The notes below the pieces were generated by a model. It was not told the DNA's origin. It was given only the letters and a program-made list of their open reading frames with translations, and did not search any database. A DNA stretch of 64,000 nucleotides from Candidatus Avimonas faecium (GTDB lineage Bacteria > Bacillota > Clostridia > Oscillospirales > Acutalibacteraceae), in contig CAJFQI010000002.1 of assembly GCA_904419005.1 (NCBI GenBank), positions 1 to 64,000 on the forward strand, written 5' to 3'. Below are positions 1 through 64,000 of this stretch, one piece after another. Position 1 is the first letter of the stretch. Every line of letters starts with the position of its first letter. The position numbers and the translations under genes were made by a program.

Positions 1-1
1 G

Positions 2-268
2 ACCTCCGACGGCTCCGCCATCAAGCTTTCGGTGGCCAGCCTCTCTCTTCTGCAGGGGGGAGAAATTGAAGGCAAGGGCATCACTCCCAGCCAGACGGTA
101 ACCCTTACTGCCGAAGAGGAGAGCCGCTTTGCCTTTTTGACCGAGGAGGACGACCCCCATCTGAAGGCTGCCCTTGCCCTTCTGCAAGCCGGGGGATCGG
201 TCACCTCGGGCACTACGACGGCGCCGGAAGGGGATACGGCGGCGACCACCGGCCAGGCTGCCGAATGA
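2..268 (+). CDS. S41-family C-terminal processing peptidase, C-terminal fragment
   Basis: The frame is open from the left edge of the window, so only the last 88 residues are present; the GTG that opens the ORF-track entry is internal. The visible part begins TSDGSAIKLSVA and continues to GEIEGKGITPSQ. This matches the end of the S41 protease core, where a DGSA-K-T strand is followed by a '(I/V)(E/Q)G.GI.PD' turn. A typical 'D.QL..AL' helix follows (DPHLKAALALLQ), then a Thr/Ala-rich tail. Family members are secreted or membrane-anchored serine proteases that trim the C-termini of envelope proteins. The catalytic Ser/Lys region lies outside the window, so activity cannot be judged. A strong terminator hairpin follows within 50 bases. 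Confidence 0.75.
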   Translation, partial: TSDGSAIKLSVASLSLLQGGEIEGKGITPSQTVTLTAEEESRFAFLTEEDDPHLKAALALLQAGGSVTSGTTTAPEGDTAATTGQAAE

Positions 269-311
269 CGGGGATAACCGGGATCTCGCAGCGGATGCTG
301 CCGACATAAGC

Positions 312-350
312 AAAGGCGCGGGCAGGAAAGGCCCGCGCCTTTGTCTGCTG
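312..350 (+). terminator. Intrinsic terminator after the S41 peptidase gene
   Basis: A perfect 12-bp inverted repeat (AAAGGCGCGGGC / GCCCGCGCCTTT) with a 7-nt loop starts 43 bases after the stop codon. It is followed by a T-containing tract. It closes the upstream transcription unit, and a separate promoter lies about 95 bases further on. Confidence 0.75.
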
Positions 351-437
351 TTTGCGCCGCGAGCGCCCGCGCCCGGCCGGGGAGCGCCGCGCATTCGCGG
401 CGTCAAGCGGACGACGGCGTGAACGGGTGAAAAGGCA

Positions 438-466
438 TTGAAGAAATCGAAGGATTCTGCTATACT
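438..466 (+). promoter_or_regulatory. Sigma-A-type promoter for the thymidylate-kinase-like operon
   Basis: TTGAAG and TATACT are separated by exactly 17 bases, giving a predicted transcription start near 473 and a leader of about 95 bases before the first gene. Apart from this promoter and the terminator at 312-350, nothing else is recognised in the 300-base gap. Confidence 0.7.
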
Positions 467-568
467 AACCTTAAATCTGCGCCCTTGTGTCCGGGAGCGG
501 GCCGAGCGGCGCAAACAGCAGGATGCCGGGAGTCGGAACGGGAAAGCGAGCGAAAAAGGGGAATGGCC

Positions 569-1228
569 ATGGGGCGTTTGATCGTGATTGACGGGCTGGA
601 CGGAAGCGGGAAAACCACGCAGTTCGGCCTTCTGAGCGAGTATCTGGACAATCGCGGGACAAGCTATAAACGGATCTGCTTCCCTGATTATGCCGAACCG
701 TCCTCCGCCTTGGTCAAAATGTACCTGGCGGGGGAATTCGGCGGTTCGCCGGACGCGGTGAACGCATATGCGGCGTCCTCCTTTTACGCGGTGGACCGCT
801 ATGCCAGCTACAAGCGCTTTTGGGAAAAGGATTACCAAAGCGGGCGGCTGATCCTGGCCGCTCGGTATACCACTTCCAACGCCATCCACCAGATGGCGAA
901 GCTTCCCCACGGGGAATGGGACCGCTATCTCGCCTGGCTGGAGGAGTACGAGTATGCCCTGCTGGGCCTGCCCCGCCCCTCGGCGGTCGTTTTCCTGGAC
1001 ATGCCTCCCGAGGTATCCCAGCGGCTCTTGTCGCGGCGGTATGCCGGGGACGAGAGCCGCCGCGACATCCACGAGCGGGACAGGGGGTATCTGCTCCGCT
1101 GCCGCGAAACCGCCTTGTATGCGGCGCAGCGGTGCGGCTGGGCGGTCGTCCCCTGTGCCCGGGACGGGGAGCCGCTGCCGGAAAGGGAGATTACGGACCG
1201 GCTGATTACAATTTTGGAAAAGGACTGA
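569..1228 (+). CDS. Thymidylate kinase-like deoxynucleoside monophosphate kinase
   Basis: The protein opens with a P-loop (IDGLDGSGKTTQ) in the form used by dTMP kinases, which phosphorylate dTMP to dTDP with ATP in the cytoplasm. Around residues 92-105 it has ARYTTSNAIHQ, resembling the substrate-binding 'DR..TSN..HQ' segment of a divergent TMPK group rather than the canonical 'DR...S..AYQ'. A Lid-like Arg-rich stretch (SRRYAGDESRRD) follows. The ATG at 569 is chosen because GGGGA lies 6 bases upstream; the ATG at 563 sits too close to it, and the track's 485 start is upstream junk. The gene heads a tight operon, with the next gene starting 4 bases after its stop. It may be a paralogue of the housekeeping tmk, so no symbol is given. 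Confidence 0.8.
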   Translation: MGRLIVIDGLDGSGKTTQFGLLSEYLDNRGTSYKRICFPDYAEPSSALVKMYLAGEFGGSPDAVNAYAASSFYAVDRYASYKRFWEKDYQSGRLILAARYTTSNAIHQMAKLPHGEWDRYLAWLEEYEYALLGLPRPSAVVFLDMPPEVSQRLLSRRYAGDESRRDIHERDRGYLLRCRETALYAAQRCGWAVVPCARDGEPLPEREITDRLITILEKD

Positions 1229-1232
1229 AATT

Positions 1233-2147
1233 ATGCTGAACACCGCGCAGATGCTGGAATTCCGGACGCCGACGCTTGAGGACGCCGCTTGGGCGGCGCC
1301 GATCCTGCGGGCCGGGAATTTTCAGGCGTGCGAGTTTTCTTTTACCACCATCTTTATGTGGCGGAACTATTACCACAACCGGATCGCCCGGTTAGGCGAC
1401 ACCATCTTCAGCAGCTCCGGCGATACGGAGCCGGTATACCTCCTGCCGGCGGGCGGGGATCTCCGGCAGGGGATCGCCCTGCTGCGGGAATGGCAGCACG
1501 CCAAGGGGGAGCCGCTTCTCCTGTTCGGCGCGGACGAGGAGAACAAAGCGCGCATTGAGGGGTGGTTCCCCGGCGTGTTTGCCTGGCAGCCCTCCCCCAA
1601 CGATTTTGATTACCTGTATAATACGCAGGACCTCGTCGACCTTTCCGGGAAAAAATACCACGCCAAGCGCAACCACATCGCCGCTTTCTCCGCGGCCTAT
1701 GACTGGCGGTACGAGCCGATCACCGAACAGAATACCGAGGAAGTGATCGCGATGACCAAGGAATGGTGCCGCCTTCGGGGCAATTGCGAGGATCCCGGCC
1801 TGCGCAACGAGAACTGCGCGATCCGGGAGGCCCTGCGCAATCGGGAGGCCCTTTCCCTGAAAGGCGGGCTGATCCGGATCGGCGGGGACGGCGGCCAGGT
1901 GGTGGCCATGACCATGGGCTCCCCGATCAGCGACAAGGTTTTTGACATCCATGTGGAAAAGGCGCTGCCGGATTACGCTACCGCCTATTCGGTCATCAAC
2001 CGCGAATTTGCCGCCCATGAGATAGCGGGCAAATACGCCCTTATCAACCGGGAAAACGACCTGGGCATTGAGGGCCTGCGCCGGGCCAAGAAGAGCTATC
2101 AGCCGGTGCGGATCCTTGAAAAGTACCTGGCGACCGAGCAGGTATAG
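1233..2147 (+). CDS. DUF2156 domain protein (phosphatidylglycerol lysyltransferase C-terminal-like)
   Basis: The 304-residue protein has the DUF2156 pattern: an N-terminal 'F...C.FSFTT.F.W...Y' segment, then a GNAT-like fold with 'KKYHAKRNHIAAF' and a C-terminal 'YALINRENDLGIEGLRRAKKSYQP'. The same fold occurs in the catalytic half of MprF, which moves aminoacyl groups from aminoacyl-tRNA to phosphatidylglycerol. This protein has no membrane segments, so a lipid substrate is not certain; stand-alone members are mostly uncharacterised acyl or aminoacyl transferases. It starts 4 bases after the kinase-like gene and is followed at once by a GNAT acetyltransferase, so the three are very likely cotranscribed. 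Confidence 0.8.
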   Translation: MLNTAQMLEFRTPTLEDAAWAAPILRAGNFQACEFSFTTIFMWRNYYHNRIARLGDTIFSSSGDTEPVYLLPAGGDLRQGIALLREWQHAKGEPLLLFGADEENKARIEGWFPGVFAWQPSPNDFDYLYNTQDLVDLSGKKYHAKRNHIAAFSAAYDWRYEPITEQNTEEVIAMTKEWCRLRGNCEDPGLRNENCAIREALRNREALSLKGGLIRIGGDGGQVVAMTMGSPISDKVFDIHVEKALPDYATAYSVINREFAAHEIAGKYALINRENDLGIEGLRRAKKSYQPVRILEKYLATEQV

Positions 2148-2186
2148 CCGATGCGGCAAGGGCAGCAAACAGCGGGAGGAAACCGT

Positions 2187-3137
2187 ATGGAGATCGGCTA
2201 TGCCGGGCGGCAGGACCGTCCGGCGCTCAAAGAGATATGGCTGGCCTCCTTCCCGGAGGATGGGCCCGAAACGGCGGACGTTTTCCTGGATGCGCTGCTT
2301 AAACCGGGCTGGTGCCTCGCCGGCCGCCTGGACGGCCGCGCGGTGACGATGGCGTTCCTGCTTCCGGCGGAGCTGGTAGCTGGAAAAAGTGCTTTGCCGC
2401 TGCGGTATGTGTTCGCCGCGGCGACCCTTCCCCCGTACCGGGGCAGGGGCTGCTTCGGCGCCCTGCTCCGCCGGGCGCGGGAGCTGTCGGCGGAGCAGGG
2501 CGTGGAAGCGCTTTTCCTCCGTCCGGCGGAGCCCGGCTTGGCCGCTTATTATGAGCGGTTCGGCTATCGGCCGTATTTTGCTGCCGTAGAGGAAACCATC
2601 CGCCCGGCACAGGTGATGGGTGATCCGGTAGGGCGGGTGCTGCGCTTCCCTCCGCGGCTGGAACCCTCCCTTTGGCGGGAGCAGGCGGAGGCGGCCGCCC
2701 GTTCGCGGGACGCCGCGCTGCAGGGACGCCCGGTGTGGGTGCGGTGGCCGGCGGAGATCGTGGGCCTTTCCGCTTACGGTTCCCTTTGCCTGACCGGACA
2801 GGGCTGTTACGTGATGGGCGGGCAGGAGCCCGCTCCCGCTGCGTCGGAAAGGGGCCTGGCCGGCGCCGGGCCTTCCCTGTTTTTCCGGGAATGGGTTGCG
2901 GGACCGTCGGAAGCCCCGGCGCTGTGCGCGGCGGCTTGCCAAGCGATATCCCTGCGGGCGGCGTCCCTGCGGGCGGCGGAGGAAATCCCGCCTGCGTCTC
3001 TCCGCCTGCGCCGTCCGGCGAGGGCCGGGGAGGCGGCGCCGCCCTTCGGCTGGCTCTGCCCGCTGACGGCAAGGGCGGAGGCCTTATTCCTCACCGCCGC
3101 GCAGGACCGGCCTTATATGGGCCTGGCTTTGGATTAG
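2187..3137 (+). CDS. GNAT-family N-acetyltransferase
   Basis: The acetyl-CoA binding motif A is visible as VFAAATLPPYRGRGCFGALLRRA, followed by YYERFGYRPYF, the usual GNAT beta-5 to alpha-4 segment. At about 316 residues it is longer than a simple GNAT domain, and the second half (roughly residues 140-316) looks like the sterol-carrier-type extension seen in Eis-like enzymes, although that is only a likeness. The ATG at 2187 is chosen for GGGAGG 7 bases upstream; the ORF-track start at 2151 would place 12 unsupported residues in front. The substrate is unknown. A GC-rich inverted repeat (GCCGGCCGC / GCGGCCGGC, 3143-3170) without a T-run follows the stop. Confidence 0.75.
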   Translation: MEIGYAGRQDRPALKEIWLASFPEDGPETADVFLDALLKPGWCLAGRLDGRAVTMAFLLPAELVAGKSALPLRYVFAAATLPPYRGRGCFGALLRRARELSAEQGVEALFLRPAEPGLAAYYERFGYRPYFAAVEETIRPAQVMGDPVGRVLRFPPRLEPSLWREQAEAAARSRDAALQGRPVWVRWPAEIVGLSAYGSLCLTGQGCYVMGGQEPAPAASERGLAGAGPSLFFREWVAGPSEAPALCAAACQAISLRAASLRAAEEIPPASLRLRRPARAGEAAPPFGWLCPLTARAEALFLTAAQDRPYMGLALD

Positions 3138-3245
3138 GGGCTGCCGGCCGCTTTAAAGCAGGCGGCCGGCGGAACGCCGTATGGCTTACAACATAGCAAT
3201 TTTGCGGGGCCGGGGCAGACCGGCTGCCGAGAAAGGGTGACAAGA

Positions 3246-3785
3246 ATGATCGCGGTGTTTTTGGCAATGGGCTTTGAGGAGATTGAGGCGCTCGCCGTCG
3301 TAGATGTCCTGCGGCGGGCGGAGCTGGAGGTCGTCACGGTCGGGGTAGGCGGGCCGTTGGTCCGGGGCTCCCACGGCATTACCGTCGCGGCGGATGTCGC
3401 GGACACCGACTTTGACCCGGCGGTGCCGGAGGCGGTGATCCTGCCCGGAGGGATGCCTGGCACACTGAATCTTGAGCATTCCCCCGTGGTGCAGAAGGCG
3501 CTTGACGAGGCGGTTAAACGGGATGCCTGGATTGCGGCGATCTGCGCGGCGCCATCGATCCTGGGGCACCGGGGGATGCTTCAGGGCAAGCGGGCAGTCT
3601 GCTTCCCGGGCTATGAGCAGGAGCTTGAGGGGGCGCTGCCTTCCGACCGGCCGGTTGAGGTGGACGGCCGGATCATCACAGCCAAGGGCGCGGGCGTAGC
3701 CGTCGACTTCGGCTTGGAGATCGCGGCGCAGCTGTCCTCCCCTGAGCGGGCGGCAAAGGTGAAGGCGGCCATGCAATGCCGGTAG
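3246..3785 (+). CDS. DJ-1/PfpI family protein (YajL/ThiJ-like)
   Basis: A compact 179-residue protein with the DJ-1 core: GFEEIEAL near the N-terminus contains the conserved acid, and AAICAAPSILG holds the nucleophile-elbow cysteine, about residue 100. PGGMPGTLNL is the glycine-rich loop preceding it. DJ-1 family members act as glyoxalase or deglycase-like stress proteins or chaperones in the cytoplasm; which applies here cannot be read from sequence. The ATG at 3246 is preferred over the GTG at 3237 because AAAGGG then lies at about 8 bases. Its 3' end overlaps the next gene by 10 bases, indicating translational coupling. Confidence 0.88.
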   Translation: MIAVFLAMGFEEIEALAVVDVLRRAELEVVTVGVGGPLVRGSHGITVAADVADTDFDPAVPEAVILPGGMPGTLNLEHSPVVQKALDEAVKRDAWIAAICAAPSILGHRGMLQGKRAVCFPGYEQELEGALPSDRPVEVDGRIITAKGAGVAVDFGLEIAAQLSSPERAAKVKAAMQCR

Positions 3786-4363
3786 GGGATATTCGGCCGA
3801 TCAAGGCCTCGCTCAGGGAGCATTACAAAGCGCTCCGCCGCCAGATGAAGCCGGAGCAGAAGGCCCAGCGCGACCGGCAGATTGCCGCCCGGGTCAGGGG
3901 GCTTTGGCAGTATAAGCGGTGCCGCCAGCTGCTGACCTATGTCTCCACCGCCATTGAGGTGGATACGCTGGCCATCATCCGCCGGGCGCTGGCGGACGGG
4001 AAGCAGGTGGCTGTCCCGCGCTGCGTGCCCGGGACGCGGGATATGGAGTTTTACTATATTTCGGGGCTGGAGGACCTGGAACCCGGTTCCTTCGGCGTCC
4101 TCGAGCCCCGGCCGGAGATCTGCCGCAAGGCGACAGACTTTACAAGCGGCTTGTGCCTGGTTCCCGCTTTGTGCTATGATTGGAGAGGATACCGGCTTGG
4201 CTATGGGAAGGGCTATTACGACCGCTTTCTGGCCGGGTTCGGCGGACATATGATTGGGATATGCTACAGCGACTGTGTCCGGCGCAGGCTGCCGCACGGC
4301 CGCTATGACCGGCCGGTGGAGCTGCTGGTGACCGACCGCTATCTGCGCCGCACCGTCGAGTAA
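3776..4363 (+). CDS. 5-formyltetrahydrofolate cyclo-ligase
   Basis: This enzyme converts 5-formyl-THF to 5,10-methenyl-THF using ATP, returning stored folate to the one-carbon pool. The diagnostic C-terminal motif GYRLGYGKGYYDRFL is intact. The N-terminal 'K..LR..Y...R..M' helix and the 'VAVPRCVPG..DMEFY' strand-loop also match the family, and the length of 195 residues is normal. The gene overlaps the upstream DJ-1 gene by 10 bases and is followed 31 bases later by mltG, so it sits in the middle of an operon. Confidence 0.92.
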   Translation: MPVGDIRPIKASLREHYKALRRQMKPEQKAQRDRQIAARVRGLWQYKRCRQLLTYVSTAIEVDTLAIIRRALADGKQVAVPRCVPGTRDMEFYYISGLEDLEPGSFGVLEPRPEICRKATDFTSGLCLVPALCYDWRGYRLGYGKGYYDRFLAGFGGHMIGICYSDCVRRRLPHGRYDRPVELLVTDRYLRRTVE

Positions 4364-4394
4364 AGGGCGGCCGCCTCATAGGAGAGTGACAACC

Positions 4395-5957
4395 ATGGCC
4401 GATGATTTGGATAAGATCCTGAAGGATGTGCAGGCGGAGAAGGAAGCCCGCCGTCAGGAGCAGGAGCTCGCCCGCCAGATGCTGGAGGTGGACGGGCAGA
4501 CGCAGGAGCGCCTGCTGCAGGAGCGGAAAAACAAGGTTTCCCGCTTCCAGCTGCAGCTCAACCTGGATGAAGACACCCCGGAGCCGTCCCAGGAGTCAAA
4601 AGCGGCGCCGCCCTCCGCAGCCGAAGAGGCGGAGGAAGAGCAAGCGGCGGCCACCCCCGGCGCCGTAAGCGGGGGGGAACCCGCCGGGGCGTCGGAAGCC
4701 GGCGGGCAAGGGCCGTCGGAAGCGGTGCCCTCCTCCGGCGGCGCAGAGGGCCGGGCGGAGGAGGCCGGGACCCCGCCGGCAGGGACGAAAACGCCCCCCT
4801 CGCAAAACGGCGGAAGGAAGCCCCCCAAACGCCGCAAAGGCGCCAACCCGCAGTGGGGCTGCGTGCGGGGGATCATCTATGCGGTGGTGGTGCTGGCGGC
4901 GTCCGGCATCCTGGCGTATTTCGCCGTGGCGGGCGTCTTGGACCTGACCGGCTTGAATAAATCCGAAACCAAGGTGCCGGTTACGCTGACCGAGGCCGAC
5001 TGCGAGGATACCGCCGCCGTCGCGCAGATCCTCAAGGATGCCGGGGTGATCGACCAGCCGCTGATCTTCCGCCTGTACTGTATGCTCACCAAGGCGGACG
5101 GCCAGTTCATGCCGCAGGAAGAGGTGGCCCTTTCCGCCGATATGGGGTACGAAACCATCATCAACATCCTCAAATCGAATAAGCGGGAGGAAATCCGCCT
5201 GACCTTCCCGGAAGGGATGACGGTTAAGCAGATGGCCCAAAAGCTGGAGGAGAACAACGTTTGCACTGTCAGCGAATTTTATTCCGCCATAGAAAACGGC
5301 TCCTATTCCTACGCGTTCCTGGATGAGATACCGGACGACGAGGCGCACGCCGGGCGGATTGAGAAGCTGGAGGGCTACCTCTTCCCCGATACCTACGACT
5401 TTTATCTCGGAAGCTCGGGGGAAACCGTGGTCAATAAGTTCCTGACCGCTTTCAGCAATAAGGTTGAAAAGTCCGTGGTCGGGCAGGACGGCGACAGCAC
5501 GCCGACATCCATCAAGGCCAAGGCGCAGGGGATGACGCTGGATGAAGTGATTATCCTCGCCTCAATCGTCCAGTGGGAGGCAGATAACACGGAGGATATG
5601 CATAAGGTGGCCAAGGTGCTGCGCAACCGCCTGGAAAACCCCACCGTATATCCCCGGCTGGAGTGCGATTCCACCCAGCGGTATATTGACACCCTGTTCC
5701 CGCCGGTGGACGGCCAATCGGTGGAAAATCTCGACTACGACACCTATAAGCGCAACGGGCTGCCGGTCGGGCCGATCAACAACCCGGGCATGGACGCGAT
5801 TGACGCGGTGCTGAACCCGTCGGAGGAGATGGAAGGCTACTATTTCTTTGCCACGGCCTACAATTCGGATGGTTCCACCACCACCTACTACTCCAAGACC
5901 TATGAAGAGCATGAGCGCATCTGCCGGCGGTACGGCATCGGCATGTACGCGGAATAG
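4395..5957 (+). CDS. mltG: Endolytic transglycosylase MltG (YceG-like)
   Basis: MltG cuts nascent glycan strands at the outer face of the membrane to set their length. The protein has a long charged, Ala/Pro/Glu-rich cytoplasmic N-terminus (about residues 1-155), one membrane segment (about 159-182), a LysM-like region ('FPEGMTVKQMAQKLEEN') and the YceG catalytic domain. In ASIVQWEAD the second conserved acid of the family's 'ASIVEKE' motif is kept; it lies in the catalytic-Glu position, while the first Glu is Gln. 'YPRLECDSTQRYI' and 'GLPVGPINNPG' follow as expected. The ATG at 4395 is chosen because AGGAG is 10 bases upstream, whereas the GTG at 4386 abuts it. A terminator follows. Confidence 0.93.
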   Translation: MADDLDKILKDVQAEKEARRQEQELARQMLEVDGQTQERLLQERKNKVSRFQLQLNLDEDTPEPSQESKAAPPSAAEEAEEEQAAATPGAVSGGEPAGASEAGGQGPSEAVPSSGGAEGRAEEAGTPPAGTKTPPSQNGGRKPPKRRKGANPQWGCVRGIIYAVVVLAASGILAYFAVAGVLDLTGLNKSETKVPVTLTEADCEDTAAVAQILKDAGVIDQPLIFRLYCMLTKADGQFMPQEEVALSADMGYETIINILKSNKREEIRLTFPEGMTVKQMAQKLEENNVCTVSEFYSAIENGSYSYAFLDEIPDDEAHAGRIEKLEGYLFPDTYDFYLGSSGETVVNKFLTAFSNKVEKSVVGQDGDSTPTSIKAKAQGMTLDEVIILASIVQWEADNTEDMHKVAKVLRNRLENPTVYPRLECDSTQRYIDTLFPPVDGQSVENLDYDTYKRNGLPVGPINNPGMDAIDAVLNPSEEMEGYYFFATAYNSDGSTTTYYSKTYEEHERICRRYGIGMYAE

Positions 5958-5968
5958 AGGTATCCAAG

Positions 5969-6014
5969 AAAAGGCGCCGCCCGGCACCGGTTTCGGAGAC
6001 GAGCGGCGCTTTTT
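5969..6014 (+). terminator. Intrinsic terminator after mltG
   Basis: GCGCCGC (5974-5980) pairs with GCGGCGC (6003-6009), extended by AAAA/TTTT on the flanks and ending in TTTTT. It begins 12 bases after the mltG stop and ends the operon that starts at the promoter near 438. Confidence 0.8.
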
Positions 6015-6192
6015 ATGGGCTTGGCTCCCGGACGCCTGGATGCAAGGCGGCTTGTCCGTGTCCGGGCCTTATTGCACCGGAGAAAAGCGCGCGCTTGTTT
6101 CGCCCCCGGTGCGGAGGGGCGCGCCTTCGGTGGGAGCGGAAGGGAAGAACGGATAAAGAGGCAGCGCAAGGCAGTACAAAGGAAGGAACGCA

Positions 6193-7173
6193 ATGGAACG
6201 ATTCAAAGATTTTATCAGCCGTCATAAATGGCTTTGCCTTTTATTGGTAATTGCCATCCTGCTTGCCGCCGCGGCAGTGGCTGCGGGGATTTATTTCACG
6301 GCACGGCCGGGGGCCGGCCGCCCGGCACAAACCGCTTTGCAGGAAGCCAGCGAGCAGGACCTCCAGACGCTTCAAGAAGCCGGCGCTTTGCAGGGCGTTC
6401 AAGACAGGACGCTGGGGGCGGGGACGACGGTCCGCCTTCGCGACCTCGTGGCTGCCGACGGTGAGGTGATCACCAAGGTGGAGGTCGATGACAGCGGGGT
6501 CAATTACGATACCGCCGGGGAATACCAGGCCGTGTATACCCTATCTTTTAACGGCGATGCGCTGAACCGCCTTCTGCAGGAGCGAGGGCTTTCCTTGCTC
6601 ATGGACACGGATGCGGATGTGATCCGGGTGCAGGTGACCGTCACGATTACCGTGACGGGAGGGCAGACGGCGCCGGGAACTACCAGCTCTGCTACTACTT
6701 CGCAGACAGAGGCCGGCAGCACCGAGCCTTCTTCAACGCAAGCCGAAAGCCAGACGCCGCCCACCACCTCCTCGGCCTCCCGCGGCCCGGACGGCAGCAG
6801 CCCCGATGCCGGAACGATCCACGCAACACAGCCTACTACGACGGCCCACCAGCACAACTGGCAGGCGCATATGGTGTGGGTCCCCGACATTGTCACCGTG
6901 GTGGACGAGCCGGAGCGTACCGTTCAGGGCGCCCGCCTTTATACCCAGAATGCGGACGGCTCCTGGACGTCCAATGGGGAAACCTACTGGTTTGAGGACG
7001 GCTTCACATTGGATGATCTGAAGGCGATCATTAAGGATAAGGTTAAAAATGAGGGGTATATCGGCAGTTATCTAAATGTGAAGAAGACGATCCCGGCCGT
7101 GACCCACACCGAGGACCACGGCAGCTATCAGGTGGATTATTACTATTGCTCCTGCGGGGCAACGAAGCGCTGA
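6193..7173 (+). CDS. Membrane-anchored hypothetical protein with Ser/Thr-rich linker
   Basis: No function is recognised. The 326 residues comprise a short basic cytoplasmic start, one membrane segment (about residues 14-36, LCLLLVIAILLAAAAVAAGIYF), and an outer region of about 110 residues resembling a bacterial cell-surface beta-fold ('VNYDTAGEYQAVYTLSF'). Then comes a Thr/Ser/Pro-rich linker (about 155-215) and a C-terminal part beginning HQHNWQAHMVWVPDIVTVVDEP. That His-containing 'HNW..H' module and the terminal CSCG recur in clostridial surface proteins. The start is supported by AAAGGAAGG upstream. It is transcribed alone between two terminators, so it is probably a monocistronic envelope gene. 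Confidence 0.7.
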   Translation: MERFKDFISRHKWLCLLLVIAILLAAAAVAAGIYFTARPGAGRPAQTALQEASEQDLQTLQEAGALQGVQDRTLGAGTTVRLRDLVAADGEVITKVEVDDSGVNYDTAGEYQAVYTLSFNGDALNRLLQERGLSLLMDTDADVIRVQVTVTITVTGGQTAPGTTSSATTSQTEAGSTEPSSTQAESQTPPTTSSASRGPDGSSPDAGTIHATQPTTTAHQHNWQAHMVWVPDIVTVVDEPERTVQGARLYTQNADGSWTSNGETYWFEDGFTLDDLKAIIKDKVKNEGYIGSYLNVKKTIPAVTHTEDHGSYQVDYYYCSCGATKR

Positions 7174-7269
7174 ACGCGCTTTTTCGGGCGGCGTTCTCGC
7201 TTCGGCGGCCCGGACGCGTCTGGCTCCGCGGGATACTTTCCGGCTCCCGCAGCCGGGGTCTGCTTATCT

Positions 7270-7314
7270 AAAAGGCCGGAGGCAGGACGCATAGCGTCCA
7301 GCCTCCGGCCTTTT
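7270..7314. terminator. Bidirectional terminator between convergent genes
   Basis: A 14-bp perfect inverted repeat (AAAAGGCCGGAGGC / GCCTCCGGCCTTTT) encloses a second 6-bp stem (GGACGC / GCGTCC). A-run and T-run flanks let it work in both directions, serving the surface-protein gene on the plus strand and apgM on the minus strand. Confidence 0.88.
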
Positions 7315-7359
7315 CCGGCATCGCAGGGCGGGAAAACCCGCCCGCATTCCCCGCGGCCC

Positions 7360-8571
7360 TTACCGGCCGAAGAGCCGGTGGATCAGGGTGCAGCCCTCCG
7401 GGACATAATTCCCGGCGTCGCGGGCGGCCTTCTCGGTGAAGGGGGAAGCGCCCGGCCCGGCGGAGCCGTCGCTGGCATAGAGCAGGTAGGGCACCGGGTC
7501 GGCGGTATGGGTGCGGATGGTGAGCGGGGTGGGATGGTCCGGCAGCACCATGATCCGGAAATCCCCCATGCCCTTCATCGCTTCCAGCAAAGGGGCCAGG
7601 ACCCGGCGGTCGATTTCCTCAATCGCCTTGACCTTGTTTTCTGCCTCCCCGCGGTGGCCGCATTCGTCCGGGGCCTCCAGATGGACGTAGACGAAATCCT
7701 GCCCGCGCTGGAGCTCCGCGATCGCGGCGGCGGTTTTCCCCTCAAAATTGGTATCAATGTACCCGGTCGCGCCCTCCACGTCGCAGACGGCCATCCCCGC
7801 GATCCGCCCAATCCCCTTGATCAGGTCGACCGCCGAGACGACGGAAGCGCTGACGCCGAACCGTTCCCGGTAATTTTGCAGGCGGGGCCGCTTGCCCTGT
7901 CCCCACAGCCAGATCGCGTTGGCCGGGCTGAGCCCTTGCGCGGCCCGCTGCCGGTTGACGGGGTGGTCTTTTAGAAGGTCATAGCTCTTCCGCATCATGG
8001 CAAGCAGCGGGGCGGCGTCGGGATGGAGGGGGAGGTATTCCCCGATCACCCGGCCGGTGATGTCATGGGGCGGGGTGATTTTGCCCAGCGCGGTTTTCCC
8101 ACCGTGCCATACCATGCAGTGGCGGTAGGCGGTGCCGGTGTAAAAATCGAATTCCCCGCCCCCGAACGCCTGCTGTACCGTGCGCAGGATTTCATCCGCC
8201 TGCGCGGTGTGGATGTCCCCCGCGCAATAATCAAGGATCGTCTTTTTTTCGTATTCCTCGCCGTCCGAAAGGGTAACGAGGTTGCAGCGGAAGGCCACGT
8301 CGTCGTCCTTCAGGTCAATGCCGATGTTGGCCGCCTCTAAGGGCGAACGGCCGGTGTAGCATTCCCGCGTGTCGTAGCCCATCACGGTGAGGTTGGCTAC
8401 GTCGCTGCCGGGGGACATCCCCTCCTGCACCGTGCGGACCGTGCCCACCTCCCCGTGAGCGGCCAGCCAGTCCATGGCGGGCTTTTCCGCCAGCTCCATC
8501 GGCGTGTGCCCGCCCAGGGCGGGGCTGGGGACGTCCGCCATCCCGTCGCAGAGTACAATGGCATATTTCAT
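7360..8571 (-). CDS. apgM: Cofactor-independent phosphoglycerate mutase (archaeal-type ApgM)
   Basis: This alkaline-phosphatase-superfamily enzyme interconverts 3- and 2-phosphoglycerate in glycolysis using two metal ions and no bisphosphoglycerate. The start MKYAIVLCDGMAD carries the first metal-binding Asp. SPGSDVANLTVMGYD supplies the phospho-acceptor Ser. Late ligands occur in APDECGHRG and in VLPDHPTPLTIRTHTADPVPYL. The length of 403 residues is typical of the ApgM group rather than GpmI (about 510). AGGAGA lies upstream of the chosen ATG. It is monocistronic, divergent from galactokinase, and ends at the shared bidirectional terminator. Confidence 0.92.
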   Translation of the reverse strand: MKYAIVLCDGMADVPSPALGGHTPMELAEKPAMDWLAAHGEVGTVRTVQEGMSPGSDVANLTVMGYDTRECYTGRSPLEAANIGIDLKDDDVAFRCNLVTLSDGEEYEKKTILDYCAGDIHTAQADEILRTVQQAFGGGEFDFYTGTAYRHCMVWHGGKTALGKITPPHDITGRVIGEYLPLHPDAAPLLAMMRKSYDLLKDHPVNRQRAAQGLSPANAIWLWGQGKRPRLQNYRERFGVSASVVSAVDLIKGIGRIAGMAVCDVEGATGYIDTNFEGKTAAAIAELQRGQDFVYVHLEAPDECGHRGEAENKVKAIEEIDRRVLAPLLEAMKGMGDFRIMVLPDHPTPLTIRTHTADPVPYLLYASDGSAGPGASPFTEKAARDAGNYVPEGCTLIHRLFGR

Positions 8572-8663
8572 TGTGCATTCTCCTTTATTTTACCGGGCGG
8601 TTCCCTCCGGCCCGCATACCGCCGCTTTCGGGATTGTGCCGTTTTCCGGGTATTCCACCGACC

Positions 8664-8691
8664 ATTATAGCAGAAACCCGGAAAAAGCAAA
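8664..8691 (-). promoter_or_regulatory. Promoter for apgM
   Basis: On the minus strand TTTGCT and a perfect TATAAT are spaced 16 bases apart. The predicted start lies about 85 bases before the apgM ATG. The -35 element is weak, so the call rests mainly on the -10 box. Confidence 0.5.
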
Positions 8692-8742
8692 CGCTTTTTT
8701 CTGACTTTCTTCTTTTTTCTCTGCCTTTTCCCGGTTTTTCCC

Positions 8743-8771
8743 TTCCTTTTTTGCGGAGGATCCGTTATACT
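8743..8771 (+). promoter_or_regulatory. Candidate promoter for galactokinase
   Basis: A good -10 box (TATACT, 8766-8771) has only a poor -35 (TTCCTT) 17 bases upstream. This could indicate an activator-dependent promoter. The leader to the galK ATG is about 145 bases. Nothing else is recognised in the 350-base divergent gap, which is pyrimidine-rich on the plus strand. Confidence 0.4.
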
Positions 8772-8922
8772 GGGGGTAACAACAATATCCGGGCTATCCG
8801 GCAGATCCCGCTTTCGTGTATTTTCTCTTTTTCTGCTTTTCTGCGCCGCCCTTTTCCAAAAGGCGGCTTCCGTGGACGAAGGACACCGACGTTCCTTAAG
8901 GAACAGAAACGGAGGGATGGAT

Positions 8923-10203
8923 ATGGCGATTGGTATGCGGCCGCTGCGGTGTGATACGGCGGAGGTACGCGCCTGCCGGCGCTTTTCGGAGGTGTACGAC
9001 GAGCCGGACAAGGCGGTGCGCAGGGCATGTCAGGCGGCGATGGGGCTGTACGAGCACTTCGGCCCCGGCGGCTTCCGGCTGTTCAGCGCGCCCGGCCGGG
9101 CGGAGCTTGGGGGAAGCCATACCGACCACAACCGCGGCTTGGGACTGGCCGCCGCCGTCCAGGCGGATATCCTGGCCGCCGCCCGGCCGGCGGCGGAGCC
9201 GGTGGTGCGGCTGCACTCCCAGGGCTATTATACCGACGTCATTGATTTGACCGACCTGGCCCCCCGGCCGGAGGAACGCTGCCATTCCGCCTCCCTGATC
9301 CGCGGGATTGCCGCCGGCTTCCGGGAGCGGGGACTGGCCGTGGGCGGCTTTGACGCGTTCACGGTTTCGCAGGTTCCCCGCGGCGCCGGGGTGTCGAGCT
9401 CTGCCGCGTTTGAGGTGCTGGTGGCGAGCATCTTCAACGGCCTGTACAACGGCGGAGCCTTGGACGCCGCGGCCGTGGCCCGGATTGCGCAGGAAGCGGA
9501 AAACCGCTATTTCGGTAAGCCGAGCGGCATTATGGACCAGGCGGCCTGCGCGGCCGGCGGCTGCCTGGCGATGGATTTTGCGTCCCCATCCGCACCGCAG
9601 GCCCTGCGGCTCCCCGCCCGCTTTGAGGAATGGGGCCTGCGGCTCTGCGCCGTCAACACCGGGGGCAGCCATACCGATTTAACCCAGGATTTTGCCGCCT
9701 GCCGGACGGAGATGGAAGAGACCGCCCGCTTCTTCGGAGGGGAGACGCTGCGGGATATCCCGCGAAAGCAGGTAGAGGGAGCCCTGCCGGCCTTGCGCCG
9801 TGCGGTTGGCGACCGCGCGGTGCTCCGTGCGCTGCATTTTTACGAGGAAAACGACCGGGTCAAGAGGCAGTGCGCCGCCCTGCAGCGGGGGGACGCCGCG
9901 GCCTACCTTGCCCAGGTCGCCGCGTCGGGACGTTCCTGCCAGGAGCTGCTGCAAAACGTCTCGCCGCCGCAGACGCCGCGGGAGCAGGGCCCGGCTTTGG
10001 CCCTGGCGCTGACCGAGCGCTTCCTGGGGCGGGAAGGGGCATGGAGGATCCAAGGGGGCGGCTTTGCAGGGACCATCCAGGCCTACGTCCCGGCCCCGCG
10101 GCTGGAGGCGTACCGGCAGTATATGGAGGGCGTGTTCGGCCAGGGCTGCTTCCACGTCCTGTCCGTCCGGGAGACAGGCGCGACCGAGCTGGAGGCGGAA
10201 TAG
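8923..10203 (+). CDS. galK: Galactokinase
   Basis: A GHMP-family kinase that phosphorylates galactose at C1, the entry step of the Leloir pathway. The galactokinase signature near residue 57 is PGRAELGGSHTDHNRG, and the ATP-binding loop is RGAGVSSSAAFEV. PSGIMDQAACAAGG and the late GGGFAGTIQAYV complete the GHMP motifs, and 426 residues is a normal length. The ATG at 8923 is used because GGAGG is 7 bases upstream; the ATG at 8917 would leave no spacing. No galT or galE lies next to it, so the rest of the pathway must be elsewhere. A terminator follows. Confidence 0.93.
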   Translation: MAIGMRPLRCDTAEVRACRRFSEVYDEPDKAVRRACQAAMGLYEHFGPGGFRLFSAPGRAELGGSHTDHNRGLGLAAAVQADILAAARPAAEPVVRLHSQGYYTDVIDLTDLAPRPEERCHSASLIRGIAAGFRERGLAVGGFDAFTVSQVPRGAGVSSSAAFEVLVASIFNGLYNGGALDAAAVARIAQEAENRYFGKPSGIMDQAACAAGGCLAMDFASPSAPQALRLPARFEEWGLRLCAVNTGGSHTDLTQDFAACRTEMEETARFFGGETLRDIPRKQVEGALPALRRAVGDRAVLRALHFYEENDRVKRQCAALQRGDAAAYLAQVAASGRSCQELLQNVSPPQTPREQGPALALALTERFLGREGAWRIQGGGFAGTIQAYVPAPRLEAYRQYMEGVFGQGCFHVLSVRETGATELEAE

Positions 10204-10258
10204 CGGGACGGAGGCAGGATGCGCTTGCGGCTGTCCCTGGAGCTGCACGTTTCCCTCG

Positions 10259-10286
10259 GCGGTCTGCCGGCCGGCAGACCGCTTTT
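10259..10286 (+). terminator. Terminator after galK
   Basis: GCGGTCTGCCGG followed directly by its reverse complement CCGGCAGACCGC forms a 24-base perfect palindrome, followed by TTTT. It lies 55 bases after the galK stop. Confidence 0.75.
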
Positions 10287-10540
10287 GGCGTGCTTGGCGC
10301 CTTCGGCTTTTGCCTTCCCGCGCTTTCACACCTTATTTATGCCTTTTCATGCCTCTGCGCTTTCCCGGCGGAAGCCGGTCCCGTTCCTGCTTGACGGCGG
10401 TCTTTCCCCGTTGGAGCGTGCCGCGGATAGGATTATCCAGCAGGGGAGAGCGCGGGAAAGGGCAGGCGTTTCGTCCTTATTCTCCGAAAGTTTTTCAAGG
10501 GGCTTCTTCATAATCTGTACATAAATTTTTTGCCGTCCAA

Positions 10541-10569
10541 TTGCATTTCCGCGGTGGATACGGTATAAT
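10541..10569 (+). promoter_or_regulatory. Sigma-A promoter for the decarboxylase gamma/beta genes
   Basis: TTGCAT and a perfect TATAAT are spaced 17 bases apart. The stretch between the galK terminator and this promoter (10287-10540) holds no gene that I can recognise. Confidence 0.75.
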
Positions 10570-10778
10570 AATACTATTCTTTTATACTGGGCGGGAATGG
10601 GGTTTGCCCCTCCTTTTGTCCAAGATTTGGCTGCAAGCGATCCGGAGCCGGCGCGAGAAGCGCCTTGGCGGCGGCCCTTTGCGACGGGGACTTGAGAAAG
10701 GGCCGGCGCCGGTTCGGACGGTTCCCCGTGCCTTGGGGGCCGCTTCCCGGAGGGGTGCTTGCAGGCCGGGAGAAAGGA
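10570..10778 (+). other. Long GC-rich 5' leader of the OadG-like gene
   Basis: About 200 bases separate the predicted transcription start from the first start codon. The leader contains complementary segments (GCCGGCGC near 10650 and GCGCCGG near 10706) that could form a long-range stem. No known riboswitch class is recognised. A 33-codon reading frame with a poor ribosome binding site is present but not convincing. Confidence 0.35.
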
Positions 10779-11198
10779 ATGGTTGTGGAGATGGAAAACG
10801 CATTCAGGGCGCTGGCCGCGGCGGGAAATGCGGGCGAGGTCTTAGGCAGTGCCGGCATGACGGTCCTCATCGGGCTGGTGGTCGTGTTCGCCGTATTGAT
10901 TTTGTTGACCTTTATTTTCTGGCTGTTTGGAAAGATTATGTCCGGTTCCGGGAGCAGGACGGCCCCGTCGCCGGAACCGAAGCCAGCGGCAGCAGCTCCG
11001 GCGGTTTCCGCCCCGGCGCCGGCCGTCCCGGTCGCGGCGGAAGGGATCAGCGAGGAAGTGGTGGCTGCCATCGCGGCCGCGGTGGCCTCGCTGGCGCCGG
11101 AGGGCAAACGGTATGCCGTACGGCGCGTCACCCGTGCGGCCGGCGGGCGTCCGGTCTGGGCCGCCGCCGGCTTGGCGGAAAACACCCGCCCCTTCTGA
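10779..11198 (+). CDS. OadG-like gamma subunit of a Na+-translocating decarboxylase
   Basis: A small single-pass membrane protein. After about 20 residues comes one strong membrane segment (TVLIGLVVVFAVLILLTFIFWLFG), then a Pro/Ala-rich linker, then 'ISEEVVAAIAAAVASLAPEGKRYAVRRVTR', the C-terminal pattern of clostridial OadG-like subunits. The gamma subunit anchors and assembles the carboxyltransferase and biotin subunits on the beta subunit. Three in-frame starts compete (ATG 10779, GTG 10785, ATG 10791). AGAAAGGA ends at 10778, so the GTG has the best spacing and the true N-terminus is uncertain by a few residues. The beta subunit gene follows 97 bases later. Confidence 0.75.
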   Translation: MVVEMENAFRALAAAGNAGEVLGSAGMTVLIGLVVVFAVLILLTFIFWLFGKIMSGSGSRTAPSPEPKPAAAAPAVSAPAPAVPVAAEGISEEVVAAIAAAVASLAPEGKRYAVRRVTRAAGGRPVWAAAGLAENTRPF

Positions 11199-11295
11199 CG
11201 GGACGCGCCGGGAAGCCCGCCTGACCGGAAGGGACGGCGGGCCGGCGCACAGCCAATGAAGAAAACGGGATTCCCCCACGAAAGGACGGACGGCA

Positions 11296-12582
11296 ATGGG
11301 TGCTCTTTGGCAAGCAATTCAAGATATCCTCACACAGTCTGGCTTTGCCAAGCTGTTCAATTTTCAAGAGGGCGGCTGGAAAAACCTGATCATGATCGGC
11401 ATTTCCTGCTTCCTGATGTACCTGGCGATCAAGAAGCAGTTTGAGCCGCTGCTCCTGCTGCCGATTGCCTTCGGCATGCTCCTGGTCAACCTGCCGCTTG
11501 GCCTGGTGATGGACCCGCAGCATAATACCCTTGATCCGCTGAATGCACAGGAACTGGCCCATCTACAGCAGGGGATATACGACGAGGTATACCCGATTTT
11601 TGAAATGAACGGCCAGTATTACTGGCAGCATTTTGAAACCGGCGGGCTGCTTTGGTATCTGTACCAGGGCGTGAAATTCGGCATTTACCCGCCGCTGATC
11701 TTCCTGGGCATCGGCTGCATGACCGATTTCGGCCCGCTGATCGCCAACCCCAAGAGCTTCCTGCTCGGTGCGGCGGCCCAGCTTGGCATCTTCGTCACCT
11801 TCTTCGGCGCGATGGCGCTGAGCCTGACCGGCGTTGACGCTATTGACTTTAGTCAACAGGAAGCGGCCTCTATCGCAATTATCGGCGGCGCGGACGGCCC
11901 GACAGCCATCTGGCTGACCACTAAGCTGGCGCCGGGTCTCCTGGGCCCGATCGCGATCGCAGCGTATTCGTATATGGCGCTGGTGCCGATTATCCAGCCG
12001 CCGATCATGCGCCTGCTGACCACCAAAAAGGAACGCTCGGTCGTGATGGATCAGCTCCGCCCGGTCTCCAAAACCGAGAAGATCCTGTTCCCGATCTTCG
12101 TCACCCTGATCGTCGTCCTCCTGCTGCCGAGCGCGGCGGCGCTGGTGGGGATGCTGATGCTCGGCAACCTCTTCCGCGAAAGCGGCGTGGTGGAGCGGAT
12201 CAGCAAAACGGCGCAGAACGAGCTGATGAACATCATCACTATCTTCCTTGGTGTGACGGTCGGCGCGACGGCGAACGCCCAGGCGTTCCTGCAGCTGCGC
12301 ACTCTGCTGATTATCGGCCTTGGTTTGATCGCCTTTGCCTTCGGTACGGCGGGCGGTGTGCTGTTCGGCAAGCTGATGTATGTGGTCACCAAGGGCAAGG
12401 TTAACCCGCTGATCGGCTCGGCCGGCGTGTCCGCGGTGCCGATGGCGGCCCGTGTGTCCCAGAAGGTCGGCCAGAGGGAGAACCCGGGCAACTTCCTGCT
12501 GATGCACGCGATGGGCCCGAACGTATCCGGCGTCATCGGCTCGGCCGTGGCGGCCGGCGTGCTGCTCACGCTGTTCGGATAA
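11296..12582 (+). CDS. Na+-translocating decarboxylase beta subunit (OadB/MmdB/GcdB family)
   Basis: A polytopic membrane protein of 428 residues that carries out carboxybiotin decarboxylation and pumps Na+ outward. The hallmark EAASIAIIGGADGPTAIWLTTKLAP is at about residues 189-213, containing the functionally required Asp. Many membrane segments follow, with 'VTVGATANAQAFL' and the C-terminal 'GSAGVSAVPMAARV' and 'HAMGPNVSGVIGSAVAAGV' motifs. An extra soluble loop of about 40 residues (about 73-115) follows the second membrane segment. The alpha (carboxyltransferase) and biotin-carrier genes are not in this window, so the organic acid used (oxaloacetate, methylmalonyl-CoA or glutaconyl-CoA) cannot be told. 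Confidence 0.92.
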   Translation: MGALWQAIQDILTQSGFAKLFNFQEGGWKNLIMIGISCFLMYLAIKKQFEPLLLLPIAFGMLLVNLPLGLVMDPQHNTLDPLNAQELAHLQQGIYDEVYPIFEMNGQYYWQHFETGGLLWYLYQGVKFGIYPPLIFLGIGCMTDFGPLIANPKSFLLGAAAQLGIFVTFFGAMALSLTGVDAIDFSQQEAASIAIIGGADGPTAIWLTTKLAPGLLGPIAIAAYSYMALVPIIQPPIMRLLTTKKERSVVMDQLRPVSKTEKILFPIFVTLIVVLLLPSAAALVGMLMLGNLFRESGVVERISKTAQNELMNIITIFLGVTVGATANAQAFLQLRTLLIIGLGLIAFAFGTAGGVLFGKLMYVVTKGKVNPLIGSAGVSAVPMAARVSQKVGQRENPGNFLLMHAMGPNVSGVIGSAVAAGVLLTLFG

Positions 12583-12639
12583 ATCACCAATTGGAATATC
12601 CGGGGGAAAGGGCGGATAAGGTCCGTTCTTTCCCCTTTT

Positions 12640-12666
12640 CCGTCCCTAAGGGCGGGGACGGATTTT
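12640..12666 (+). terminator. Possible terminator after the decarboxylase beta gene
   Basis: CCGTCCC (12640-12646) pairs with GGGACGG (12655-12661) and is followed by ATTTTC. The stem is only 7 bp, so this is a modest call. Confidence 0.4.
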
Positions 12667-12758
12667 CGACAAGGCGAAAGCCCCAAACCTGCCGGCCTTC
12701 CGGCGTCGGGCGGCCCGCAATGGGATGAACGGTTGATGAAATAGGGAGGAGAGGCGTT

Positions 12759-15257
12759 ATGCCGGAATGGGCACAGACCTTTTGCCGTCTGCGGCGGCAG
12801 CTGATGGAGCGGGATTTTTCCCGTATGAACGACCGCCAACGGGAGGCGGTATTCTGTACGGAGGGGCCCCTGCTGATCCTGGCCGGCGCGGGGAGCGGCA
12901 AGACCACGGTGCTGGTCAACCGGATCGCCAACCTGGTCAAATATGGCAAAGCCTACGACAGCACGGCGACACCCCCGGACGTGACGCCGGAGGAGATGGC
13001 CCTGCTGGAAGCGGCGGCCGAGGGCACCGCCTCCCCCGAACAGGCGCGGCAGGCCGCCGCCCTCTGCGCGGTGGAGCCCTGCGAGCCCTGGCGGATCCTG
13101 GCCATCACCTTTACCAATAAGGCGGCGGGGGAGCTCAAGGAACGGATTTCACGCATCCTGGGGCAGGAGAGCGGCAGTGAGGTGCAGGCGAGCACCTTCC
13201 ATTCCTTCTGCGCCCGCATCCTGCGCCGGGATGGGGAGCGGCTGGGCTACTCCAGCCACTTTACCATCTACGACACCGTCGATTCCCGCTGGCTGATGAA
13301 GGACTGCATGAAGCAGTTGAACATAGAGGAAAAAACGCTCGACCATAAGGCGATCCTGTCCGAAATCGGCCGGGCCAAGGACGGGCTGCTCACCCCCGAC
13401 GAGTACAAAACCGCCGCGGGCTACGACGCGCGCCTCCGCCTGGTGGCGGAAGCCTACGGCCTGTACCAGCGCCGGCTGAAGGAGGCCGACGCGATGGATT
13501 TTGACGACCTGCTCTGCCAAACCGTCCGGCTGTTCCAGGAATGCCCGGACGTGCTGCAAAAATACCAGCGCCGCTTCCGCTATCTGATGGTTGACGAATA
13601 CCAGGACACCAACCACGCCCAATATCAGTTTATCGGGATGCTGGCGGCCGGATCGGGGAACCTCTGCGTGGTGGGGGACGACGACCAGAGCGTCTACAAA
13701 TTCCGGGGCGCGACGATTGAGAACATCCTGAACTTTGAACACCAGTTCCCCGGCTGCGCCGTAATCCGGCTGGAGCAGAACTACCGCTCGACCGGCAATA
13801 TCCTCAGCGCGGCCAACGCCGTCATCGCCAAAAACCAGCACCGCAAGGGCAAAACCCTCTGGACCGAAAACCCGGACGGGAACAAGCTCTCCCTGCATAC
13901 CCTGGATAACGAGGCCGACGAGGCGCGCTTTATCGCGGACACCATCCAGGACGGGGTGGGCGAGGGGCGCCGGTACAGCGATTTCGCGGTCCTCTACCGG
14001 GCCAACGCCCAGCACAACGTGATTGAGCGCGCCCTGACCGAAAGCGGCGTGCCCTACCGCATCATCGGCGGGCACCGTTTTTACGACACCAAGGAGGTGC
14101 GGGACGCGATGGCGTACCTCCGGCTCCTGAACAACCCGGACGACGAGGTGGCCCTCCGACGCATTATCAACGAGCCCAAGCGCGGCATCGGGGATGCGAC
14201 GGTCGATAAGGCCGCGGGGATCGCCGCCGGCCTGGGCGTGTCGATGTACGAGGTGATCGCCCACGCCGCGGACTACCCCGCCCTTTCCCGCGCGGCGAAT
14301 AAGCTGCGGCTTTTTACCGATTTGATGGACCGCCTGCGGGAGATGGCCGGCGATCCGGAGATCTCCCTCCATCTCCTTTACACCACCATGCTGGAGGCGA
14401 CCGGCTATCTGGCGATGTGGGAGCAGGCCGGGCCGGAGGAGGCCGGCCGGGTGGGAAACCTCAACGAGCTGGCGTCGTCGATCCTGAGATACGAAGAAAA
14501 AAGCCCGGAGGAGTTCCCCGAGCTGGCCGGCTTTTTGGAGGAAGCGGCGCTGATGACCGATGTGGATAATTACGACGCGGGGGCGGATTCGGTGGTGCTG
14601 ATGACCATGCACGCCGCCAAGGGGCTGGAGTTCCCGGTCGTCTTCCTGCCCGGCTTTGAGGACGGCATCTTCCCCGGCATGCAGTCGATCTTCAACCCGG
14701 AGGAGCTTGAAGAGGACCGCCGCCTGTGCTATGTGGCGATCACCCGCGCCAAGGAAAAGCTGTACATTACCAATGCGAACAGCCGGATGCTGTACGGCTC
14801 CACCAGCCGCAACCGCCCCTCCCGCTTCCTGCTGGACATCCCGGCCGAGGTAGTGGACGGGCATACGGCGCGTTCCTATGGTGCCGCCTATTATGCCCCG
14901 TCGGGCCGTACCTCGGTCGCCCACGCCGGCACCACGGGAGGCGGCTTCGGCCGGGCGGTATCGGTGGGCCGCGCCGAGGGCAGCTCGGTCATCGGCGGCT
15001 CGGCCTTCCCGGCCGCCGGGCCGGCCCGCCCGCTGGACGGCGGGGGGATCTCCGCCGGGGGAGGGGCCGCCCGCCGTCCGTCCGCCGCACCGCAGGCCCA
15101 TTGGAAGCCGGGCGACCTGGTCAGCCATAAGGTGTTCGGCGCAGGCAAGATCCTCAGCGCCGTCCCGATGGGCAACGACACCCTGCTGGAAATCGCCTTT
15201 GAGCGGGTGGGGACCAAAAAGATCATGGCCAATTTCGCCCGCCTTTCCCCCCGCTGA
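12759..15257 (+). CDS. pcrA: ATP-dependent 3'-5' DNA helicase PcrA/UvrD
   Basis: A superfamily 1A helicase acting in nucleotide-excision and mismatch repair and in clearing stalled forks. Residues 20-55 hold the Q-motif and Walker A (NDRQREAVF and AGAGSGKTTVL), followed by AITFTNKAAGELKERI (motif Ia), VDEYQDTNHAQY (Walker B) and VVGDDDQSVYKFRGA (motif III). LEQNYRST, MTMHAAKGLEFPVVFLPG and CYVAITRAKEKLY are the later motifs. The C-terminus (WKPGDLVSHKVFGAGKI) is the Tudor-like RNA-polymerase-binding domain of PcrA. At 832 residues it is somewhat long; about 70 residues (roughly 60-110) between motifs I and Ia form a family insertion. GGGAGGAG precedes the ATG. Confidence 0.95.
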   Translation: MPEWAQTFCRLRRQLMERDFSRMNDRQREAVFCTEGPLLILAGAGSGKTTVLVNRIANLVKYGKAYDSTATPPDVTPEEMALLEAAAEGTASPEQARQAAALCAVEPCEPWRILAITFTNKAAGELKERISRILGQESGSEVQASTFHSFCARILRRDGERLGYSSHFTIYDTVDSRWLMKDCMKQLNIEEKTLDHKAILSEIGRAKDGLLTPDEYKTAAGYDARLRLVAEAYGLYQRRLKEADAMDFDDLLCQTVRLFQECPDVLQKYQRRFRYLMVDEYQDTNHAQYQFIGMLAAGSGNLCVVGDDDQSVYKFRGATIENILNFEHQFPGCAVIRLEQNYRSTGNILSAANAVIAKNQHRKGKTLWTENPDGNKLSLHTLDNEADEARFIADTIQDGVGEGRRYSDFAVLYRANAQHNVIERALTESGVPYRIIGGHRFYDTKEVRDAMAYLRLLNNPDDEVALRRIINEPKRGIGDATVDKAAGIAAGLGVSMYEVIAHAADYPALSRAANKLRLFTDLMDRLREMAGDPEISLHLLYTTMLEATGYLAMWEQAGPEEAGRVGNLNELASSILRYEEKSPEEFPELAGFLEEAALMTDVDNYDAGADSVVLMTMHAAKGLEFPVVFLPGFEDGIFPGMQSIFNPEELEEDRRLCYVAITRAKEKLYITNANSRMLYGSTSRNRPSRFLLDIPAEVVDGHTARSYGAAYYAPSGRTSVAHAGTTGGGFGRAVSVGRAEGSSVIGGSAFPAAGPARPLDGGGISAGGGAARRPSAAPQAHWKPGDLVSHKVFGAGKILSAVPMGNDTLLEIAFERVGTKKIMANFARLSPR

Positions 15258-15438
15258 CAGGAGGGCCGTCCGTCTTAGGCGCAAAGAGGAACCGGCTGCG
15301 GAGCCCTTTCCCGGGCCTGCGGCCGGCTTTGCTTTTCCCGGTATTTCCGGGGAAAGTATTTCCGGGGGAAATAGGAGGGAAAGGGACGCTTGTCCGCCTG
15401 TTTCGCCCAAATCCGGGACAAATATAAAAATCCCGCGA

Positions 15439-15465
15439 ACCAAACGCCGCCCGTATCATAGGATG
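15439..15465 (+). promoter_or_regulatory. Possible sigma-K-like promoter of the Cys-rich protein gene
   Basis: AC, then 16 bases, then CATAGGATG resembles the mother-cell sigma-K pattern (AC, 16-17 bases, CATA...TA), with the final A replaced by G. No sigma-A-type boxes with good spacing are seen in the 250-base gap. The consensus is short, so chance occurrence is likely enough to keep this tentative. Confidence 0.3.
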
Positions 15466-15509
15466 GTAGTGAAGCAAGGCCCATTACCATATTTACGGGA
15501 GGAATCCTT

Positions 15510-16331
15510 ATGCCTGACAACAAGTACATGCAAGGCAACGGCTGCAAGGAGGCCGTCTGTATTGATGCGGGGCGCGTCTACGATTCCTGCAGCGATAAAG
15601 ACTGCCTTGAGGATCTGCGCGTATACTTTACCGAGCGGGATCAGATGGTGGTTGACCACGCGGTAAGCGTACGGGCGAAAAAGGTATGCGTCATCACGAC
15701 CTACATTGACGTCGAACCGCTCCCCTTCAACCGCGGGTATTATTCCTGCGACCTGACCTTCTTCTTTGAGGTGGAGGTCGAGGTGTATACCGGGCGCGCC
15801 TGCCCGCCCACCACGGTCTGCGGCGTCTGCGTCTTCCGCAAACGGGTCATCCTGTTTGGGAGCGAGGGCAGCGTCAAGGTGTTCACCAGCGAGTACCGCG
15901 AGGACGAGAACGACCGCCAGGAAGGCCCGTCCCGCAATCTGCCGCGGTGCAACGTCCAGATCGCGGAGCCGATTATCCTGGCCGCGAAGGTCACCGACCC
16001 CTGCGACCGCTGCGCCTGCACCTGCAAGTGCGAGTGCGAATGCGGCTGCGGCTGCATCCCGGAATGCATCTGCAACCGGTACGGCGGCAGCTTCTGCGAC
16101 CCGGACGACTGCAAGTGCGTCTATGTGTCGATCGGGATCTTCACGATCGTCCAGCTGATCCGCAACGTGCAGATGCTGGTGCCGGTCTACGACTTCTGCA
16201 TGCCCACCAAGGACTGCTCCTGCCCGACGACCGACAGTCCCTGCGACCTGTTCAAGAAGATGTGCTTCCCGGTTGACGAGTTCTTCCCGCCCCAAGCGGA
16301 CCCGAACAGCTGCGGCTGCGACCGGAAGTAA
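15510..16331 (+). CDS. Conserved Cys-rich protein, possible spore coat component
   Basis: A 273-residue soluble protein with no recognised enzymatic motif. The N-terminal two-thirds contain 'DSCSDKDCLEDLRVYF', which opens a beta-rich domain. A dense cysteine block at about residues 164-190 (CDRCACTCKCECECGCGC) is followed by more Cys pairs to the end (CSCPTT, CGCDRK). Such proteins are common in spore-forming Clostridia and are suspected coat or exosporium components that cross-link through disulfides or bind metal; that role is inference. GGGAGGA is well placed before the ATG. It is monocistronic between PcrA and a bidirectional terminator, with a possible sporulation promoter upstream. Confidence 0.75.
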   Translation: MPDNKYMQGNGCKEAVCIDAGRVYDSCSDKDCLEDLRVYFTERDQMVVDHAVSVRAKKVCVITTYIDVEPLPFNRGYYSCDLTFFFEVEVEVYTGRACPPTTVCGVCVFRKRVILFGSEGSVKVFTSEYREDENDRQEGPSRNLPRCNVQIAEPIILAAKVTDPCDRCACTCKCECECGCGCIPECICNRYGGSFCDPDDCKCVYVSIGIFTIVQLIRNVQMLVPVYDFCMPTKDCSCPTTDSPCDLFKKMCFPVDEFFPPQADPNSCGCDRK

Positions 16332-16349
16332 ACCTGAGCAAGTGTTAAA

Positions 16350-16383
16350 AAGCCCCAGGAGACGGAAACGCCTCCTGGGGCTT
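16350..16383. terminator. Bidirectional terminator between convergent genes
   Basis: A perfect 12-bp inverted repeat (AAGCCCCAGGAG / CTCCTGGGGCTT) with a 10-nt loop lies between the Cys-rich gene and the hydantoinase-type gene. It has an A-run on the left, which gives a T-run on the minus strand. Confidence 0.8.
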
Positions 16384-16419
16384 GCTTGCGTATTCGTACA
16401 AGGCGGGACGGCTTCCCCG

Positions 16420-18420
16420 CTACAGGCCGATGCCGCCGACCGCCTGTGCAACGGCGGTGGAGCCGAGGTACACCGGGAAGCCCGCCGCCTGCGCCTGGTC
16501 CCGGCGGAGCTCTACCGTGGCGGTGATATCCCCGGCCGCACCGCGGCGGCGCGCCTCCCCCTTCGCCGCTTCCAGGGCTTCGGAGCGTGCAAACGCTTCC
16601 GCCTGTTCCAGGTCTTCAAAGGTGCGGGGCTGGCTGCAGTATACCACATACCCGGCGGTTTCCTCTATGCCCGCGACGGGGCGCACTTCGACGCTGCGGG
16701 AAACGCAGACGTTTCCGACAACCGCCCCCAGCGCGTTGGCCACCTCGTGATGGGTGGGGATGACCGCCCGGGTGCCGAGCATCTGCGCGACCTCGGGCAG
16801 GAAGACGCGGATCGGGGCGCCCACCCCCGCCAGCGAGAAGGAGGTGCTCAGCGAGACGGAGAGGCAGCCGCCGGCGTTTCCGGCTTTCTGCCGGTCGTAC
16901 TGCTCAAGGATGCATTGCTTTATTTCGGCGCTGATGCCGTCCCGCATCCGGCCGGTCGATTCGTTTTCGATCAGGGCCTCCACCACGTTTAGGTAGATCT
17001 TCCGCCGTACCTCGTCGTACACGAGCTCGCCCAGCTCGCCAGCGGTGATCCCGAGGTTCCGGGCGACAAAGCGGGCGCCCAGGAGGGAGGCTTCGGCGTC
17101 GTAGCGGGCAAAATCCCCCCGCAGGTGCATGACGTCGGTGGGGGTGAGGCCGCAGAGCTGCACCGCCCCTTCCTTCAGCAGGCGGGAAACATTCAGGGAA
17201 TACACGTCCCTGCCCACCGCCGCGGCGGCCTGCGCGCGGGAGAGGGGGCCGTCCCTAAGTGCCCGGCAGAACGCCCGTTCCTCCGGCGTATACCGCTCCT
17301 GCCCCTCAATGTCCCGGACGAGCAGGTAGTGCTCATGCAGGTATTGGGTGTGCCGCTTCCCGCTTTCGGCCAGCTCCCGCAGGGATTCCTTTACCTGGGG
17401 GTAGCGTGCCGCGGCTACGCAGAGCGGGACCACCCGGTATTCCTCAAGGATCAGGGAGCCGTCCCGGTAATGCACGGCACTGTCCCCGCCCAAGCCGACG
17501 GTCTTGATATACAGCCCGCTGACAAAGGTTTTCCACTTGCCGATGCGCACCCCCTGGGTGACCTTGACCGGGACGCCGTCCCGCACCAGGGCGATATCGG
17601 TGGTGGTGCCGCCCATATCAACCACGATGCAGTTTTTCTCCCCCGTGAGGGCTGCGCTGCCCATCACGCTGGCGGCCGGTCCGCAAAGCAGGGTTTCAAC
17701 CGGGTGGAGCCGGGCAAAGGCCTCGGACATCAGGCTGCCGTCGCTGCGCACGATGACCGTGGAGGGGCGGAGTCCCCGGCGGTCCATAGCCGTGCGGATG
17801 GCGGCCAGGAATTCCTCAATGACGGGAAGAAGCTGGGCGTTCAGCAGGGTGCTGGCCCCGCGCTGCAGGCAGTTGAGCTCCGAAAACAGCTCATGCCCGC
17901 AGACAACCGGGATGTCAAAATATTCCCGAACGATATCCCGCGCCTGCTTTTCAATCCGCCCGCCGTTGTTCATCGCGTTTATTTCAAGGATCGCCGCGCC
18001 GTCCAGCTCCCGGAACGACTGCTGGACCCGCTGACGGAAGAGCTCCCAGTCCGGCTCCTGCCCGCCGTCCCCCGCCGATAGGCCGCCTTCCTCAAGCAGG
18101 ATTTCGTCGGCGGGAGGAAGGCCGTATTTCCCGCCCAGCTCGTCGATCACTTTGCGGTTGCCGCCGAAAAAGGCCAGCTTGGCCCGCCCGCCTTTGTTTT
18201 CCACGCAGGCGTTGGTAGCCAGCGTCGTTGACAGCGAGAGTACGCTGGCTTTGGCGAGGGCTTCGGGGGGCAGGCGGTCCAGGGCGGCGAGGATCCCCTT
18301 GGACAGGTTCTCCCGTGTGGTAAGCGCCTTGGCGGTGCCCAAGACCTCCCCCGCGTCAAAATCATACAACACGGCGTCGGTATAGGTGCCGCCGGTGTCA
18401 ATCCCGATTCCAATCTTCAT
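16420..18420 (-). CDS. Hydantoinase/oxoprolinase family protein (HyuA-like)
   Basis: A 666-residue ATP-dependent ring-opening or carboxylase-type enzyme with an ASKHA-like fold. The N-terminal IGIDTGGTYTDAVLYD is the phosphate-binding motif of the hydantoinase/oxoprolinase N domain. LSTTLATNACVENKGG and CIVVDMGGTTTDIALVRDG follow as expected, and 'GAPIRVFLPEVAQMLG' and 'HHEVANALGAVVGNVCVSR' close the second half. Characterised relatives hydrolyse hydantoins or 5-oxoproline or carboxylate acetone-like ketones, usually with a HyuB partner. No HyuB gene is adjacent, so the substrate is open. GGAGG precedes the ATG. Confidence 0.85.
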   Translation of the reverse strand: MKIGIGIDTGGTYTDAVLYDFDAGEVLGTAKALTTRENLSKGILAALDRLPPEALAKASVLSLSTTLATNACVENKGGRAKLAFFGGNRKVIDELGGKYGLPPADEILLEEGGLSAGDGGQEPDWELFRQRVQQSFRELDGAAILEINAMNNGGRIEKQARDIVREYFDIPVVCGHELFSELNCLQRGASTLLNAQLLPVIEEFLAAIRTAMDRRGLRPSTVIVRSDGSLMSEAFARLHPVETLLCGPAASVMGSAALTGEKNCIVVDMGGTTTDIALVRDGVPVKVTQGVRIGKWKTFVSGLYIKTVGLGGDSAVHYRDGSLILEEYRVVPLCVAAARYPQVKESLRELAESGKRHTQYLHEHYLLVRDIEGQERYTPEERAFCRALRDGPLSRAQAAAAVGRDVYSLNVSRLLKEGAVQLCGLTPTDVMHLRGDFARYDAEASLLGARFVARNLGITAGELGELVYDEVRRKIYLNVVEALIENESTGRMRDGISAEIKQCILEQYDRQKAGNAGGCLSVSLSTSFSLAGVGAPIRVFLPEVAQMLGTRAVIPTHHEVANALGAVVGNVCVSRSVEVRPVAGIEETAGYVVYCSQPRTFEDLEQAEAFARSEALEAAKGEARRRGAAGDITATVELRRDQAQAAGFPVYLGSTAVAQAVGGIGL

Positions 18421-18542
18421 GCTTTGTCCTCCGTTGCTTTGATGGTCCCATGCGTTCCCCTTTACGGTACCCCTTCAGCCGGAGGAATGGAAGGGAGTTT
18501 TTTTGCCTTTTTGGTATTTTTCGGCGGAAATGGGGTGCCCGG

Positions 18543-18587
18543 AAAAAGCCTGCCGCCGGCCCCGTTCCCAGGGGTGCGGCGGCAGGC
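18543..18587 (-). terminator. Terminator of the MFS transporter gene
   Basis: Read on the minus strand, a perfect 10-bp stem (GCCTGCCGCC / GGCGGCAGGC) is followed by TTTTT. It starts about 30 bases after the transporter's stop codon and separates it from the hydantoinase-type gene. Confidence 0.75.
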
Positions 18588-18616
18588 GGCCTGCATTGTT
18601 CAGTCTCTCATCCCTA

Positions 18617-19813
18617 TCAACGGATTTCGGCGGAAACATCATACCGCCCCTGTTTTTTCAGCAGGCGCACCAGCCCAAAGGTGGCGGCCGCCATGACCGC
18701 AAACAGGAGCAGAAGGACATATGGGAAAAGGGACAGCCCGGCGGCCTGGGCCAACAGGCTGAACAGCGGCGGTACGGCCATGATCCCGACATAGGAAGCC
18801 GCCATCTGGGTCCCCATCACCGACGGGGCGATGTCCTGCCCGAAGTTGCGAGGGGTCAGGTGGACCAGGTTGGGGAAAAGCGGCCCGTTGCCGAAGCCGA
18901 TGATAAACAGCCCGACGCCGGCGGCGTATCCAGGCAGGGGCAGCATCAGCAGCAGGATCGCCGCCAGGACGACGCCCTGCCCGATATGGATCAGCCGCCA
19001 AGCGGATACCCGGTTGGCCAGCAGGCCGGAAACAAACCGCCCAAGCGCCATGCCGACATAATAAAAGGTAATCATCTGCGCCGCCTGGCTGGCGGATAAC
19101 CCCTTGGCGCTGACCAGGAAGGTGCTCCCCCAAATGCCGCACAGGTTCTCTATGGCGCAGGAGCCGATGAAGACCAGCCAGACCATGCGAGCGGCCGGCA
19201 TTTTGGCTATCGCGGCAAAGGAGAGGGGCCGGGCTTCCTCCACCCGCGTTGCGAGCGGGCTTGCCGCGGCCTTTTTCCAGAGCGGCAGGGCCGCCAGGGC
19301 CAGGGCGGCGATCCCGGCCTGCACCAGGCCCATCACCCGGTAGCCGTGCCGCCAGTTGTTCTGGTCGGAGAGGGCCAGGGACATCAGGTAAGGGCTCAGC
19401 GAGATGCCGATCCCGTAAAAGCAGTGCAGGAAGCTCATATGGGAGGCCTGGTAGTGCAGGGCGACATAGCTGTTCAGGCCGGAATCAATGGCGCCCGCCC
19501 CGAGCCCCAGAGGGACGGCGAACAGGCAAAGCCAAAGCAGGCTGGGGGAAAGGGAAAAGCCGAAAATGGCGAACACCGTCAAAAGCGTACTGGCCGCGGT
19601 AACCAGCCCGGTGCCGAAACGGTGGATCAGCCGCGCGCTCAAAAGGCTGGAAACCACGGTGGAGCCGGAAATCAGAAGGGTTACCATGCTGGCGGAGGCA
19701 ACCGGCGCCCCCAGCTCCGGATAGATCGCCGGCCACGCCGTCCCAAAGAGGGAGTCCGGTATCCCCAAACCGATAAAGGTGATGTAGATGACGCAAAGCA
19801 GGAGTGTCGCCAC
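18617..19813 (-). CDS. MFS transporter (FucP-like)
   Basis: About 398 residues with roughly 12 hydrophobic segments. The N-terminus ATLLLCVIYITFIGLGIPDSLFGTAWPAIY is characteristic of a sugar-transporter-like MFS group. The track's start at 19933 is rejected. That GTG lies inside a promoter (TTGACT, 17 bases, TATACA at 19924-19952), and its 40 extra residues are polar and unlike the family. The GTG at 19813 has AGAGG 7 bases upstream and gives the expected first membrane helix. The substrate is unknown. It is monocistronic, between its own promoter and terminator. Confidence 0.85.
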   Translation of the reverse strand: MATLLLCVIYITFIGLGIPDSLFGTAWPAIYPELGAPVASASMVTLLISGSTVVSSLLSARLIHRFGTGLVTAASTLLTVFAIFGFSLSPSLLWLCLFAVPLGLGAGAIDSGLNSYVALHYQASHMSFLHCFYGIGISLSPYLMSLALSDQNNWRHGYRVMGLVQAGIAALALAALPLWKKAAASPLATRVEEARPLSFAAIAKMPAARMVWLVFIGSCAIENLCGIWGSTFLVSAKGLSASQAAQMITFYYVGMALGRFVSGLLANRVSAWRLIHIGQGVVLAAILLLMLPLPGYAAGVGLFIIGFGNGPLFPNLVHLTPRNFGQDIAPSVMGTQMAASYVGIMAVPPLFSLLAQAAGLSLFPYVLLLLFAVMAAATFGLVRLLKKQGRYDVSAEIR

Positions 19814-19923
19814 AAAGATTCCTCTTTCGCTGATGAATTTTCGGCCGGAGGGCAGGGGCCGCGCTCCCATTGGCGGATCCGTGTTGGCTGTCTGTGCCTT
19901 GGGGGAGGGCCATGCTTCTCCGA

Positions 19924-19952
19924 TGTATAACACATCCGCCGAAGAAAGTCAA
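19924..19952 (-). promoter_or_regulatory. Promoter of the MFS transporter gene
   Basis: TTGACT and TATACA are spaced 17 bases apart on the minus strand. The predicted transcript starts near 19917, leaving a leader of about 100 bases before the GTG at 19813. It decides the start codon of the transporter. The rest of the 324-base gap to the acetyltransferase gene holds the possible intron remnant. Confidence 0.75.
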
Positions 19953-20049
19953 TTGTTTCCGGCTCAAATACAGGGCTTTTGCATATTGGGGTTGCGTTAC
20001 GAAAAGAGGCCCTGCTTTGACGTGGGCCTCCCCCCTTAGAAAAGAAAAC

Positions 20050-20130
20050 CTGCGGTGCACGACTTGCGGCCGGGCTCAGTCTGAGAGCCGCATGAAAAAT
20101 ATGTTTTTACGGTTGGGGCAGGAGATGAGC
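20050..20130 (+). mobile_element. Possible group II intron 3' remnant (domain V-like hairpin)
   Basis: CTGAGAGCCG...ACGGTTGGGG resembles the lower stem of group II intron domain V (AGCCG paired with CGGUU). Between the arms is an AAAAA/UUUUU upper stem closed by UAUG rather than a GNRA loop. It lies directly next to an AT-rich acetyltransferase gene. No reverse-transcriptase gene is present, so at most this is a 3' relic. The match is partial and from memory of the motif. Confidence 0.28.
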
Positions 20131-20137
20131 TCTCAAA

Positions 20138-20677
20138 CTAAATAAGTAACTTTTTGTAGTAATCTTCCTTTGAGATTGAGTAAATAACAGAATCAAATAT
20201 TGCATCATCATATCGTTTAAAGCCGTTTTCAATTGTTAATTCATATATAAAGCCGCTTTTTTCAAGAACTGATTTTGAACGTACATTTTGGGGTGTTGTA
20301 AAAGCAGATAACAAATCAACATTTAAATCTTCAAATGCATAACTCACCATACATGTAACCGCTTCTGTCATATAGCCGTTATTCCAATAGTTTTCATTTA
20401 AAAGATAATTGATCATTTTTGCATAATATCTGCCCCGGTTATTATCCGGATATATTTTGATAAAACCGATAGCCTTCCCGCTTTCTTTTAAAATAATGGC
20501 AAATATGCCGTCGGTTTCCACATAGGATTTTAGAATATTCAATGAATCTGCTCTGCATGAGGACGGCTTCCAGCCGCCGATCATACAAGCCGGACTGCAC
20601 ATCAGTTCATGAAAATCCTCTATATCTTCAATGCTCCACTTCCGTAACAGTAATCGTTTGGTATCTAAGTTCTTCAT
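20138..20677 (-). CDS. RimJ/RimL-type GNAT acetyltransferase, AT-rich
   Basis: A 179-residue GNAT protein beginning MKNLDTKRLLLRKWSIEDIEDFHELM, the classic RimJ/RimL opening. 'GFIKIYPDNNRGRYYAKMINYLLNENYWNNGYMTEAV' is the acetyl-CoA-binding region, followed by 'NVRSKSVLEKSGF'. Family members acetylate ribosomal-protein N-termini, small molecules or antibiotics; the substrate here is unknown. Codon use is strikingly AT-rich (AAA, AAT, ATA, TTA are common) compared with its GC-rich neighbours, suggesting recent transfer. It lies just downstream of two tRNA-Ser genes, a frequent landing site for foreign DNA. The ribosome binding site is weak. Confidence 0.85.
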   Translation of the reverse strand: MKNLDTKRLLLRKWSIEDIEDFHELMCSPACMIGGWKPSSCRADSLNILKSYVETDGIFAIILKESGKAIGFIKIYPDNNRGRYYAKMINYLLNENYWNNGYMTEAVTCMVSYAFEDLNVDLLSAFTTPQNVRSKSVLEKSGFIYELTIENGFKRYDDAIFDSVIYSISKEDYYKKLLI

Positions 20678-20702
20678 GCGTCCACCCCATAACTGAACAA
20701 AT

Positions 20703-20734
20703 AAAAAGCGCCCGTCAAACGACGAACGCTTTTT
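20703..20734 (-). terminator. Terminator of the tRNA-Ser operon
   Basis: Read on the minus strand, AAAAAGCGTTCGTC pairs with GACGGGCGCTTTTT through 14 bp including two U-G pairs, with a GTTT loop, and continues into ATTTG. It begins at the encoded CCA end of tRNA-Ser(GCT). Confidence 0.8.
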
Positions 20735-20824
20735 GGCGGAGATGGAGAGACTCGAACTCTCGCGCCGGTTACCCGACCTACGCCCTTAGCAGGGGCGCCT
20801 CGTCACCAACTTGAGTACATCTCC
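20734..20824 (-). tRNA. tRNA-Ser(GCT)
   Basis: The 91-base class II tRNA has a 7-bp acceptor stem GGAGATG/CATCTCC, discriminator G and an encoded CCA. The anticodon loop CTGCTAA carries GCT, the variable arm is long, and the T loop is GTTCGAGTC. It is the second tRNA of a two-gene serine operon read on the minus strand. Confidence 0.93.
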
Positions 20825-20888
20825 GTGTAGGTGATTTGCCAATCTCTATTTTCACTTTTTCGAAGGCCCTCGAGAAAAGATCGTCCTC

Positions 20889-20975
20889 TGGCGGAGAGGA
20901 AGGGATTCGAACCCTTGGCTCTTGCGAGTCACTGGTTTTCAAGACCAGCTCCATAAACCGCTCGGACACCTCTCC
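20889..20975 (-). tRNA. tRNA-Ser(TGA)
   Basis: The 87-base class II tRNA has acceptor stem GGAGAGG matched at the 3' end, discriminator G and an encoded CCA. The anticodon loop CTTGAAA gives TGA. The variable arm is long and the T loop is GTTCGAATC. It is the first gene after the consensus promoter at 20995-21023. Confidence 0.94.
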
Positions 20976-20994
20976 GTGCTGATTAACGGGAATT

Positions 20995-21023
20995 ATAATA
21001 CCATCTTCCCAGCGAAATGTCAA
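20995..21023 (-). promoter_or_regulatory. Strong promoter of the tRNA-Ser operon
   Basis: TTGACA, exactly 17 bases, then TATTAT on the minus strand, a near-consensus sigma-A promoter that fits a highly expressed stable-RNA operon. The tRNA 5' end lies about 20 bases downstream of the -10 box. Confidence 0.85.
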
Positions 21024-21044
21024 CCGGAAATTGCGCAAACCAGC

Positions 21045-21650
21045 CTATTTTAATTCAATAACGATCCGGCTGTCGCCGACACGGACCCCCGCGTCCCCGC
21101 TGAGGATGGCAAGCAGGCTGCGGTAAAGGAGAACGGGATCGTTTAGGAAATTTTCCCGGATCAGCTGCGCCTGCAGGTCATCCGCCACCCGCAGGGTAAA
21201 GGACATCAGCGGGTATTCGTCGTCGTTGATGCAGCAGGTGACATTGCAGCCGTGGGGAAGCTTCTCAATTTTCACCGTGTTTTCCCGTTCTCTCCGGATG
21301 CGGGTGAGGAGCTGGAGCGCGGATTTGACCGAACGTTCCCGCAGCGTGTAGGGGATCATCCCGGAAAGGGTGTCCGCCACCTGGCGGCCGGTTTCGGTCA
21401 GCGAGAGGGTATCGTCCGGTCCCTCGCTCAAATGGCCCAAGCGGACCAGCTCGTCAATGGCGCTGCCCGTTTCAAAAAAGTTCGCCATCCCGTTGCCGGA
21501 AATGATGTCGAGCACCGCTTGGCGGGGCATCGGCTCCCCGGCGCCCATCAGCATATAGCAAACCAATATTTTGATCTCCTGGCTGGTACGGAGCCCGCCG
21601 GGCTCCACCCCATCGGAGAAAATCTGTTGTCCCTTCATCGCGCAGAACAT
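21045..21650 (-). CDS. DUF4364 family winged-helix protein
   Basis: A 201-residue cytoplasmic protein. The N-terminal half (SQEIKILVCYMLMGAGEPMPRQAVLDII...NFFETGSAIDELVRLGHL) reads as a PadR/MarR-like winged helix, followed by 'LSLTETGRQVADTLSGMIPYTLRE'. The second half is a beta-rich domain of unknown role. This is the DUF4364 arrangement common in Clostridia and thought to be regulatory. The start may be the ATG at 21650 or the in-frame ATG four codons later; GGGAAGGG abuts the first and is 13 bases from the second. A TATAAT box lies at 21758-21763 on the minus strand with no clear -35. Confidence 0.8.
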   Translation of the reverse strand: MFCAMKGQQIFSDGVEPGGLRTSQEIKILVCYMLMGAGEPMPRQAVLDIISGNGMANFFETGSAIDELVRLGHLSEGPDDTLSLTETGRQVADTLSGMIPYTLRERSVKSALQLLTRIRRERENTVKIEKLPHGCNVTCCINDDEYPLMSFTLRVADDLQAQLIRENFLNDPVLLYRSLLAILSGDAGVRVGDSRIVIELK

Positions 21651-21763
21651 CCCTTCCCGGATAGCCTGCCCGCTTTCCGCGTTGCAGGCGGCGCCCGGCG
21701 CGGCCTGCCCCCCTTCGCCGAGAGGAGGCGCAACGCCCCGGAGCGTTTTTCTTACTTATTATA

Positions 21764-22203
21764 CCACGGATCCTCCGAAAAGGGAAGCGCTTCAAGAGGC
21801 GTTCCCCCCATAGCTGGCGGGGAGCCCCCGGTCCGGCTAGGCGGATCTCCTTTTTCTGGGAAGGGATTGGCATCGTCCGGACGCGAAAGAAGGCATAATG
21901 CTTTTAAGGTGCCGGCTTTCTCTCTCCCGTGAAGCGGCCGTTTCCACTGAAAAAGAGGAAAAGAAACGCCCCTTGAAAAGGCGCGGATTTCTGGAGCGGA
22001 TAAACCGTACCGGGGAAGGGGGCGATCCCGGCAGGCGAGGCCCGTTCCCAGCGGTTGAGGCCCTCTTATCAAACGTCGCCATCGCGCCGCGCATCGGCCG
22101 CCCTCCCCGTACAAAAGGCGGAGAGACAGGGACGTAGGGCGGCGGATTCCCCGGCGGCCGGCTCCCATTAAAAAAGGAAAAAGAAAAATCCTGCCGATTT
22201 TAC
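21764..22203. other. Intergenic stretch without a recognised gene
   Basis: About 440 bases separate the DUF4364 promoter region from the uracil permease promoter. Open frames here are short or lack ribosome binding sites and show no family likeness. No repeat, tRNA or riboswitch was recognised. Confidence 0.5.
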
Positions 22204-22232
22204 TTGACATATCGCGAAAAATCCTGTAGATT
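22204..22232 (+). promoter_or_regulatory. Promoter of uracil permease gene
   Basis: TTGACA, 17 bases, TAGATT. The transcript is predicted to begin near 22239, placing the hairpin at 22248-22298 inside a leader of about 75 bases. Confidence 0.8.
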
Positions 22233-22247
22233 TTTAACGATAGGCGA

Positions 22248-22298
22248 GACCGCCTGGCGGCTCCGCAGGGCAAGCGGGCGCTGCCGGCGGTCATTTTT
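22248..22298 (+). terminator. Leader hairpin with T-run before uraA (possible attenuator)
   Basis: GACCGCC (22248-22254) pairs with GGCGGTC (22286-22292), with further pairing inside, and is followed by ATTTTT. It ends only a few bases before the GAGGAGGG ribosome binding site. A terminator-like structure between a strong promoter and the start codon suggests premature termination control. PyrR-type control would be typical for a uracil permease, but no convincing PyrR anti-antiterminator loop is recognised. Confidence 0.5.
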
Positions 22299-22312
22299 GA
22301 GGAGGGAAACGG

Positions 22313-23746
22313 ATGAGCTTTTTATCCAAAGTCAACGCGTTCTTTTTCCCCTGCTCCAAGGAGTACCCGAAGCTCAGCGCGGGAAAACTGATGCTGCTGG
22401 GGCTGCAGCACGCGTTCGCGATGTCCTGCGCTACCATCCTGGTGCCGATCCTGACCGGCATGGACGTTGGGGTGGCCCTGTTTGCTGCCGGGATGGGGAC
22501 CATTATTTTCCATCTCTGTACGAAGGGACGGATGCCGACCTTTTTGGGCAGCTCCTTTGCCTTCATCGTCTCGCTGCAGGCGGTGATCGGGACCGGGGGC
22601 GGCGCGCCGATGTACGGCACGCAGGAGGAAAGCATCCCCTACGCGCTGGGCGGCATCATCTGCGCAGGGGCAATCTACCTGGTGCTGGCGCTGCTCATCA
22701 AGCTGTTCGGCGGACGGTTTATGGAGCGGCTTTTCCCGCCGGTTGTGCGGGGCGTGGGGATCGCGATTATCGGGCTGAACCTGGCGACCTCCGCGGTCAA
22801 CAACATCCAGGGCAACGGGATAGAGATGTTTACCCCCGCGTACTACTGGAGCTGGGGGATCGCGATTGCCGTCTGCCTGCTGGCGATTGTCCTGTCCAGC
22901 TACGGCAGGGGGATGGTCAAGATGTCCAGCATCGTGATTGCGCTGGCGGCCGGGTATCTGCTGACGCTGCTGGTGACCAAAATCGGCCTGGCACCCGCCT
23001 CCCTGATGTCGCTGGACGCGATCGGGGAGAAGGGATGGTTCGCCGTTCCCAACTTTGTTCTGCCGAAATTCGACTGGAAGGCGATCGGCATGATCGCGCC
23101 GATTTCGATCGTTACCTGTGTAGAGCATGTCGGCGACGTGTATGCCAACGGTTCGGTCGTGGGCAAAAACTTCGCCAGGAACCCCGGCCTGCACCGCACG
23201 CTGCTGGGCGACGGCCTGGCAACCATGGCGGCCGGCCTGGTCGGCGGCCCGCCCAACACCACCTATTCCGAAAATACGGCGGTGCTGGCGGCGACCGGCA
23301 ACTACAACCCTGCCTCCCTGCGGGTGGCCGCCCTGATCGCGATCGTCATCTCCTTTTTTGGGAAGGCGGTCGGCGTGGTTGAAACGGTGCCGACCTGCGT
23401 GCTGGGCGGCGCATGCATTGTGCTGTACGGCATGATCTCCTCGGTCGGCCTGCGCACCCTGGTGGAGAACCATGTGGACTTTACCAAGAACCGCAACCTC
23501 TGCATCGCGGCGGTGATGTTTGTGCTGGCCATCGGCGGCGCGGTGATCGGCGGTCCGGCGTTTAATGTCAGCGGCATCGGCCTGGGGATCCTGGCGGGCA
23601 TCCTGCTCAACCTGATCCTGCCTGTGAAGAAGGGCGAGGGCGCGGGCTGGATCGCGCACGGCGTGGACGAGGACGACGTGAAAATGGGCGTTTCGGACAA
23701 TCCCGACGAGGAGCACCTCGTACAGGAGGAGCAGGCACAGGGCTGA
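22313..23746 (+). CDS. uraA: Uracil permease (NCS2/UraA family)
   Basis: A 477-residue nucleobase-cation symporter with about 14 hydrophobic segments. The NCS2 substrate motif reads TCVEHVGDVYANGSVVGKNFARNPGLHRTLLGDGLATMAAGLVGGPPNTTYSENTAVLAATGNY. It closely follows the E. coli UraA pattern, including the Glu-His pair and the PNTTY.EN segment, which supports uracil rather than xanthine. 'LYGMISSVGLRTLVENHVDFTKNRNL' also matches UraA. The C-terminal 30 residues are acidic and cytoplasmic. GAGGAGGG precedes the ATG. Expression is probably controlled by the leader hairpin just upstream. Confidence 0.92.
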   Translation: MSFLSKVNAFFFPCSKEYPKLSAGKLMLLGLQHAFAMSCATILVPILTGMDVGVALFAAGMGTIIFHLCTKGRMPTFLGSSFAFIVSLQAVIGTGGGAPMYGTQEESIPYALGGIICAGAIYLVLALLIKLFGGRFMERLFPPVVRGVGIAIIGLNLATSAVNNIQGNGIEMFTPAYYWSWGIAIAVCLLAIVLSSYGRGMVKMSSIVIALAAGYLLTLLVTKIGLAPASLMSLDAIGEKGWFAVPNFVLPKFDWKAIGMIAPISIVTCVEHVGDVYANGSVVGKNFARNPGLHRTLLGDGLATMAAGLVGGPPNTTYSENTAVLAATGNYNPASLRVAALIAIVISFFGKAVGVVETVPTCVLGGACIVLYGMISSVGLRTLVENHVDFTKNRNLCIAAVMFVLAIGGAVIGGPAFNVSGIGLGILAGILLNLILPVKKGEGAGWIAHGVDEDDVKMGVSDNPDEEHLVQEEQAQG

Positions 23747-23774
23747 ACCGCCCGTGTTCCGGCGTATTAAAAGC

Positions 23775-23808
23775 AAGGGAGAGGGCGGCTTGTCCCTCTC
23801 CCTTTTTT
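23775..23808 (+). terminator. Terminator after uraA
   Basis: AAGGGAGAGGG pairs perfectly with CCCTCTCCCTT (11 bp) and runs into TTTTTT. Its right arm overlaps the promoter of the next gene. Confidence 0.88.
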
Positions 23809-23818
23809 ATGCTACAAT
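23790..23818 (+). promoter_or_regulatory. Promoter of the lipoprotein gene, overlapping the uraA terminator
   Basis: TTGTCC, 17 bases, TACAAT. The -35 box and most of the spacer lie in the loop and right arm of the uraA terminator. The transcript would begin near 23825. Confidence 0.6.
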
Positions 23819-23895
23819 GGAGTCATTCCGACAAAACGGCGAAGGCCGCGGAGAAAACGGCAAGCTCCATTTGCCGCTGTGGGGAGTTGTGTTTT

Positions 23896-24414
23896 ATGCC
23901 CATGCAAAAAAAATGCCGCCTTTTTGCCCTGGCTGCGGGCTGCCTGCTGCTGCCGGCGCTGCTTTTTTCCGGCTGCGGGCAGGCGGAGGAAGGGACCTCC
24001 TCCGCCGCCCCCACGACGACGGAGACGGCGCCGCCGCTGCTCAGCGTAGATGTTACCGCGCTGCTGAGCGCAGAGGAGATTGGGGATGCCCTGGGGGTAG
24101 AGGTCGGGCAGCCGGAATCCTATGAATCGGGGACCATCGCCCACTATTCCTCGGCCGACCTGCAGACCACGGCCGAGATCAGCCTGAAGGAAGGCGAGCG
24201 GGCGATGTACGATTCGACCGTCGCCATGGTAGAGGACGCGGTGGATTCCCCCAACCTGGGGGATGCCGCCGTATGGAGCCCGCAGTTTCAGCAGCTGCTG
24301 GTTTACGGCAAGGGGTATATGCTCGGCATTACGGTTGATGTCGCGGGCAAAAGCGCCGACGAGTACCTGACGGCGGCCCGCCAGATAGCGGTCCTGCTGC
24401 TGGAGAGGCTGTAG
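23896..24414 (+). CDS. Small lipoprotein of unknown function
   Basis: The 172-residue product has a basic start (MPMQKKCR), a hydrophobic stretch and a lipobox LFSGC at about residues 19-23, so it should be lipidated and held on the outer face of the membrane. A Thr/Ser-rich spacer is followed by about 130 residues beginning VDVTALLSAEEIGDALG. This resembles small lipoproteins whose fold follows an 'L.S..EI...LG' pattern. No enzymatic motif is seen. The ATG at 23896 is chosen because GGGGAG lies 9 bases upstream and it begins the signal sequence; the track's 23809 start would bury it. Confidence 0.75.
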   Translation: MPMQKKCRLFALAAGCLLLPALLFSGCGQAEEGTSSAAPTTTETAPPLLSVDVTALLSAEEIGDALGVEVGQPESYESGTIAHYSSADLQTTAEISLKEGERAMYDSTVAMVEDAVDSPNLGDAAVWSPQFQQLLVYGKGYMLGITVDVAGKSADEYLTAARQIAVLLLERL

Positions 24415-24481
24415 GCGCCGGGCGGCCTGCCGCCCGCTTTGGCCCGGATCGACGCGATGGACGGAAGGAGGATATAGTCTT

Positions 24482-24715
24482 ATGGCGATGCAGGATACAA
24501 TGCCGGACCTCGGCTTTTCTCTGCGGATGCCGCTGTGCAACCGCTGTATCCACCGGGAATCGCTGCTGCTGGAAGGGGCGGACGGCCCGGTGCAGGCGCT
24601 GCGCTGCCGGGTGCTCGGCGAAATCCCGGCCCCTCTCCTTGCCTGCGAGCAGGAGGACTGCCCCGATTTTGAGCAGGACGAGGAGCAAGCCCGCCTGTTT
24701 GCTGGGCTTTTATAA
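24482..24715 (+). CDS. Small Cys-containing protein, unknown
   Basis: A 77-residue product not recognised as a named family. It contains CNRCIHRE, then RC, then CEQEDCPDFE, five cysteines in all, which suggests a small metal- or Fe-S-binding protein. GGAAGGAGG is well placed before the ATG, which supports real translation. It lies 67 bases after the lipoprotein gene and may be cotranscribed with it. The proposed metal binding is inference from Cys spacing only. Confidence 0.6.
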   Translation: MAMQDTMPDLGFSLRMPLCNRCIHRESLLLEGADGPVQALRCRVLGEIPAPLLACEQEDCPDFEQDEEQARLFAGLL

Positions 24716-24799
24716 AAACGAAATCCCCTCCGCGGTTTTTAAACCGTGAACAGCCCCAGATAGTGCGGGCACCAGGATAATTGCGGGGAGAATTGCGCA

Positions 24800-25666
24800 A
24801 TGTGGTTAGTGGCTTCAATAGGCTCAGCTTTCTTTGCTGGACTCACAGCGATACTGGCAAAGTGCGGGATCAGAAAAACGGATTCCGATATTGCAACAGC
24901 TATCAGGACGATAGTCGTCCTGATCTTTTCATGGTTGATGGTATTCGTCGTCGGCTCAGCCGACCAGCTTACAGAAATACCCCCGCGGTCTTTACTTTTT
25001 TTGATTTTGTCGGGTGCTGCAACCGGGGCATCATGGATTTGCTACTTCAAAGCCCTATCCATCGGCGATGTCAATAAGGTTGTCCCAATCGACAAATCAA
25101 GCACGGTGCTGAGCGTTTTGCTTGCAATCCTTTTGTTTCACGAAACCGAACACCTCGCGATAAAACTCATTGGGACAGTCTTGTTAGGCATCGGGATTAT
25201 CTTGATGGTAGAAAAAAAGGAGAGGAAACAAAAGGCGAGCGGGAATACATACATCCTGTATGCAGTTGGCTCTGCGGTCTTTGCAGCGCTGACCTCGATT
25301 CTGGCAAAAGTGGGGATTACCGGGGTCGAGTCCAACCTTGGCACGGCCATACGGACGATTGTGGTTCTGGTTATGGCGTGGCTGCTTGTTCTGATCAAAA
25401 AGAAAACGTCCCAGCTGAAACGGCTTGACAAAAAAGAACTTATTTTTATTGGATTATCCGGGATTGCCACAGGAGCATCTTGGTTATGTTACTATTACGC
25501 AATTCAAAATGGCATCGTCAGCGTAGTGGTGCCGATAGACAAGATGAGCTTGCTTGTGACGGTTATCTTTTCCTATCTTGCCTTCAACGAGAAACTGACA
25601 AAGAAAGCGCTGCTCGGCCTGGTATTGATGTTGGCCGGTACACTGGCAATGGCTGTTTTCTCCTAA
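24800..25666 (+). CDS. EamA-family (DMT) transporter
   Basis: A 288-residue inner-membrane protein with about 10 hydrophobic segments arranged as two EamA repeats. Repeat 1 contains 'FFAGLTAILAKCGI...GAATGASWICYFKALSIGDVNKVVPIDK' and repeat 2 'VFAALTSILAKVGI...GIATGASWLCYYYAIQNGIVSVVVPIDK'. The near-identical internal motifs show the duplication clearly. DMT exporters move amino acids, nucleosides or other metabolites; the substrate is unknown. Its base composition is clearly less GC-rich than neighbours, so horizontal acquisition is possible. GGGGAG precedes the ATG. Confidence 0.88.
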   Translation: MWLVASIGSAFFAGLTAILAKCGIRKTDSDIATAIRTIVVLIFSWLMVFVVGSADQLTEIPPRSLLFLILSGAATGASWICYFKALSIGDVNKVVPIDKSSTVLSVLLAILLFHETEHLAIKLIGTVLLGIGIILMVEKKERKQKASGNTYILYAVGSAVFAALTSILAKVGITGVESNLGTAIRTIVVLVMAWLLVLIKKKTSQLKRLDKKELIFIGLSGIATGASWLCYYYAIQNGIVSVVVPIDKMSLLVTVIFSYLAFNEKLTKKALLGLVLMLAGTLAMAVFS

Positions 25667-25921
25667 TTGAGGACACGAAAATGGCAGAGGAAACAAACGA
25701 TGATGACACCTGCATAAGGCGCGCCTTGCCGGGAGCGAAAACGTGCCCGCCCAGCACCGGCAGAGGGAGAGGAACGCCCCGGTTTGCCTTTCCGGTTATG
25801 TGGAAAAGCCCTTCGCGCATATCATGAAGCAGACGGAAAAGCAGGCCTTGATCGGTTCCCGCGGGATCCTTGCCGAGCGGCCTCCTCATCCGTATTGCTG
25901 AGAAAGGAGCGGTCCATCTAC

Positions 25922-26734
25922 ATGTATGCAGTCATCAAGGGAAGGCGGCTGCTGGGGGCGGTCGCTTGCTGCCTGGCTTTGGCGGTGCCCGTCGGGGTGG
26001 CCTTCGCGGCGGCGGGGGCGCCCTCCCCGGCAGCGGCCGCCAATGCGGCGAACACCAATTGGGGGCTGAGCTTTCAGGAAAACGGGAAAACGCCGGTCGG
26101 CAACGCCTCGGCCGAATTCCTCAAGCAGTATAATGCCTATTACGCGGGAGACCCGGAGGAAAAGGTGATCTACCTCACGTTTGACGCCGGGTATGAAAAC
26201 GGGTACACCCCATCCATCCTGGACACCTTAAAAAAGCACGGCGTCAAGGCGACGTTTTTTGTCGTGGGGAATTATATAGAAACCGCGCCCGACCTCGTCC
26301 GGCGGATGGCGGCGGAGGGGCATACCGTCGGCAACCACACCTATCACCATCCGGACATGTCCAAAATCTCGGATACCGAGGCGTTCCGCCGGGAGCTGGA
26401 GTCGCTTGAAGACCTGTACAAGGAAACCACCGGCCAGGAAATGAAGAAATTTTACCGCCCGCCCCAGGGCAAGTACAGCGAAAGCAACCTCCGGCAGGCT
26501 AGCGAGCTGGGGTACGCCACCTTTTTCTGGAGCTTGGCCTATGTGGACTGGTATGTGGATGACCAGCCGACGCGGGAGCAGGCGTTTGACAAGCTGCTGC
26601 CCCGCATCCATCCCGGCGCGGTGGTGCTGCTGCACAGCACGTCCCAGACCAACGCCGAAATCCTTGACGAGCTGCTCACCAAATGGGAGGCGGCCGGCTA
26701 TACCTTCGGCACGCTTGACGAGCTCTGCGCCTAA
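25922..26734 (+). CDS. pdaA: Delta-lactam-biosynthetic polysaccharide deacetylase (PdaA-like)
   Basis: PdaA removes the acetyl group from muramic acid in spore cortex peptidoglycan so that muramic delta-lactam forms, which germination enzymes need. The protein has a signal sequence (about residues 1-28) and then the NodB-like domain. Motifs are YLTFDAGYENGYTPSILDTLKKHGVKATFFVVG, EGHTVGNHTYHHPDMSK (two metal His), FYRPPQGKYSESNL, and ATFFWSLAYVDW, ending with HPGAVVLLHSTSQTNAEILDELL. This follows the B. subtilis PdaA pattern closely. The ATG at 25922 starts the signal peptide; AAAGGAG lies about 12 bases upstream. Its presence is good evidence that the organism sporulates. Confidence 0.92.
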   Translation: MYAVIKGRRLLGAVACCLALAVPVGVAFAAAGAPSPAAAANAANTNWGLSFQENGKTPVGNASAEFLKQYNAYYAGDPEEKVIYLTFDAGYENGYTPSILDTLKKHGVKATFFVVGNYIETAPDLVRRMAAEGHTVGNHTYHHPDMSKISDTEAFRRELESLEDLYKETTGQEMKKFYRPPQGKYSESNLRQASELGYATFFWSLAYVDWYVDDQPTREQAFDKLLPRIHPGAVVLLHSTSQTNAEILDELLTKWEAAGYTFGTLDELCA

Positions 26735-26774
26735 AGCGGCCCCGCCGCCGCAAGGGCCAAAACGGCCTGTGGGG

Positions 26775-26827
26775 AAAAGCCGCCCGCCTTCCACTCCGAT
26801 CGGCGTGCGAAGGCGGGCGGCCTTTTT
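26775..26827. terminator. Bidirectional terminator between pdaA and the patatin gene
   Basis: GCCGCCCGCCTTC pairs perfectly with GAAGGCGGGCGGC (13 bp), with AAAA before and CTTTTT after, so it can stop transcription from both convergent genes. Confidence 0.88.
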
Positions 26828-26862
26828 GGCGCGGCGATGCCCCGACAGGGCTCCCGCCGCCG

Positions 26863-27738
26863 TTATCCGGCGCCGGAGCCAAACAGCGCGCGGATGAGGG
26901 GGATCTGCTCCTTGGTCTGCCGGTAGCCCTCCTGCATACAGCCGGCCATTTCCCGGAAGGTCAGCAGGCCGGCCTTTTCCGGGAGCCGGGGATGCAGCAG
27001 CAGCGTTTCCCCCCGCGCGACGTATTCCCGCATCCTGGTGGTGAGGATGGTCAGGGAATGGGAGACGATCTCGATCACCCCCTCGCTTTCGGGGGGCTCG
27101 TATTCCTCGGATACGTCAACGGCGAGCACCTGCGGCACCCCGGCCGCCAGCAGGAGGTTGACCGGCAGGTTGTCGGTCAGCCCGCCGTCCACCAGGCAGC
27201 CGCCGTCCCAGGTGACCGGGCGGAAAACCGCCGGGAAGGCGCAGCTCGCCCGGATGGCGCGGCACAGAGGGGCTTCGGTACTCCAGCGGACGCGGGGGAG
27301 GGGGCGCACCCCGGCGAGGGTGTTGGTGTACGCGATGGTTTCCCCGGTGCGGATGTTCACCGCCGGGATGATGGTGCGCAGGCTCAGGTCGTGCATGGCC
27401 TTTCCCCCGGCCAGGGAGCAGAGGAAGCGTTCAAGGCGGTCCCCCTTGACCAGCCCCTGCATGGTGACCGGCCGCCGCGTGAGGAGCTGGACGAGCGCGA
27501 GAAGCAGCCCCTTGATGTCCGGGTCGATCAGTTCCCGCCCGCTGCGGGACAGGGAAAGCAGAATGTGCTGCAGCCGCTTGGCGGGGATACCGGCGGCGTA
27601 CAGCCCGCCGACGATGCTCCCCGCGCTGGCCCCGGCCACGGCGGAGGGGTACAGCCCCGCTTCGTTTAAGGCGAGAAGCACCCCGACGTGCGCCGCGCCC
27701 CGCGTCCCTCCGCCGGCCAAAGCGATACCGAATCCCAT
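26863..27738 (-). CDS. Patatin-like phospholipase family protein
   Basis: A 291-residue serine hydrolase with a Ser-Asp dyad. The oxyanion loop is GIALAGGGTRGAAHVGVLLAL and the nucleophile motif GASAG is at about residue 36-40. The second catalytic residue is in VDGGLTDNLPVNLLLAAGV at about residue 182. The closest bacterial relatives are RssA/YchK-like esterases that hydrolyse acyl esters of lipids. There is no signal peptide, so it is probably cytoplasmic or membrane-peripheral. It stands alone on the minus strand with AAAGGGG upstream of the ATG. Confidence 0.9.
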   Translation of the reverse strand: MGFGIALAGGGTRGAAHVGVLLALNEAGLYPSAVAGASAGSIVGGLYAAGIPAKRLQHILLSLSRSGRELIDPDIKGLLLALVQLLTRRPVTMQGLVKGDRLERFLCSLAGGKAMHDLSLRTIIPAVNIRTGETIAYTNTLAGVRPLPRVRWSTEAPLCRAIRASCAFPAVFRPVTWDGGCLVDGGLTDNLPVNLLLAAGVPQVLAVDVSEEYEPPESEGVIEIVSHSLTILTTRMREYVARGETLLLHPRLPEKAGLLTFREMAGCMQEGYRQTKEQIPLIRALFGSGAG

Positions 27739-27950
27739 AGCCCGCCGCCCCTTTCCTTCGTTTCCTCGCTGTTTCCGCGTTCGGTTCCATGTTATGGGCC
27801 GGGAGAGGCGGTTATGACCGGCGGTCCGGCTCCGGCATGTATTTTTTGGAAAATGGGATGCGGCGGAGCCATGGGCCGGGCGCCGCCCTCCTGTACAGCG
27901 GCGACGTACTCCCTCTTTATGAATGATTCTTTAATTTCCGCGCATATGCC

Positions 27951-27979
27951 TTGCGGAGGGAGGAAAGATACGGTATGAT
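27951..27979 (+). promoter_or_regulatory. Promoter of the lemA-TPM operon
   Basis: TTGCGG, 17 bases, TATGAT. It lies about 30-40 bases before the LemA start codon region. Confidence 0.6.
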
Positions 27980-28016
27980 AAAGCCGCTGTAAAAGCATAC
28001 GGCTATGGAGAGAGCA

Positions 28017-28613
28017 ATGAAGGAGTTTGATTATCTTATGAAAAAAAGCAAGGGCATTCTGCTGGGCGTCCTGGGGGCCCTGGCGCTCGTGGTGATTCTC
28101 GTGGTCGTCTGGGGGATCTCCGCCTACAACGGGCTGGTCAACGCCGAGCAGCGGGTGCATACACAGGAAAGCAACATTGAAACCCAGCTCCAGCGCCGCA
28201 GCGACCTGATCCCGAACCTGGTCAATACGGTCAAGGGATATGCCGCCCACGAGGAGGAAATCTTCACCGCCCTGGCGGAGGCCCGCGCCAAGCTGAGCGG
28301 CGCCTCCTCCCTGGAGGAGATGGACGAGGCGGACAGCGAGCTGAGCAGCGCGCTCAACCGCCTGATGGTGATTGTGGAGAATTACCCGGATCTGAAGGCG
28401 GACCAGAACTTCATCGGCTTGCAGGATGAGCTGGCGGGCACCGAAAACCGGATTGCGCAGGCCCGCCGGGATTATAACGAGGCCGTGCAGGAATACAATG
28501 GGAAGGTTCGGCGCTTCCCCTCCAACCTGATCGCCGGGATGTTTGGCTTTGAACAGGCGGACCTTTTTGAAAGCGACGAGGGCGCTTCCTCTGTGCCGGA
28601 AGTGAGCTTCTGA
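28017..28613 (+). CDS. LemA family protein
   Basis: A membrane-anchored protein of about 198 residues: one N-terminal membrane segment (ILLGVLGALALVVILVVVWGISAYN), then the LemA four-helix core. 'YNGLVNAEQRVHTQESNIETQLQRRSDLIPNLVNTVKGYAAHEEEIFTALAEAR' is the signature region, and 'ENRIAQARRDYNEAVQEYNGKVRRFPSNLIAGMFGFE' closes it. The biological role of LemA proteins is unsettled; they often accompany TPM-domain proteins, as here, 23 bases downstream. Three in-frame ATGs (28005, 28017, 28038) compete; 28017 has GGAGAG closest, but the call is not firm. Confidence 0.9.
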   Translation: MKEFDYLMKKSKGILLGVLGALALVVILVVVWGISAYNGLVNAEQRVHTQESNIETQLQRRSDLIPNLVNTVKGYAAHEEEIFTALAEARAKLSGASSLEEMDEADSELSSALNRLMVIVENYPDLKADQNFIGLQDELAGTENRIAQARRDYNEAVQEYNGKVRRFPSNLIAGMFGFEQADLFESDEGASSVPEVSF

Positions 28614-28635
28614 GCCGCTTTGCAGGGAGGGGGAG

Positions 28636-29460
28636 ATGCCGATGGCAGCGACTGCGGCCGATGCGGCGGTCTGGACGGCGGGGAAAAGGCGGCTCCCGCT
28701 GCTGCTTAGCCTGATCGGCCTGGCGGCGGCGTTCACGCTCCCGGCGGCTGCGGCCTCCGCGGATTACCAGCCGACCGAACGCTTTTTTGTCAACGATTTT
28801 GCCGGGGTGATTTCCTCATCGGACGCCGAGGAGATCTACGCCCTGGGGGCGGAGCTCCAGGAGAAAACCGGCGCGCAGGTGGTGGCGGTCACCGTCCCGA
28901 CCACCGGCGGCGAGGATATCCGCCAGTATGGCCTGGACCTGGGCCGGGACTGGGGGATTGGGCAGGAGGATGAGGACAACGGCGTCCTGCTCCTGCTGGT
29001 GACCGAGGACCGGCAGGTCAGCATTGAGGTGGGCTACGGCTTGGAAGGCGCGCTCAACGACGCCAAAACCGGCCGGATTCTTGATACCTACGCCACCCCG
29101 GATTTTGCGGAGGGGGCGTATTCCTCGGGGATGCGCAAGGCCTACCGCGCCCTGGTCAACGAGGTGTATATAGAGTACGGCCTGGATCCGGTTGATGACG
29201 ATTACGTCCCGGATTCCCCGGAGGAGGAGGGCGGCGGCCAGAACGTGCTGGCCGCGCTTCCCTTTGTCCTTTTCCTGGCTCTCTTTGCCTTCACCATGGT
29301 GCGGAGCCGCACCCGCGGCGGCCCGCCCTTTATCTTCTTCGGCGGCCCCCGCGGCGGAGGCGGCTTCCACGGCGGAGGCGGGGGCTTCGGAGGCGGCGGA
29401 GGCGGCTTCCACGGCGGAGGCGGGAGCTTCGGCGGAGGCGGCAGCTCCCGCGGGTTTTAG
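28636..29460 (+). CDS. TPM domain-containing membrane protein (YgcG-like)
   Basis: A 274-residue exported protein. The N-terminal signal sequence ends near ASA, and the TPM domain (about residues 45-190) contains 'VNDFAGVISSSDAEEIYALGAELQEKTGAQVVAVTVPTTGGEDIRQYGLDLGRDWGIGQEDEDNGVLLLL'. A membrane segment (about 200-217) is followed by a Gly/His/Phe-rich tail (GGGGFHGGGGGFGGGGG). TPM domains occur in acid phosphatases and photosystem-repair factors, but most bacterial members lack a proven function. It pairs with the upstream lemA. GGGAGGGGG lies just before the ATG. Confidence 0.88.
   Translation: MPMAATAADAAVWTAGKRRLPLLLSLIGLAAAFTLPAAAASADYQPTERFFVNDFAGVISSSDAEEIYALGAELQEKTGAQVVAVTVPTTGGEDIRQYGLDLGRDWGIGQEDEDNGVLLLLVTEDRQVSIEVGYGLEGALNDAKTGRILDTYATPDFAEGAYSSGMRKAYRALVNEVYIEYGLDPVDDDYVPDSPEEEGGGQNVLAALPFVLFLALFAFTMVRSRTRGGPPFIFFGGPRGGGGFHGGGGGFGGGGGGFHGGGGSFGGGGSSRGF
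29359..29445 (+). repeat. 42-base direct repeat encoding the Gly-rich tail
   Basis: GGCGGCTTCCACGGCGGAGG at 29359 recurs at 29401, a 42-base period, with a shorter partial third copy. It encodes GGFHGGGGGFGGGG-type repeats at the end of the TPM protein and is prone to copy-number change. Confidence 0.7.
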
Positions 29461-29587
29461 CCGCCGGCTTGTATTGTGCCCGTTTGCCTCCCGCCGGACG
29501 GAACGATACCGGCCGGGCGCGGGAGCCGTTCCGGGATGTGGCGTCGGCCCTGCGGGGCGCACAATTGGAAAATGGAACAGTGAGCGC

Positions 29588-29632
29588 AAGGGTGTGCGGC
29601 AGGACGGGGACGTTGGCCGCGCACCCTTTTTT
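29588..29632 (+). terminator. Terminator of the lemA-TPM operon
   Basis: GGGTGTGCGGC pairs with GCCGCGCACCC (11 bp, one U-G pair) and runs into TTTTTT. It lies 128 bases after the TPM stop. Confidence 0.85.
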
Positions 29633-29754
29633 CGCCCGCTGCGTTTTGCCGGCGTTTGCCGCTCCTTTTTCGTCGCCGAGTCGTCGGATGGGCAGCCGGG
29701 GACGCCCCTCCGGTTCCGTTCAGAGGGGCGGAAGGAAAGGGAAAAATTCGCCCA

Positions 29755-29783
29755 GGGAATAGACTTTTCCTAAGAAGTATACT
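29755..29783 (+). promoter_or_regulatory. Candidate promoter of the NUDIX-HAD-CDF operon
   Basis: TATACT at 29778-29783 is a good -10 box, but the -35 position 17 bases upstream (GGGAAT) is poor. Besides this and the terminator at 29588, nothing is recognised in the 455-base gap. Confidence 0.4.
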
Positions 29784-29914
29784 AAAATAGATGGATAAAA
29801 GCCTGCGGGCGCCCGGCGCTGGGACGCCCCGGCAGTATGCCGCCGGAGGGCCTGCCATGCGGAATCGCACCGCCGGCAGGGCGGCTGGAAAAGAATGGAC
29901 AGGAGGGAGCCCGG

Positions 29915-30577
29915 ATGGAACTGTGGGATCTTTTGAATGAGCGGGGGGAGCCGACCGGCAACACCATGGTACGCGGCGAACGGCTGCGGCTGGGGCAGTA
30001 TCATCTGGTGGTCCACATCTGGGCGGCGGATTCCCGGGGGAGGCTGCTGATCCAAAGGCGGGCGGACCATCTGGCCTTGATGCCCGGCGTTTGGGCGGTG
30101 ACGGGCGGCTCGGCCATCCACGGCGAGGACAGCTTGACCGCCGCCCGGCGGGAGCTGCGGGAGGAGCTGGGGATTGCCGCCCGCCCGGAGGAGCTGGAAT
30201 TTGTCGGCCGGCTGCGCCGCCGCAATTCCTTCAGCGACCTATGGCTCCTCCGGCGGGATATCGCCTTGCAGGAGCTCACCCTGCAAAAGGAGGAGGTGGC
30301 CGACGCCCGCTGGGTGACCCGGGAGGAGCTGGAGGCGATGGTGCGGGAGAAAACCTTCCACAACTACGGCCGCCCCTATTTTGAAAAGGTGTTCCGCGCG
30401 GTTTACGGCAGTGACGGCGGGGAACCGGGCGCCTCCCCAGGCAAACCGGCCGGCGGACAAGTGAGGCAAGCCCCAAAACGCGCTGGCACAGGGCGCAGGG
30501 AGGCTGAGCTCTGCCCGGGAAATGGCTCTGCGCCGCCTTCGGAGGCGAATACGCGGAAAAGGGGAGGAATGGGATGA
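29915..30577 (+). CDS. NUDIX hydrolase
   Basis: A 220-residue protein starting MELWDLLNERGEPTGNTMVRGERL, the opening of the IPP-isomerase-like NUDIX group. An intact NUDIX box follows at about residues 61-84: GGSAIHGEDSLTAARRELREELGI. Members hydrolyse nucleoside diphosphates linked to other groups; the substrate is unknown. The last 50 residues after 'FEKVFRAVYG' are Gly/Ala/Arg-rich and probably disordered. The ATG at 29915 is chosen because AGGAGGG precedes it and because it begins the family sequence. The stop overlaps the next start as ATGA. Confidence 0.88.
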   Translation: MELWDLLNERGEPTGNTMVRGERLRLGQYHLVVHIWAADSRGRLLIQRRADHLALMPGVWAVTGGSAIHGEDSLTAARRELREELGIAARPEELEFVGRLRRRNSFSDLWLLRRDIALQELTLQKEEVADARWVTREELEAMVREKTFHNYGRPYFEKVFRAVYGSDGGEPGASPGKPAGGQVRQAPKRAGTGRREAELCPGNGSAPPSEANTRKRGGMG

Positions 30578-31434
30578 AACGGCTGTACGTCACCGACCTT
30601 GACGGGACGCTGCTCAACAACCGCGCGGCGCTTTCCGCCCGTTCGGCGGCGATCCTTAACAGGCTGATTGAGCAGGGGGCGTGGATTTCGGTCGCCACCG
30701 CCCGCAGCCCGATCGGCCTGGCGATGACCAACCTTCGTCAGGTGCGCTTCCGCCTGCCTCTGGTGCTGATGAACGGGGCGCTGCTTTACGACCTGCCATC
30801 GTCCCGGATCCTTGAGGGCTGCTGCTGGCAGCCCGGAACCGCCGCGCAGGTGCTGGAAATCTGCCGCCAAGGGGGGAAGACCCCCTTCCTGTACCGGGTG
30901 GAGGACGGGAAGATGGACATCGTCTTTACCGGCTTGACCTCGGAGGGGGAACGGGCGTTTTACCGCAGCCGGGCGGAAAAATTCCCCGGCGCCTTCCGGC
31001 AGGTTCCCTCCTATCCGCTGGACGAGGCGGTGTACTGCTCGATGCAGGACAGCGAATCGGTCCTCCGCCCGATCCGGGAGAGGCTGCAGGGCCTGCCGGA
31101 TGTGGCCAGCGTCCTGTACGCCGATACCTACCGGAAGGGAAACTGGTATCTTGAGGTTTTTTCCGCCCGCGCGGGCAAGGGCAACGGCGTCCGCCGGCTC
31201 CGCGACCGCTTGGGGGCGCGGGCCGTCACCGCTTTCGGCGACAACGACAACGATCTGCCGATGCTCGCAATGGCCGATACCGCCTGCGCCGTCGCCAACG
31301 GGACGACGGCGGTCCGGGAAAAGGCCGACGTGATTATTCCCTCCAACGAGGAGGACGGCGTGGCGGTTTACCTATTGAACGACTTTCGGCCGGACGGACA
31401 GGGACGGCCGGATCAAAGGAGCGAGACAATGTGA
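30574..31434 (+). CDS. Cof-type HAD hydrolase
   Basis: A 286-residue HAD phosphatase of the Cof/IIB type. Motif I is YVTDLDGTLLNN, motif II ISVATARS, motif III lies in ARAGKGNGVRRL (conserved Lys), and motif IV is FGDNDNDLPMLAMADTACAVANG. Such enzymes dephosphorylate sugar phosphates or cofactors in the cytoplasm. It overlaps the NUDIX gene by 4 bases (ATGA) and the cation-transporter gene by 4 bases (GTGA), so the three are translationally coupled. Confidence 0.9.
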   Translation: MKRLYVTDLDGTLLNNRAALSARSAAILNRLIEQGAWISVATARSPIGLAMTNLRQVRFRLPLVLMNGALLYDLPSSRILEGCCWQPGTAAQVLEICRQGGKTPFLYRVEDGKMDIVFTGLTSEGERAFYRSRAEKFPGAFRQVPSYPLDEAVYCSMQDSESVLRPIRERLQGLPDVASVLYADTYRKGNWYLEVFSARAGKGNGVRRLRDRLGARAVTAFGDNDNDLPMLAMADTACAVANGTTAVREKADVIIPSNEEDGVAVYLLNDFRPDGQGRPDQRSETM

Positions 31435-32594
31435 CGAATTTCCTAATCCGTTTGTTTATCCGCAACCCGGAGGACACGGAAAGCAGCGGCGCGCGCTACG
31501 CCTACGGACGGCTGGCAGGCGCCGCGGGCTTGTGCGCCAACCTCCTGCTTTTCCTGGCTAAGCTGCTGGCCGGCCTGTTTTCCCAGAGCATGGCGATCGT
31601 GGCCGACGCCTTCAATAACCTTTCGGACGCCGGTTCCTCGCTGGTGACCCTGGTCGGCTTCAAGCTTTCCAGCGCGCCGCCGGATAAGGAGCACCCCTTC
31701 GGCCACGGGCGGATGGAATACCTCACCGCGATGGCGGTGGCGGTGATGATCATGCTGGCCGGGCTGGAGTTGGCCCAAAGCTCGATTGACAAGATCCTGC
31801 ACCCGAGCGGGACCGATTTCCAGCTGCTTTCGGTGCTGATCCTGGCCGCCGCGATCGCCGTCAAGCTCTGGATGGCGCTGTTTTACCGCCGCATCGGCAA
31901 TCGGATTGATTCCGAGGCGTTGCGCGCCGCGGCGGCGGACAGCCGCAACGACGTGATCTGCACCGGCGTGGTGCTCGTTTCTTCGGTGGTCGGCCTGCTG
32001 ACCAGCTGGGAGATTGACGGCTGGGTCGGCGCGGCAGTGTCGCTGTTTGTCCTTTGGTCCGGCTTTTCCGTGCTCAAGGACACGGTGTCCCCCCTGCTCG
32101 GCCAGGCGCCCGACCCGGAGATGGTGAAGGGTATCCGCTCCATGGTGCTATCCCACGAGGGGGTCATCGGCGTGCACGACCTGATGGTGCACAACTACGG
32201 CCCCGGCCGGTGCGTGATTTCCCTGCATGCGGAGGTGCCCGCGCATGAGGATTTGCTCCAGAGCCACGATCGAATTGATTGCATTGAAAAGGAGATTGCG
32301 GGGAAATATAACGCCGTGGTCTGCATCCATATGGATCCGGTCAATACCGACGATCCCCGGGTGGAGCATCTGCTTACGCTGACGCGGGATATCCTGCACG
32401 GCATTGACCCCAGCCTCAGCCTGCACGATTTCCGTGTGGTGTTCGGCCAGACCCACACCAACCTGATCTTTGATGTGGTGGTGCCTTACGGCTACAAGGG
32501 CGCGGACGGCCTGTGCGGCGAAATCCAGCATGAGCTGTGGCAGAGGGACCCCCATTTGTTTGCGGTGGCTACGGTGGAGCACAGCTATACCTGA
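31431..32594 (+). CDS. Cation diffusion facilitator family transporter
   Basis: A 387-residue CDF protein exporting divalent metal ions in exchange for protons. It has about six membrane segments in the first 220 residues. The metal site motifs are SMAIVADAFNNLSDAGSS and HPFGHGRMEYLTAM in helices 2-3, and AAAADSRNDVICTGVVL in helix 5. A cytoplasmic C-terminal domain follows with 'GVHDLMVHNYGPGRCVISLHAEVP' and a third CDF-type extension. The specific metal (Zn, Mn or Fe) is not readable. Translation begins at a GTG inside the HAD stop region, so it depends on upstream translation. Confidence 0.92.
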   Translation: MTNFLIRLFIRNPEDTESSGARYAYGRLAGAAGLCANLLLFLAKLLAGLFSQSMAIVADAFNNLSDAGSSLVTLVGFKLSSAPPDKEHPFGHGRMEYLTAMAVAVMIMLAGLELAQSSIDKILHPSGTDFQLLSVLILAAAIAVKLWMALFYRRIGNRIDSEALRAAAADSRNDVICTGVVLVSSVVGLLTSWEIDGWVGAAVSLFVLWSGFSVLKDTVSPLLGQAPDPEMVKGIRSMVLSHEGVIGVHDLMVHNYGPGRCVISLHAEVPAHEDLLQSHDRIDCIEKEIAGKYNAVVCIHMDPVNTDDPRVEHLLTLTRDILHGIDPSLSLHDFRVVFGQTHTNLIFDVVVPYGYKGADGLCGEIQHELWQRDPHLFAVATVEHSYT

Positions 32595-32675
32595 GACCTA
32601 CAGGAAGGGGCGGGCCTATACGCAGGGCGCTTTAAGGCGTTTTGCCCGAGGAAAACGAGGAGGAAACAAGGAGAT

Positions 32676-33560
32676 ATGGCGGGATATATTCTTTATAACG
32701 GCTTCTGGAACCCGGACGGCCCGCCCGACCCGGTGTTAAGGCTGGAGGCCGCCGCACAGGCCAGGGGGAGGACGCTGACCCCGGTCCCCAACAACAAAGC
32801 GGTCGTCGAATTTTCCGGCGGGATCACCGTCTCCGGCTTTGACGCGGAGGATTTCGCGCTGTTCTGGGACAAGGACATCCGGCTGGGACGGGCCCTGGAG
32901 GCCATCGGGGTGCGGCTGTATAATCCCGCCGCGGTTGTGGAGCTCTGCGACGACAAGGCCGCCACCCATTGGAAGCTGGCGGCCCAGGGGATCCCGATGC
33001 CCCGTACCCTGGTCGCGCCCATGACCTATGTGCGCATGGACGAGGAACCGTCCCGCCTGTATCTTGAGCGGGCGGAGGAACGCCTGGGCTTCCCGATGGT
33101 GGTCAAGGAATGCTACGGCTCCCTGGGCGGGGAGGTCTATCTCGCCCATAATGCGGCGGAGCTGCGCGCCCTGGCGGAGCATATGGGATCCCGGCCCTTC
33201 TTCTGCCAGGAGTTTATCGGGGAAACCGCCGGGACGGACCTGCGGGTCTATGTGGTGGACGGCCGCCCCGTGGCGGCGATGCGCCGCCGCTCCGACACCG
33301 ACTTCCGCGCCAATATCGGCAACGGGGGGCACGGGGAAGCCTATGCCCTCACCGAGCAGGAGGCGGAGCTGGCGGTACGCTGCTGCCGGATCCTGGGCGC
33401 GTATTTTGCGGGGGTGGATCTGCTGTGGGAGGCGGACGGCACGCCGCTGGTGTGCGAGGTGAATTCTAACGCCCATATGGCGGGCATCACCGCCTGCACC
33501 GGCGTAGATGTGGCGGGCGAAATTGTCAATTTTGTTTTCTCCCAGGAACGTCAGCGGTGA
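32676..33560 (+). CDS. ATP-grasp ligase (RimK-like)
   Basis: A 294-residue ATP-grasp enzyme, smaller than typical D-Ala-D-Ala ligase and close in plan to RimK-type alpha-L-glutamate ligases. Visible are LCDDKAATHWKLAAQGIPMPRT (start of the ATP-grasp fold), GFPMVVKECYGSLGGEVYL (phosphate loop) and FCQEFIGETAGTDLRVYVVDGRPVAAMRRRS. YFAGVDLLWEADGTPLVCEVNSNAHMAGI closes it with metal-binding Glu and Asn. It probably adds an amino acid to a carboxylated acceptor; the acceptor is unknown. GGAGAT precedes the ATG. It lies 81 bases after the CDF gene and ends at the palindrome shared with aroF. Confidence 0.88.
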   Translation: MAGYILYNGFWNPDGPPDPVLRLEAAAQARGRTLTPVPNNKAVVEFSGGITVSGFDAEDFALFWDKDIRLGRALEAIGVRLYNPAAVVELCDDKAATHWKLAAQGIPMPRTLVAPMTYVRMDEEPSRLYLERAEERLGFPMVVKECYGSLGGEVYLAHNAAELRALAEHMGSRPFFCQEFIGETAGTDLRVYVVDGRPVAAMRRRSDTDFRANIGNGGHGEAYALTEQEAELAVRCCRILGAYFAGVDLLWEADGTPLVCEVNSNAHMAGITACTGVDVAGEIVNFVFSQERQR

Positions 33561-33593
33561 GTTGGCGGACGATATATTCAGCCAGCCGATTAG

Positions 33594-33623
33594 AAGGGCG
33601 GGAGGGTTAACCCTCCCGCCCTT
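33594..33623. terminator. 13-bp palindrome between convergent genes, containing the aroF stop codon
   Basis: AAGGGCGGGAGGG and CCCTCCCGCCCTT form a perfect 13-bp stem around a TTAA loop. The loop includes the TAA stop codon of the minus-strand DAHP synthase gene. No real T-run follows on either side, so it may act as a stabilising 3' hairpin more than as a classic terminator. Confidence 0.65.
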
Positions 33624-34617
33624 CAAGCGTGAGCTGCGCTTTGACCTTGCCCATGACCCCGTCGAACTGGGCGGGGGTGAGGGACTGTGCCCCGTCGCAG
33701 AGAGCGGCCTTGGGGTTATTATGCACCTCAATCATCAAGCCGTCCGCTCCGGCCGCGACCGCCGCCTTGGACAGGGGCTCCACCAGCCAGGGGATGCCCG
33801 CCGCGTGGCTGGGATCAACGATCACCGGCAGGTGGGAATGGTGCTTGAGCAGCGGTACGGCGGAGATATCCAGTGTGTTGCGGGTGGCGGTCTCAAATGT
33901 GCGGATGCCTCGCTCGCACAGGATAACCTGCTCGTTGCCCCCGGCCAGGATGTATTCCGCGCTCATCAGGAATTCCTCCATCGTGTTGGCCAGGCCCCGC
34001 TTGAGAAGCACCGGCTTGCCGCAGTGCCCCAGCGCTTTGAGCATTTCAAAATTCTGCATGTTGCGCGCCCCCACCTGGATCACGTCCACGTCCCGGAACA
34101 GGCCGAGATGGGAGAGATCCATGATCTCGGAGACGATGGGAAGGCCGGTTTCCTGCTTGGCCAGCAGCAGCAACTCCAGCCCTTCGGCGTGGAGACCCTG
34201 GAAGGCGTAGGGGGAGGTGCGGGGCTTGAACGCGCCGCCCCGCAGCAGCTTGGCGCCGCTCGCCTTGACCGCTTTGGCCACAGCGACGATCTGCTCCTCG
34301 GTTTCCACCGAGCAGGGGCCGGCGATCACGCTGAAATGCGGGCCGCCGAATTGCGCGTCCCCTACGGCGACGACGGTGTCGTCCGGATGGAATTTCCGGT
34401 TGGCCGCCTTGTACGGTTCGGATACCCGTTTGACATCCTCCACGATGTCGTTGGCCCGCACCGATTCCAGGTTTACGCGGGAGGTGTCGCCCACCAGCCC
34501 TACAATGGTGGTGTGCTCGCCGTCGCTGCGGTGGCAGGTCAGGCCCTGGGCCTCCAGGCCGTGCAGCAGGCCCTCCACCTTCTGCTCGTCCGCGTTTTGC
34601 TTTAGGATGATAATCAT
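33607..34617 (-). CDS. aroF: 3-deoxy-7-phosphoheptulonate synthase (DAHP synthase, type I-beta)
   Basis: DAHP synthase joins phosphoenolpyruvate and erythrose 4-phosphate, the first step toward Phe, Tyr and Trp. The 336 residues comprise an N-terminal ferredoxin-like domain (MIIILKQNADEQKVEGLL..., about residues 1-70) and the barrel. Barrel motifs are FSVIAGPCSVETEEQI, KLLRGGAFKPRTSPYAFQG, GARNMQNFEML, CERGIRTFE and LPVIVDPSHAAG. In the Thermotoga enzyme this N-terminal domain confers tyrosine feedback inhibition. AGGAGGA is 6 bases before the ATG. The gene is preceded by a leader peptide and terminator that point to attenuation by tyrosine, so both synthesis and activity may answer to the same amino acid. 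Confidence 0.95.
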   Translation of the reverse strand: MIIILKQNADEQKVEGLLHGLEAQGLTCHRSDGEHTTIVGLVGDTSRVNLESVRANDIVEDVKRVSEPYKAANRKFHPDDTVVAVGDAQFGGPHFSVIAGPCSVETEEQIVAVAKAVKASGAKLLRGGAFKPRTSPYAFQGLHAEGLELLLLAKQETGLPIVSEIMDLSHLGLFRDVDVIQVGARNMQNFEMLKALGHCGKPVLLKRGLANTMEEFLMSAEYILAGGNEQVILCERGIRTFETATRNTLDISAVPLLKHHSHLPVIVDPSHAAGIPWLVEPLSKAAVAAGADGLMIEVHNNPKAALCDGAQSLTPAQFDGVMGKVKAQLTLEGREG

Positions 34618-34640
34618 ACCGGTTCCTCCTGTTTGTTTAG

Positions 34641-34684
34641 AAAATAAAAACGCCGGCAGGCTCTGTCGTGCAGAACCCGCCGGC
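34641..34684 (-). terminator. Attenuator terminator in the aroF leader
   Basis: On the minus strand GCCGGCGGGUUCUG pairs with CAGAGCCUGCCGGC through 14 bp including two G-U pairs, with loop CACGA, followed by UUUUUAUUUU. It lies between the leader peptide stop and the aroF ribosome binding site, so unless prevented it would stop transcription before aroF. Confidence 0.88.
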
Positions 34685-34712
34685 TTTGAAAGCGTGTTTC
34701 AAAGGCGCCGCC
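34676..34712 (-). promoter_or_regulatory. Antiterminator-like hairpin overlapping the leader stop codon
   Basis: CUUUGAAA (34697-34704) pairs with UUUCAAAG (34684-34691) around CACGC. Partial pairing extends outward, so GGCGGCGC can engage GCCGGCGG, the 5' arm of the terminator. Forming this structure would compete with the terminator. The leader UGA lies in its left arm, so a terminating ribosome would mask it. The extension contains mismatches, and the structure was drawn by eye. Confidence 0.5.
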
Positions 34713-34815
34713 ATGGGACGGCCCGGGGACAGCACAAACAGCCCGAACGAATGCCGTTCAGGATCGCATAGCGGTAATATCGGGTGGTTTGGGCCGCTGC
34801 CGGGATATGTGCCAT
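34699..34815 (-). CDS. Tyr-rich leader peptide of aroF (attenuation peptide)
   Basis: A 38-codon ORF reading MAHIPAAAQTTRYYRYAILN..., with Tyr codons TAT TAC, then CGC, then TAT at positions 13, 14 and 16, and ending VPWRRL. AAGGAGG lies 8 bases before the ATG, one of the best ribosome binding sites in the window. The ORF is too short for the track and appears there only as the tail of the 34699-35076 frame. Three tyrosines within four codons, upstream of an intrinsic terminator and aroF, fit a leader that senses charged tRNA-Tyr through ribosome stalling. A nascent-chain arrest mechanism is an alternative. No mature function is expected of the peptide. Confidence 0.75.
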   Translation of the reverse strand: MAHIPAAAQTTRYYRYAILNGIRSGCLCCPRAVPWRRL

Positions 34816-34848
34816 CGCCGTTTCCTCCTTTTGTGTTTGCTGCTTTAA

Positions 34849-34877
34849 AGTGTAACAGCATTTCCCGGCCTTGTCAA
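34849..34877 (-). promoter_or_regulatory. Sigma-A promoter of the aroF leader
   Basis: TTGACA, exactly 17 bases, TACACT on the minus strand. Transcription should begin near 34842, about 27 bases before the leader peptide ATG and 225 bases before aroF. Confidence 0.88.
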
Positions 34878-35070
34878 GTGGAAGAGGGGATAGGAGGGGG
34901 ATGTTTTTCGTCGGCTTGTGCCGGCGTGCGGATGCTGCCTTCCGTATTTCGGGGGCTGTCGGTTCCCATGGGAACCGGCGCAGGGACGGGCAATTCCAGG
35001 CAAATTGTCCGGAGGATTCCTGCCCGAACATGAGGAAATAGACAAAAGCAAAAATTTTGGCTTTTCCTCC

Positions 35071-35099
35071 TTGCATTTTTACAGCGGTTGTGCTATCAT
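35071..35099 (+). promoter_or_regulatory. Promoter of rpmE
   Basis: TTGCAT, 17 bases, TATCAT, with the predicted start about 38 bases before the rpmE ATG. It is divergent from the aroF promoter, about 190 bases away. Confidence 0.75.
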
Positions 35100-35142
35100 T
35101 CTACTGTTAATGCTTGGCCTTCCTGAAAGAGGTGACAATACC

Positions 35143-35352
35143 ATGAAAGAGAATATTCATCCGAAGTATGAAAAGGCGACCATCACCTGCGCATGCGGCG
35201 AGGTGATTGAGACCCGCTCCACGAAGGGCAACCTCCGCGTGGAAATCTGCTCGAAATGCCACCCGTTCTTTACCGGCAAGCAGAAGCTGGTCGATACCGG
35301 CGGACGCGTTGACCGCTTCAAGAAGCGCTTTGGCATGAAAGACGAGAAATAA
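35143..35352 (+). CDS. rpmE: 50S ribosomal protein bL31
   Basis: The 69-residue protein begins [64 protein letters not shown], the complete bL31 pattern. It keeps the four-cysteine zinc-binding form (CAC and CSKC), so this is the C+ type used under zinc-replete conditions. The ATG at 35143 is chosen because AAAGAGGTG precedes it; the 75 residues added by the track are not coding. It is monocistronic between its own promoter and terminator. Confidence 0.96.
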
Positions 35353-35366
35353 GCAGCGGCTTTATC

Positions 35367-35393
35367 GGGCAGCGCGCAGGCGCTGCCCTTTCT
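35367..35393 (+). terminator. Terminator of rpmE
   Basis: GGGCAGCG pairs with CGCTGCCC (8 bp, 6-nt loop) and is followed by TTTCT, 14 bases after the rpmE stop. Confidence 0.8.
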
Positions 35394-35499
35394 CGTATCC
35401 CGCCGGGGCGCGTCCCGTGCCGTGGAGGCGGCGGAAAGCCTTCCCGGCGGGGCCGTCTGCGTTCCGGCGGAGGGCCGCAGCAAAAGGAGGGGGCGGGCC

Positions 35500-36138
35500 G
35501 TGGACACCGTATACCGGACAATTGAAAAGCAGGCTTGCGCGGAATTTGTGGAACGGCGCTCCCGCTTCCTGGGGGCGGTCTGCCCCGTGACGGACGAGGC
35601 GCAGGCCCAGGCCTTCATCGCCCGCAGGAAGAAGGAGCACTGGGACGCCAGCCACAACGTCTATGCCTATGTGCTGCGCCAGGGGCAGATCCGCCGCTAT
35701 TCCGACGACGGGGAGCCGCAGGGCACCGCCGGCATCCCGGTGCTGGACGTGCTGCTTAAGGAGGGCCTGACCGACGTGGCGGTGGTGGTGACCCGCTATT
35801 TCGGCGGAGTGCTGCTGGGCGCGGGCGGGCTGGTGCGCGCCTATACCCACGGGGCGAAAATCGCGGTAGACGCCGGCGGCGTGGTGGAAATGCGGCTGTG
35901 CGACCGGGCGCTCATCCGCTGCGATTACGCGCAGTACGGCCGGGTCGCCTCGCTGGTGCCGGAGGCGGGGGGCGTGGTTGCCGACACCCGCTATACCGAC
36001 CGGGTGGAGGTGGAGTTCCTGCTGCCCCGCGGGCTGCGGGAGCCGATGCAGAAAAAGCTGACCGAGCTGAGCGCCGGCACCCTGCACATAGAGGTGACGG
36101 GGGAGGAATACGCGCCGTTTTCCCCGCCTGCGCCTTGA
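35500..36138 (+). CDS. YigZ/IMPACT family protein
   Basis: A 212-residue protein with the UPF0029 (IMPACT) N-terminal domain: 'FVERRSRFLGAVCPVTDEAQAQAFIARRKKEHWDASHNVYAYVL' and 'YSDDGEPQGTAGIPVLDVLLKEGLTDVAVVVTRYFGGVLLGAGGLVRAYTHGAK'. The DUF1949 C-terminal domain follows. Bacterial YigZ is linked to ribosome or translation-factor binding, but its exact role is not settled. The GTG at 35500 is chosen because AAAGGAGGGG lies about 8 bases upstream and the family sequence begins there; the track's 26 extra residues have no support. A HAD phosphatase follows 40 bases later. Confidence 0.9.
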   Translation: MDTVYRTIEKQACAEFVERRSRFLGAVCPVTDEAQAQAFIARRKKEHWDASHNVYAYVLRQGQIRRYSDDGEPQGTAGIPVLDVLLKEGLTDVAVVVTRYFGGVLLGAGGLVRAYTHGAKIAVDAGGVVEMRLCDRALIRCDYAQYGRVASLVPEAGGVVADTRYTDRVEVEFLLPRGLREPMQKKLTELSAGTLHIEVTGEEYAPFSPPAP

Positions 36139-36178
36139 CGGGGCGGTACGGGAAATACGCGGCGGAGGAGGGCCTTAT

Positions 36179-36853
36179 ATGCTGAAGGCGGTTTTGTTCG
36201 ACATGGACGGGCTGATGTTTGACACCGAGCGTCTCTGTATGCGCGCCTGGGATTACGCGGGGGAGCGGCTCGGCTTAGGCAAGGCCGGCTATATGGTGCT
36301 CAAGACCCTGGGGGTCAACCCGGCCGCCGCCGACGCGATATGGCGGGAGGAATTCGGAGGCCGGTACGACCCGGAGCGCCTGCGCGCCTATACCAAGGAG
36401 TACCGGGAGCGGTATTTTTCCGAAAACCCCGTCCCGGTCAAGCCGGGGCTGCGGGAACTGCTGCGCTTTTTGCGCGATAGGGAGGTCCGGACGGCGGTGG
36501 TGTCCTCAACCCCCGAGAAGGACGTCCGCTTCCTGCTTGCAAAGGCGGGGGTGGACGGCTGCTTTGAAACGGCGGTCTGCGGGGATATGGTGCCCCGCTC
36601 CAAGCCCGACCCGGCGATTTATCTTGCCGCCTGCGCCCGCCTTGGGGTGCCGGCGGAGGGGTGCGTCGCGCTTGAGGATTCCCGCAACGGCCTGTTCGCC
36701 GCTTACCGGGCGGGCTGCCTCCCGGTCATGGTGCCCGACCTTTGGCAGCCGGACGGGGAAACCCGCCGGATTTTGTTCGGCCTCCTGGACAGCCTGGGGC
36801 AGGTCCCGGCTTTCCTTGTACAAAAGGGGCTGCTCCCTGCCGGCTTGGCATAG
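36179..36853 (+). CDS. HAD-family phosphatase (beta-phosphoglucomutase-like)
   Basis: A 224-residue HAD of subfamily IA with a helical cap. Motif I is VLFDMDGLMFDTE, motif II AVVSSTPEKDV, motif III CGDMVPRSKPDPAIYLAA (catalytic Lys) and motif IV VALEDSRNGLFAAYRAG. Such proteins act on small phosphorylated metabolites or as phosphosugar mutases; beta-phosphoglucomutase itself carries a specific pattern after motif I that is not clear here. GGAGGAGG is well placed before the ATG. A terminator follows about 95 bases downstream. Confidence 0.9.
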   Translation: MLKAVLFDMDGLMFDTERLCMRAWDYAGERLGLGKAGYMVLKTLGVNPAAADAIWREEFGGRYDPERLRAYTKEYRERYFSENPVPVKPGLRELLRFLRDREVRTAVVSSTPEKDVRFLLAKAGVDGCFETAVCGDMVPRSKPDPAIYLAACARLGVPAEGCVALEDSRNGLFAAYRAGCLPVMVPDLWQPDGETRRILFGLLDSLGQVPAFLVQKGLLPAGLA

Positions 36854-36947
36854 GGGACGGATCTTGTTCGGCTTCCCGGGTTCGTAAGCGGACGGTCTAT
36901 GGACAGGCCCCGGGCGGATCGTCCGGCAATTTATCCGGACAGGCAGG

Positions 36948-36988
36948 AAAAAGCGCGGCAAAAAGGGACGGCCTTTTTCCGCGTTTTT
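36948..36988 (+). terminator. Terminator after the HAD phosphatase gene
   Basis: CGCGG and AAAAAGG on the left (one bulged C between them) pair with CCTTTTT and CCGCG on the right, with loop GACGG, followed by TTTTT. The remainder of the 465-base gap up to 37318 contains short GC-rich inverted repeats but no gene or promoter with good spacing (TATAGT at 37063 lacks a -35). Confidence 0.75.
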
Positions 36989-37318
36989 GTTCTTTTCGCC
37001 TGTTTTTCCGGAAGCAAGGAAAAACTTTGGCGAACAGGGAGGAAAAAGACACACAAAACGCGTATAGTATTTTTAGAAAGGGAAAACCCAAAGCCTGCGG
37101 TCGGCCTCCGGGAGGCCGGCATACGATGGCGCGGCAGGGTGCCGGCCCGGCGCCGTTTTAGCCGAGATGTCTCGGCGGCAGGGAGGCGCCGACGCTGTGC
37201 CGCATCATTTGTACCGTTGCCCTGCCGCCGGCTTCCGCCGTGTAACACCGGACAGGGCGGCGTGCCGGCGTCCGGCGCTTCCAAAAGGCCGTTCAACGAA
37301 GGGAAAGGGGTGGCCGAA

Positions 37319-38323
37319 GTGACAAGCCGAGAACGTACTGAGAAACTGGAGCTCCAGCTCCTGGACTCCCGCGCGGCGTTTGCCGCCCGGACCAAGGGAC
37401 GGGAGCGGGAGGAGGAGCCATGCGCCTACCGCACGGCCTATCAGCGGGACCGCGACCGGATCCTGCACTGCAAGGCCTTTCGCCGTTTGAAGCATAAAAC
37501 GCAGGTCTTCCTCTCCCCGGAGGGGGACCATTACCGCACCCGGCTCACCCATACGCTTGAGGTTTCCCAGATCGCCCGCACCATCGCGCGGGCGCTCCGT
37601 CTTAACGAGGACCTGACCGAGGCGATCTCCCTGGGGCACGACCTGGGGCATACCCCCTTCGGCCACGCGGGGGAGCGGGCCTTGGACGACCGGATGGAGG
37701 GCGGCTTCCGCCATTACGAGCAGAGCGTGCGGGTGGTGGAGCGGCTGGAAAACGACGGCCGCGGCCTCAACCTGACCTGGGAGGTGCGTGACGGCATCCT
37801 CCGCCACACCTGCGGGCAGCAGGCAGCTACGCTGGAAGGGCGGATCGTCCGCCTGGCCGACCGGGTGGCCTATATCAACCACGATATTGACGACGCGGTG
37901 CGCGCCGGCGTGCTGCGGGAGGAGGACGTCCCGGCGGATATCCGGGCCGCCTTGGGCGATCGCCGCACCGCCCGCATTGATACCCTGGTGACCGCGATTG
38001 TGGAACACAGCGGGGACGACATCGGCATGGATGAAGCGACCGCTGCCGCGTTTGAAAAGCTGCACCGCTTTATGTTTGAGGCGGTCTACCGCAATCCCGC
38101 CGCCAAAAGCGAGGAGGCCAAGGTGGACGGCCTGATCGGCCGGATGTTTGATTATTTCGTGCAGCATCCGGAGCGGCTGCCGGCGGAATACCGCGGCATC
38201 TGCGAAAGCGAGGGCGTGCATCGCGCGGTGTGCGATTACATCGCCGGCATGACCGACAACTACGCGTTGGAGGTATACGACGAGCTGTTCATCCCCCAGG
38301 GCTGGCGGATCAAGTCCTTTTGA
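37319..38323 (+). CDS. dgt: Deoxyguanosinetriphosphate triphosphohydrolase (dGTPase-like HD protein)
   Basis: An HD-superfamily enzyme of 334 residues that hydrolyses dNTPs to the nucleoside and triphosphate. The opening TSRERTEKLELQLLDSRAAFA, then YQRDRDRILHCKAFRRLKHKTQVFLSPEGDHYRTRLTHTLEVSQIARTIARAL, is the family signature. ISLGHDLGHTPFGHAGERAL holds the HD metal ligands, and RHTCGQQAATLEGRIVRLADRVAYINHDIDDAV the later Asp. The GTG at 37319 is chosen because GAAAGGGG lies 9 bases upstream and homologues begin there. The 140 extra residues in the track's ORF are spurious. In this lineage the gene commonly precedes dnaG, as here. Confidence 0.93.
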   Translation: MTSRERTEKLELQLLDSRAAFAARTKGREREEEPCAYRTAYQRDRDRILHCKAFRRLKHKTQVFLSPEGDHYRTRLTHTLEVSQIARTIARALRLNEDLTEAISLGHDLGHTPFGHAGERALDDRMEGGFRHYEQSVRVVERLENDGRGLNLTWEVRDGILRHTCGQQAATLEGRIVRLADRVAYINHDIDDAVRAGVLREEDVPADIRAALGDRRTARIDTLVTAIVEHSGDDIGMDEATAAAFEKLHRFMFEAVYRNPAAKSEEAKVDGLIGRMFDYFVQHPERLPAEYRGICESEGVHRAVCDYIAGMTDNYALEVYDELFIPQGWRIKSF

Positions 38324-38365
38324 CGGCCTGCCGTCAGGGACGGGACGCAGGAGGGCTTTATGCCG

Positions 38366-38393
38366 TATGTTTCCCGCCGTCCCGCCGTATACT
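38366..38393 (+). promoter_or_regulatory. Candidate promoter of the dnaG-rpoD operon
   Basis: TATACT at 38388-38393 has TATGTT 16 bases upstream. The -35 is weak. The position, 74 bases before the dnaG start, is sensible. Confidence 0.42.
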
Positions 38394-38466
38394 ATAGCGA
38401 AACGGCGCGCCCGGCGGGCTCCGGGCATCCGAGGCGCGACCCGTTGTTGAGAAAGGAGGGGTTACC

Positions 38467-40230
38467 GTGCCGCTGCCGGACAGCTTTCTACAGGAACTGA
38501 TCAGCCGCAATCCGATTGAGGATGTGGTGGATTCCTATGTCCGCACCAAACGGCGCGGGCGTACCGCGGTGGGGCTCTGCCCCTTCCATGGGGAAAAAAC
38601 CCCTTCCTTTACCGTATACCCTGAGACCGCGTCCTTTTACTGCTTCGGCTGCGGGGCGGGCGGGGACGTCATCACCTTTATCAAAAAGATTGAAAACCTC
38701 GACTATCTTGACGCGGTGCGCTTCCTGGCCGACCGCGCGGGGATGAAAATGCCGGAGGACAAGGCCGACGACGCGGTATCCCGCCTGCGCCTGCGGGTGC
38801 TTGAGGCCAACCGGGACGCGGCGCGGTATTTCCACTCCGTGCTGTATTCGCCGGCCGGCCGCCCCGGGCTGGAGTATTACCACAGCCGCGGCTATACCGA
38901 CAACACCATCCGCCGTTTCGGCCTGGGCTACGCGCCGGAGGGCTTCCACAACCTGCTGGACCACCTGCGCGGCAAGGGCTACCGGGACGACGAGCTGACC
39001 GCCGCCTTCTTAGCGGCGCGGAGCCGCAACGGCTCCGGCCGCCTGTACGACATTTTCCGCAACCGGGTGATGATCCCGATTATTGATATCCGGGGCAACG
39101 TCATCGCCTTTGGCGGCCGGGTGCTCGACGATTCCAAGCCCAAATACCTCAACACCTCCGACACCCTGGTGTTTAAAAAGACCAACAACCTCTTCGCCCT
39201 GAATTTCGCCAAGGCTTCAAAGGAGGGGCGCCTGATCCTGTGCGAGGGCTATATGGATGTGATCGCCCTGCACCAGGCCGGGTTTACCAACGCGGTGGCG
39301 GCGCTGGGCACCTCCTTTACCGAGGAGCACGCCCGCCTGATCGCCCGGTATGCCGACGAGGTGATCCTGGTCTTTGACGCGGACGCCGCGGGGCAGAAGG
39401 GCGCCAAGCGGGCGATCGGCCTGCTGCGGGAAACCGGGGTGCATATCCGGGTGATCACCATCCCCGACGGCAAGGACCCGGACGAGTTCCTCAAGCACAA
39501 CGGGCCGGAGCGGTTTAAGCTCCTGATTGACCGCTCGGCCAACGACGTCGAATACCAGCTGATTGACCTGGGCCGCCGCCATCCGCTGGATACGGCGGAC
39601 GGGCGGGTTGCCTACCTGCGGGAAGCGTCCCAGCTCCTGGCCCGGCTGAGCAGCCCGGTTGAACGGGATGTCTATGCCGGCAAGCTCGCCTCGGAAATGG
39701 GGGTGGGCAAGGAGGCAATCCTTTCCCAGGTGGAGTATTATATGGCCGCCCAGCGCCGGAAGCAGGAGAAAAAGCAGCTTTCCCAGGCGGTGCGCCGGGC
39801 GGAGGAGGGGACCCGCAAGGTCAACCCGGAAGCGGACAAGCATCTGCGGGCCTCCCGGGCGGAGGAAGGGCTGCTCGGCCTGCTGATCCTGAACCCCGAC
39901 TACCTCAAGGCGGTGTCTCAGGAGCTGCCGGCCGAGGAAATGGTTACCGCCTTTAACCGCACCCTGTATTCCCGGCTGCTCGACCGGCATCGGCAGGGGC
40001 TGCTGATTGAGCTGGCGTTTCTGGCCGCCGACTACGATGCGGACGAGATGGCCTATATCTCGCATATGGTGCAGACAGCGAGGGAGGCTGCCCAGACGCC
40101 GGAGCAGGCGGCTGCCTACGTCAAGGTGATCCGGGAGGAGCACGCAATGGCTGGGCTGCAGGACCCCGGCTCCCTGCCGGACGACGCGATCCAATCCCTG
40201 CTGGCCGCCATGCGGGAACAGAAAAAATAA
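38467..40230 (+). CDS. dnaG: DNA primase DnaG
   Basis: Primase makes the RNA primers of chromosomal replication and binds the DnaB helicase. Residues 38-62 form the CHC2 zinc finger (CPFHGEKTPSFTV...YCFGCGAGGD). The RNA-polymerase domain has 'GRVLDDSKPKYLNTSDTLVFKK', and the TOPRIM fold shows LCEGYMDVIALHQAG and VFDADAAGQKGAKRAI. 'IRVITIPDGKDPDEFLK' follows. The C-terminal helicase-binding region (about 430-587) is normal for Firmicutes. The start is a GTG with GAAAGGAGGGG upstream. rpoD follows 81 bases later, forming the conserved macromolecular-synthesis pair. Confidence 0.96.
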   Translation: MPLPDSFLQELISRNPIEDVVDSYVRTKRRGRTAVGLCPFHGEKTPSFTVYPETASFYCFGCGAGGDVITFIKKIENLDYLDAVRFLADRAGMKMPEDKADDAVSRLRLRVLEANRDAARYFHSVLYSPAGRPGLEYYHSRGYTDNTIRRFGLGYAPEGFHNLLDHLRGKGYRDDELTAAFLAARSRNGSGRLYDIFRNRVMIPIIDIRGNVIAFGGRVLDDSKPKYLNTSDTLVFKKTNNLFALNFAKASKEGRLILCEGYMDVIALHQAGFTNAVAALGTSFTEEHARLIARYADEVILVFDADAAGQKGAKRAIGLLRETGVHIRVITIPDGKDPDEFLKHNGPERFKLLIDRSANDVEYQLIDLGRRHPLDTADGRVAYLREASQLLARLSSPVERDVYAGKLASEMGVGKEAILSQVEYYMAAQRRKQEKKQLSQAVRRAEEGTRKVNPEADKHLRASRAEEGLLGLLILNPDYLKAVSQELPAEEMVTAFNRTLYSRLLDRHRQGLLIELAFLAADYDADEMAYISHMVQTAREAAQTPEQAAAYVKVIREEHAMAGLQDPGSLPDDAIQSLLAAMREQKK

Positions 40231-40311
40231 AGCCGGAGGCTCTCCGCCTGCGGTCGTAAATAAGCGGGCTTACCCGGATGCGGTTCCGCCCGTAAAGGAA
40301 GAGGAATTTCA

Positions 40312-41577
<1,266 letters not shown>

Positions 41578-41625
41578 TGGACGGGATAAGGAAGGCGTTG
41601 GCCATGAAAAGGGAGGCGGCGGCTC

Positions 41626-42108
41626 GTGCATATTAACCTTGAATCCGATTACGCGGTGCGGCTGGTGTACTGCCTTTCCCGCGCGCCTCACCGGCTGGAT
41701 GCCCAGACGATCGCCGAGCGCACCGGCGTCTCTCTGCGGTTCACCTTAAAGATCATGCGCAAGCTGGTGGCGGCGGGAATCGTTAAATCCTTCAAAGGGG
41801 CGCGCGGCGGCTACACCCTTGCCCGGGCGTCGGGGGAGATCAGCCTGCGGCAGGTGATTGAGGCTGTTGAGGGCCCTTACCGGTTCAGCCGTTGCGTGGA
41901 CGGCGATTACGCCTGCAATTGTTCCGACGGGATGTCCTGTCCCTTCCGCATGGTCTTTGACGAGGTGACGCAGATGGTGGTGCACAAGCTGGATGCGGTC
42001 ACCTTCGATTCCCTGGCTTTGGCCGGGGCCGGCTCGCTAGAAGCCGAGCCTGTGGGGGAAAACCCCGCGGAAAAGGGCCCCGCGGCAAGAACCTCCGCCG
42101 GAGAATAG
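41626..42108 (+). CDS. Rrf2-family transcriptional regulator
   Basis: A 160-residue Rrf2 protein. The N-terminal winged helix reads SDYAVRLVYCLSRAPHRLDAQTIAERTGVSLRFTLKIMRKLVAAGIVKSFKGARGGYTLAR, ending in the diagnostic GGY wing. The downstream cysteines (CVDGDYACNCSDGMSCPF) resemble the Fe-S ligand region of IscR/NsrR-type members, although the spacing is not a perfect match. Such proteins sense Fe-S status, NO or cysteine metabolites. It begins at a GTG with GGGAGG upstream, 48 bases after rpoD. The targets are unknown; its last 30 residues are low-complexity. It is followed by unusual strong hairpins. Confidence 0.88.
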   Translation: MHINLESDYAVRLVYCLSRAPHRLDAQTIAERTGVSLRFTLKIMRKLVAAGIVKSFKGARGGYTLARASGEISLRQVIEAVEGPYRFSRCVDGDYACNCSDGMSCPFRMVFDEVTQMVVHKLDAVTFDSLALAGAGSLEAEPVGENPAEKGPAARTSAGE

Positions 42109-42122
42109 GCAGCCTGCTAGAT

Positions 42123-42153
42123 GCGAGGACCGGGGCGGCGCCCCGGTCCTCGC
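42123..42153 (+). repeat. Perfect 14-bp GC-rich hairpin after the Rrf2 gene
   Basis: GCGAGGACCGGGGC pairs perfectly with GCCCCGGTCCTCGC around a 3-base loop. No T-run follows. It begins 15 bases after the stop codon and may be a terminator-like or transcript-stabilising element. Confidence 0.7.
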
Positions 42154-42203
42154 TGGCGCTTCACCCCAATATGCAGGGGAAGCCGTACCCTGGAAGGCTG
42201 TCT

Positions 42204-42240
42204 GGCCCTGCCGGCTTCTTGCGCAGAAGCCGGCAGGGCC
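42204..42240 (+). repeat. Perfect 16-bp GC-rich hairpin
   Basis: GGCCCTGCCGGCTTCT pairs perfectly with AGAAGCCGGCAGGGCC around TGCGC, again without a T-run. Together with the hairpin 50 bases upstream and the terminator at 42313, it fills the 396-base gap before miaB. Confidence 0.7.
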
Positions 42241-42312
42241 GCTCTATCCGCATCCTGTGGCTTTCTGCCTGCGGCTGACGGCCCGGTGCACCGCCTTAGG
42301 CATTTCTTAAGC

Positions 42313-42334
42313 CGGGCGCCGCCGCCCGTTTTTT
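42313..42334 (+). terminator. Intrinsic terminator just upstream of the miaB promoter
   Basis: CGGGCG pairs with CGCCCG (6 bp, 4-nt loop) and runs into TTTTTT. It ends 3 bases before the miaB -35 box, insulating the two operons. Confidence 0.7.
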
Positions 42335-42336
42335 GG

Positions 42337-42365
42337 TTGAAAAAAGGGTCGGATTTTGGTATACT
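42337..42365 (+). promoter_or_regulatory. Sigma-A promoter of the miaB-mutS-mutL operon
   Basis: TTGAAA, 17 bases, TATACT. The predicted leader before the miaB ATG is about 130 bases. Confidence 0.8.
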
Positions 42366-42504
42366 AATTAAATCAGCATTCGGCTGGATTCGGCGGCGTT
42401 CCGTCCCTCCGGCCGGCCTGCCGGGCGGGCTCGCAGCCTGCGGAGAAGGCGGCGGGGGCTGTAGTCGGGGCCAGCGGCCCTTTTGGAAAGGAATCGTTTC
42501 ACAG

Positions 42505-43935
42505 ATGTCGCTTACGTCAAAAATCCGTCGGATCCCTCCTGAGGAGCGGGAGCGCCAGCGCGGCTTTGAAGAAAAGGTGCGCGCTTATTATGCCGCCCGC
42601 CGCGGGGGCGGGGATTACGGCGCACCGCTGGCCTGCGTGCGCACCTACGGCTGCCAGCAGAACGTCTCCGATTCGGAGCATATCAAAGGGATGCTGGCCG
42701 AAATGGGGTTCGGCTTTACCGAGGAGCCCGAGCAGGCGGATTTGATCCTTTTCAATACCTGCGCGGTGCGGGAGCACGCCGAGGACCGGGTGTTCGGGAA
42801 TGTGGGGGCGCTCAAAAGCCTCAAGCGCCGCCGTCCGGGGGTGCTGATCGGCCTTTGCGGCTGCATGGTGCAGCAGGAGCATGTGGCCGAGCGGCTGAAA
42901 AAAAGCTATCCCTTTGTCGGGCTGGTGTTCGGCACCCATGTGCTGCATCGCTTCCCCGAGCTGCTCTATGAGGCGCTGGGAGGCGTCCGGGTGTTTGAAC
43001 GCCCGGCAGAGGACGGCGTGATCGCGGAGGATATCCCGGTTTACCGGGACGGGAAGTTCAAGGCGTTCCTTCCGATTATGTACGGGTGCAACAACTTCTG
43101 CACCTACTGCATCGTCCCCTATGTGCGGGGGCGGGAGCGCAGCCGCGATCCGGAGCGCATCGTGCAGGAGGCGCGGGAGCTGGTGCGGGAAGGGTACCGG
43201 GAAATCACCCTGCTCGGGCAAAACGTCAACTCCTACGGTAAGGGGGCGGAGCACGGGGTGGATTTCCCTGAGCTGCTGCGCCGCATCAACGCGATTGAGG
43301 GGGATTTCCTGATCCGCTTTATGACCTCCCACCCCAAGGACGCGACGCCTCGGCTGTTTGACACCATCGCGGAGTGCGAGAAGGTGGCCCGGCATTTCCA
43401 CCTGCCCTTCCAATCCGGCAGTAACCGCGTCCTGAAGGCGATGAACCGGGGCTACACGCGGGAGCAGTATCTGGAACTGATCCGTTATGCCCGCCGGGTG
43501 ATCCCGGGCCTGTCGTTTACCAGCGACGTGATCGTCGGCTTCCCCGGCGAAACCCGGGAGGATTTTGAGCAGACCCTTTCCCTGATCCGGGAGGTGGGGT
43601 TCACCTCCCTGTTTACCTTCATCTTTTCTCCCCGCCGGGGTACGCCGGCCGCCGCAATGGACGACCCGGTCCCGGCGCAGGAGAAATCCGCCTGGTTCCG
43701 GGAGATGACCGCCGAGCAGGAAAAAATTGCCGCGGCCCAATCGGCGGCGATGGTGGGGCAGACCCGCCGGGCGCTGATTGAGGCTGCCGCGGACGGATAC
43801 CTTGAGGCGCGGCTTCCCGAGAATATTGTGGTGCGGGTGCCCGGCGACCCGGCCTTGGTCGGCCGGTGGGCCGATGTGGAAATTACCGCCGCCCGCAGCT
43901 GGATTCTGTCCGGGCAAATCGCGCGGGTCCATTAA
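42505..43935 (+). CDS. miaB: tRNA-2-methylthio-N6-dimethylallyladenosine synthase MiaB
   Basis: MiaB is a radical-SAM methylthiotransferase that modifies i6A37 in tRNAs reading UNN codons; the i6A itself comes from MiaA, encoded 7 kb downstream in the same run. The N-terminal UPF0004 domain carries three cluster cysteines (TYGCQQN, NTCAVRE, GCMVQQ). The radical-SAM core has YGCNNFCTYCIVPYVRGRERSR (CxxxCxxC). The C-terminal TRAM domain ends with 'WADVEITAARSWILSGQ'. At 476 residues it is normal in length. The ATG at 42505 begins the conserved protein; the track's 128-residue extension runs through the promoter and is not coding. Confidence 0.95.
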   Translation: MSLTSKIRRIPPEERERQRGFEEKVRAYYAARRGGGDYGAPLACVRTYGCQQNVSDSEHIKGMLAEMGFGFTEEPEQADLILFNTCAVREHAEDRVFGNVGALKSLKRRRPGVLIGLCGCMVQQEHVAERLKKSYPFVGLVFGTHVLHRFPELLYEALGGVRVFERPAEDGVIAEDIPVYRDGKFKAFLPIMYGCNNFCTYCIVPYVRGRERSRDPERIVQEARELVREGYREITLLGQNVNSYGKGAEHGVDFPELLRRINAIEGDFLIRFMTSHPKDATPRLFDTIAECEKVARHFHLPFQSGSNRVLKAMNRGYTREQYLELIRYARRVIPGLSFTSDVIVGFPGETREDFEQTLSLIREVGFTSLFTFIFSPRRGTPAAAMDDPVPAQEKSAWFREMTAEQEKIAAAQSAAMVGQTRRALIEAAADGYLEARLPENIVVRVPGDPALVGRWADVEITAARSWILSGQIARVH

Positions 43936-43993
43936 GCGGGGATAAACGCCGGCGGGAGCCCGCGAAAAAATAAAAAAGAAAGCAGGAAGCAGT

Positions 43994-44413
43994 ATGCAGG
44001 AATCTATGGATACCATTATCGCCATGGCGCGTTCGATCGGCAGGGAGCTTCAAAACGACGAGCGCTTTGTCCGCACCCAGCTGGCGCAGAACGCGGCGGA
44101 CGAGGATAAGGAATTGCAGGACCTGATTGGGGAGTTCAACCTAAAGCGTATCGCGCTCAACCAGGAAAGCACCCGCGAAGAGAAGGACGGCGAGAAGATC
44201 CGGAAGCTTGACGGGGAGATCCGGGATGTCTACGCCCGGCTGATGGCCAACGAGCATATGCAGGCGTACCAGGCCGCCAAGCAGGAGCTGGATCAGCTGA
44301 TCAACAACGTGACCACCATCATCGCCTTGTCCGCCCAGGGGCAGGACCCCGATGAAATCGAGGAATCCGCTGGCTGCGGCGGCGACTGCTCCGGCTGCGC
44401 AGGCTGCCATTGA
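43994..44413 (+). CDS. YlbF/YmcA (Ric) family regulator with Cys-rich tail
   Basis: A 139-residue helical protein of the YlbF/YmcA family: 'MDTIIAMARSIGRELQNDERFVRTQLAQ...DKELQDLIGEFNLKRIALNQE' then 'VYARLMANEHMQAYQAAKQELDQLINNVTTII'. In B. subtilis YlbF, YmcA and YaaT form the Fe-S-carrying Ric complex that guides RNase Y and affects sporulation and biofilm control. The gene order miaB-this gene-mutS matches the ymcB-ymcA neighbourhood, supporting a RicA-like role. The C-terminus CGGDCSGCAGCH holds four cysteines and a His, a plausible cluster site. Confidence 0.85.
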   Translation: MQESMDTIIAMARSIGRELQNDERFVRTQLAQNAADEDKELQDLIGEFNLKRIALNQESTREEKDGEKIRKLDGEIRDVYARLMANEHMQAYQAAKQELDQLINNVTTIIALSAQGQDPDEIEESAGCGGDCSGCAGCH

Positions 44414-44537
44414 CGGGCTGCCGAGGGACGCATCGGCGGGCGGCCTGTACAGCACCCGCTGGGGCTGCGCAGGGCTGGACGCAGGGGCACGGCAAGCACG
44501 GGGAAACCGTACGTGATGAACGGAAAGGACGATCGCC

Positions 44538-47156
44538 ATGGCGGAATTGACGCCGATGATGAAGCAGTATTTTGAAATCAAGGAGCAGCATGAGGACTGC
44601 ATCCTCTTTTTCCGCCTGGGCGATTTTTACGAGATGTTCTTTGACGACGCAAAGCTCGCGTCCAAGGAGCTGGAGCTGACCCTCACCGGCCGGGACTGCG
44701 GGCAGGAGGAGCGGGCGCCCATGTGCGGCGTCCCGTATCATTCCTGCGAAGGCTATATCGCCCGGCTGGTTGCCCGCGGGTACAAGGTGGCCATCTGCGA
44801 GCAGATGGAGGATCCCGCGACCGCCCAAGGCTTGGTCAAGCGGGACGTCATCCGGGTCATCACGCCGGGCACGGTCATTGAGGGCAGCATGCTGGACGAG
44901 GGGAAAAACAACTACCTCTGCGTGCTGTTTATGGGGGACGGGGCGGCGGACGCCGGGCTCTGCTTTACCGACTGCTCGACCGGCGAGCTCCATCTCACCC
45001 AAATCAAGGGGCAGGACGTCGCCCTGCGCGTGACCAATGAGCTCGGCCGCTTCGCCCCAAGCGAGGTCCTGCTCAACGACGCCGCCCAGGGGCAGGAGAC
45101 GGTGACCGCCTTTATCCGCGAAAGGCTCAGCGTTACCCCGCAGCTCGGCGATGCGGAGGGCTTCGACTACAACAAGGCGGTGGAGCGCATCCTGGCGCAT
45201 TTCCATAAGGCGTCCCTGGAGGAAATGGGGCTGGAGGGGATGTTCTCCGCCGTGCGGGCGCTCGGCGGGACGCTGCATTACCTGTATGCCACCCAGATGA
45301 ACGGGCTGGAGCGGGTCAACAACCTTGAGGTGTATTCCGACGTGCAGTTCATGCGGCTGGATCTGACCGCCCGCCGGAATCTGGAGCTGCTCGAAACCCT
45401 GCGCAACAAGGAGAAGAAGGGGACGCTGCTCTGGGTGCTTGACCACACCAAGACCGCGATGGGCAAGCGGCTGATCCGCAGCTGGATTGAGCAGCCGCTG
45501 ATCAACCCGGCGCAGATCCTGCGCCGGCACAACGCGGTCGATGAGCTGGTGGGCGACGCCATGCTGCGCGGCGACCTGGCCGAGTACCTGCGGGATATCT
45601 ACGACCTGGAACGGATCATGACCCGCGTGGTGTATGGGAGCGCCAACGGGCGGGAGCTGCGCTCCCTGTCCCAGACCATCCGCCGCATGGACCCGATCCG
45701 GGAGCGGATGGCCGCGGTGAAATCCGCCCTGCTGTGCGAGACGCGGGACGAAATCGACCCGTTAAGCGACGTGTACAGCCTGATTGAAAGCGCGATTGTA
45801 GAGGACCCGCCCTTCTCCGTGCGGGAAGGCGGGATCATCAAGGAGGGCTTCAACGCCGAGGTGGACGAGCTCCGCTTTGAGATGTCGGACGGCAAGGGCG
45901 TTATCGCCCGCATTGAAGCGCAGGAAAAGGAGCGCACCGGCATCAAGGGGCTGAAGGTCGGCTATAACCGGGTCTTCGGCTATTACATAGAGGTGTCGAA
46001 ATCCTATACCGGCGAGGTGCCGGACACCTATATCCGCAAGCAGACCTTGGCCAACGCCGAGCGGTACATCACACAGGAGCTGAAGGATCTGGAGGCGCGG
46101 GTCCTCGGGGCAAAGGACCGGGTGGTGGCGCTGGAATACCAGCTGTTTACCGAGGTGCGCCTGAAGGTGGCCGGCGAGCTGCACCGCATCCAGTCGACTG
46201 CGCAGGCGATCGCCCGGCTGGACGTGCTCTGCTCCTTTGCCGAGACCGCCCAGCGCAATAAGTACACCCGCCCCCTGATCGACCTCAAGGGGGAGATCGT
46301 CATCAAGAACGGCCGCCATCCGGTGGTGGAGGCGATCCAGGACACCCCCTTTGTCCCGAACGACACCCTGCTGGATAACCACGAGAACCGGGTCGCGCTG
46401 ATCACCGGGCCGAATATGGCGGGAAAATCCACCTTCATGCGGCAGACGGCGCTGATCGTGCTGATGGCGCAGATCGGCTCCTTCGTCCCGGCGGACAGCG
46501 CGAACATCGGGATTGTCGACAGCATCTTTACCCGTGTCGGCGCGTCGGACGACCTGGCCTCCGGCCAGTCCACCTTCATGGTGGAGATGAACGAGGTCGC
46601 TTCGATTTTGAAGAACGCGACGGCGAAAAGCCTGATCGTTTTTGACGAGATCGGACGGGGCACCTCCACCTTTGACGGGATGAGCATCGCCCGGGCCGTG
46701 CTGGAATATGTGGTCAAAAAGGTGGGGGCCAAGGCGCTCTTTGCCACCCATTATCACGAGCTGACGGCCATTGAGGGCGAGGTCGACGGGGTTAAAAATT
46801 ACAATATTGCCGTCAAGAAGCGGGGGGACGACATCACCTTCCTGCGCCGGATCGTCCGCGGCCCGGCGGACGACAGCTACGGCATTGAGGTCGCCAAGCT
46901 GGCCGGGATCCCGGAGGCGGTGGTTTCCCGCGCCAAGGAGATCCTGCACGGCATTGAAAGCGGGGACATCCCGGCCGACGGGCGCGGCGCTTCATCCAAG
47001 GACCGCTTTGAGCGGGAGGACGGGCAGCTCTCCCTCCTGCCGGCGGGGGACAGCGAGGTGGTCCGGCGGCTCAAGGAGATTGATGTGAACACCCTCACGC
47101 CCATTGAGGCGCTGCAAACCCTGTACGAGTTGACCAAGCTGGCGGACGCGTATTAA
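44538..47156 (+). CDS. mutS: DNA mismatch repair protein MutS
   Basis: MutS recognises mismatches and small loops and recruits MutL. The 872-residue protein begins with the mismatch-binding domain (TPMMKQYFEIKEQHEDCILFFRLGDFYEMFFDDA, containing the Phe-x-Glu wedge equivalent). Connector, lever and clamp domains follow, then the ATPase domain: ITGPNMAGKSTFMRQ (Walker A), SIFTRVGASDDLASGQSTFMVEM and IVFDEIGRGTSTFDGMSIARAV. The C-terminus is the typical dimerisation segment. GGAAAGGAC precedes the ATG. A small membrane-protein gene and mutL follow on the same strand. Confidence 0.97.
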   Translation: MAELTPMMKQYFEIKEQHEDCILFFRLGDFYEMFFDDAKLASKELELTLTGRDCGQEERAPMCGVPYHSCEGYIARLVARGYKVAICEQMEDPATAQGLVKRDVIRVITPGTVIEGSMLDEGKNNYLCVLFMGDGAADAGLCFTDCSTGELHLTQIKGQDVALRVTNELGRFAPSEVLLNDAAQGQETVTAFIRERLSVTPQLGDAEGFDYNKAVERILAHFHKASLEEMGLEGMFSAVRALGGTLHYLYATQMNGLERVNNLEVYSDVQFMRLDLTARRNLELLETLRNKEKKGTLLWVLDHTKTAMGKRLIRSWIEQPLINPAQILRRHNAVDELVGDAMLRGDLAEYLRDIYDLERIMTRVVYGSANGRELRSLSQTIRRMDPIRERMAAVKSALLCETRDEIDPLSDVYSLIESAIVEDPPFSVREGGIIKEGFNAEVDELRFEMSDGKGVIARIEAQEKERTGIKGLKVGYNRVFGYYIEVSKSYTGEVPDTYIRKQTLANAERYITQELKDLEARVLGAKDRVVALEYQLFTEVRLKVAGELHRIQSTAQAIARLDVLCSFAETAQRNKYTRPLIDLKGEIVIKNGRHPVVEAIQDTPFVPNDTLLDNHENRVALITGPNMAGKSTFMRQTALIVLMAQIGSFVPADSANIGIVDSIFTRVGASDDLASGQSTFMVEMNEVASILKNATAKSLIVFDEIGRGTSTFDGMSIARAVLEYVVKKVGAKALFATHYHELTAIEGEVDGVKNYNIAVKKRGDDITFLRRIVRGPADDSYGIEVAKLAGIPEAVVSRAKEILHGIESGDIPADGRGASSKDRFEREDGQLSLLPAGDSEVVRRLKEIDVNTLTPIEALQTLYELTKLADAY

Positions 47157-47189
47157 CGGCCGATATAAACACAAGGAGGGAAAATCCCT

Positions 47190-47384
47190 ATGCGTACCAG
47201 TACGGCGAGCCTCACAGCATTGCTGGCCTTCCTAGGCGGCATCCTTCTCGGATTCCTTCTCGCGCCCATCCGGCGGGGGATCGGAAACAACTGCGGAAAC
47301 CATATCCATATTTATGATGGGGACAGCGGAAGAACCGGAGGTCCGCCGGAAAACGGCGCGGAGGAGGAAACGCTTTCTTTTTGA
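47190..47384 (+). CDS. Small membrane protein between mutS and mutL
   Basis: A 64-residue product: one membrane helix (about residues 7-26, SLTALLAFLGGILLGFLLAP), a basic 'IRRGIGNNCGN' turn, then a short His/Asp/Gly-rich tail. The helix-then-basic pattern recalls very small YtxH-like proteins, but no family is certain. CAAGGAGGG before the ATG is a strong ribosome binding site, which argues for real expression. Its place inside a mismatch-repair operon may be only positional. Confidence 0.65.
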   Translation: MRTSTASLTALLAFLGGILLGFLLAPIRRGIGNNCGNHIHIYDGDSGRTGGPPENGAEEETLSF

Positions 47385-47444
47385 TTTGCGGAAAGGGCGA
47401 GAAAAGGCGTAAAGCTGAAAACGAGGAAGGAAGGGAGGCAGACC

Positions 47445-49517
47445 ATGCCGAAAATTCATGTGCTGGATAAGCACACTGCCGAGCTGATCGCCGCGGGGGA
47501 GGTGGTGGAGCGCCCCTCCTCCGTGGTTAAGGAGCTGATGGAAAACGCCATTGACGCGGGGGCGAGCGCCATCACTGTCGAAATTGAAAGCGGCGGCGTC
47601 AAAAGCATGTCGGTCACCGACAACGGCTGCGGCATCGCCCGAGAGGACGTGCCGGTCGCCTTCCTGCGCCACGCCACCAGTAAGGTGCGCACCGAAAACG
47701 ACCTGGAAGCCATCGGCACCCTGGGCTTCCGGGGGGAGGCGCTGGCGTCGATCTCGGCAGTGGCGAAGGTAGAGCTGCTCACCCGCACGGCCGAGGAGGT
47801 GGCCGGCACCCGCTATGTCATTGAGGGCGGGCAGGAAATCCTGTGCGAGGATGCCGGGAGGCCCCAGGGAACGACCATTATCGTGCGGGATCTGTTTTAT
47901 AATGTGCCTGCGCGGATGAAATTCCTCAAAAAGGATGTGAGCGAGGCGAATTCGGTGGCCGGCGTGGTCGACCGGGTCGCCCTTTCCCATCCGGAGGTAT
48001 CGGTGCGCTTCCTGCGGGACGGCAAGGAGGAGCTGTTCACCCCCGGCGACGGGAAGCTCCTCAGCTGCATTTACACCGTCTTCGGGCGGGACTTTGCCAA
48101 GGGGATGACCCCCTTGGATTATACCTTGAACGGCGTGCATGTTCACGGCTACATCTGCAAGCCCACCTGCGGGCGGGCCAACCGCACCATGCAGCATTTT
48201 TTCGTCAACGGCCGGTATGTCAAGACCCGCACCGCCATGGCGGCGCTTGAGGAAGCGTACAAGGGGGCGATGATGGTCGGCAGGTTCCCCTCCTGCGTGC
48301 TGCATATTGACCTGCCGTTGGAGACGGTCGACGTCAACGTCCATCCTGCTAAAATTGAGGTCCGCTTTATCAACGAGCGCCCCTTGTTTGACGCGGTATA
48401 CCACGGGACGAGGAGCGCGCTTCAGGCGGCGTCCCCGGCGGCCAGCCTGTCCCTGCCGGTGAAGACCCCGCCGGTTGCGCCCCCCGGCGGGAGCGCCGCG
48501 GGAAGGGAAGCCCCGGAGCAGACGCGGCTCTATGCGGGCGCGCCGACCGCCCATACGGCGGTGGAGCAGGCCGCCCGGCGGGAGCTTCCGGACGCCCCGG
48601 AGAGGCCCTCTCCCCAAGCAGGGGAGCCCTCCCGGCCGGAGTCCCCGGCCCGCACCGGCGTGTACGCGGCGGGAGATACCCGCCCGGCCGGGAGCCTCTG
48701 GGAGCGTTTCCTGGACGACGGGAACGGGACGCCTTCTTCCGGGAGGCCGCAGCCGTTTGCCGGCCGGGCGGGCCTGCGCGACGGAGGCTCGTTCTATGGG
48801 CGGCCGCTGCGCGTGCCGGATATCCAGCGTACCGAAGAGGAGGGCGGCTGGGCGCTCCCGCCGCAGGAGGCCCCCTCCGTGAAAGGGAAGCCGGCGGCGG
48901 GTCCTCCTTCGGCTGGGGCGGCCTCGGCCCCGGACAAGCCGGCGGACGAGCCGGCCGTCCGCTGCCTGGGGGAGGCGTTCGCCACCTACATCATCGCCCA
49001 GCGCGGGGACGCGCTCTACTTTATTGACAAGCACGCTGCGCATGAGCGGATCCTTTACGACCGGCTGAAGACCGCCGAGCGGGCGGACGCCCAGCTCCTG
49101 CTGGAGCCGGTGCCGGTCTCCCTGAGCCGGGAGGAATACGCCGCCCTGATCCCTGAGCTTGCCACCCTGTCCCAAGCGGGCTTTGAGGTGGAGGACTTTG
49201 GCGGGCACAGCGTCCTGGTGCGGGCGGTGCCCATGCTTCTGACCGGCGGGGACGTCGCCTCCTTGATCCAGGAGATCGCGGGGGGGCTTGCTTCCGGCCG
49301 GCGGGAGATCACAACGGACAAGCTGGAGTGGATCTATCATTCCACCGCCTGCCGCGCCGCCGTTAAGGCCGGGGATTTCACCTCCGAGCAGGAAAGGCAG
49401 GCCGTCGCGGAGCGGATTCTGCTTTCCGACGATGTCCGCACCTGCCCGCATGGCCGCCCCGTCTGCTTTGAACTGACCAGGCGGGAGCTGGAAAAGCAGT
49501 TCGGCCGGGCCAAATAG
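47445..49517 (+). CDS. mutL: DNA mismatch repair protein MutL
   Basis: MutL couples mismatch recognition to strand removal. The GHKL ATPase domain has IAAGEVVERPSSVVKELMENAIDAGAS, VTDNGCGI and TLGFRGEALASISAVAKVE; transducer motifs include NVHPAKIEVRF. A long Pro/Ala/Gly-rich linker (about residues 330-500) joins it to the C-terminal endonuclease domain. There the metal motif reads DKHAAHERILYD, a variant of DQHA..E....E. The terminal CPHGRPVCFELTRRELEKQFGR is the usual second site. The linker is long and low in complexity. GGAAGGGAGG precedes the ATG. Confidence 0.96.
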   Translation: MPKIHVLDKHTAELIAAGEVVERPSSVVKELMENAIDAGASAITVEIESGGVKSMSVTDNGCGIAREDVPVAFLRHATSKVRTENDLEAIGTLGFRGEALASISAVAKVELLTRTAEEVAGTRYVIEGGQEILCEDAGRPQGTTIIVRDLFYNVPARMKFLKKDVSEANSVAGVVDRVALSHPEVSVRFLRDGKEELFTPGDGKLLSCIYTVFGRDFAKGMTPLDYTLNGVHVHGYICKPTCGRANRTMQHFFVNGRYVKTRTAMAALEEAYKGAMMVGRFPSCVLHIDLPLETVDVNVHPAKIEVRFINERPLFDAVYHGTRSALQAASPAASLSLPVKTPPVAPPGGSAAGREAPEQTRLYAGAPTAHTAVEQAARRELPDAPERPSPQAGEPSRPESPARTGVYAAGDTRPAGSLWERFLDDGNGTPSSGRPQPFAGRAGLRDGGSFYGRPLRVPDIQRTEEEGGWALPPQEAPSVKGKPAAGPPSAGAASAPDKPADEPAVRCLGEAFATYIIAQRGDALYFIDKHAAHERILYDRLKTAERADAQLLLEPVPVSLSREEYAALIPELATLSQAGFEVEDFGGHSVLVRAVPMLLTGGDVASLIQEIAGGLASGRREITTDKLEWIYHSTACRAAVKAGDFTSEQERQAVAERILLSDDVRTCPHGRPVCFELTRRELEKQFGRAK

Positions 49518-49605
49518 CCAGCGGCGGCCAGCAGAATGCCGCTTTCATGCAGCCGGAGCCGGAAGGCGCCGCCTCGCCGATGACCATGCCAAAGGAGATA
49601 CCCTT

Positions 49606-50574
49606 ATGCCTGAAAACAAGCCCCTTCTGCCGGTGATTGCCGGCCCAACCGCCTCCGGCAAGACCGCGCTGGCGGTGGAGCTGGCGCTGCGGCTGGACGG
49701 CGAGGTGGTTTCCGCCGATTCGATGCAGGTGTACGAGCCCCTGCGCATCGGCACCGCCCGCCCTGCGGAGGCCGAGCTGCGCGGCGTGCCCCATCACCTT
49801 CTGGGCTTCCTGCCCCTGACGGAGAAATACAGCGTGGCGCGGTATGCCGCGGACGCCCGCCGGGCGATCGCGGAAATCCGCGCCCGGGGCCGGCTGCCCT
49901 TCCTCTGCGGCGGGACGGGGCTGTATATTGACGCGGTGGTTGACAACCTCCAATTCGCCGGGAACGGGGAAGACCCCGCCGTGCGGGAGGAATTGGCCCG
50001 CCGGGCCGACAGGGAGGGCATCGCGCCCCTCCTCGCGGAGTTGCGGGCGGTCGACCCGGAAACGGCGGAGAGGCTCCACCCGTCCAACCGGGGGAGGATC
50101 CTCCGTGCGCTGGAGCTGTACCGCACGACGGGGATGACCATGAGCGAGCAGCTCCGCTTTTCCCGCAGCGTCCCCCCGCCCTTTGAGGCGCGGGTGCTTG
50201 TGCTCGACTGCCGCGACCGCGCCGTTTTGTACGGCCGGATCAACCGCCGGGTGGACGAGATGCTGGCCGCCGGGCTTTTACAGGAGGCGGAGCAGGCGCT
50301 GGCGGCGCCGACCGCGCCGACCGCCTTGCAGGCGATTGGCTATAAGGAGCTGGCGCCGTATTTTGCGGGCGAGCTCCCCCTCGCCGAGGCGGTCGAGAAC
50401 CTGAAGCGCTCCACCCGCCGGTATGCGAAGCGGCAGCTGACCTGGTTCCGGCGGCGCAGGGACGCCCGGTTCCTTTATATTGACGAATACGCCGGGCTCC
50501 CGGCGCTGGCAGACGCGGCGCAGGAGGCCCTGGCGATCCCGACCGGGGATGCACAGACGAACGGCCGCGCTTAG
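49606..50574 (+). CDS. miaA: tRNA dimethylallyltransferase MiaA
   Basis: MiaA transfers a dimethylallyl group to A37 of tRNAs reading UNN codons, producing the substrate for MiaB encoded upstream. The 322-residue protein has Walker A IAGPTASGKTALAVELALRL, then VVSADSMQVYEPLRIGTARP, PHHLLGF, and PFLCGGTGLYIDAVVDNL. YAKRQLTWFRRR near the end is the tRNA-binding motif. AAAGGAG is 9 bases before the ATG. An 11-base gap to the next gene indicates cotranscription. Confidence 0.96.
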   Translation: MPENKPLLPVIAGPTASGKTALAVELALRLDGEVVSADSMQVYEPLRIGTARPAEAELRGVPHHLLGFLPLTEKYSVARYAADARRAIAEIRARGRLPFLCGGTGLYIDAVVDNLQFAGNGEDPAVREELARRADREGIAPLLAELRAVDPETAERLHPSNRGRILRALELYRTTGMTMSEQLRFSRSVPPPFEARVLVLDCRDRAVLYGRINRRVDEMLAAGLLQEAEQALAAPTAPTALQAIGYKELAPYFAGELPLAEAVENLKRSTRRYAKRQLTWFRRRRDARFLYIDEYAGLPALADAAQEALAIPTGDAQTNGRA

Positions 50575-50585
50575 GAGGAAGAGCG

Positions 50586-51803
50586 ATGGAACCCTTTGTG
50601 AAACGCCTGATTACGGTGGTTGTCTCCCTTTTCCTGATCGCTTATGTCGGCTATCAGGCCTACCAGGTGCTGTATAACCCGGTCAAGACCGAGACCGTGA
50701 CCAAATACAGCGTCTACGATACCATTGACACCGAGGGGATCGCCATCCGCAGCGAGACGAAAATCCCCGGGGAGGCGGACGGCTTCCTGCTGTATACGAT
50801 TGAAAACGGGAGCCGCGTTTCCAAGGGCGGCGTCGTTGCGGAGGTCTATCCCACCGAAGCGGACGCCAAGGCCCAGCAGGAGCTTGACAGCCTGAACCAG
50901 GAAATCGCCTCCCTGCAGCAGATTGAGCTCCAGGGGACGGCAAACCGGGTGAACCTTGACGTGATTGACAAGCAGATCAGCCAGCTGGTGGGGGAAATCA
51001 CGCAGGGGGTGAACGCCCTCTCCCTTTCGGATATGGCCGATTGGCGCGCCCGGCTGCTCGAGCTGATGAATAAACGGCAGATTACGGTGGGGACCGTGAC
51101 CGATTTCAGCGACCGCTTGGCCGCGCTTTCCGCGCAGAAGGCTTCCCTGGAAGGGGCCTTTTCCGCGGCGACGGCGTCAATCACCTCGCCGGACGCGGGC
51201 TATTTTGTAAACGATATTGATGGGTTTGAGGATGCGCTGACCGCAGAGAAAACCCTGCTTCTGACGCCCGAGGAGCTTTCCAAGCTGCTGGAGAGCGATC
51301 CGGGCGCCGGGTCGTCGGGCTATGTCGGCAAGGTGGTGCAGAATTACGAATGGTATTTTGCCTGCCTGATCCCCGCCGAGTATGCGGCGGAGGTGCGGAT
51401 TGACATGACCCCGACGCTGCTCTTTCCCTTTGTCACCAACGAGGCGGTTTCCGCCACCGTGGTGGCCGCCAACCGGGATAAAGAAGGAAATACGGCGGTG
51501 GTTTTTGAATGCTCCATCATGTCCAGCGAGCTGTCTGCGATGCGGGTGGAGCCGGTGCAGATTCGGCTTCGGCAGTACGAGGGGCTGCGGGTGCCCAGCA
51601 GCTGTATTATTAAAAACGACGAAGGGGAAAGCGGCGTGTATGCCCTGGTGGGGGATACCTGCACCTTCCGCCGGGTGAACATCCTGCACGCCGAGCCGGA
51701 CTACGTCATCTGCGAGGAGACGGACGAGGACGGCTATCTGAAGCTCTACGACGATATCATTACGGAAGGAAAGGGGCTTTACGATGGAAAGACCGTACGA
51801 TGA
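50586..51803 (+). CDS. HlyD-like membrane-fusion/adaptor protein
   Basis: A 405-residue envelope protein: a membrane anchor at about residues 8-30 (ITVVVSLFLIAYVGYQAYQVLY), then a barrel-sandwich segment (EGIAIRSETKIPGEADGFLLYTIENGSRVSKGGVVAEVYPTEADAKAQQELDSLNQEI). A coiled-coil stretch and a second half-motif (SPDAGYFVNDIDGFE) follow, then a beta-barrel region. This is the plan of HlyD-type adaptors, although no exporter gene is adjacent. Its fixed place before yggS-sepF suggests an envelope or division role; that is inference. TAGGAGGAAG precedes the ATG, and the gene overlaps yggS by 20 bases. Confidence 0.82.
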   Translation: MEPFVKRLITVVVSLFLIAYVGYQAYQVLYNPVKTETVTKYSVYDTIDTEGIAIRSETKIPGEADGFLLYTIENGSRVSKGGVVAEVYPTEADAKAQQELDSLNQEIASLQQIELQGTANRVNLDVIDKQISQLVGEITQGVNALSLSDMADWRARLLELMNKRQITVGTVTDFSDRLAALSAQKASLEGAFSAATASITSPDAGYFVNDIDGFEDALTAEKTLLLTPEELSKLLESDPGAGSSGYVGKVVQNYEWYFACLIPAEYAAEVRIDMTPTLLFPFVTNEAVSATVVAANRDKEGNTAVVFECSIMSSELSAMRVEPVQIRLRQYEGLRVPSSCIIKNDEGESGVYALVGDTCTFRRVNILHAEPDYVICEETDEDGYLKLYDDIITEGKGLYDGKTVR

Positions 51804-52503
51804 CATTCGGGAGAACCTGAAGGCGATTACGCAGACAATGGCGGAGGCCGCCGCCGCCTCCGGCCGGAGGCCGGAGGATGTGCAGCTTCTGGGGGTAACC
51901 AAAACCGTCCCTCCCGACCGAATCAACGCGGCGATTGAGGCCGGGGTGGACGCTATCGGCGAGAACCGCGTCCAGGAGTTCCTGGGCAAGCGGGACAGCC
52001 TGCATCTGGACGGCGTCGGCGTTCACCTGATCGGCCACCTGCAGACCAATAAGGTGTCAAAGATCGTGGGGCTGGTCGACATGATTGAGTCGATTGACAG
52101 CGTCCATCTGGCGAGGGCAGTGTCGGAGGCGTCGCTCCAGCGCGGCCTGGTCACCGACGTGCTGATAGAGGTAAATATTGGACGGGAGGAAGCGAAATCC
52201 GGCGTTTTCCAGGAGAATTTGGAGGAAGTGCTGGAAGAAATCCGCCCTTTCCCCGGAATCCGGGTGCGCGGGCTGATGACCGTCCCGCCGATTTTGGAAA
52301 CGGAAAGGGAAAAAAGGGCGGTTTTTGCCCAGATGTATAAACTGTTTATTGACATTAGGGCCAAAAACAGGGATAATGGAGTTATGGACGTTCTGTCTAT
52401 GGGCATGTCCGGGGATTATCGCGAGGCGATCCTTGAGGGGGCTACCCTTGTTCGGATCGGGTCGGCCTTGTTTGGCCGGCGGGCCTATCCCCCGCGCGGA
52501 TAA
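51784..52503 (+). CDS. YggS-family pyridoxal phosphate-binding protein (PLPBP, YlmE-like)
   Basis: A 239-residue single-domain TIM-barrel protein that carries PLP and helps keep vitamin B6 and amino acid pools in balance; it has no proven catalytic activity. LLGVTKTVPPDRINAAIEAGVDAIGENRVQEF includes the PLP Lys. VHLIGHLQTNKVSKIVGLVDMIESID, VLIEVNIGREEAKSGV, VRGLMTVPP and LSMGMSGDYREAILEGATLVRIGSALFG complete the signature. The start overlaps the HlyD-like gene by 20 bases. In Gram-positive genomes it precedes sepF in the ylm cluster, as here. Confidence 0.95.
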   Translation: MERPYDDIRENLKAITQTMAEAAAASGRRPEDVQLLGVTKTVPPDRINAAIEAGVDAIGENRVQEFLGKRDSLHLDGVGVHLIGHLQTNKVSKIVGLVDMIESIDSVHLARAVSEASLQRGLVTDVLIEVNIGREEAKSGVFQENLEEVLEEIRPFPGIRVRGLMTVPPILETEREKRAVFAQMYKLFIDIRAKNRDNGVMDVLSMGMSGDYREAILEGATLVRIGSALFGRRAYPPRG

Positions 52504-52661
52504 TCGGCCGCCGGACGCGTTTTTCTATGCTTTTGCGACCAGGGCCGCGCCGTTTGGCGCTTCGGCCCTGCCAAGGCCCCTGCCCTTCGGCCGCTGACCG
52601 GAAGAGGGCGGAAATAGAGAAAAATCCAGGGCAATCAAAAGGAAAGGACAGGATTGAAAAA

Positions 52662-53117
52662 ATGAGCCTGATCGACAAATTCAAAAATTTGATGAGCGAC
52701 CCGGAGGACGATGAGTTCGACGAAGAAGTAGACGACGGCATGGATTTTGTGACCAAGCCGGAGGAGACCGCCCCGGCTGCGGCCGATGTCCCGGCGGAGC
52801 CGGCGAAGCGCAGCAATAAGGTGGTCAACATCCACGCGACGGCGCAGCTGCAGGTGGTGCTGGTCAAGCCGGAGCGCTTTGACGATGCCAGCGCCGTAGC
52901 CGACCATCTCAACGCTAAGCGGACGGTGGTCCTCAACCTGGAGAGCGCCAATAAGGACGTTGCCCGCCGGATCCTCGACTTCCTGAGCGGCGTGGCTTAC
53001 GCCAACGACGGGCAGATCAAGAAGGTGGCCAACTGCACCTTCATCATCACCCCCTATAACGTGGGGATTATGGGCGACCTGCTTGACGAGCTGGAGAACA
53101 ATGGCCTCTACTTCTAA
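52662..53117 (+). CDS. sepF: Cell division protein SepF
   Basis: SepF tethers FtsZ to the membrane and shapes the division septum. The 151-residue protein has the N-terminal amphipathic membrane helix (MSLIDKFKNLMSD), an acidic spacer, and the SepF core: VVLVKPERFDDASAVADHLNAKRTVVLNLESANKDVARRILDFLSGVAYANDGQIKKVANCTFIITPYNV. The ATG at 52662 is chosen because the membrane helix begins there; the track's 45 extra residues are GC-rich junk. The 3' end overlaps ylmH by 17 bases. Confidence 0.95.
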   Translation: MSLIDKFKNLMSDPEDDEFDEEVDDGMDFVTKPEETAPAAADVPAEPAKRSNKVVNIHATAQLQVVLVKPERFDDASAVADHLNAKRTVVLNLESANKDVARRILDFLSGVAYANDGQIKKVANCTFIITPYNVGIMGDLLDELENNGLYF

Positions 53118-53913
53118 AAAGGACGAGGGCCCGGCTTCTGCCAGCGCGGAGGACGAGCTCCTACGCGCGGCGGTGCGGGACGCCGTCCGGTTGTGCGAGC
53201 GGCGCTCTGCCCCGCGTTTCCTCGGCTTTTTGGATGGGCGGCAGCGCGCCGTGGCGGCGGAGCTGGTACATACCACCCCGATTGAAAACGCCGTCTTTTG
53301 GGGCGGCTATCCGGAGGCGGAGCGGGTCTACCTCGGCGTGTTCCCGGACTATATGGCCTGGGAGGACGGAGGTCCCGGCGCCCCGCCGTATGCCTCTTTT
53401 CCCTTGACGGCGCTGGGCTTCCGTTACCGCAAGGCGGCAAAGCTCACCCACCGCGATTTCCTGGGGACGCTGCTTTCCTGCGGCGTGAAACGGGAAACCG
53501 TGGGGGATATCCTCTGCGGGGAGGGATTGGCGGTCGCCTTTTTGGACCGGGGGATTGCCGGTTTCCTGGCCGGGCAGATAGAAAAGGTCGGCGGGGAAGG
53601 GGTGACCCTCCTGCCGGATTACGACGGCGTCCTGCCGGGCTTCGGCGGGTTTCAGGAGATGCGGGACACGGTGGCCTCTCCCCGGCTGGATGCGGTGGTG
53701 AAGGTGGCCGCCGGCATCTCGCGGGAGGAAGCGGCCCGGCGGATCCAGGCGGGGCTGGTATCGGTCAACCACATCCCCTGCCTGTCGGTTTCTGCCGCGG
53801 TAAAGCAGGGGGACATCCTTTCGCTGCGGGGAGTCGGTCGCTTTGCGGTCGGGGAACTTGGGCCCTTATCCCGCAAAGGCCGCCTGTTTATCACCATCCG
53901 TAAGTATTTGTAG
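53101..53913 (+). CDS. ylmH: YlmH-like RNA-binding protein with S4 domain
   Basis: A 270-residue protein of the YlmH family. The N-terminal part has 'RFLGFLDGRQRAVAAELV' and 'VFWGGYPEAERVYLGVFPDYM', the middle 'LTALGFRYRKAAKLTHRDFLGTLLSCGVKRETVGDIL', and the C-terminal S4 domain 'RLDAVVKVAAGISREEAARRIQAGLVSVNHIP...VKQGDILSLRGVGRF'. In B. subtilis YlmH binds ribosome-associated tRNA as a quality-control factor; its clustering with division genes is long known. The ATG at 53101 with GGAGA just upstream is preferred to the TTG at 53083. It overlaps sepF, so the two are translationally coupled. Confidence 0.92.
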   Translation: MASTSKKDEGPASASAEDELLRAAVRDAVRLCERRSAPRFLGFLDGRQRAVAAELVHTTPIENAVFWGGYPEAERVYLGVFPDYMAWEDGGPGAPPYASFPLTALGFRYRKAAKLTHRDFLGTLLSCGVKRETVGDILCGEGLAVAFLDRGIAGFLAGQIEKVGGEGVTLLPDYDGVLPGFGGFQEMRDTVASPRLDAVVKVAAGISREEAARRIQAGLVSVNHIPCLSVSAAVKQGDILSLRGVGRFAVGELGPLSRKGRLFITIRKYL

Positions 53914-53989
53914 CGTCCCGCTTGCCTGCACAATCCGGCAAACGGGAATGATCAAGAGTTAATATCGTCGGAAAGGAAGGGCTCCCTGT

Positions 53990-54805
53990 ATGCTGACAGC
54001 CAACGAAATCCGCAACGTCACTTTTAACCGGAGCATGGGCGGCTATAAAACGGCGGAGGTGGACGCATTCTTAGACCAGTGCGCGGACACCGTCGCCGCC
54101 TTGACCTCCGAGAAGGCGGAGCTGGAAAAAAAGCTTGAGGTGCTCGCCGATAAGCTAGTGGAGTACCGCAACGAGGAGGACAGCATCCGCACGGCCCTGC
54201 TCAGCGCGCAGCGCCTGGGCGATACCGTGGTGCGCGAGGCCAATCACAAGGCCGGGCTGATCCTTGAGGATGCCAACATTAAAGCGGACAAGATCGTTGA
54301 TACCGCGCAGAAAAACATCGTTGATGCGCAGCAGGAGTTTGAACGGATCCGCCGCGAAATCACCGCTTTTAAAGCGCGGATGCTTTCGATTTACCGGGAG
54401 CACTTGGCGTTGATTGACGTGCTGCCGGAGGAGCCGGCGGAAAAGGCCCAAGCGGAGGATGCCGCGGAGGGGCAGCCGGCTGCCGCTGCCGGGGAGCCGG
54501 CACAGGACGCGGCGGAGGCGCCTGCCGCTCCGGCGGAGGAGCCGGCCTTTGAGCCGGTGGTGGAACAGAACCCGGAGGCGCCGGCGGTACCGAACAGCGA
54601 GGCCCAGGCGGCCCGCAGCGTGGTCTTGGATCTGCCGGTTTTGCAGGAGGAAGAGGCGCCGGATGCCCAGGCGGCTGTTCCAGCGACAGCGACGCCTGCG
54701 GCGGAGCCTGCCGCTTCCCGCTTCGGTGACCTGAAGTTTGGGGACGACTACGATATCTCCAAGGATACCGACGATGAGCCGGGGCCCTTCCGGCGCCGGA
54801 AATAA
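53990..54805 (+). CDS. divIVA: DivIVA-like polar/septal protein
   Basis: A 271-residue coiled-coil protein. The N-terminal lipid-binding domain is MLTANEIRNVTFNRSMGGYKTAEVDAFLDQCADTVAALTSEKAELEKKLEVLADKLVEYRNEEDSIRTALLSAQRLGDTVVREA, ending with the family's typical coiled coil through about residue 140. An Ala/Pro/Glu-rich region follows to residue 235, then a short tail (FGDLKFGDDYDISKD) common in clostridial DivIVA. It marks curved membrane at poles and septa and recruits wall and division factors. It is the last gene of the sepF-ylmH-divIVA set. Confidence 0.93.
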   Translation: MLTANEIRNVTFNRSMGGYKTAEVDAFLDQCADTVAALTSEKAELEKKLEVLADKLVEYRNEEDSIRTALLSAQRLGDTVVREANHKAGLILEDANIKADKIVDTAQKNIVDAQQEFERIRREITAFKARMLSIYREHLALIDVLPEEPAEKAQAEDAAEGQPAAAAGEPAQDAAEAPAAPAEEPAFEPVVEQNPEAPAVPNSEAQAARSVVLDLPVLQEEEAPDAQAAVPATATPAAEPAASRFGDLKFGDDYDISKDTDDEPGPFRRRK

Positions 54806-54819
54806 ACGGCATAAGAAAT

Positions 54820-54853
54820 AGGCGGCGAACCGTTTGCTCGGCCCGCCGCCTTT
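54820..54853 (+). terminator. Possible terminator after divIVA
   Basis: AGGCGGCG (54820-54827) pairs with CGCCGCCT (54844-54851) and is followed by TTG. The T-run is short, so some read-through into lspA is possible. Confidence 0.55.
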
Positions 54854-54934
54854 GCCCGTCCGGGGCTGTCCAGCCGTGGGAACGCCCGGGAGAACGTTTG
54901 TCATCCATTTGCACGGCAGAAACGGGGAAACTCT

Positions 54935-55519
54935 ATGTATCAGGCGTTTGTCCTGCTCACGGCGGCCGCGCTGATCCTGCTTGATCAATTTACCAAGCTG
55001 TTGGCGGTCGCCTTCCTTCAAGGGCAGGAGCCTTTTGTCATCATTCCCGGCGTGCTGGAGTTTAATTTTACCACCAATCCCGGCGTGGCCTTCGGCCTGT
55101 TCCCTGGGAACCGCTGGATTTTCATCGGTTTGACCGCCGTTGTGCTTGCGGCGATCCTTGTTGTGCTTCTTTCCGGGAAGGTCAAGGCGCACCGGATGGT
55201 GACGGTCAGCGGCGTTCTGATCGTGGCTGGCGGGTTGGGCAACCTCATTGACCGGGTGTTCCGCGGCGAAGTGGTGGATTTTATCTACTTTAAGCTGATC
55301 AATTTTCCGATTTTTAATTTGGCCGACTGCTATGTTGTAATCGGCGCCGCTTTGCTGTTGATTTTCTATCTGTTTTTGTTCAGCGAAGAAAAGATCAAGC
55401 CGAAAGCGCCCGAAAAAGCGGACACGGCGCCGGCTGCGGAGGGGGAGACGCCGGATGGAGCAACGCAGCAGGGAGGAACGGCGGACCCCGCCGCCGGAAA
55501 AAGCGGGGGAGAGGCTTGA
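54935..55519 (+). CDS. lspA: Lipoprotein signal peptidase LspA
   Basis: Signal peptidase II cuts the signal peptide from prolipoproteins after lipidation; the lipoprotein at 23.9 kb would be a client. The 194-residue protein has four membrane segments, the first being LLTAAALILLDQFTKLLAVAFL. The two catalytic Asp motifs are VAGGLGNLIDRVFRGEVVDFI and IFNLADCYVVIG. The C-terminal 45 residues are a charged cytoplasmic extension that overlaps the next gene by 65 bases. The ribosome binding site (GGGGA) is modest. Confidence 0.95.
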   Translation: MYQAFVLLTAAALILLDQFTKLLAVAFLQGQEPFVIIPGVLEFNFTTNPGVAFGLFPGNRWIFIGLTAVVLAAILVVLLSGKVKAHRMVTVSGVLIVAGGLGNLIDRVFRGEVVDFIYFKLINFPIFNLADCYVVIGAALLLIFYLFLFSEEKIKPKAPEKADTAPAAEGETPDGATQQGGTADPAAGKSGGEA

Positions 55520-56387
55520 CCGCTATCTCAGCCAGGAGCTGGAGGCGCCCCGTTCCCAGGTACAGGATTGGCTGGAACGGGGCTTCGTTTCTGCCGACGG
55601 CCTCAAGCGGGCGAAAAACTATCGCCTGCGCGGCGGGGAGGAAATTGTGGTTTCCCTGCCGGAGCCGGTGGCCTATGAGGCAAAGGCGGAGGCGATCCCC
55701 CTTGATATCGTCTATGAAGACAGCGACCTGCTGGTGGTCAACAAGCCCAAGGGCATGGTGGTCCATCCGGCGGCGGGCAATTACACCGGGACGCTTGTCA
55801 ACGCCCTGCTCGCCCATTGCGGGGACAGCCTTTCCGGGATCAACGGGGTCATGCGGCCGGGGATCGTCCACCGCATTGACAAGGACACCAGCGGCCTGCT
55901 GATCGTCGCGAAAAACGATCTGGCTCACCGCGGCTTGGCGGAACAGATCAAGCAGCACAGCTTTACCCGCATCTATGAAGCGGTGGTGGTCGGACGCCTG
56001 CCGGATGATGCGGGCACGATCAATGCGCCGATCGGCCGGCATCCCGTCCATAGAAAAAAGATGGCAGTGACCCCGAAGAATTCCAAGCCGGCGGTGACGC
56101 ACTATGAGGTGATCGCCCGTTACGCGGGCTATACCCATGTCCGGGTTCGGCTGGAAACCGGGCGCACCCACCAGATCCGGGTACACATGGCGTATATCGG
56201 CCATCCCGTGGCCGGGGATGCGGTGTATGGAGGCAGCCGGCAGCCCGCGCTGCTGCAGGGCCAGTGCCTTCACGCGCGGGTGATCGGGTTCCGCCATCCG
56301 CGGGATGGACGGTACATGGAGTTTACCAGCCCGCTTCCCCCGTATTTTACGGCGTTCCTGCGCACCCTGGGGGAGCCGGTCGGTTAG
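55455..56387 (+). CDS. RluA/RluD-family 23S rRNA pseudouridine synthase
   Basis: A 310-residue enzyme converting specific uridines to pseudouridine. An S4 domain comes first (GERLDRYLSQELEAPRSQVQDWLERGFVSADG...YRLRGGEEI). The catalytic domain has VVNKPKGMVVHPAAGNYTGTLVNALLAH and RPGIVHRIDKDTSGLLIVAKND, with the catalytic Asp in HRIDKDTSG. TGRTHQIRVHMAYIGHPVAGD ends the fold. GGAGGGGGAG lies inside lspA, 7 bases before the ATG. The lspA-rluD pairing is conserved in Firmicutes; exact target bases are not readable. Confidence 0.94.
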   Translation: MEQRSREERRTPPPEKAGERLDRYLSQELEAPRSQVQDWLERGFVSADGLKRAKNYRLRGGEEIVVSLPEPVAYEAKAEAIPLDIVYEDSDLLVVNKPKGMVVHPAAGNYTGTLVNALLAHCGDSLSGINGVMRPGIVHRIDKDTSGLLIVAKNDLAHRGLAEQIKQHSFTRIYEAVVVGRLPDDAGTINAPIGRHPVHRKKMAVTPKNSKPAVTHYEVIARYAGYTHVRVRLETGRTHQIRVHMAYIGHPVAGDAVYGGSRQPALLQGQCLHARVIGFRHPRDGRYMEFTSPLPPYFTAFLRTLGEPVG

Positions 56388-56482
56388 TCCGGCAGAGACC
56401 GGATGCATCCTGCCCAAAAGGCCGGCAATCAGACAAACGAGGCGGTTTTCCCCGCTCCGGGGCCGCCGGAAAGGCTTTGAAA

Positions 56483-57334
56483 ATGGATTCCATTGCATTC
56501 GACAAAAACCGCCCTTTTGAAGGGATACTATTGCTGAGCGACCTTGACGGCACTCTGCTTGATCGGAAAAAGGAGATCCCGGCCCGGAATCTCCAGGCGA
56601 TCCGCCGGTTTCAGGAAATGGGCGGCTTGTTTTCGATTGCCACCGGCCGCTGCCCCCGCTCCGCCGAGCTGGTAGCGCGGTTGGCGGGAGTGAACTGCCC
56701 GGCTGTTACCCTGAACGGCGCGGTGGTCTATGATTTTGCCGCCGACCGCCCGGCCAGCCAAAGCTGCCTGCCGGAGCAGTACCGGGAGATCCTGCGGGAC
56801 GTGCACGCCCATTTCCCGTCGGCCGGGCTGCAGGTATATGTGGGTTCGGATATCTATATTGTGCATCCCAACGAGATTGTGGAACGGCTTTTCCACATTG
56901 AGCATATTGAGAAATGCCGGCAGGAGGCCTCCTTTGACACGATACCGCCGCAGGCAAATAAGGTGCTGATCGGCGAGGAAAACCGGGAATTGCAAAAGAT
57001 CCGCCGCTTTCTTGAGGGCCGGCTGGACGGCATGTACGGCATGTTTACTGAGGAGCAGTATTACGAGCTGCTGCCGGCCCGCGCCAACAAAGGGCAGGGC
57101 GTCCGCAGGGTGGCGGAGCTGTGCGGCATCAATCCAGCCAGCGTCGCGGTCGTGGGGGATTATTACAACGACGTGGATATGCTCCAGTCGGCCGCCTATC
57201 CGATGGTGGCGGGCAACGCGCCGGACGATGTGAAAATTTTTGCCCGCTACATTGCCGGGGACTGCGACGGCGGTGTGGTGGCGGATGCGATTGAGCATAT
57301 GGAACGCCGGCTGCTGCAGCGCGGAAAGCTGTAA
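56483..57334 (+). CDS. Cof-type HAD hydrolase
   Basis: A 283-residue HAD phosphatase of the Cof group. Motif I is LLSDLDGTLLDRK, motif II FSIATGRC, the conserved Lys is in ARANKGQGVRRV, and motif IV is VVGDYYNDVDMLQSAAYPMVAGNA. The canonical 'GDN.ND' is here GDYYND, a change of Asn to Tyr in motif IV also seen in other HAD members. Substrates are probably phosphorylated sugars or cofactors. The ATG at 56483 is chosen because GGAAAGG precedes it; the track's upstream extension overlaps the pseudouridine synthase and is not coding. Confidence 0.9.
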   Translation: MDSIAFDKNRPFEGILLLSDLDGTLLDRKKEIPARNLQAIRRFQEMGGLFSIATGRCPRSAELVARLAGVNCPAVTLNGAVVYDFAADRPASQSCLPEQYREILRDVHAHFPSAGLQVYVGSDIYIVHPNEIVERLFHIEHIEKCRQEASFDTIPPQANKVLIGEENRELQKIRRFLEGRLDGMYGMFTEEQYYELLPARANKGQGVRRVAELCGINPASVAVVGDYYNDVDMLQSAAYPMVAGNAPDDVKIFARYIAGDCDGGVVADAIEHMERRLLQRGKL

Positions 57335-57353
57335 ACCGCGGCCGGATAAAATG

Positions 57354-57396
57354 ACGAGGGGTACGGCAAAACGAATGATTTTGCCGTACCCCTCGT
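57354..57396. terminator. Perfect 18-bp bidirectional terminator-like hairpin
   Basis: ACGAGGGGTACGGCAAAA pairs perfectly with TTTTGCCGTACCCCTCGT around CGAATGA, between the convergent HAD and anti-sigma genes. On the minus strand the stem is followed by CATTTTATC. Confidence 0.85.
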
Positions 57397-57453
57397 TGCC
57401 TCTCATTCCGGGCATCCTCTTGAAAGCGGAGCGCAGCTCCCGGCCCGGATTGG

Positions 57454-58617
57454 TTACTCCGGAAGGGCGGATTCGTCCGGATCGGTATAGACGATCTCGT
57501 AGCCGGTGCAGTTTTCCAGCACATAGCCCATAAAGCCCTGCGCCGCTTCCTGCCCGATATAAAAGGCCTTGCCGGTATCAAGGATATTGGTGGTGAGATA
57601 CCCATCCTCGGTAATCCCCAGGCTGATGTTCGTATACCCCAGGAGGGGGATATCAACGCTGACGCTCATGGCGTCTAGGAACGTATTCGCGTCGGACCAG
57701 ACGTTGGGCAGGCCGGTGTCCGCCAGCAGCCACTCCCAAACGGCTTCGTCCGGAAGGTCGGGAAACTCGATCTGTGCGTATTGGCCGCCTGCCTTGCGCT
57801 CGTTGTACCAGGCGGAACCCAGGGACAGGGTTTCCCGCAGGTTCAGGTCGTCGATCAGCTGCCCCAGCGTTTCCGGGCGGTAGAGGCTGTTGCGGTAGAC
57901 GTAAAAGGCGGTTTCCCCCTCAAACCGGACAGCGACTGCGCAGGCGTCCGCGATCCCCTGTATGCGGTGGACGGCGCCGGGCATGGTGTGGGTTTCCCCG
58001 GTGTAGTTATCCTGGCCGGACAACACCGCGTCCCCGAGCTTTTCGCCTACCTGGCCGGCCTCAAGCTGCGCTGTTGTCCCGTCGTAGGAGGCCCCGCCAA
58101 AGGGCAGGTGGATGTACTGCTCGCTGATTCCCAGTTCCTCCCAGTGCGGGAGGGGAGCGGTGTTCGGCTCGGAGGCGGTGGAAGCGGGCGCCTGCTTGAT
58201 CGGCCATCGGGAGGCGGCCAGATGCCGCAGGAGGATCGTCCCGCCGAGGACAACCAGGCACAGGCAGGCCGCCAGAGCGCCCCAGCGCAGGAGGCGGTGC
58301 TTTTTCCGCCGAGCAAGGCCGCCAGGAGGCGCTTTGCCGTCCGGCGGCACCGTCCGCCGCCTGGCCGCTCCCGTTTGCTCAGCCGGGCTTTCCGCCGTAT
58401 CCGGCAATCCCGCTTCCACAAGGTAGCGGCCGGCGATGCCGCCGACCGCCGTCAGAAGGCGTTCGGCTCCTTTCTTCTTTCCTGTGTCCGCCGGATGGGA
58501 CGTGTCCACCGGGGATGCAGGCCCTCCAGCCGGCGCGGGCCGCTCCGCCGTATCCTGCCGTCCGGTTTGGGCCTGCGGGCGGCTGCCGGAGTCTTTGCGA
58601 TTGGGCCAGTCCTTCAT
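57454..58617 (-). CDS. Putative anti-sigma factor, membrane-anchored
   Basis: A 387-residue single-pass protein encoded directly after an ECF sigma factor, with start and stop overlapping as ATGA. The cytoplasmic N-terminus (about 1-105) is Pro/Ala/Gly-rich. One membrane segment (about 108-132, LLRWGALAACLCLVVLGGTILLRHLAA) leads to an outer domain of about 250 residues that carries a beta-rich 'FEGETAFYVYRNSLYRPETLGQLIDDLNL' region and repeated 'LG/TG.GY' strands. This topology and gene order fit an anti-sigma factor that senses the outside and holds its sigma at the membrane. No zinc-binding anti-sigma motif is seen, so the role is inferred from context. Confidence 0.65.
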   Translation of the reverse strand: MKDWPNRKDSGSRPQAQTGRQDTAERPAPAGGPASPVDTSHPADTGKKKGAERLLTAVGGIAGRYLVEAGLPDTAESPAEQTGAARRRTVPPDGKAPPGGLARRKKHRLLRWGALAACLCLVVLGGTILLRHLAASRWPIKQAPASTASEPNTAPLPHWEELGISEQYIHLPFGGASYDGTTAQLEAGQVGEKLGDAVLSGQDNYTGETHTMPGAVHRIQGIADACAVAVRFEGETAFYVYRNSLYRPETLGQLIDDLNLRETLSLGSAWYNERKAGGQYAQIEFPDLPDEAVWEWLLADTGLPNVWSDANTFLDAMSVSVDIPLLGYTNISLGITEDGYLTTNILDTGKAFYIGQEAAQGFMGYVLENCTGYEIVYTDPDESALPE

Positions 58618-59174
58618 ACGGAAATCCCTTCTTCCTCCAAATAGGCTTTGAGCTGTTTGCGCAGGCGGAAAAGCTGCGATTTCAGCCGGCTTTCGGGGAT
58701 ACCTTCAGCCTCTGCCAGCTTTGCCAGTGGCTGAAGGTACCAATATCGGCGGACAAAGAGACGACGCTTTTTGAGCGGTAGGCCGGCCAGAAACCCGTTG
58801 AGCGCCTCCGCCAGCACGCGCTGCTCGGCCATAGCTTCCGTACCGCGCCTGTCGGGCAGGCAGTCTTCCAGCTCATTCAGGGCCAGAGGGACCTGCCCGC
58901 CGCCCCGGCGCTGTGTGCCGGCCTGGCGGCGCCGGTTGAGCGCCAGATTGCGCGTGATCCGGCCAAGATAGGTCGACAATTGCGCAGGCCTGGCCGGAGG
59001 AATTGCCTCCCACGCGCGCAGCAGGGAGGTGTTGACGCATTCCTCGGCGTCCTCCCGGCTGTCAAGGATCGCGTAGGCAATGGCGCGGCAGTAGCCGGCG
59101 TACTTTTTTTGGCTTTCCGCTATCGCGTTTTCGGAGCGCTCCCAGTACAATTCCACAATCTGCCGGTCATCCAT
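58614..59174 (-). CDS. ECF-type RNA polymerase sigma factor
   Basis: A 186-residue sigma-70 family protein. Region 2 reads 'IVELYWERSENAIAESQKKYAGYCRAIAYAILDSREDAEECVNTSLLRAWEAIPPARPAQLSTYLGRITRNLALNRRR', and region 4 'LPLKKRRLFVRRYWYLQPLAKLAEAEGIPESRLKSQLFRLRKQLKAYLEEEGI'. ECF factors direct RNA polymerase to stress or envelope genes when freed from their anti-sigma, here probably the overlapping downstream gene. The ATG at 59174 is chosen because GGGGAGG lies upstream and homology begins there; the track's 39 extra residues are unsupported. TATACT at 59212-59217 on the minus strand is a possible -10. Confidence 0.9.
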   Translation of the reverse strand: MDDRQIVELYWERSENAIAESQKKYAGYCRAIAYAILDSREDAEECVNTSLLRAWEAIPPARPAQLSTYLGRITRNLALNRRRQAGTQRRGGGQVPLALNELEDCLPDRRGTEAMAEQRVLAEALNGFLAGLPLKKRRLFVRRYWYLQPLAKLAEAEGIPESRLKSQLFRLRKQLKAYLEEEGISV

Positions 59175-59366
59175 GCCGCCGCCTCCCCGGATGTTGATAA
59201 GGCCTTTCATTAGTATACACCCCAAAAGCAGGGTTTGGTTGCACGGACATTCCACTTTTTGATGTACAACCGGATGCAGCGGCTGCCTCATGCCGTAGCG
59301 GGGATCAGGCTTGGGAGCTCTGGCGCGAGGATGTCCAAGAAAAAAGGAGGGTTCGGTTTTCGCTGG

Positions 59367-59411
59367 ACAAAAGGGAGCGCCGCGAAATTCCCGAATTTTG
59401 CGGCGCTCCCT
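59367..59411 (-). terminator. Terminator of the alpha-toroid protein gene
   Basis: On the minus strand AGGGAGCGCCGC pairs with GCGGCGCTCCCT (12 bp, with more pairing inside) and is followed by TTTTGTCC. It lies 70 bases after the stop codon. Nothing else is recognised in the 307-base gap up to the sigma factor gene besides the sigma gene's -10 box. Confidence 0.8.
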
Positions 59412-59481
59412 GAAAAAACTTGCAGGCCATAGACGGCGGCCCGTATTTATCGTTTGAACGACCTGAAATCATCAGCCGAAA

Positions 59482-60441
59482 CTATTCCTCGATCCGCCCG
59501 GCCTCCTTGAGGAGGCGAAGGCTGCGGATGGCGTCGTTGATCGGCCACCAGAGGCCGCCGGCGTCCATCTCCGACATCCGCTGTTCGCACTCAGCCTCCT
59601 GGCAGCGCAGCCCGTCTTGGTTCCAGCTTTGCCCGTGACTCAGCCGGTCGACCATCTGGTCCAGTTCCTCCTGGCTGGGAGGATCATCGTTGGGGGCGCC
59701 GCTGTCAATCCGGCGCTGGATGTCGTCACGCACATGGGGATAAGGGGAAGCCATCAGCAGCTCCAGCAGCTGGTCGTTCAGCCGCTGGCATTCCTCGTGG
59801 CTCCGGAGACCATATCTGCCCAACAGGCAGATTAGGTGCTGCCAGTCGTTGGCCTCCATTGAATGCTCGACATCGTATTCCGCTGCCTTCAGAAAAACGG
59901 GAAGCTGCGGTAGGAAGGAAATCCGGTAATCAATAATCCGCAGCATCTTTTGGTACATCGGCGAGTCTTTGTCATAATACTGGAGGATGAAATTGATCAG
60001 GCTGGCGTTGCAGTAGGCCTCCGGCGGCCAGACATCCTGGAACCGCGGCCGGTGGGGAAAATGATACCAGAGCTGGCATGGGTACTCGTTGTTTGAGGGA
60101 ATCGCCCAGTAGCATCCCTTGTCCGTCACATATTCGCAGTTTTCCAAATACCGCATGATGTCTTGGATCATCGGGTGATTTTTGGAGCCGCAGCCGACCT
60201 CCTGCAAAATTTCCCAAGCCATAAACGTGGGGAACGGGGAAGAGTTGGGGTTCATATTGTCCGGTTCCAGCCCGTGGCCGAAGCCGCCGTCGGAGTTCTG
60301 ATATACCCTTAAAGCGTCCGCCACCGCCTCCCGGCTGCCGTTTTCAAACCAGTACTGCCAGCGGGTGATATCCAAATGCCGGGCAAACAGGTATACCCAA
60401 TGCCGGATGCGCTGGAATTCCTCCTTGCTGAGCCGTTTCAT
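59482..60441 (-). CDS. Prenyltransferase/squalene-cyclase-like alpha-toroid protein, unknown
   Basis: A 319-residue cytoplasmic protein. The repeat-type motif QNSDGGFGHGLEPDN near residue 50 is characteristic of terpenoid-cyclase/prenyltransferase alpha-alpha barrels. 'GCYWAIPSNNEYPCQLWYHFP' and 'GLWWPINDAIRSLRLLKEAGRI' repeat the same idea. The catalytic DxDD of squalene cyclases is not seen, so it is probably not a cyclase. Such stand-alone bacterial toroid proteins are largely uncharacterised. The ATG at 60441 is chosen because the consensus promoter at 60482-60510 lies inside the longer ORF-track version, ruling out the upstream start. Confidence 0.75.
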   Translation of the reverse strand: MKRLSKEEFQRIRHWVYLFARHLDITRWQYWFENGSREAVADALRVYQNSDGGFGHGLEPDNMNPNSSPFPTFMAWEILQEVGCGSKNHPMIQDIMRYLENCEYVTDKGCYWAIPSNNEYPCQLWYHFPHRPRFQDVWPPEAYCNASLINFILQYYDKDSPMYQKMLRIIDYRISFLPQLPVFLKAAEYDVEHSMEANDWQHLICLLGRYGLRSHEECQRLNDQLLELLMASPYPHVRDDIQRRIDSGAPNDDPPSQEELDQMVDRLSHGQSWNQDGLRCQEAECEQRMSEMDAGGLWWPINDAIRSLRLLKEAGRIEE

Positions 60442-60481
60442 AGAGATGCCTGCCTTTCTACTGGTGTTGTCTGTGCTTTTC

Positions 60482-60510
60482 AGTATAGAAGAGAGGAAAA
60501 TAGATGTCAA
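60482..60510 (-). promoter_or_regulatory. Near-consensus promoter of the alpha-toroid protein gene
   Basis: TTGACA, exactly 17 bases, TATACT on the minus strand, about 40 bases before the ATG. One of the best promoters in the window. Confidence 0.9.
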
Positions 60511-60603
60511 TAGAAATAAAAAATTATCATTATTTAGCAAAAAATTCAGAAATGCTTTTCGCCGAAACACGGGGGACCTTTTACTTCCGCTTCCCACTGA
60601 AAG

Positions 60604-60655
60604 CAGAAAAGGAGGAGGGGATGCCAACACGTTCGCATCCCCTCCTCCTTTTCTG
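60604..60655 (-). terminator. Terminator of the V-ATPase operon
   Basis: CAGAAAAGGAGGAGGGGATGC and its perfect 21-base reverse complement form a stem around a 10-base loop. It starts immediately after the subunit D stop, and on the minus strand the right arm ends CCTTTTCTG followed by CTTTC. It is the longest perfect hairpin found in the window. Confidence 0.88.
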
Positions 60656-61279
60656 TTAAGCCTTCTGCTTCGTTTCCTTTTGCGCCTTGATGACCTTCAT
60701 CCGGGAAAAATCCTCCCGCTCTTTTTCCTCAAGCGAATCGGTGATGTATTTGACCGTGCTTGTGTACCGGGGGATGATGATATTTTTCAGCGCATTGGCC
60801 CGCTTTTGTGTCTTGTTGACGGCGGTCGCCAAGCGATAGACGCTGTTTTCCACCTCAGCCAGCTCCGCGGTGAGCTTTTTCACCCGGTCAAATTTGATGT
60901 ACGCCTCATCAACCAGGGAGCTGGAAAACATGAAGCCATAGGAAAGATCCACCGGCTCGGCGTCAAGGGATACCAAGGGAATTTCCACCCCCATGACGCT
61001 GCGGGTCGTGAGGGACAGGCCGTCTTCAATCGGCACCGATGCGGCGATGTCGCTGCAAATGCCATGTGCGACGTTGGCCCGCTGCAGCGCGAGATACGCC
61101 TGCTCGTAGCAGGCGTCTATCTGGGACTGGATAGACTCCGCCCGCTCAATGAGCGCCATCATTTCCCGGACGATAATGTTGCGCTTGCGGTCAAGCAGCT
61201 CAAAGCCGACCTTGGCCAGATTCAGCGTCTTTTTTACGTTGATCAGATTCCCTTTGGTGGGGAACACCTGTTCCGCCAA
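60656..61279 (-). CDS. atpD: V-type ATP synthase subunit D
   Basis: Subunit D is the central rotor stalk of the V/A-type ATPase. The 207-residue protein shows the family opening FPTKGNLINVKKTLNLAKVGFELLDRKRNIIVREMM and the closing 'VNKTQKRANALKNIIIPRYTSTVKYITDSLEEKEREDFSRMKVIKAQKE', both coiled-coil. The start is a TTG at 61279: an in-frame stop lies just upstream, and homologues begin at this point; GGTG is 7 bases before it. It is the last gene of the operon A-B-D, 45 bases after subunit B. Confidence 0.94.
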   Translation of the reverse strand: MAEQVFPTKGNLINVKKTLNLAKVGFELLDRKRNIIVREMMALIERAESIQSQIDACYEQAYLALQRANVAHGICSDIAASVPIEDGLSLTTRSVMGVEIPLVSLDAEPVDLSYGFMFSSSLVDEAYIKFDRVKKLTAELAEVENSVYRLATAVNKTQKRANALKNIIIPRYTSTVKYITDSLEEKEREDFSRMKVIKAQKETKQKA

Positions 61280-61324
61280 GGGTCGTCACCACACTTTCCT
61301 AAGGATGAAAACGCCGGATCCCGT

Positions 61325-62734
61325 TTAACCGGCGGCCGGCGCGGCCGGCGGTTCCGCCTGTTCCGGGTGGTAGTGCTCCGCAAGCGTCTGGTCGTCAATA
61401 CGGTCAAGCTCTTCCCTGGGCAGGGTGGACAGCAGCTTCCATCCGAGATCCAAGGTCTGGTCAATGGAGCGGCTCTCGTTGACCCCTTGGTTGATGAACT
61501 GTTGGTCAAACATCTGCCCGAACTGCAGCAGCTTTTTATCGTTGGGCGACAATTCCTCCTCGCCGATAACCGAAGCGAGGGAGCGCGCGTCCTGCACACG
61601 GGCACAGCAGGCGAACAGCTGGTTGGATACTGCGGCGTGGTCGGCGCGGGTAAAGCCCTCGCCAATGCCGTCCTTCATTAGGCGGGACAGGGAGAGGAGG
61701 GCCGATACCGGCGGGTAAATGCCGCTGGTATCCAGCGAGCGGTCGAGCACGATCTGGCCTTCGGTGATATAGCCGGTCAGGTCGGGCACCGGGTGGGTGA
61801 TGTCGTCGTTCGGCATGGTCAAAATCGGGATCTGGGTCACGGAGCCCTTGCTCCCCTTGATCATCCCGGCCCGTTCGTACAGGGAGGCCAGGTCGGAATA
61901 CAGGTAGCCGGGATACCCTTTCCGCCCGGGGATTTCCCCCTTGGAGGAGGAGAATTCGCGCAGCGCCTCGGCGTAGGAGGTCATATCGGTCATGATGACC
62001 AGGATATGCATCCCCCGGTCAAATGCGAGGTATTCCGCCGCGGTCAGCGCGCAGCGGGGGGTCAGGATCCGTTCGACGATCGGGTCGTTGGACAGGTTTA
62101 GGAACATGGCCACCCGGCTGAGCACGCCGCTTTCCTCAAAAACACGGCGGAAATAATCGGCTACGTCATTGGTCACGCCCATAGCGGCGAAGACGATGGC
62201 AAAATCCCCGCCTTCCTGGTCGGAAATCTTGGCCTGCCGGACGATCTGGGCCGCCAGCTCGTTATGCTTCATGCCGGAGCCGGAAAAGATCGGCAGCTTC
62301 TGGCCGCGGATCAGGGTCATCAGGCAGTCAATTGAGGAGATGCCGGTTTCAATGAAGTTGCGGGGATAGACGCGGGAAACCGGGTTGATGGCCGAGCCGT
62401 TGACATCCCGCCGCACTTCGGGGAAGATATCGCCCAGCCCGTCCGCCGGGCGGCCGACGCCGTTGAAGATCCGGCCGAGCAGCTCGGGGGACAGCGGCAT
62501 TTCAACCGGACGGCCGAGCAGGCGGGTGCGGGTATTGGATAGGGAGATGCCGTTGGTTCCCTCAAACACCTGGATTACCGCCCGTTCCCCCTCCAGCTGT
62601 ACGACACGCCCGTAACGGGTGGTGCCATCGTCCAACTCTATCGTGACGGTTTCCTCAAACGAAGCGTCTTTTACGCCGTCGATCACGACCAGGGAGCCGT
62701 TGATTTCCTTCACGCCTCTGTATTCAATAATCAT
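61325..62734 (-). CDS. atpB: V-type ATP synthase subunit B
   Basis: The regulatory nucleotide-binding subunit of the V/A-ATPase head. The 469 residues contain [13 protein letters not shown], the modified P-loop region [21 protein letters not shown] (no GKT, as expected for B), and [112 protein letters not shown] is the highly conserved stretch. The C-terminus is Pro/Ala-rich. It sits between subunits A and D in the standard order. Confidence 0.96.
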
Positions 62735-62802
62735 TCGTCAGTCATCCCTTTCCCATGCCCGTGCTGCGGCCGGCTCCGCCCGCGGCGTTGCCGGCAGGGC
62801 TT

Positions 62803-64000
62803 CTATTGCCCCAGCTTCTGCATCGTTTCGTCGATTTTCTGCATATAGCCGTCCAGCAGCTCCAGCTGGTCGTTCGGTACGTCGTATTTCATGCGGGAAA
62901 CCTCGTCAAACAGACCGGTCGCAGTGAGCCGGGACAGCGGGATTGCCCGTGCAACCAGCGCCTGCGCGGCGTTGTACAGGTGCAGGATGACCCGCATCAT
63001 CTTCAGCTGCTTTTCCATCGGGACGTAGGTGTCGTCCTGATGGTAGGCGTTCTGCTGCAAGAAGCCGTTCCGGATCACCCGCGCGATCTCAATCACGAGC
63101 TTCTGGTCGTCCGGCAGCACGTCGGCGCCGATCAGCTTGACGATCTCCATCAGCTTATTTTCTTCCTGCAAAAGCTGGGCAATCTGCGCACGGCAGGCGA
63201 TGAAATCCTCCCCCACATTTTTTTCATACCAGGCCGCCAGGTCGCCCAGATATTCGCTGTAGCTGGTCGTCCAGTTGATGGCGGGATAGTGGCGGGCGTA
63301 GGCCAGGGATTTGTCCAGCGCCCAGAAGCAGCGGGTAAAGCGCTTGGTGTTCTGGGTGACCGGCTCCGAAAAGTCGTTGCCCTGGGGGGAGACCGCGCCG
63401 ATGATGGTGACGCTGCCCTCCGCCCCGCCCAGGGAACGGATCAGCCCGGCCCGTTCGTAAAACTGGGATAGGCGGGAGGGGAGATAGGCCGGGAAGCCTT
63501 CCTCCGCGGGCATTTCCTCCAAACGGCCGGAAATTTCACGGAGCGCCTCCGCCCAGCGGGAGGTGGAATCGGCCATGATCGCGACGTGGTAGCCCATATC
63601 GCGGTAATACTCTGCCAGGGTGATGCCGGTATAAATGGACGCTTCGCGGGCGGCCACCGGCATATTTGAGGTGTTGGCGATCAGCGTGGTGCGGTCGGTC
63701 ATCGGCCGGCCGGATTTCGGGTCAACCAAGCCGGTAAATTCTTCAAGCACCTGGGACATCTCGTTTCCGCGTTCGCCGCAGCCGATGTATACGATGATGT
63801 CGGCATCGCACCACTTGGCCAGCTGATGCTGGGTCATGGTTTTGCCGGTGCCGAACCCGCCGGGGATCGCGGCGGTGCCGCCCTTGGCGACCGGGAACAG
63901 CGAGTCAATCACCCGTTGGCCGGTAATCAAAGGCGCATTGGCGTACAGCCGCTCGGCGACCGGGCGGGGGGTGCGGATCGGCCATTTCTGGCATAGGGAG
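62803..64000 (-). CDS. atpA: V-type ATP synthase subunit A, partial (N-terminus beyond window)
   Basis: The catalytic subunit. The track begins at an internal TTG (63930), but the frame stays open to the window edge, adding [23 protein letters not shown] ahead of [40 protein letters not shown] (Walker A). [12 protein letters not shown]-type text, here [20 protein letters not shown], and [44 protein letters not shown] follow. Roughly the first 190 residues are missing. Together with the Na+ decarboxylase subunit at 11.3 kb it is compatible with Na+ energetics, but the ion-binding ring subunit is not in the window. Confidence 0.95.

Follow-up and report, generated by a model that had tools for sequence, protein, structure and literature searches.

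A probable tyrosine-codon transcription attenuator ahead of a DAHP synthase gene in Candidatus Avimonas faecium, and aromatic leader peptides before aroF in other Clostridia

Sensing of tRNA in clostridia usually falls to T-boxes, and in E. coli the DAHP synthases AroF, AroG and AroH are controlled by TyrR and TrpR. Leader-peptide control of DAHP synthase genes has been described or proposed in other bacteria. The aroF leader aroR of Corynebacterium glutamicum carries Phe-Tyr-Phe codons and, in the available passages of PMC11802643 (citing Neshat 2014), responds to phenylalanine and not to tyrosine. The upstream ORF family uORFC-13-1, found ahead of aroF, is given in the accessible part of PMC8632094 with 24 representatives, from Acholeplasma and environmental sequences only, and attenuation is proposed for it. 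For Shewanella aroF, the gene of a Tyr-sensitive DAHP synthase, an “Attenuator sensing tyr-tRNA” is predicted (passages of PMC2659441). Among Firmicutes, histidine leaders precede hisZ/hisS* (PMC2965389) and his operons (PMC9413887), and a leucine-rich attenuator peptide belongs to branched-chain amino acid synthesis in Staphylococcus aureus (PMC5794164, in part). The original prediction for the locus described here, a tyrosine attenuator before a clostridial aroF, supposed such an element to be undescribed. This stands as far as the tyrosine-codon leader goes, for which no precedent was found in the literature searched, with sparse coverage of subscription journals, and it needs qualifying in that aroF attenuators as such are known (aroR, uORFC-13-1). 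Within the same coverage no description of Lachnospiraceae leader peptides for aromatic synthesis was found.

The window, that is the whole stretch of DNA analyzed, comprises 64,000 nucleotides of Candidatus Avimonas faecium (genome G000), and all features given below lie on its minus strand. The gene aroF (33607–34617; hereafter aroF1) encodes a type I-beta DAHP synthase of 336 amino acids with an N-terminal ferredoxin-like domain, matching PF00793 (2e-75) and PF18152 (1.1e-21) and scoring above the cut-off for NF006421 and TIGR01361. Transcription would start from a sigma-70-type promoter (34849–34877) made up of TTGACA (34877–34872), a spacer of 17 nt and TACACT (34854–34849), with TG ahead of the second hexamer (10/12 matches vs 0.3 expected per region shuffle); the same promoter, with TTACACTTTAAAG, precedes the aroF1 orthologues in the genus. 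Next comes a leader peptide ORF of 38 codons, MAHIPAAAQTTRYYRYAILNGIRSGCLCCPRAVPWRRL (34699–34815, TGA stop at 34701–34699), its ATG at 34815 preceded at 8 nt by the Shine–Dalgarno sequence AAGGAGG (34824–34830); leaders L004 and L005 of two related species are homologous to it, and that of a third, L003, is degenerate. The putative regulatory tyrosine codons 13, 14 and 16 (UAU UAC CGC UAU, 34768–34779) are followed closely by a predicted hairpin, CCUGAAC...GUUCGGG (34742–34762), whose stem arms are invariant in the four species, and this by the 5′ strand of the predicted antiterminator, CUGUUUGUGC..UCCCCGG (34723–34741). A further hairpin, CUUUGAAAcacgcUUUCAAAG (34684–34704), lies across the leader stop codon, with its stem kept and its loop and one pair varying between the four species. 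The intrinsic terminator (34652–34684) is a stem-loop of 14 pairs, two of them G-U, followed by a G and UUUUUAUUUU to 34641; its stem and loop are almost invariant in these species. Finally, the aroF Shine–Dalgarno sequence AGGAGG (34625–34630) stands before the ATG at 34617. Promoter, Shine–Dalgarno sequence, 38-codon ORF, tyrosine codons, 14-bp terminator and aroF ribosome binding site had all been named in the original prediction, and each was recovered to the base.

The marks of an attenuator, namely a Shine–Dalgarno-preceded short ORF, a cluster of end-product codons and a terminator between ORF and aroF, are present, and the parts stand in order and beyond chance expectation. Among 5000 shuffles that kept the dinucleotides of the region, 0.04% yielded a Shine–Dalgarno-preceded ORF with at least three tyrosines in four residues (2.2% for at least three aromatic residues), and of the 351 small Shine–Dalgarno-preceded ORFs in the whole window only two have such a cluster, the leader ORF being one. 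Identity as a T-box leader was rejected on the lack of a covariance-model match: neither a T-box nor any other Rfam RNA scored above the gathering threshold around aroF1 or in 20 related loci, and the 11 T-box (RF00230) matches in the genome all lie away from either aroF.

From these parts we infer stalling, read-through and tyrosine as the signal, as follows. RNA polymerase would make the leader with a ribosome translating the 38-codon ORF behind it. When Tyr-tRNA is scarce, this ribosome would stall at codons 13–14 (and 16), covering the hairpin at 34742–34762 in part and leaving 34741–34723 free to pair with the terminator 5′ arm and loop (34683–34663) as these emerge; with the antiterminator formed, polymerase would read into aroF. 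When Tyr-tRNA is ample, the ribosome would be passing across the antiterminator strand as the terminator emerges, upon which the 14-bp hairpin would form and transcription would end.

With transcription taken as far as 34663 and the ribosome set on codon 13 or 14, fold predictions give an antiterminator of 9 + 3 + 4 pairs (CUGUUUGUGC/GCACGACAG, UCC/GGG and CCGG/CCGG), in which 34741–34723 pairs with the terminator 5′ arm, loop and start of the 3′ arm, consuming most of the 5′ arm and enclosing two hairpins, one of them that at the stop codon. The same antiterminated fold is predicted for the L004 and L005 leaders. Its probability with the upstream RNA occupied is 0.91–0.95 in the three species (0.94–0.95 in G000); with the upstream RNA free it drops to 0.64 (G000) and 0.00 (L005) for codon 13 and to 0.00 for codon 16. 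A ribosome in transit through codons 26–29 masks the antiterminator strand, and placing it there gives a probability of 0.00 in G000 as in L004 and L005. The complete leader is predicted always to favor the terminator thermodynamically, so the choice must be kinetic and fall during transcription. The leader stop lies 30 nt beyond the antiterminator strand in G000 and L004 and 15 nt beyond it in L005; at the distance of 30 nt a ribosome parked at the stop would not cover the strand. In the original prediction the hairpin at the stop codon had been cast as the antiterminator, overlapping the next stem. That hairpin does span the TGA, but it shares just one base, 34684, with the terminator and was rejected in this role, which passes to the 34741–34723/34683–34663 pairing, within which the hairpin can itself form.

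Taken alone, the G000 antiterminator duplex is no stronger than same-composition shuffles (p 0.57), a single-leader comparison that high G+C renders uninformative, and support for this duplex is drawn from comparison across loci. An alignment-free swap test was used, wherein every leader segment is paired with every terminator and row and column means are removed. Own pairs proved better by a mean of −6.0 kcal/mol (n = 43, Z −12.6), the G000 aroF1 pair ranking 1 of 43, as compared to −1.33 ± 0.33 for dinucleotide-shuffled segments and −0.5 and −0.8 for neighboring segments (immediately upstream, and directly behind the terminator). An independent replicate with 40 loci gave −4.9 (Z −10; control −1.29 ± 0.40). 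Leader–terminator pairing is specific across loci. The segment after the aromatic codons, which in many leaders contains a UUUUGCUGU-like stretch, has the terminator 5′ arm and loop as its partner, as seen in L030 (UUACUUUUGC with GCAAAAGUAA), L072 (UUCUGCUGU with ACAGCAGA), L049 (UUUUGCUGUGAAA with UUUCAUGGCGAAA) and L019 (AUCGUGC-C-AUGAG with CUCAU-GCACGAU). The stretch mostly encodes x-Cys-Cys and is read in a different frame in L030 (CUU UUG CUG UGA), which points to a role as RNA.

For the wider sample 80 aroF loci were taken from named genomes, and 64 more came from the same family. Because loci were picked by similarity to the G000 aroF, the following figures describe this sample and not all Clostridia: of the clostridial aroF genes covered, between about one half and four fifths are preceded by an aromatic-rich leader ORF with terminator; a Shine–Dalgarno-preceded ORF with at least six aromatic residues in ten occurs in 40% of 105 related aroF upstream regions (controls: 0.9% of shuffles, 0.25% of windows drawn at random from these loci); and in the 64 family loci leaders number 52, of which 51 come with a terminator. 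Examples are Marasmitruncus massiliensis (...ASYFYYCGSEYRYPGLFCC...) and Bittarella massiliensis (...RFFRFSSLGFFFSSSFFG...), and aromatic leaders were likewise found in Angelakisella massiliensis, an Acetobacterium, Lachnospiraceae, a Treponema bin and a Lentisphaerae bin. Most clostridial aroF leaders mix Phe and Tyr codons, those of M. massiliensis and A. massiliensis among them, the tyrosine-only leader being an unusual form. Neither Rfam (subset tested) nor the literature searched contained this broad set. The aroF genes from the Treponema and Lentisphaerae bins (L039, L098, L101 and L106) branch among clostridial ones, and two of them, L039 and L101, come with an aromatic leader and a terminator; this suggests co-transfer of gene and attenuator, or mis-binned contigs.

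Conservation in close relatives had been put forward as a test of the original prediction, and its outcome is divided: the layout recurs before aroF in the wider clostridial set, and the aroF1 leader is absent from most of the genus. The genus set holds 12 genomes, nearly all with at least two DAHP synthase matches. An aroF1 leader with tyrosine codons is present in three of the 12 species, is kept without these codons in one (L003, from G001) and is absent in eight, where the aroF1 orthologues have promoter and leader without an aromatic ORF. The eight leaderless orthologues and the loss of the tyrosine codons in L003 count against the attenuator reading. The leader of G011 (L005) reads MAKRSAATHTTRYYRYAILNGSRSGCSCCPRIA, with tyrosine codons identical to those of G000, and that of G002 (L004) reads ...TTRYFRYAFLN... 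with codons UAU UUC CGC UAC. In L003 the terminator and antiterminator strands are kept, Cys-Ser-Arg-Arg takes the place of the tyrosine codons and the Shine–Dalgarno-proximal ATG opens a different frame; to judge from its sequence, this attenuator may have lost its amino acid or changed to another. The four leader-bearing aroF1 genes form one group in the protein tree. The nearest other leader in the aroF1 clade, L123 from a different genus, is again tyrosine-dominated (MASKRRNSFCYYYGSYFTKYGPA / ...SFCYYYGSYFTKYGPA), as are L044 and L037; leader Phe codons number zero in G000 and L005.

A sequence of the TTACACTTTAAA type overlaps the −10 hexamer in every aroF1 promoter of the genus. In most leaderless relatives it forms a near-perfect, operator-like palindrome, TTACACTTTAAAGYGTAA, that is almost absent elsewhere in these genomes. 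At the G000 promoter a remnant is left (34838–34855), of which the left half is intact and the right half degraded. The right half is degraded in G011 too (no match within two mismatches in either genome), and both these genomes have intact tyrosine leaders; in G001, where the tyrosine codons are lost, the palindrome is intact (G001:C30:9018-9035). The pattern, seen in few species, suggests that one control, palindrome or tyrosine leader, may have replaced the other. Copies of the palindrome also lie upstream of certain aroF2 promoters, and a single one precedes what looks like a transporter gene (G007:C11, L119).

An attenuator of its own, made up of a Phe-rich leader, MATLSRKTQQNRFTGVFSFGHYFGWGYFCCADRAVRQPA, and a terminator, precedes the second DAHP synthase gene of the genome, aroF2 (G000:C5:52764-53747). 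This leader (L002) lies ~295 bases upstream of aroF2 and is conserved in the genus. The aroF2 leaders are Phe-rich or mixed Phe/Tyr in 11 of the 12 species, and a covariance model built on them (n = 11) gives a single strong site in each of 11 of the 12 genomes; G003, whose aroF2 match is truncated, has no strong site. Homology of the aroF1 and aroF2 leaders was considered and rejected, the model coming up empty on aroF1 leaders of the G000 type. With a Tyr leader at aroF1 and a Phe-rich one at aroF2, one isoenzyme of G000 is Tyr-coded and the other mainly Phe-coded. G005 has an additional DAHP synthase gene (L026) with a T-box-like GGTGGCACCGCG and a terminator just upstream (bases 1–94), in a locus that ends at the contig edge and gave no Rfam match; three control types may thus act on one gene family within one genus.

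The core of the original prediction, a leader peptide whose tyrosine codons attenuate a DAHP synthase gene, emerges as the best-supported reading and is strengthened by the wider comparison. The element is very probably an attenuator of a working type, sensing of tyrosine by the leader is likely as read from its codons, and we hold with good, though not full, confidence that a ribosome-mediated transcription attenuator couples aroF transcription to tyrosine supply. A real attenuator could instead report general aromatic or translation stress, with three tyrosine codons and nearby Arg and Cys codons slowing the ribosome when amino acids are short more broadly. Most members of the set do mix Phe and Tyr, L004 has Y-F-R-Y, and C. 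glutamicum aroR with its Phe-Tyr-Phe answers to Phe rather than Tyr (PMC11802643, in part); the G000 and L005 leaders, however, contain no Phe codon and L123, L044 and L037 are tyrosine-dominated, and we consider a general signal unlikely, if worth keeping in mind. The leader might also be a decaying relic, with a repressor at the −10 palindrome as the main control and leader and terminator setting a constant basal level. Most leaderless relatives, and L003 as well, do have a perfect or near-perfect palindrome at the aroF1 promoter, but in G000 and G011 it is the palindrome that is degraded and the tyrosine codons, terminator and antiterminator that are kept, the opposite of a decaying attenuator, which makes this reading improbable.

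The C-C motif (UGC UGU) that in many leaders follows the aromatic run at ~8–10 codons could be thought to mark a nascent-chain arrest peptide or another non-tRNA sensor, the peptide stalling the ribosome with free tyrosine or another ligand. Yet the motif coincides with the antiterminator RNA strand, differs in frame in L030 and changes along with the terminator, the peptides otherwise varying freely; a conserved arrest peptide is for this reason not favored, and sensing of this kind is very improbable. Absence of any regulation, with a terminator that serves upstream transcription and an accidental ORF, has in its favor that short tyrosine ORFs can arise by chance, at the frequency given above for a cluster of this strength. 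Set against the promoter directly before the ORF and the recurrence of the layout at aroF across Clostridia, it deserves next to no credence.

Returning to the tyrosine attenuator, three points stand out: tyrosine as the amino acid, a Phe-coded sister in the same genome and the large clostridial set. We would tentatively go further, to a view that we hold at somewhat under even odds, and propose that Clostridia possess a large group of as yet uncatalogued aroF attenuators, with leader codons alone matching each DAHP synthase isoenzyme to its end product, that G000 has one isoenzyme read by Tyr-tRNA and another mainly by Phe-tRNA, as an RNA-level counterpart of the TyrR/TrpR-controlled E. coli enzymes, and that in the clade of G000 the tyrosine attenuator is taking over from a repressor site in its promoter. 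Through DAHP synthase, carbon is committed to the making of every aromatic amino acid. A widespread aroF leader set would, if true, make trp-type attenuation mainstream in Clostridia, gut lineages included, and would help annotate many short ORFs; the tyrosine-only leader would be a rare instance of tyrosine as an attenuation signal, and the pair of Tyr- and Phe-coded isoenzymes would allow a direct test of RNA-level balancing of pathway branches.

With E. coli trpL, pheL and his the G000 leader shares a translated leader with codons for the pathway product, an intrinsic terminator and an alternative antiterminator; it differs in its Tyr codons (not Trp, Phe or His), in the DAHP synthase gene, in the clostridial host and in an antiterminator strand placed 30 nt before the leader stop. 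The His and Leu leaders of Firmicutes likewise represent regular leader-peptide attenuation in low-GC Gram-positives, but concern histidine or leucine, other genes and narrow groups. Tyr-tRNA sensing at a DAHP synthase gene is also suggested for Shewanella aroF, there as a computational motif in Gammaproteobacteria and in passages that present no leader peptide (PMC2659441). Resembling the G000 leader in its short upstream ORF, promoter, ribosome binding site and terminator before aroF, uORFC-13-1 is set apart by its Phe codon(s) and, on a comparison by description only (PMC8632094, in part), may be related to the clostridial set. In aroR, as in G000, a leader peptide stands before a DAHP synthase gene, and stalling at aromatic codons, predicted for G000, attenuates transcription, whereas its Phe-Tyr-Phe codons, its response to Phe and its place in Actinobacteria, as given in the available part of PMC11802643, distinguish it from the tyrosine leader of G000.
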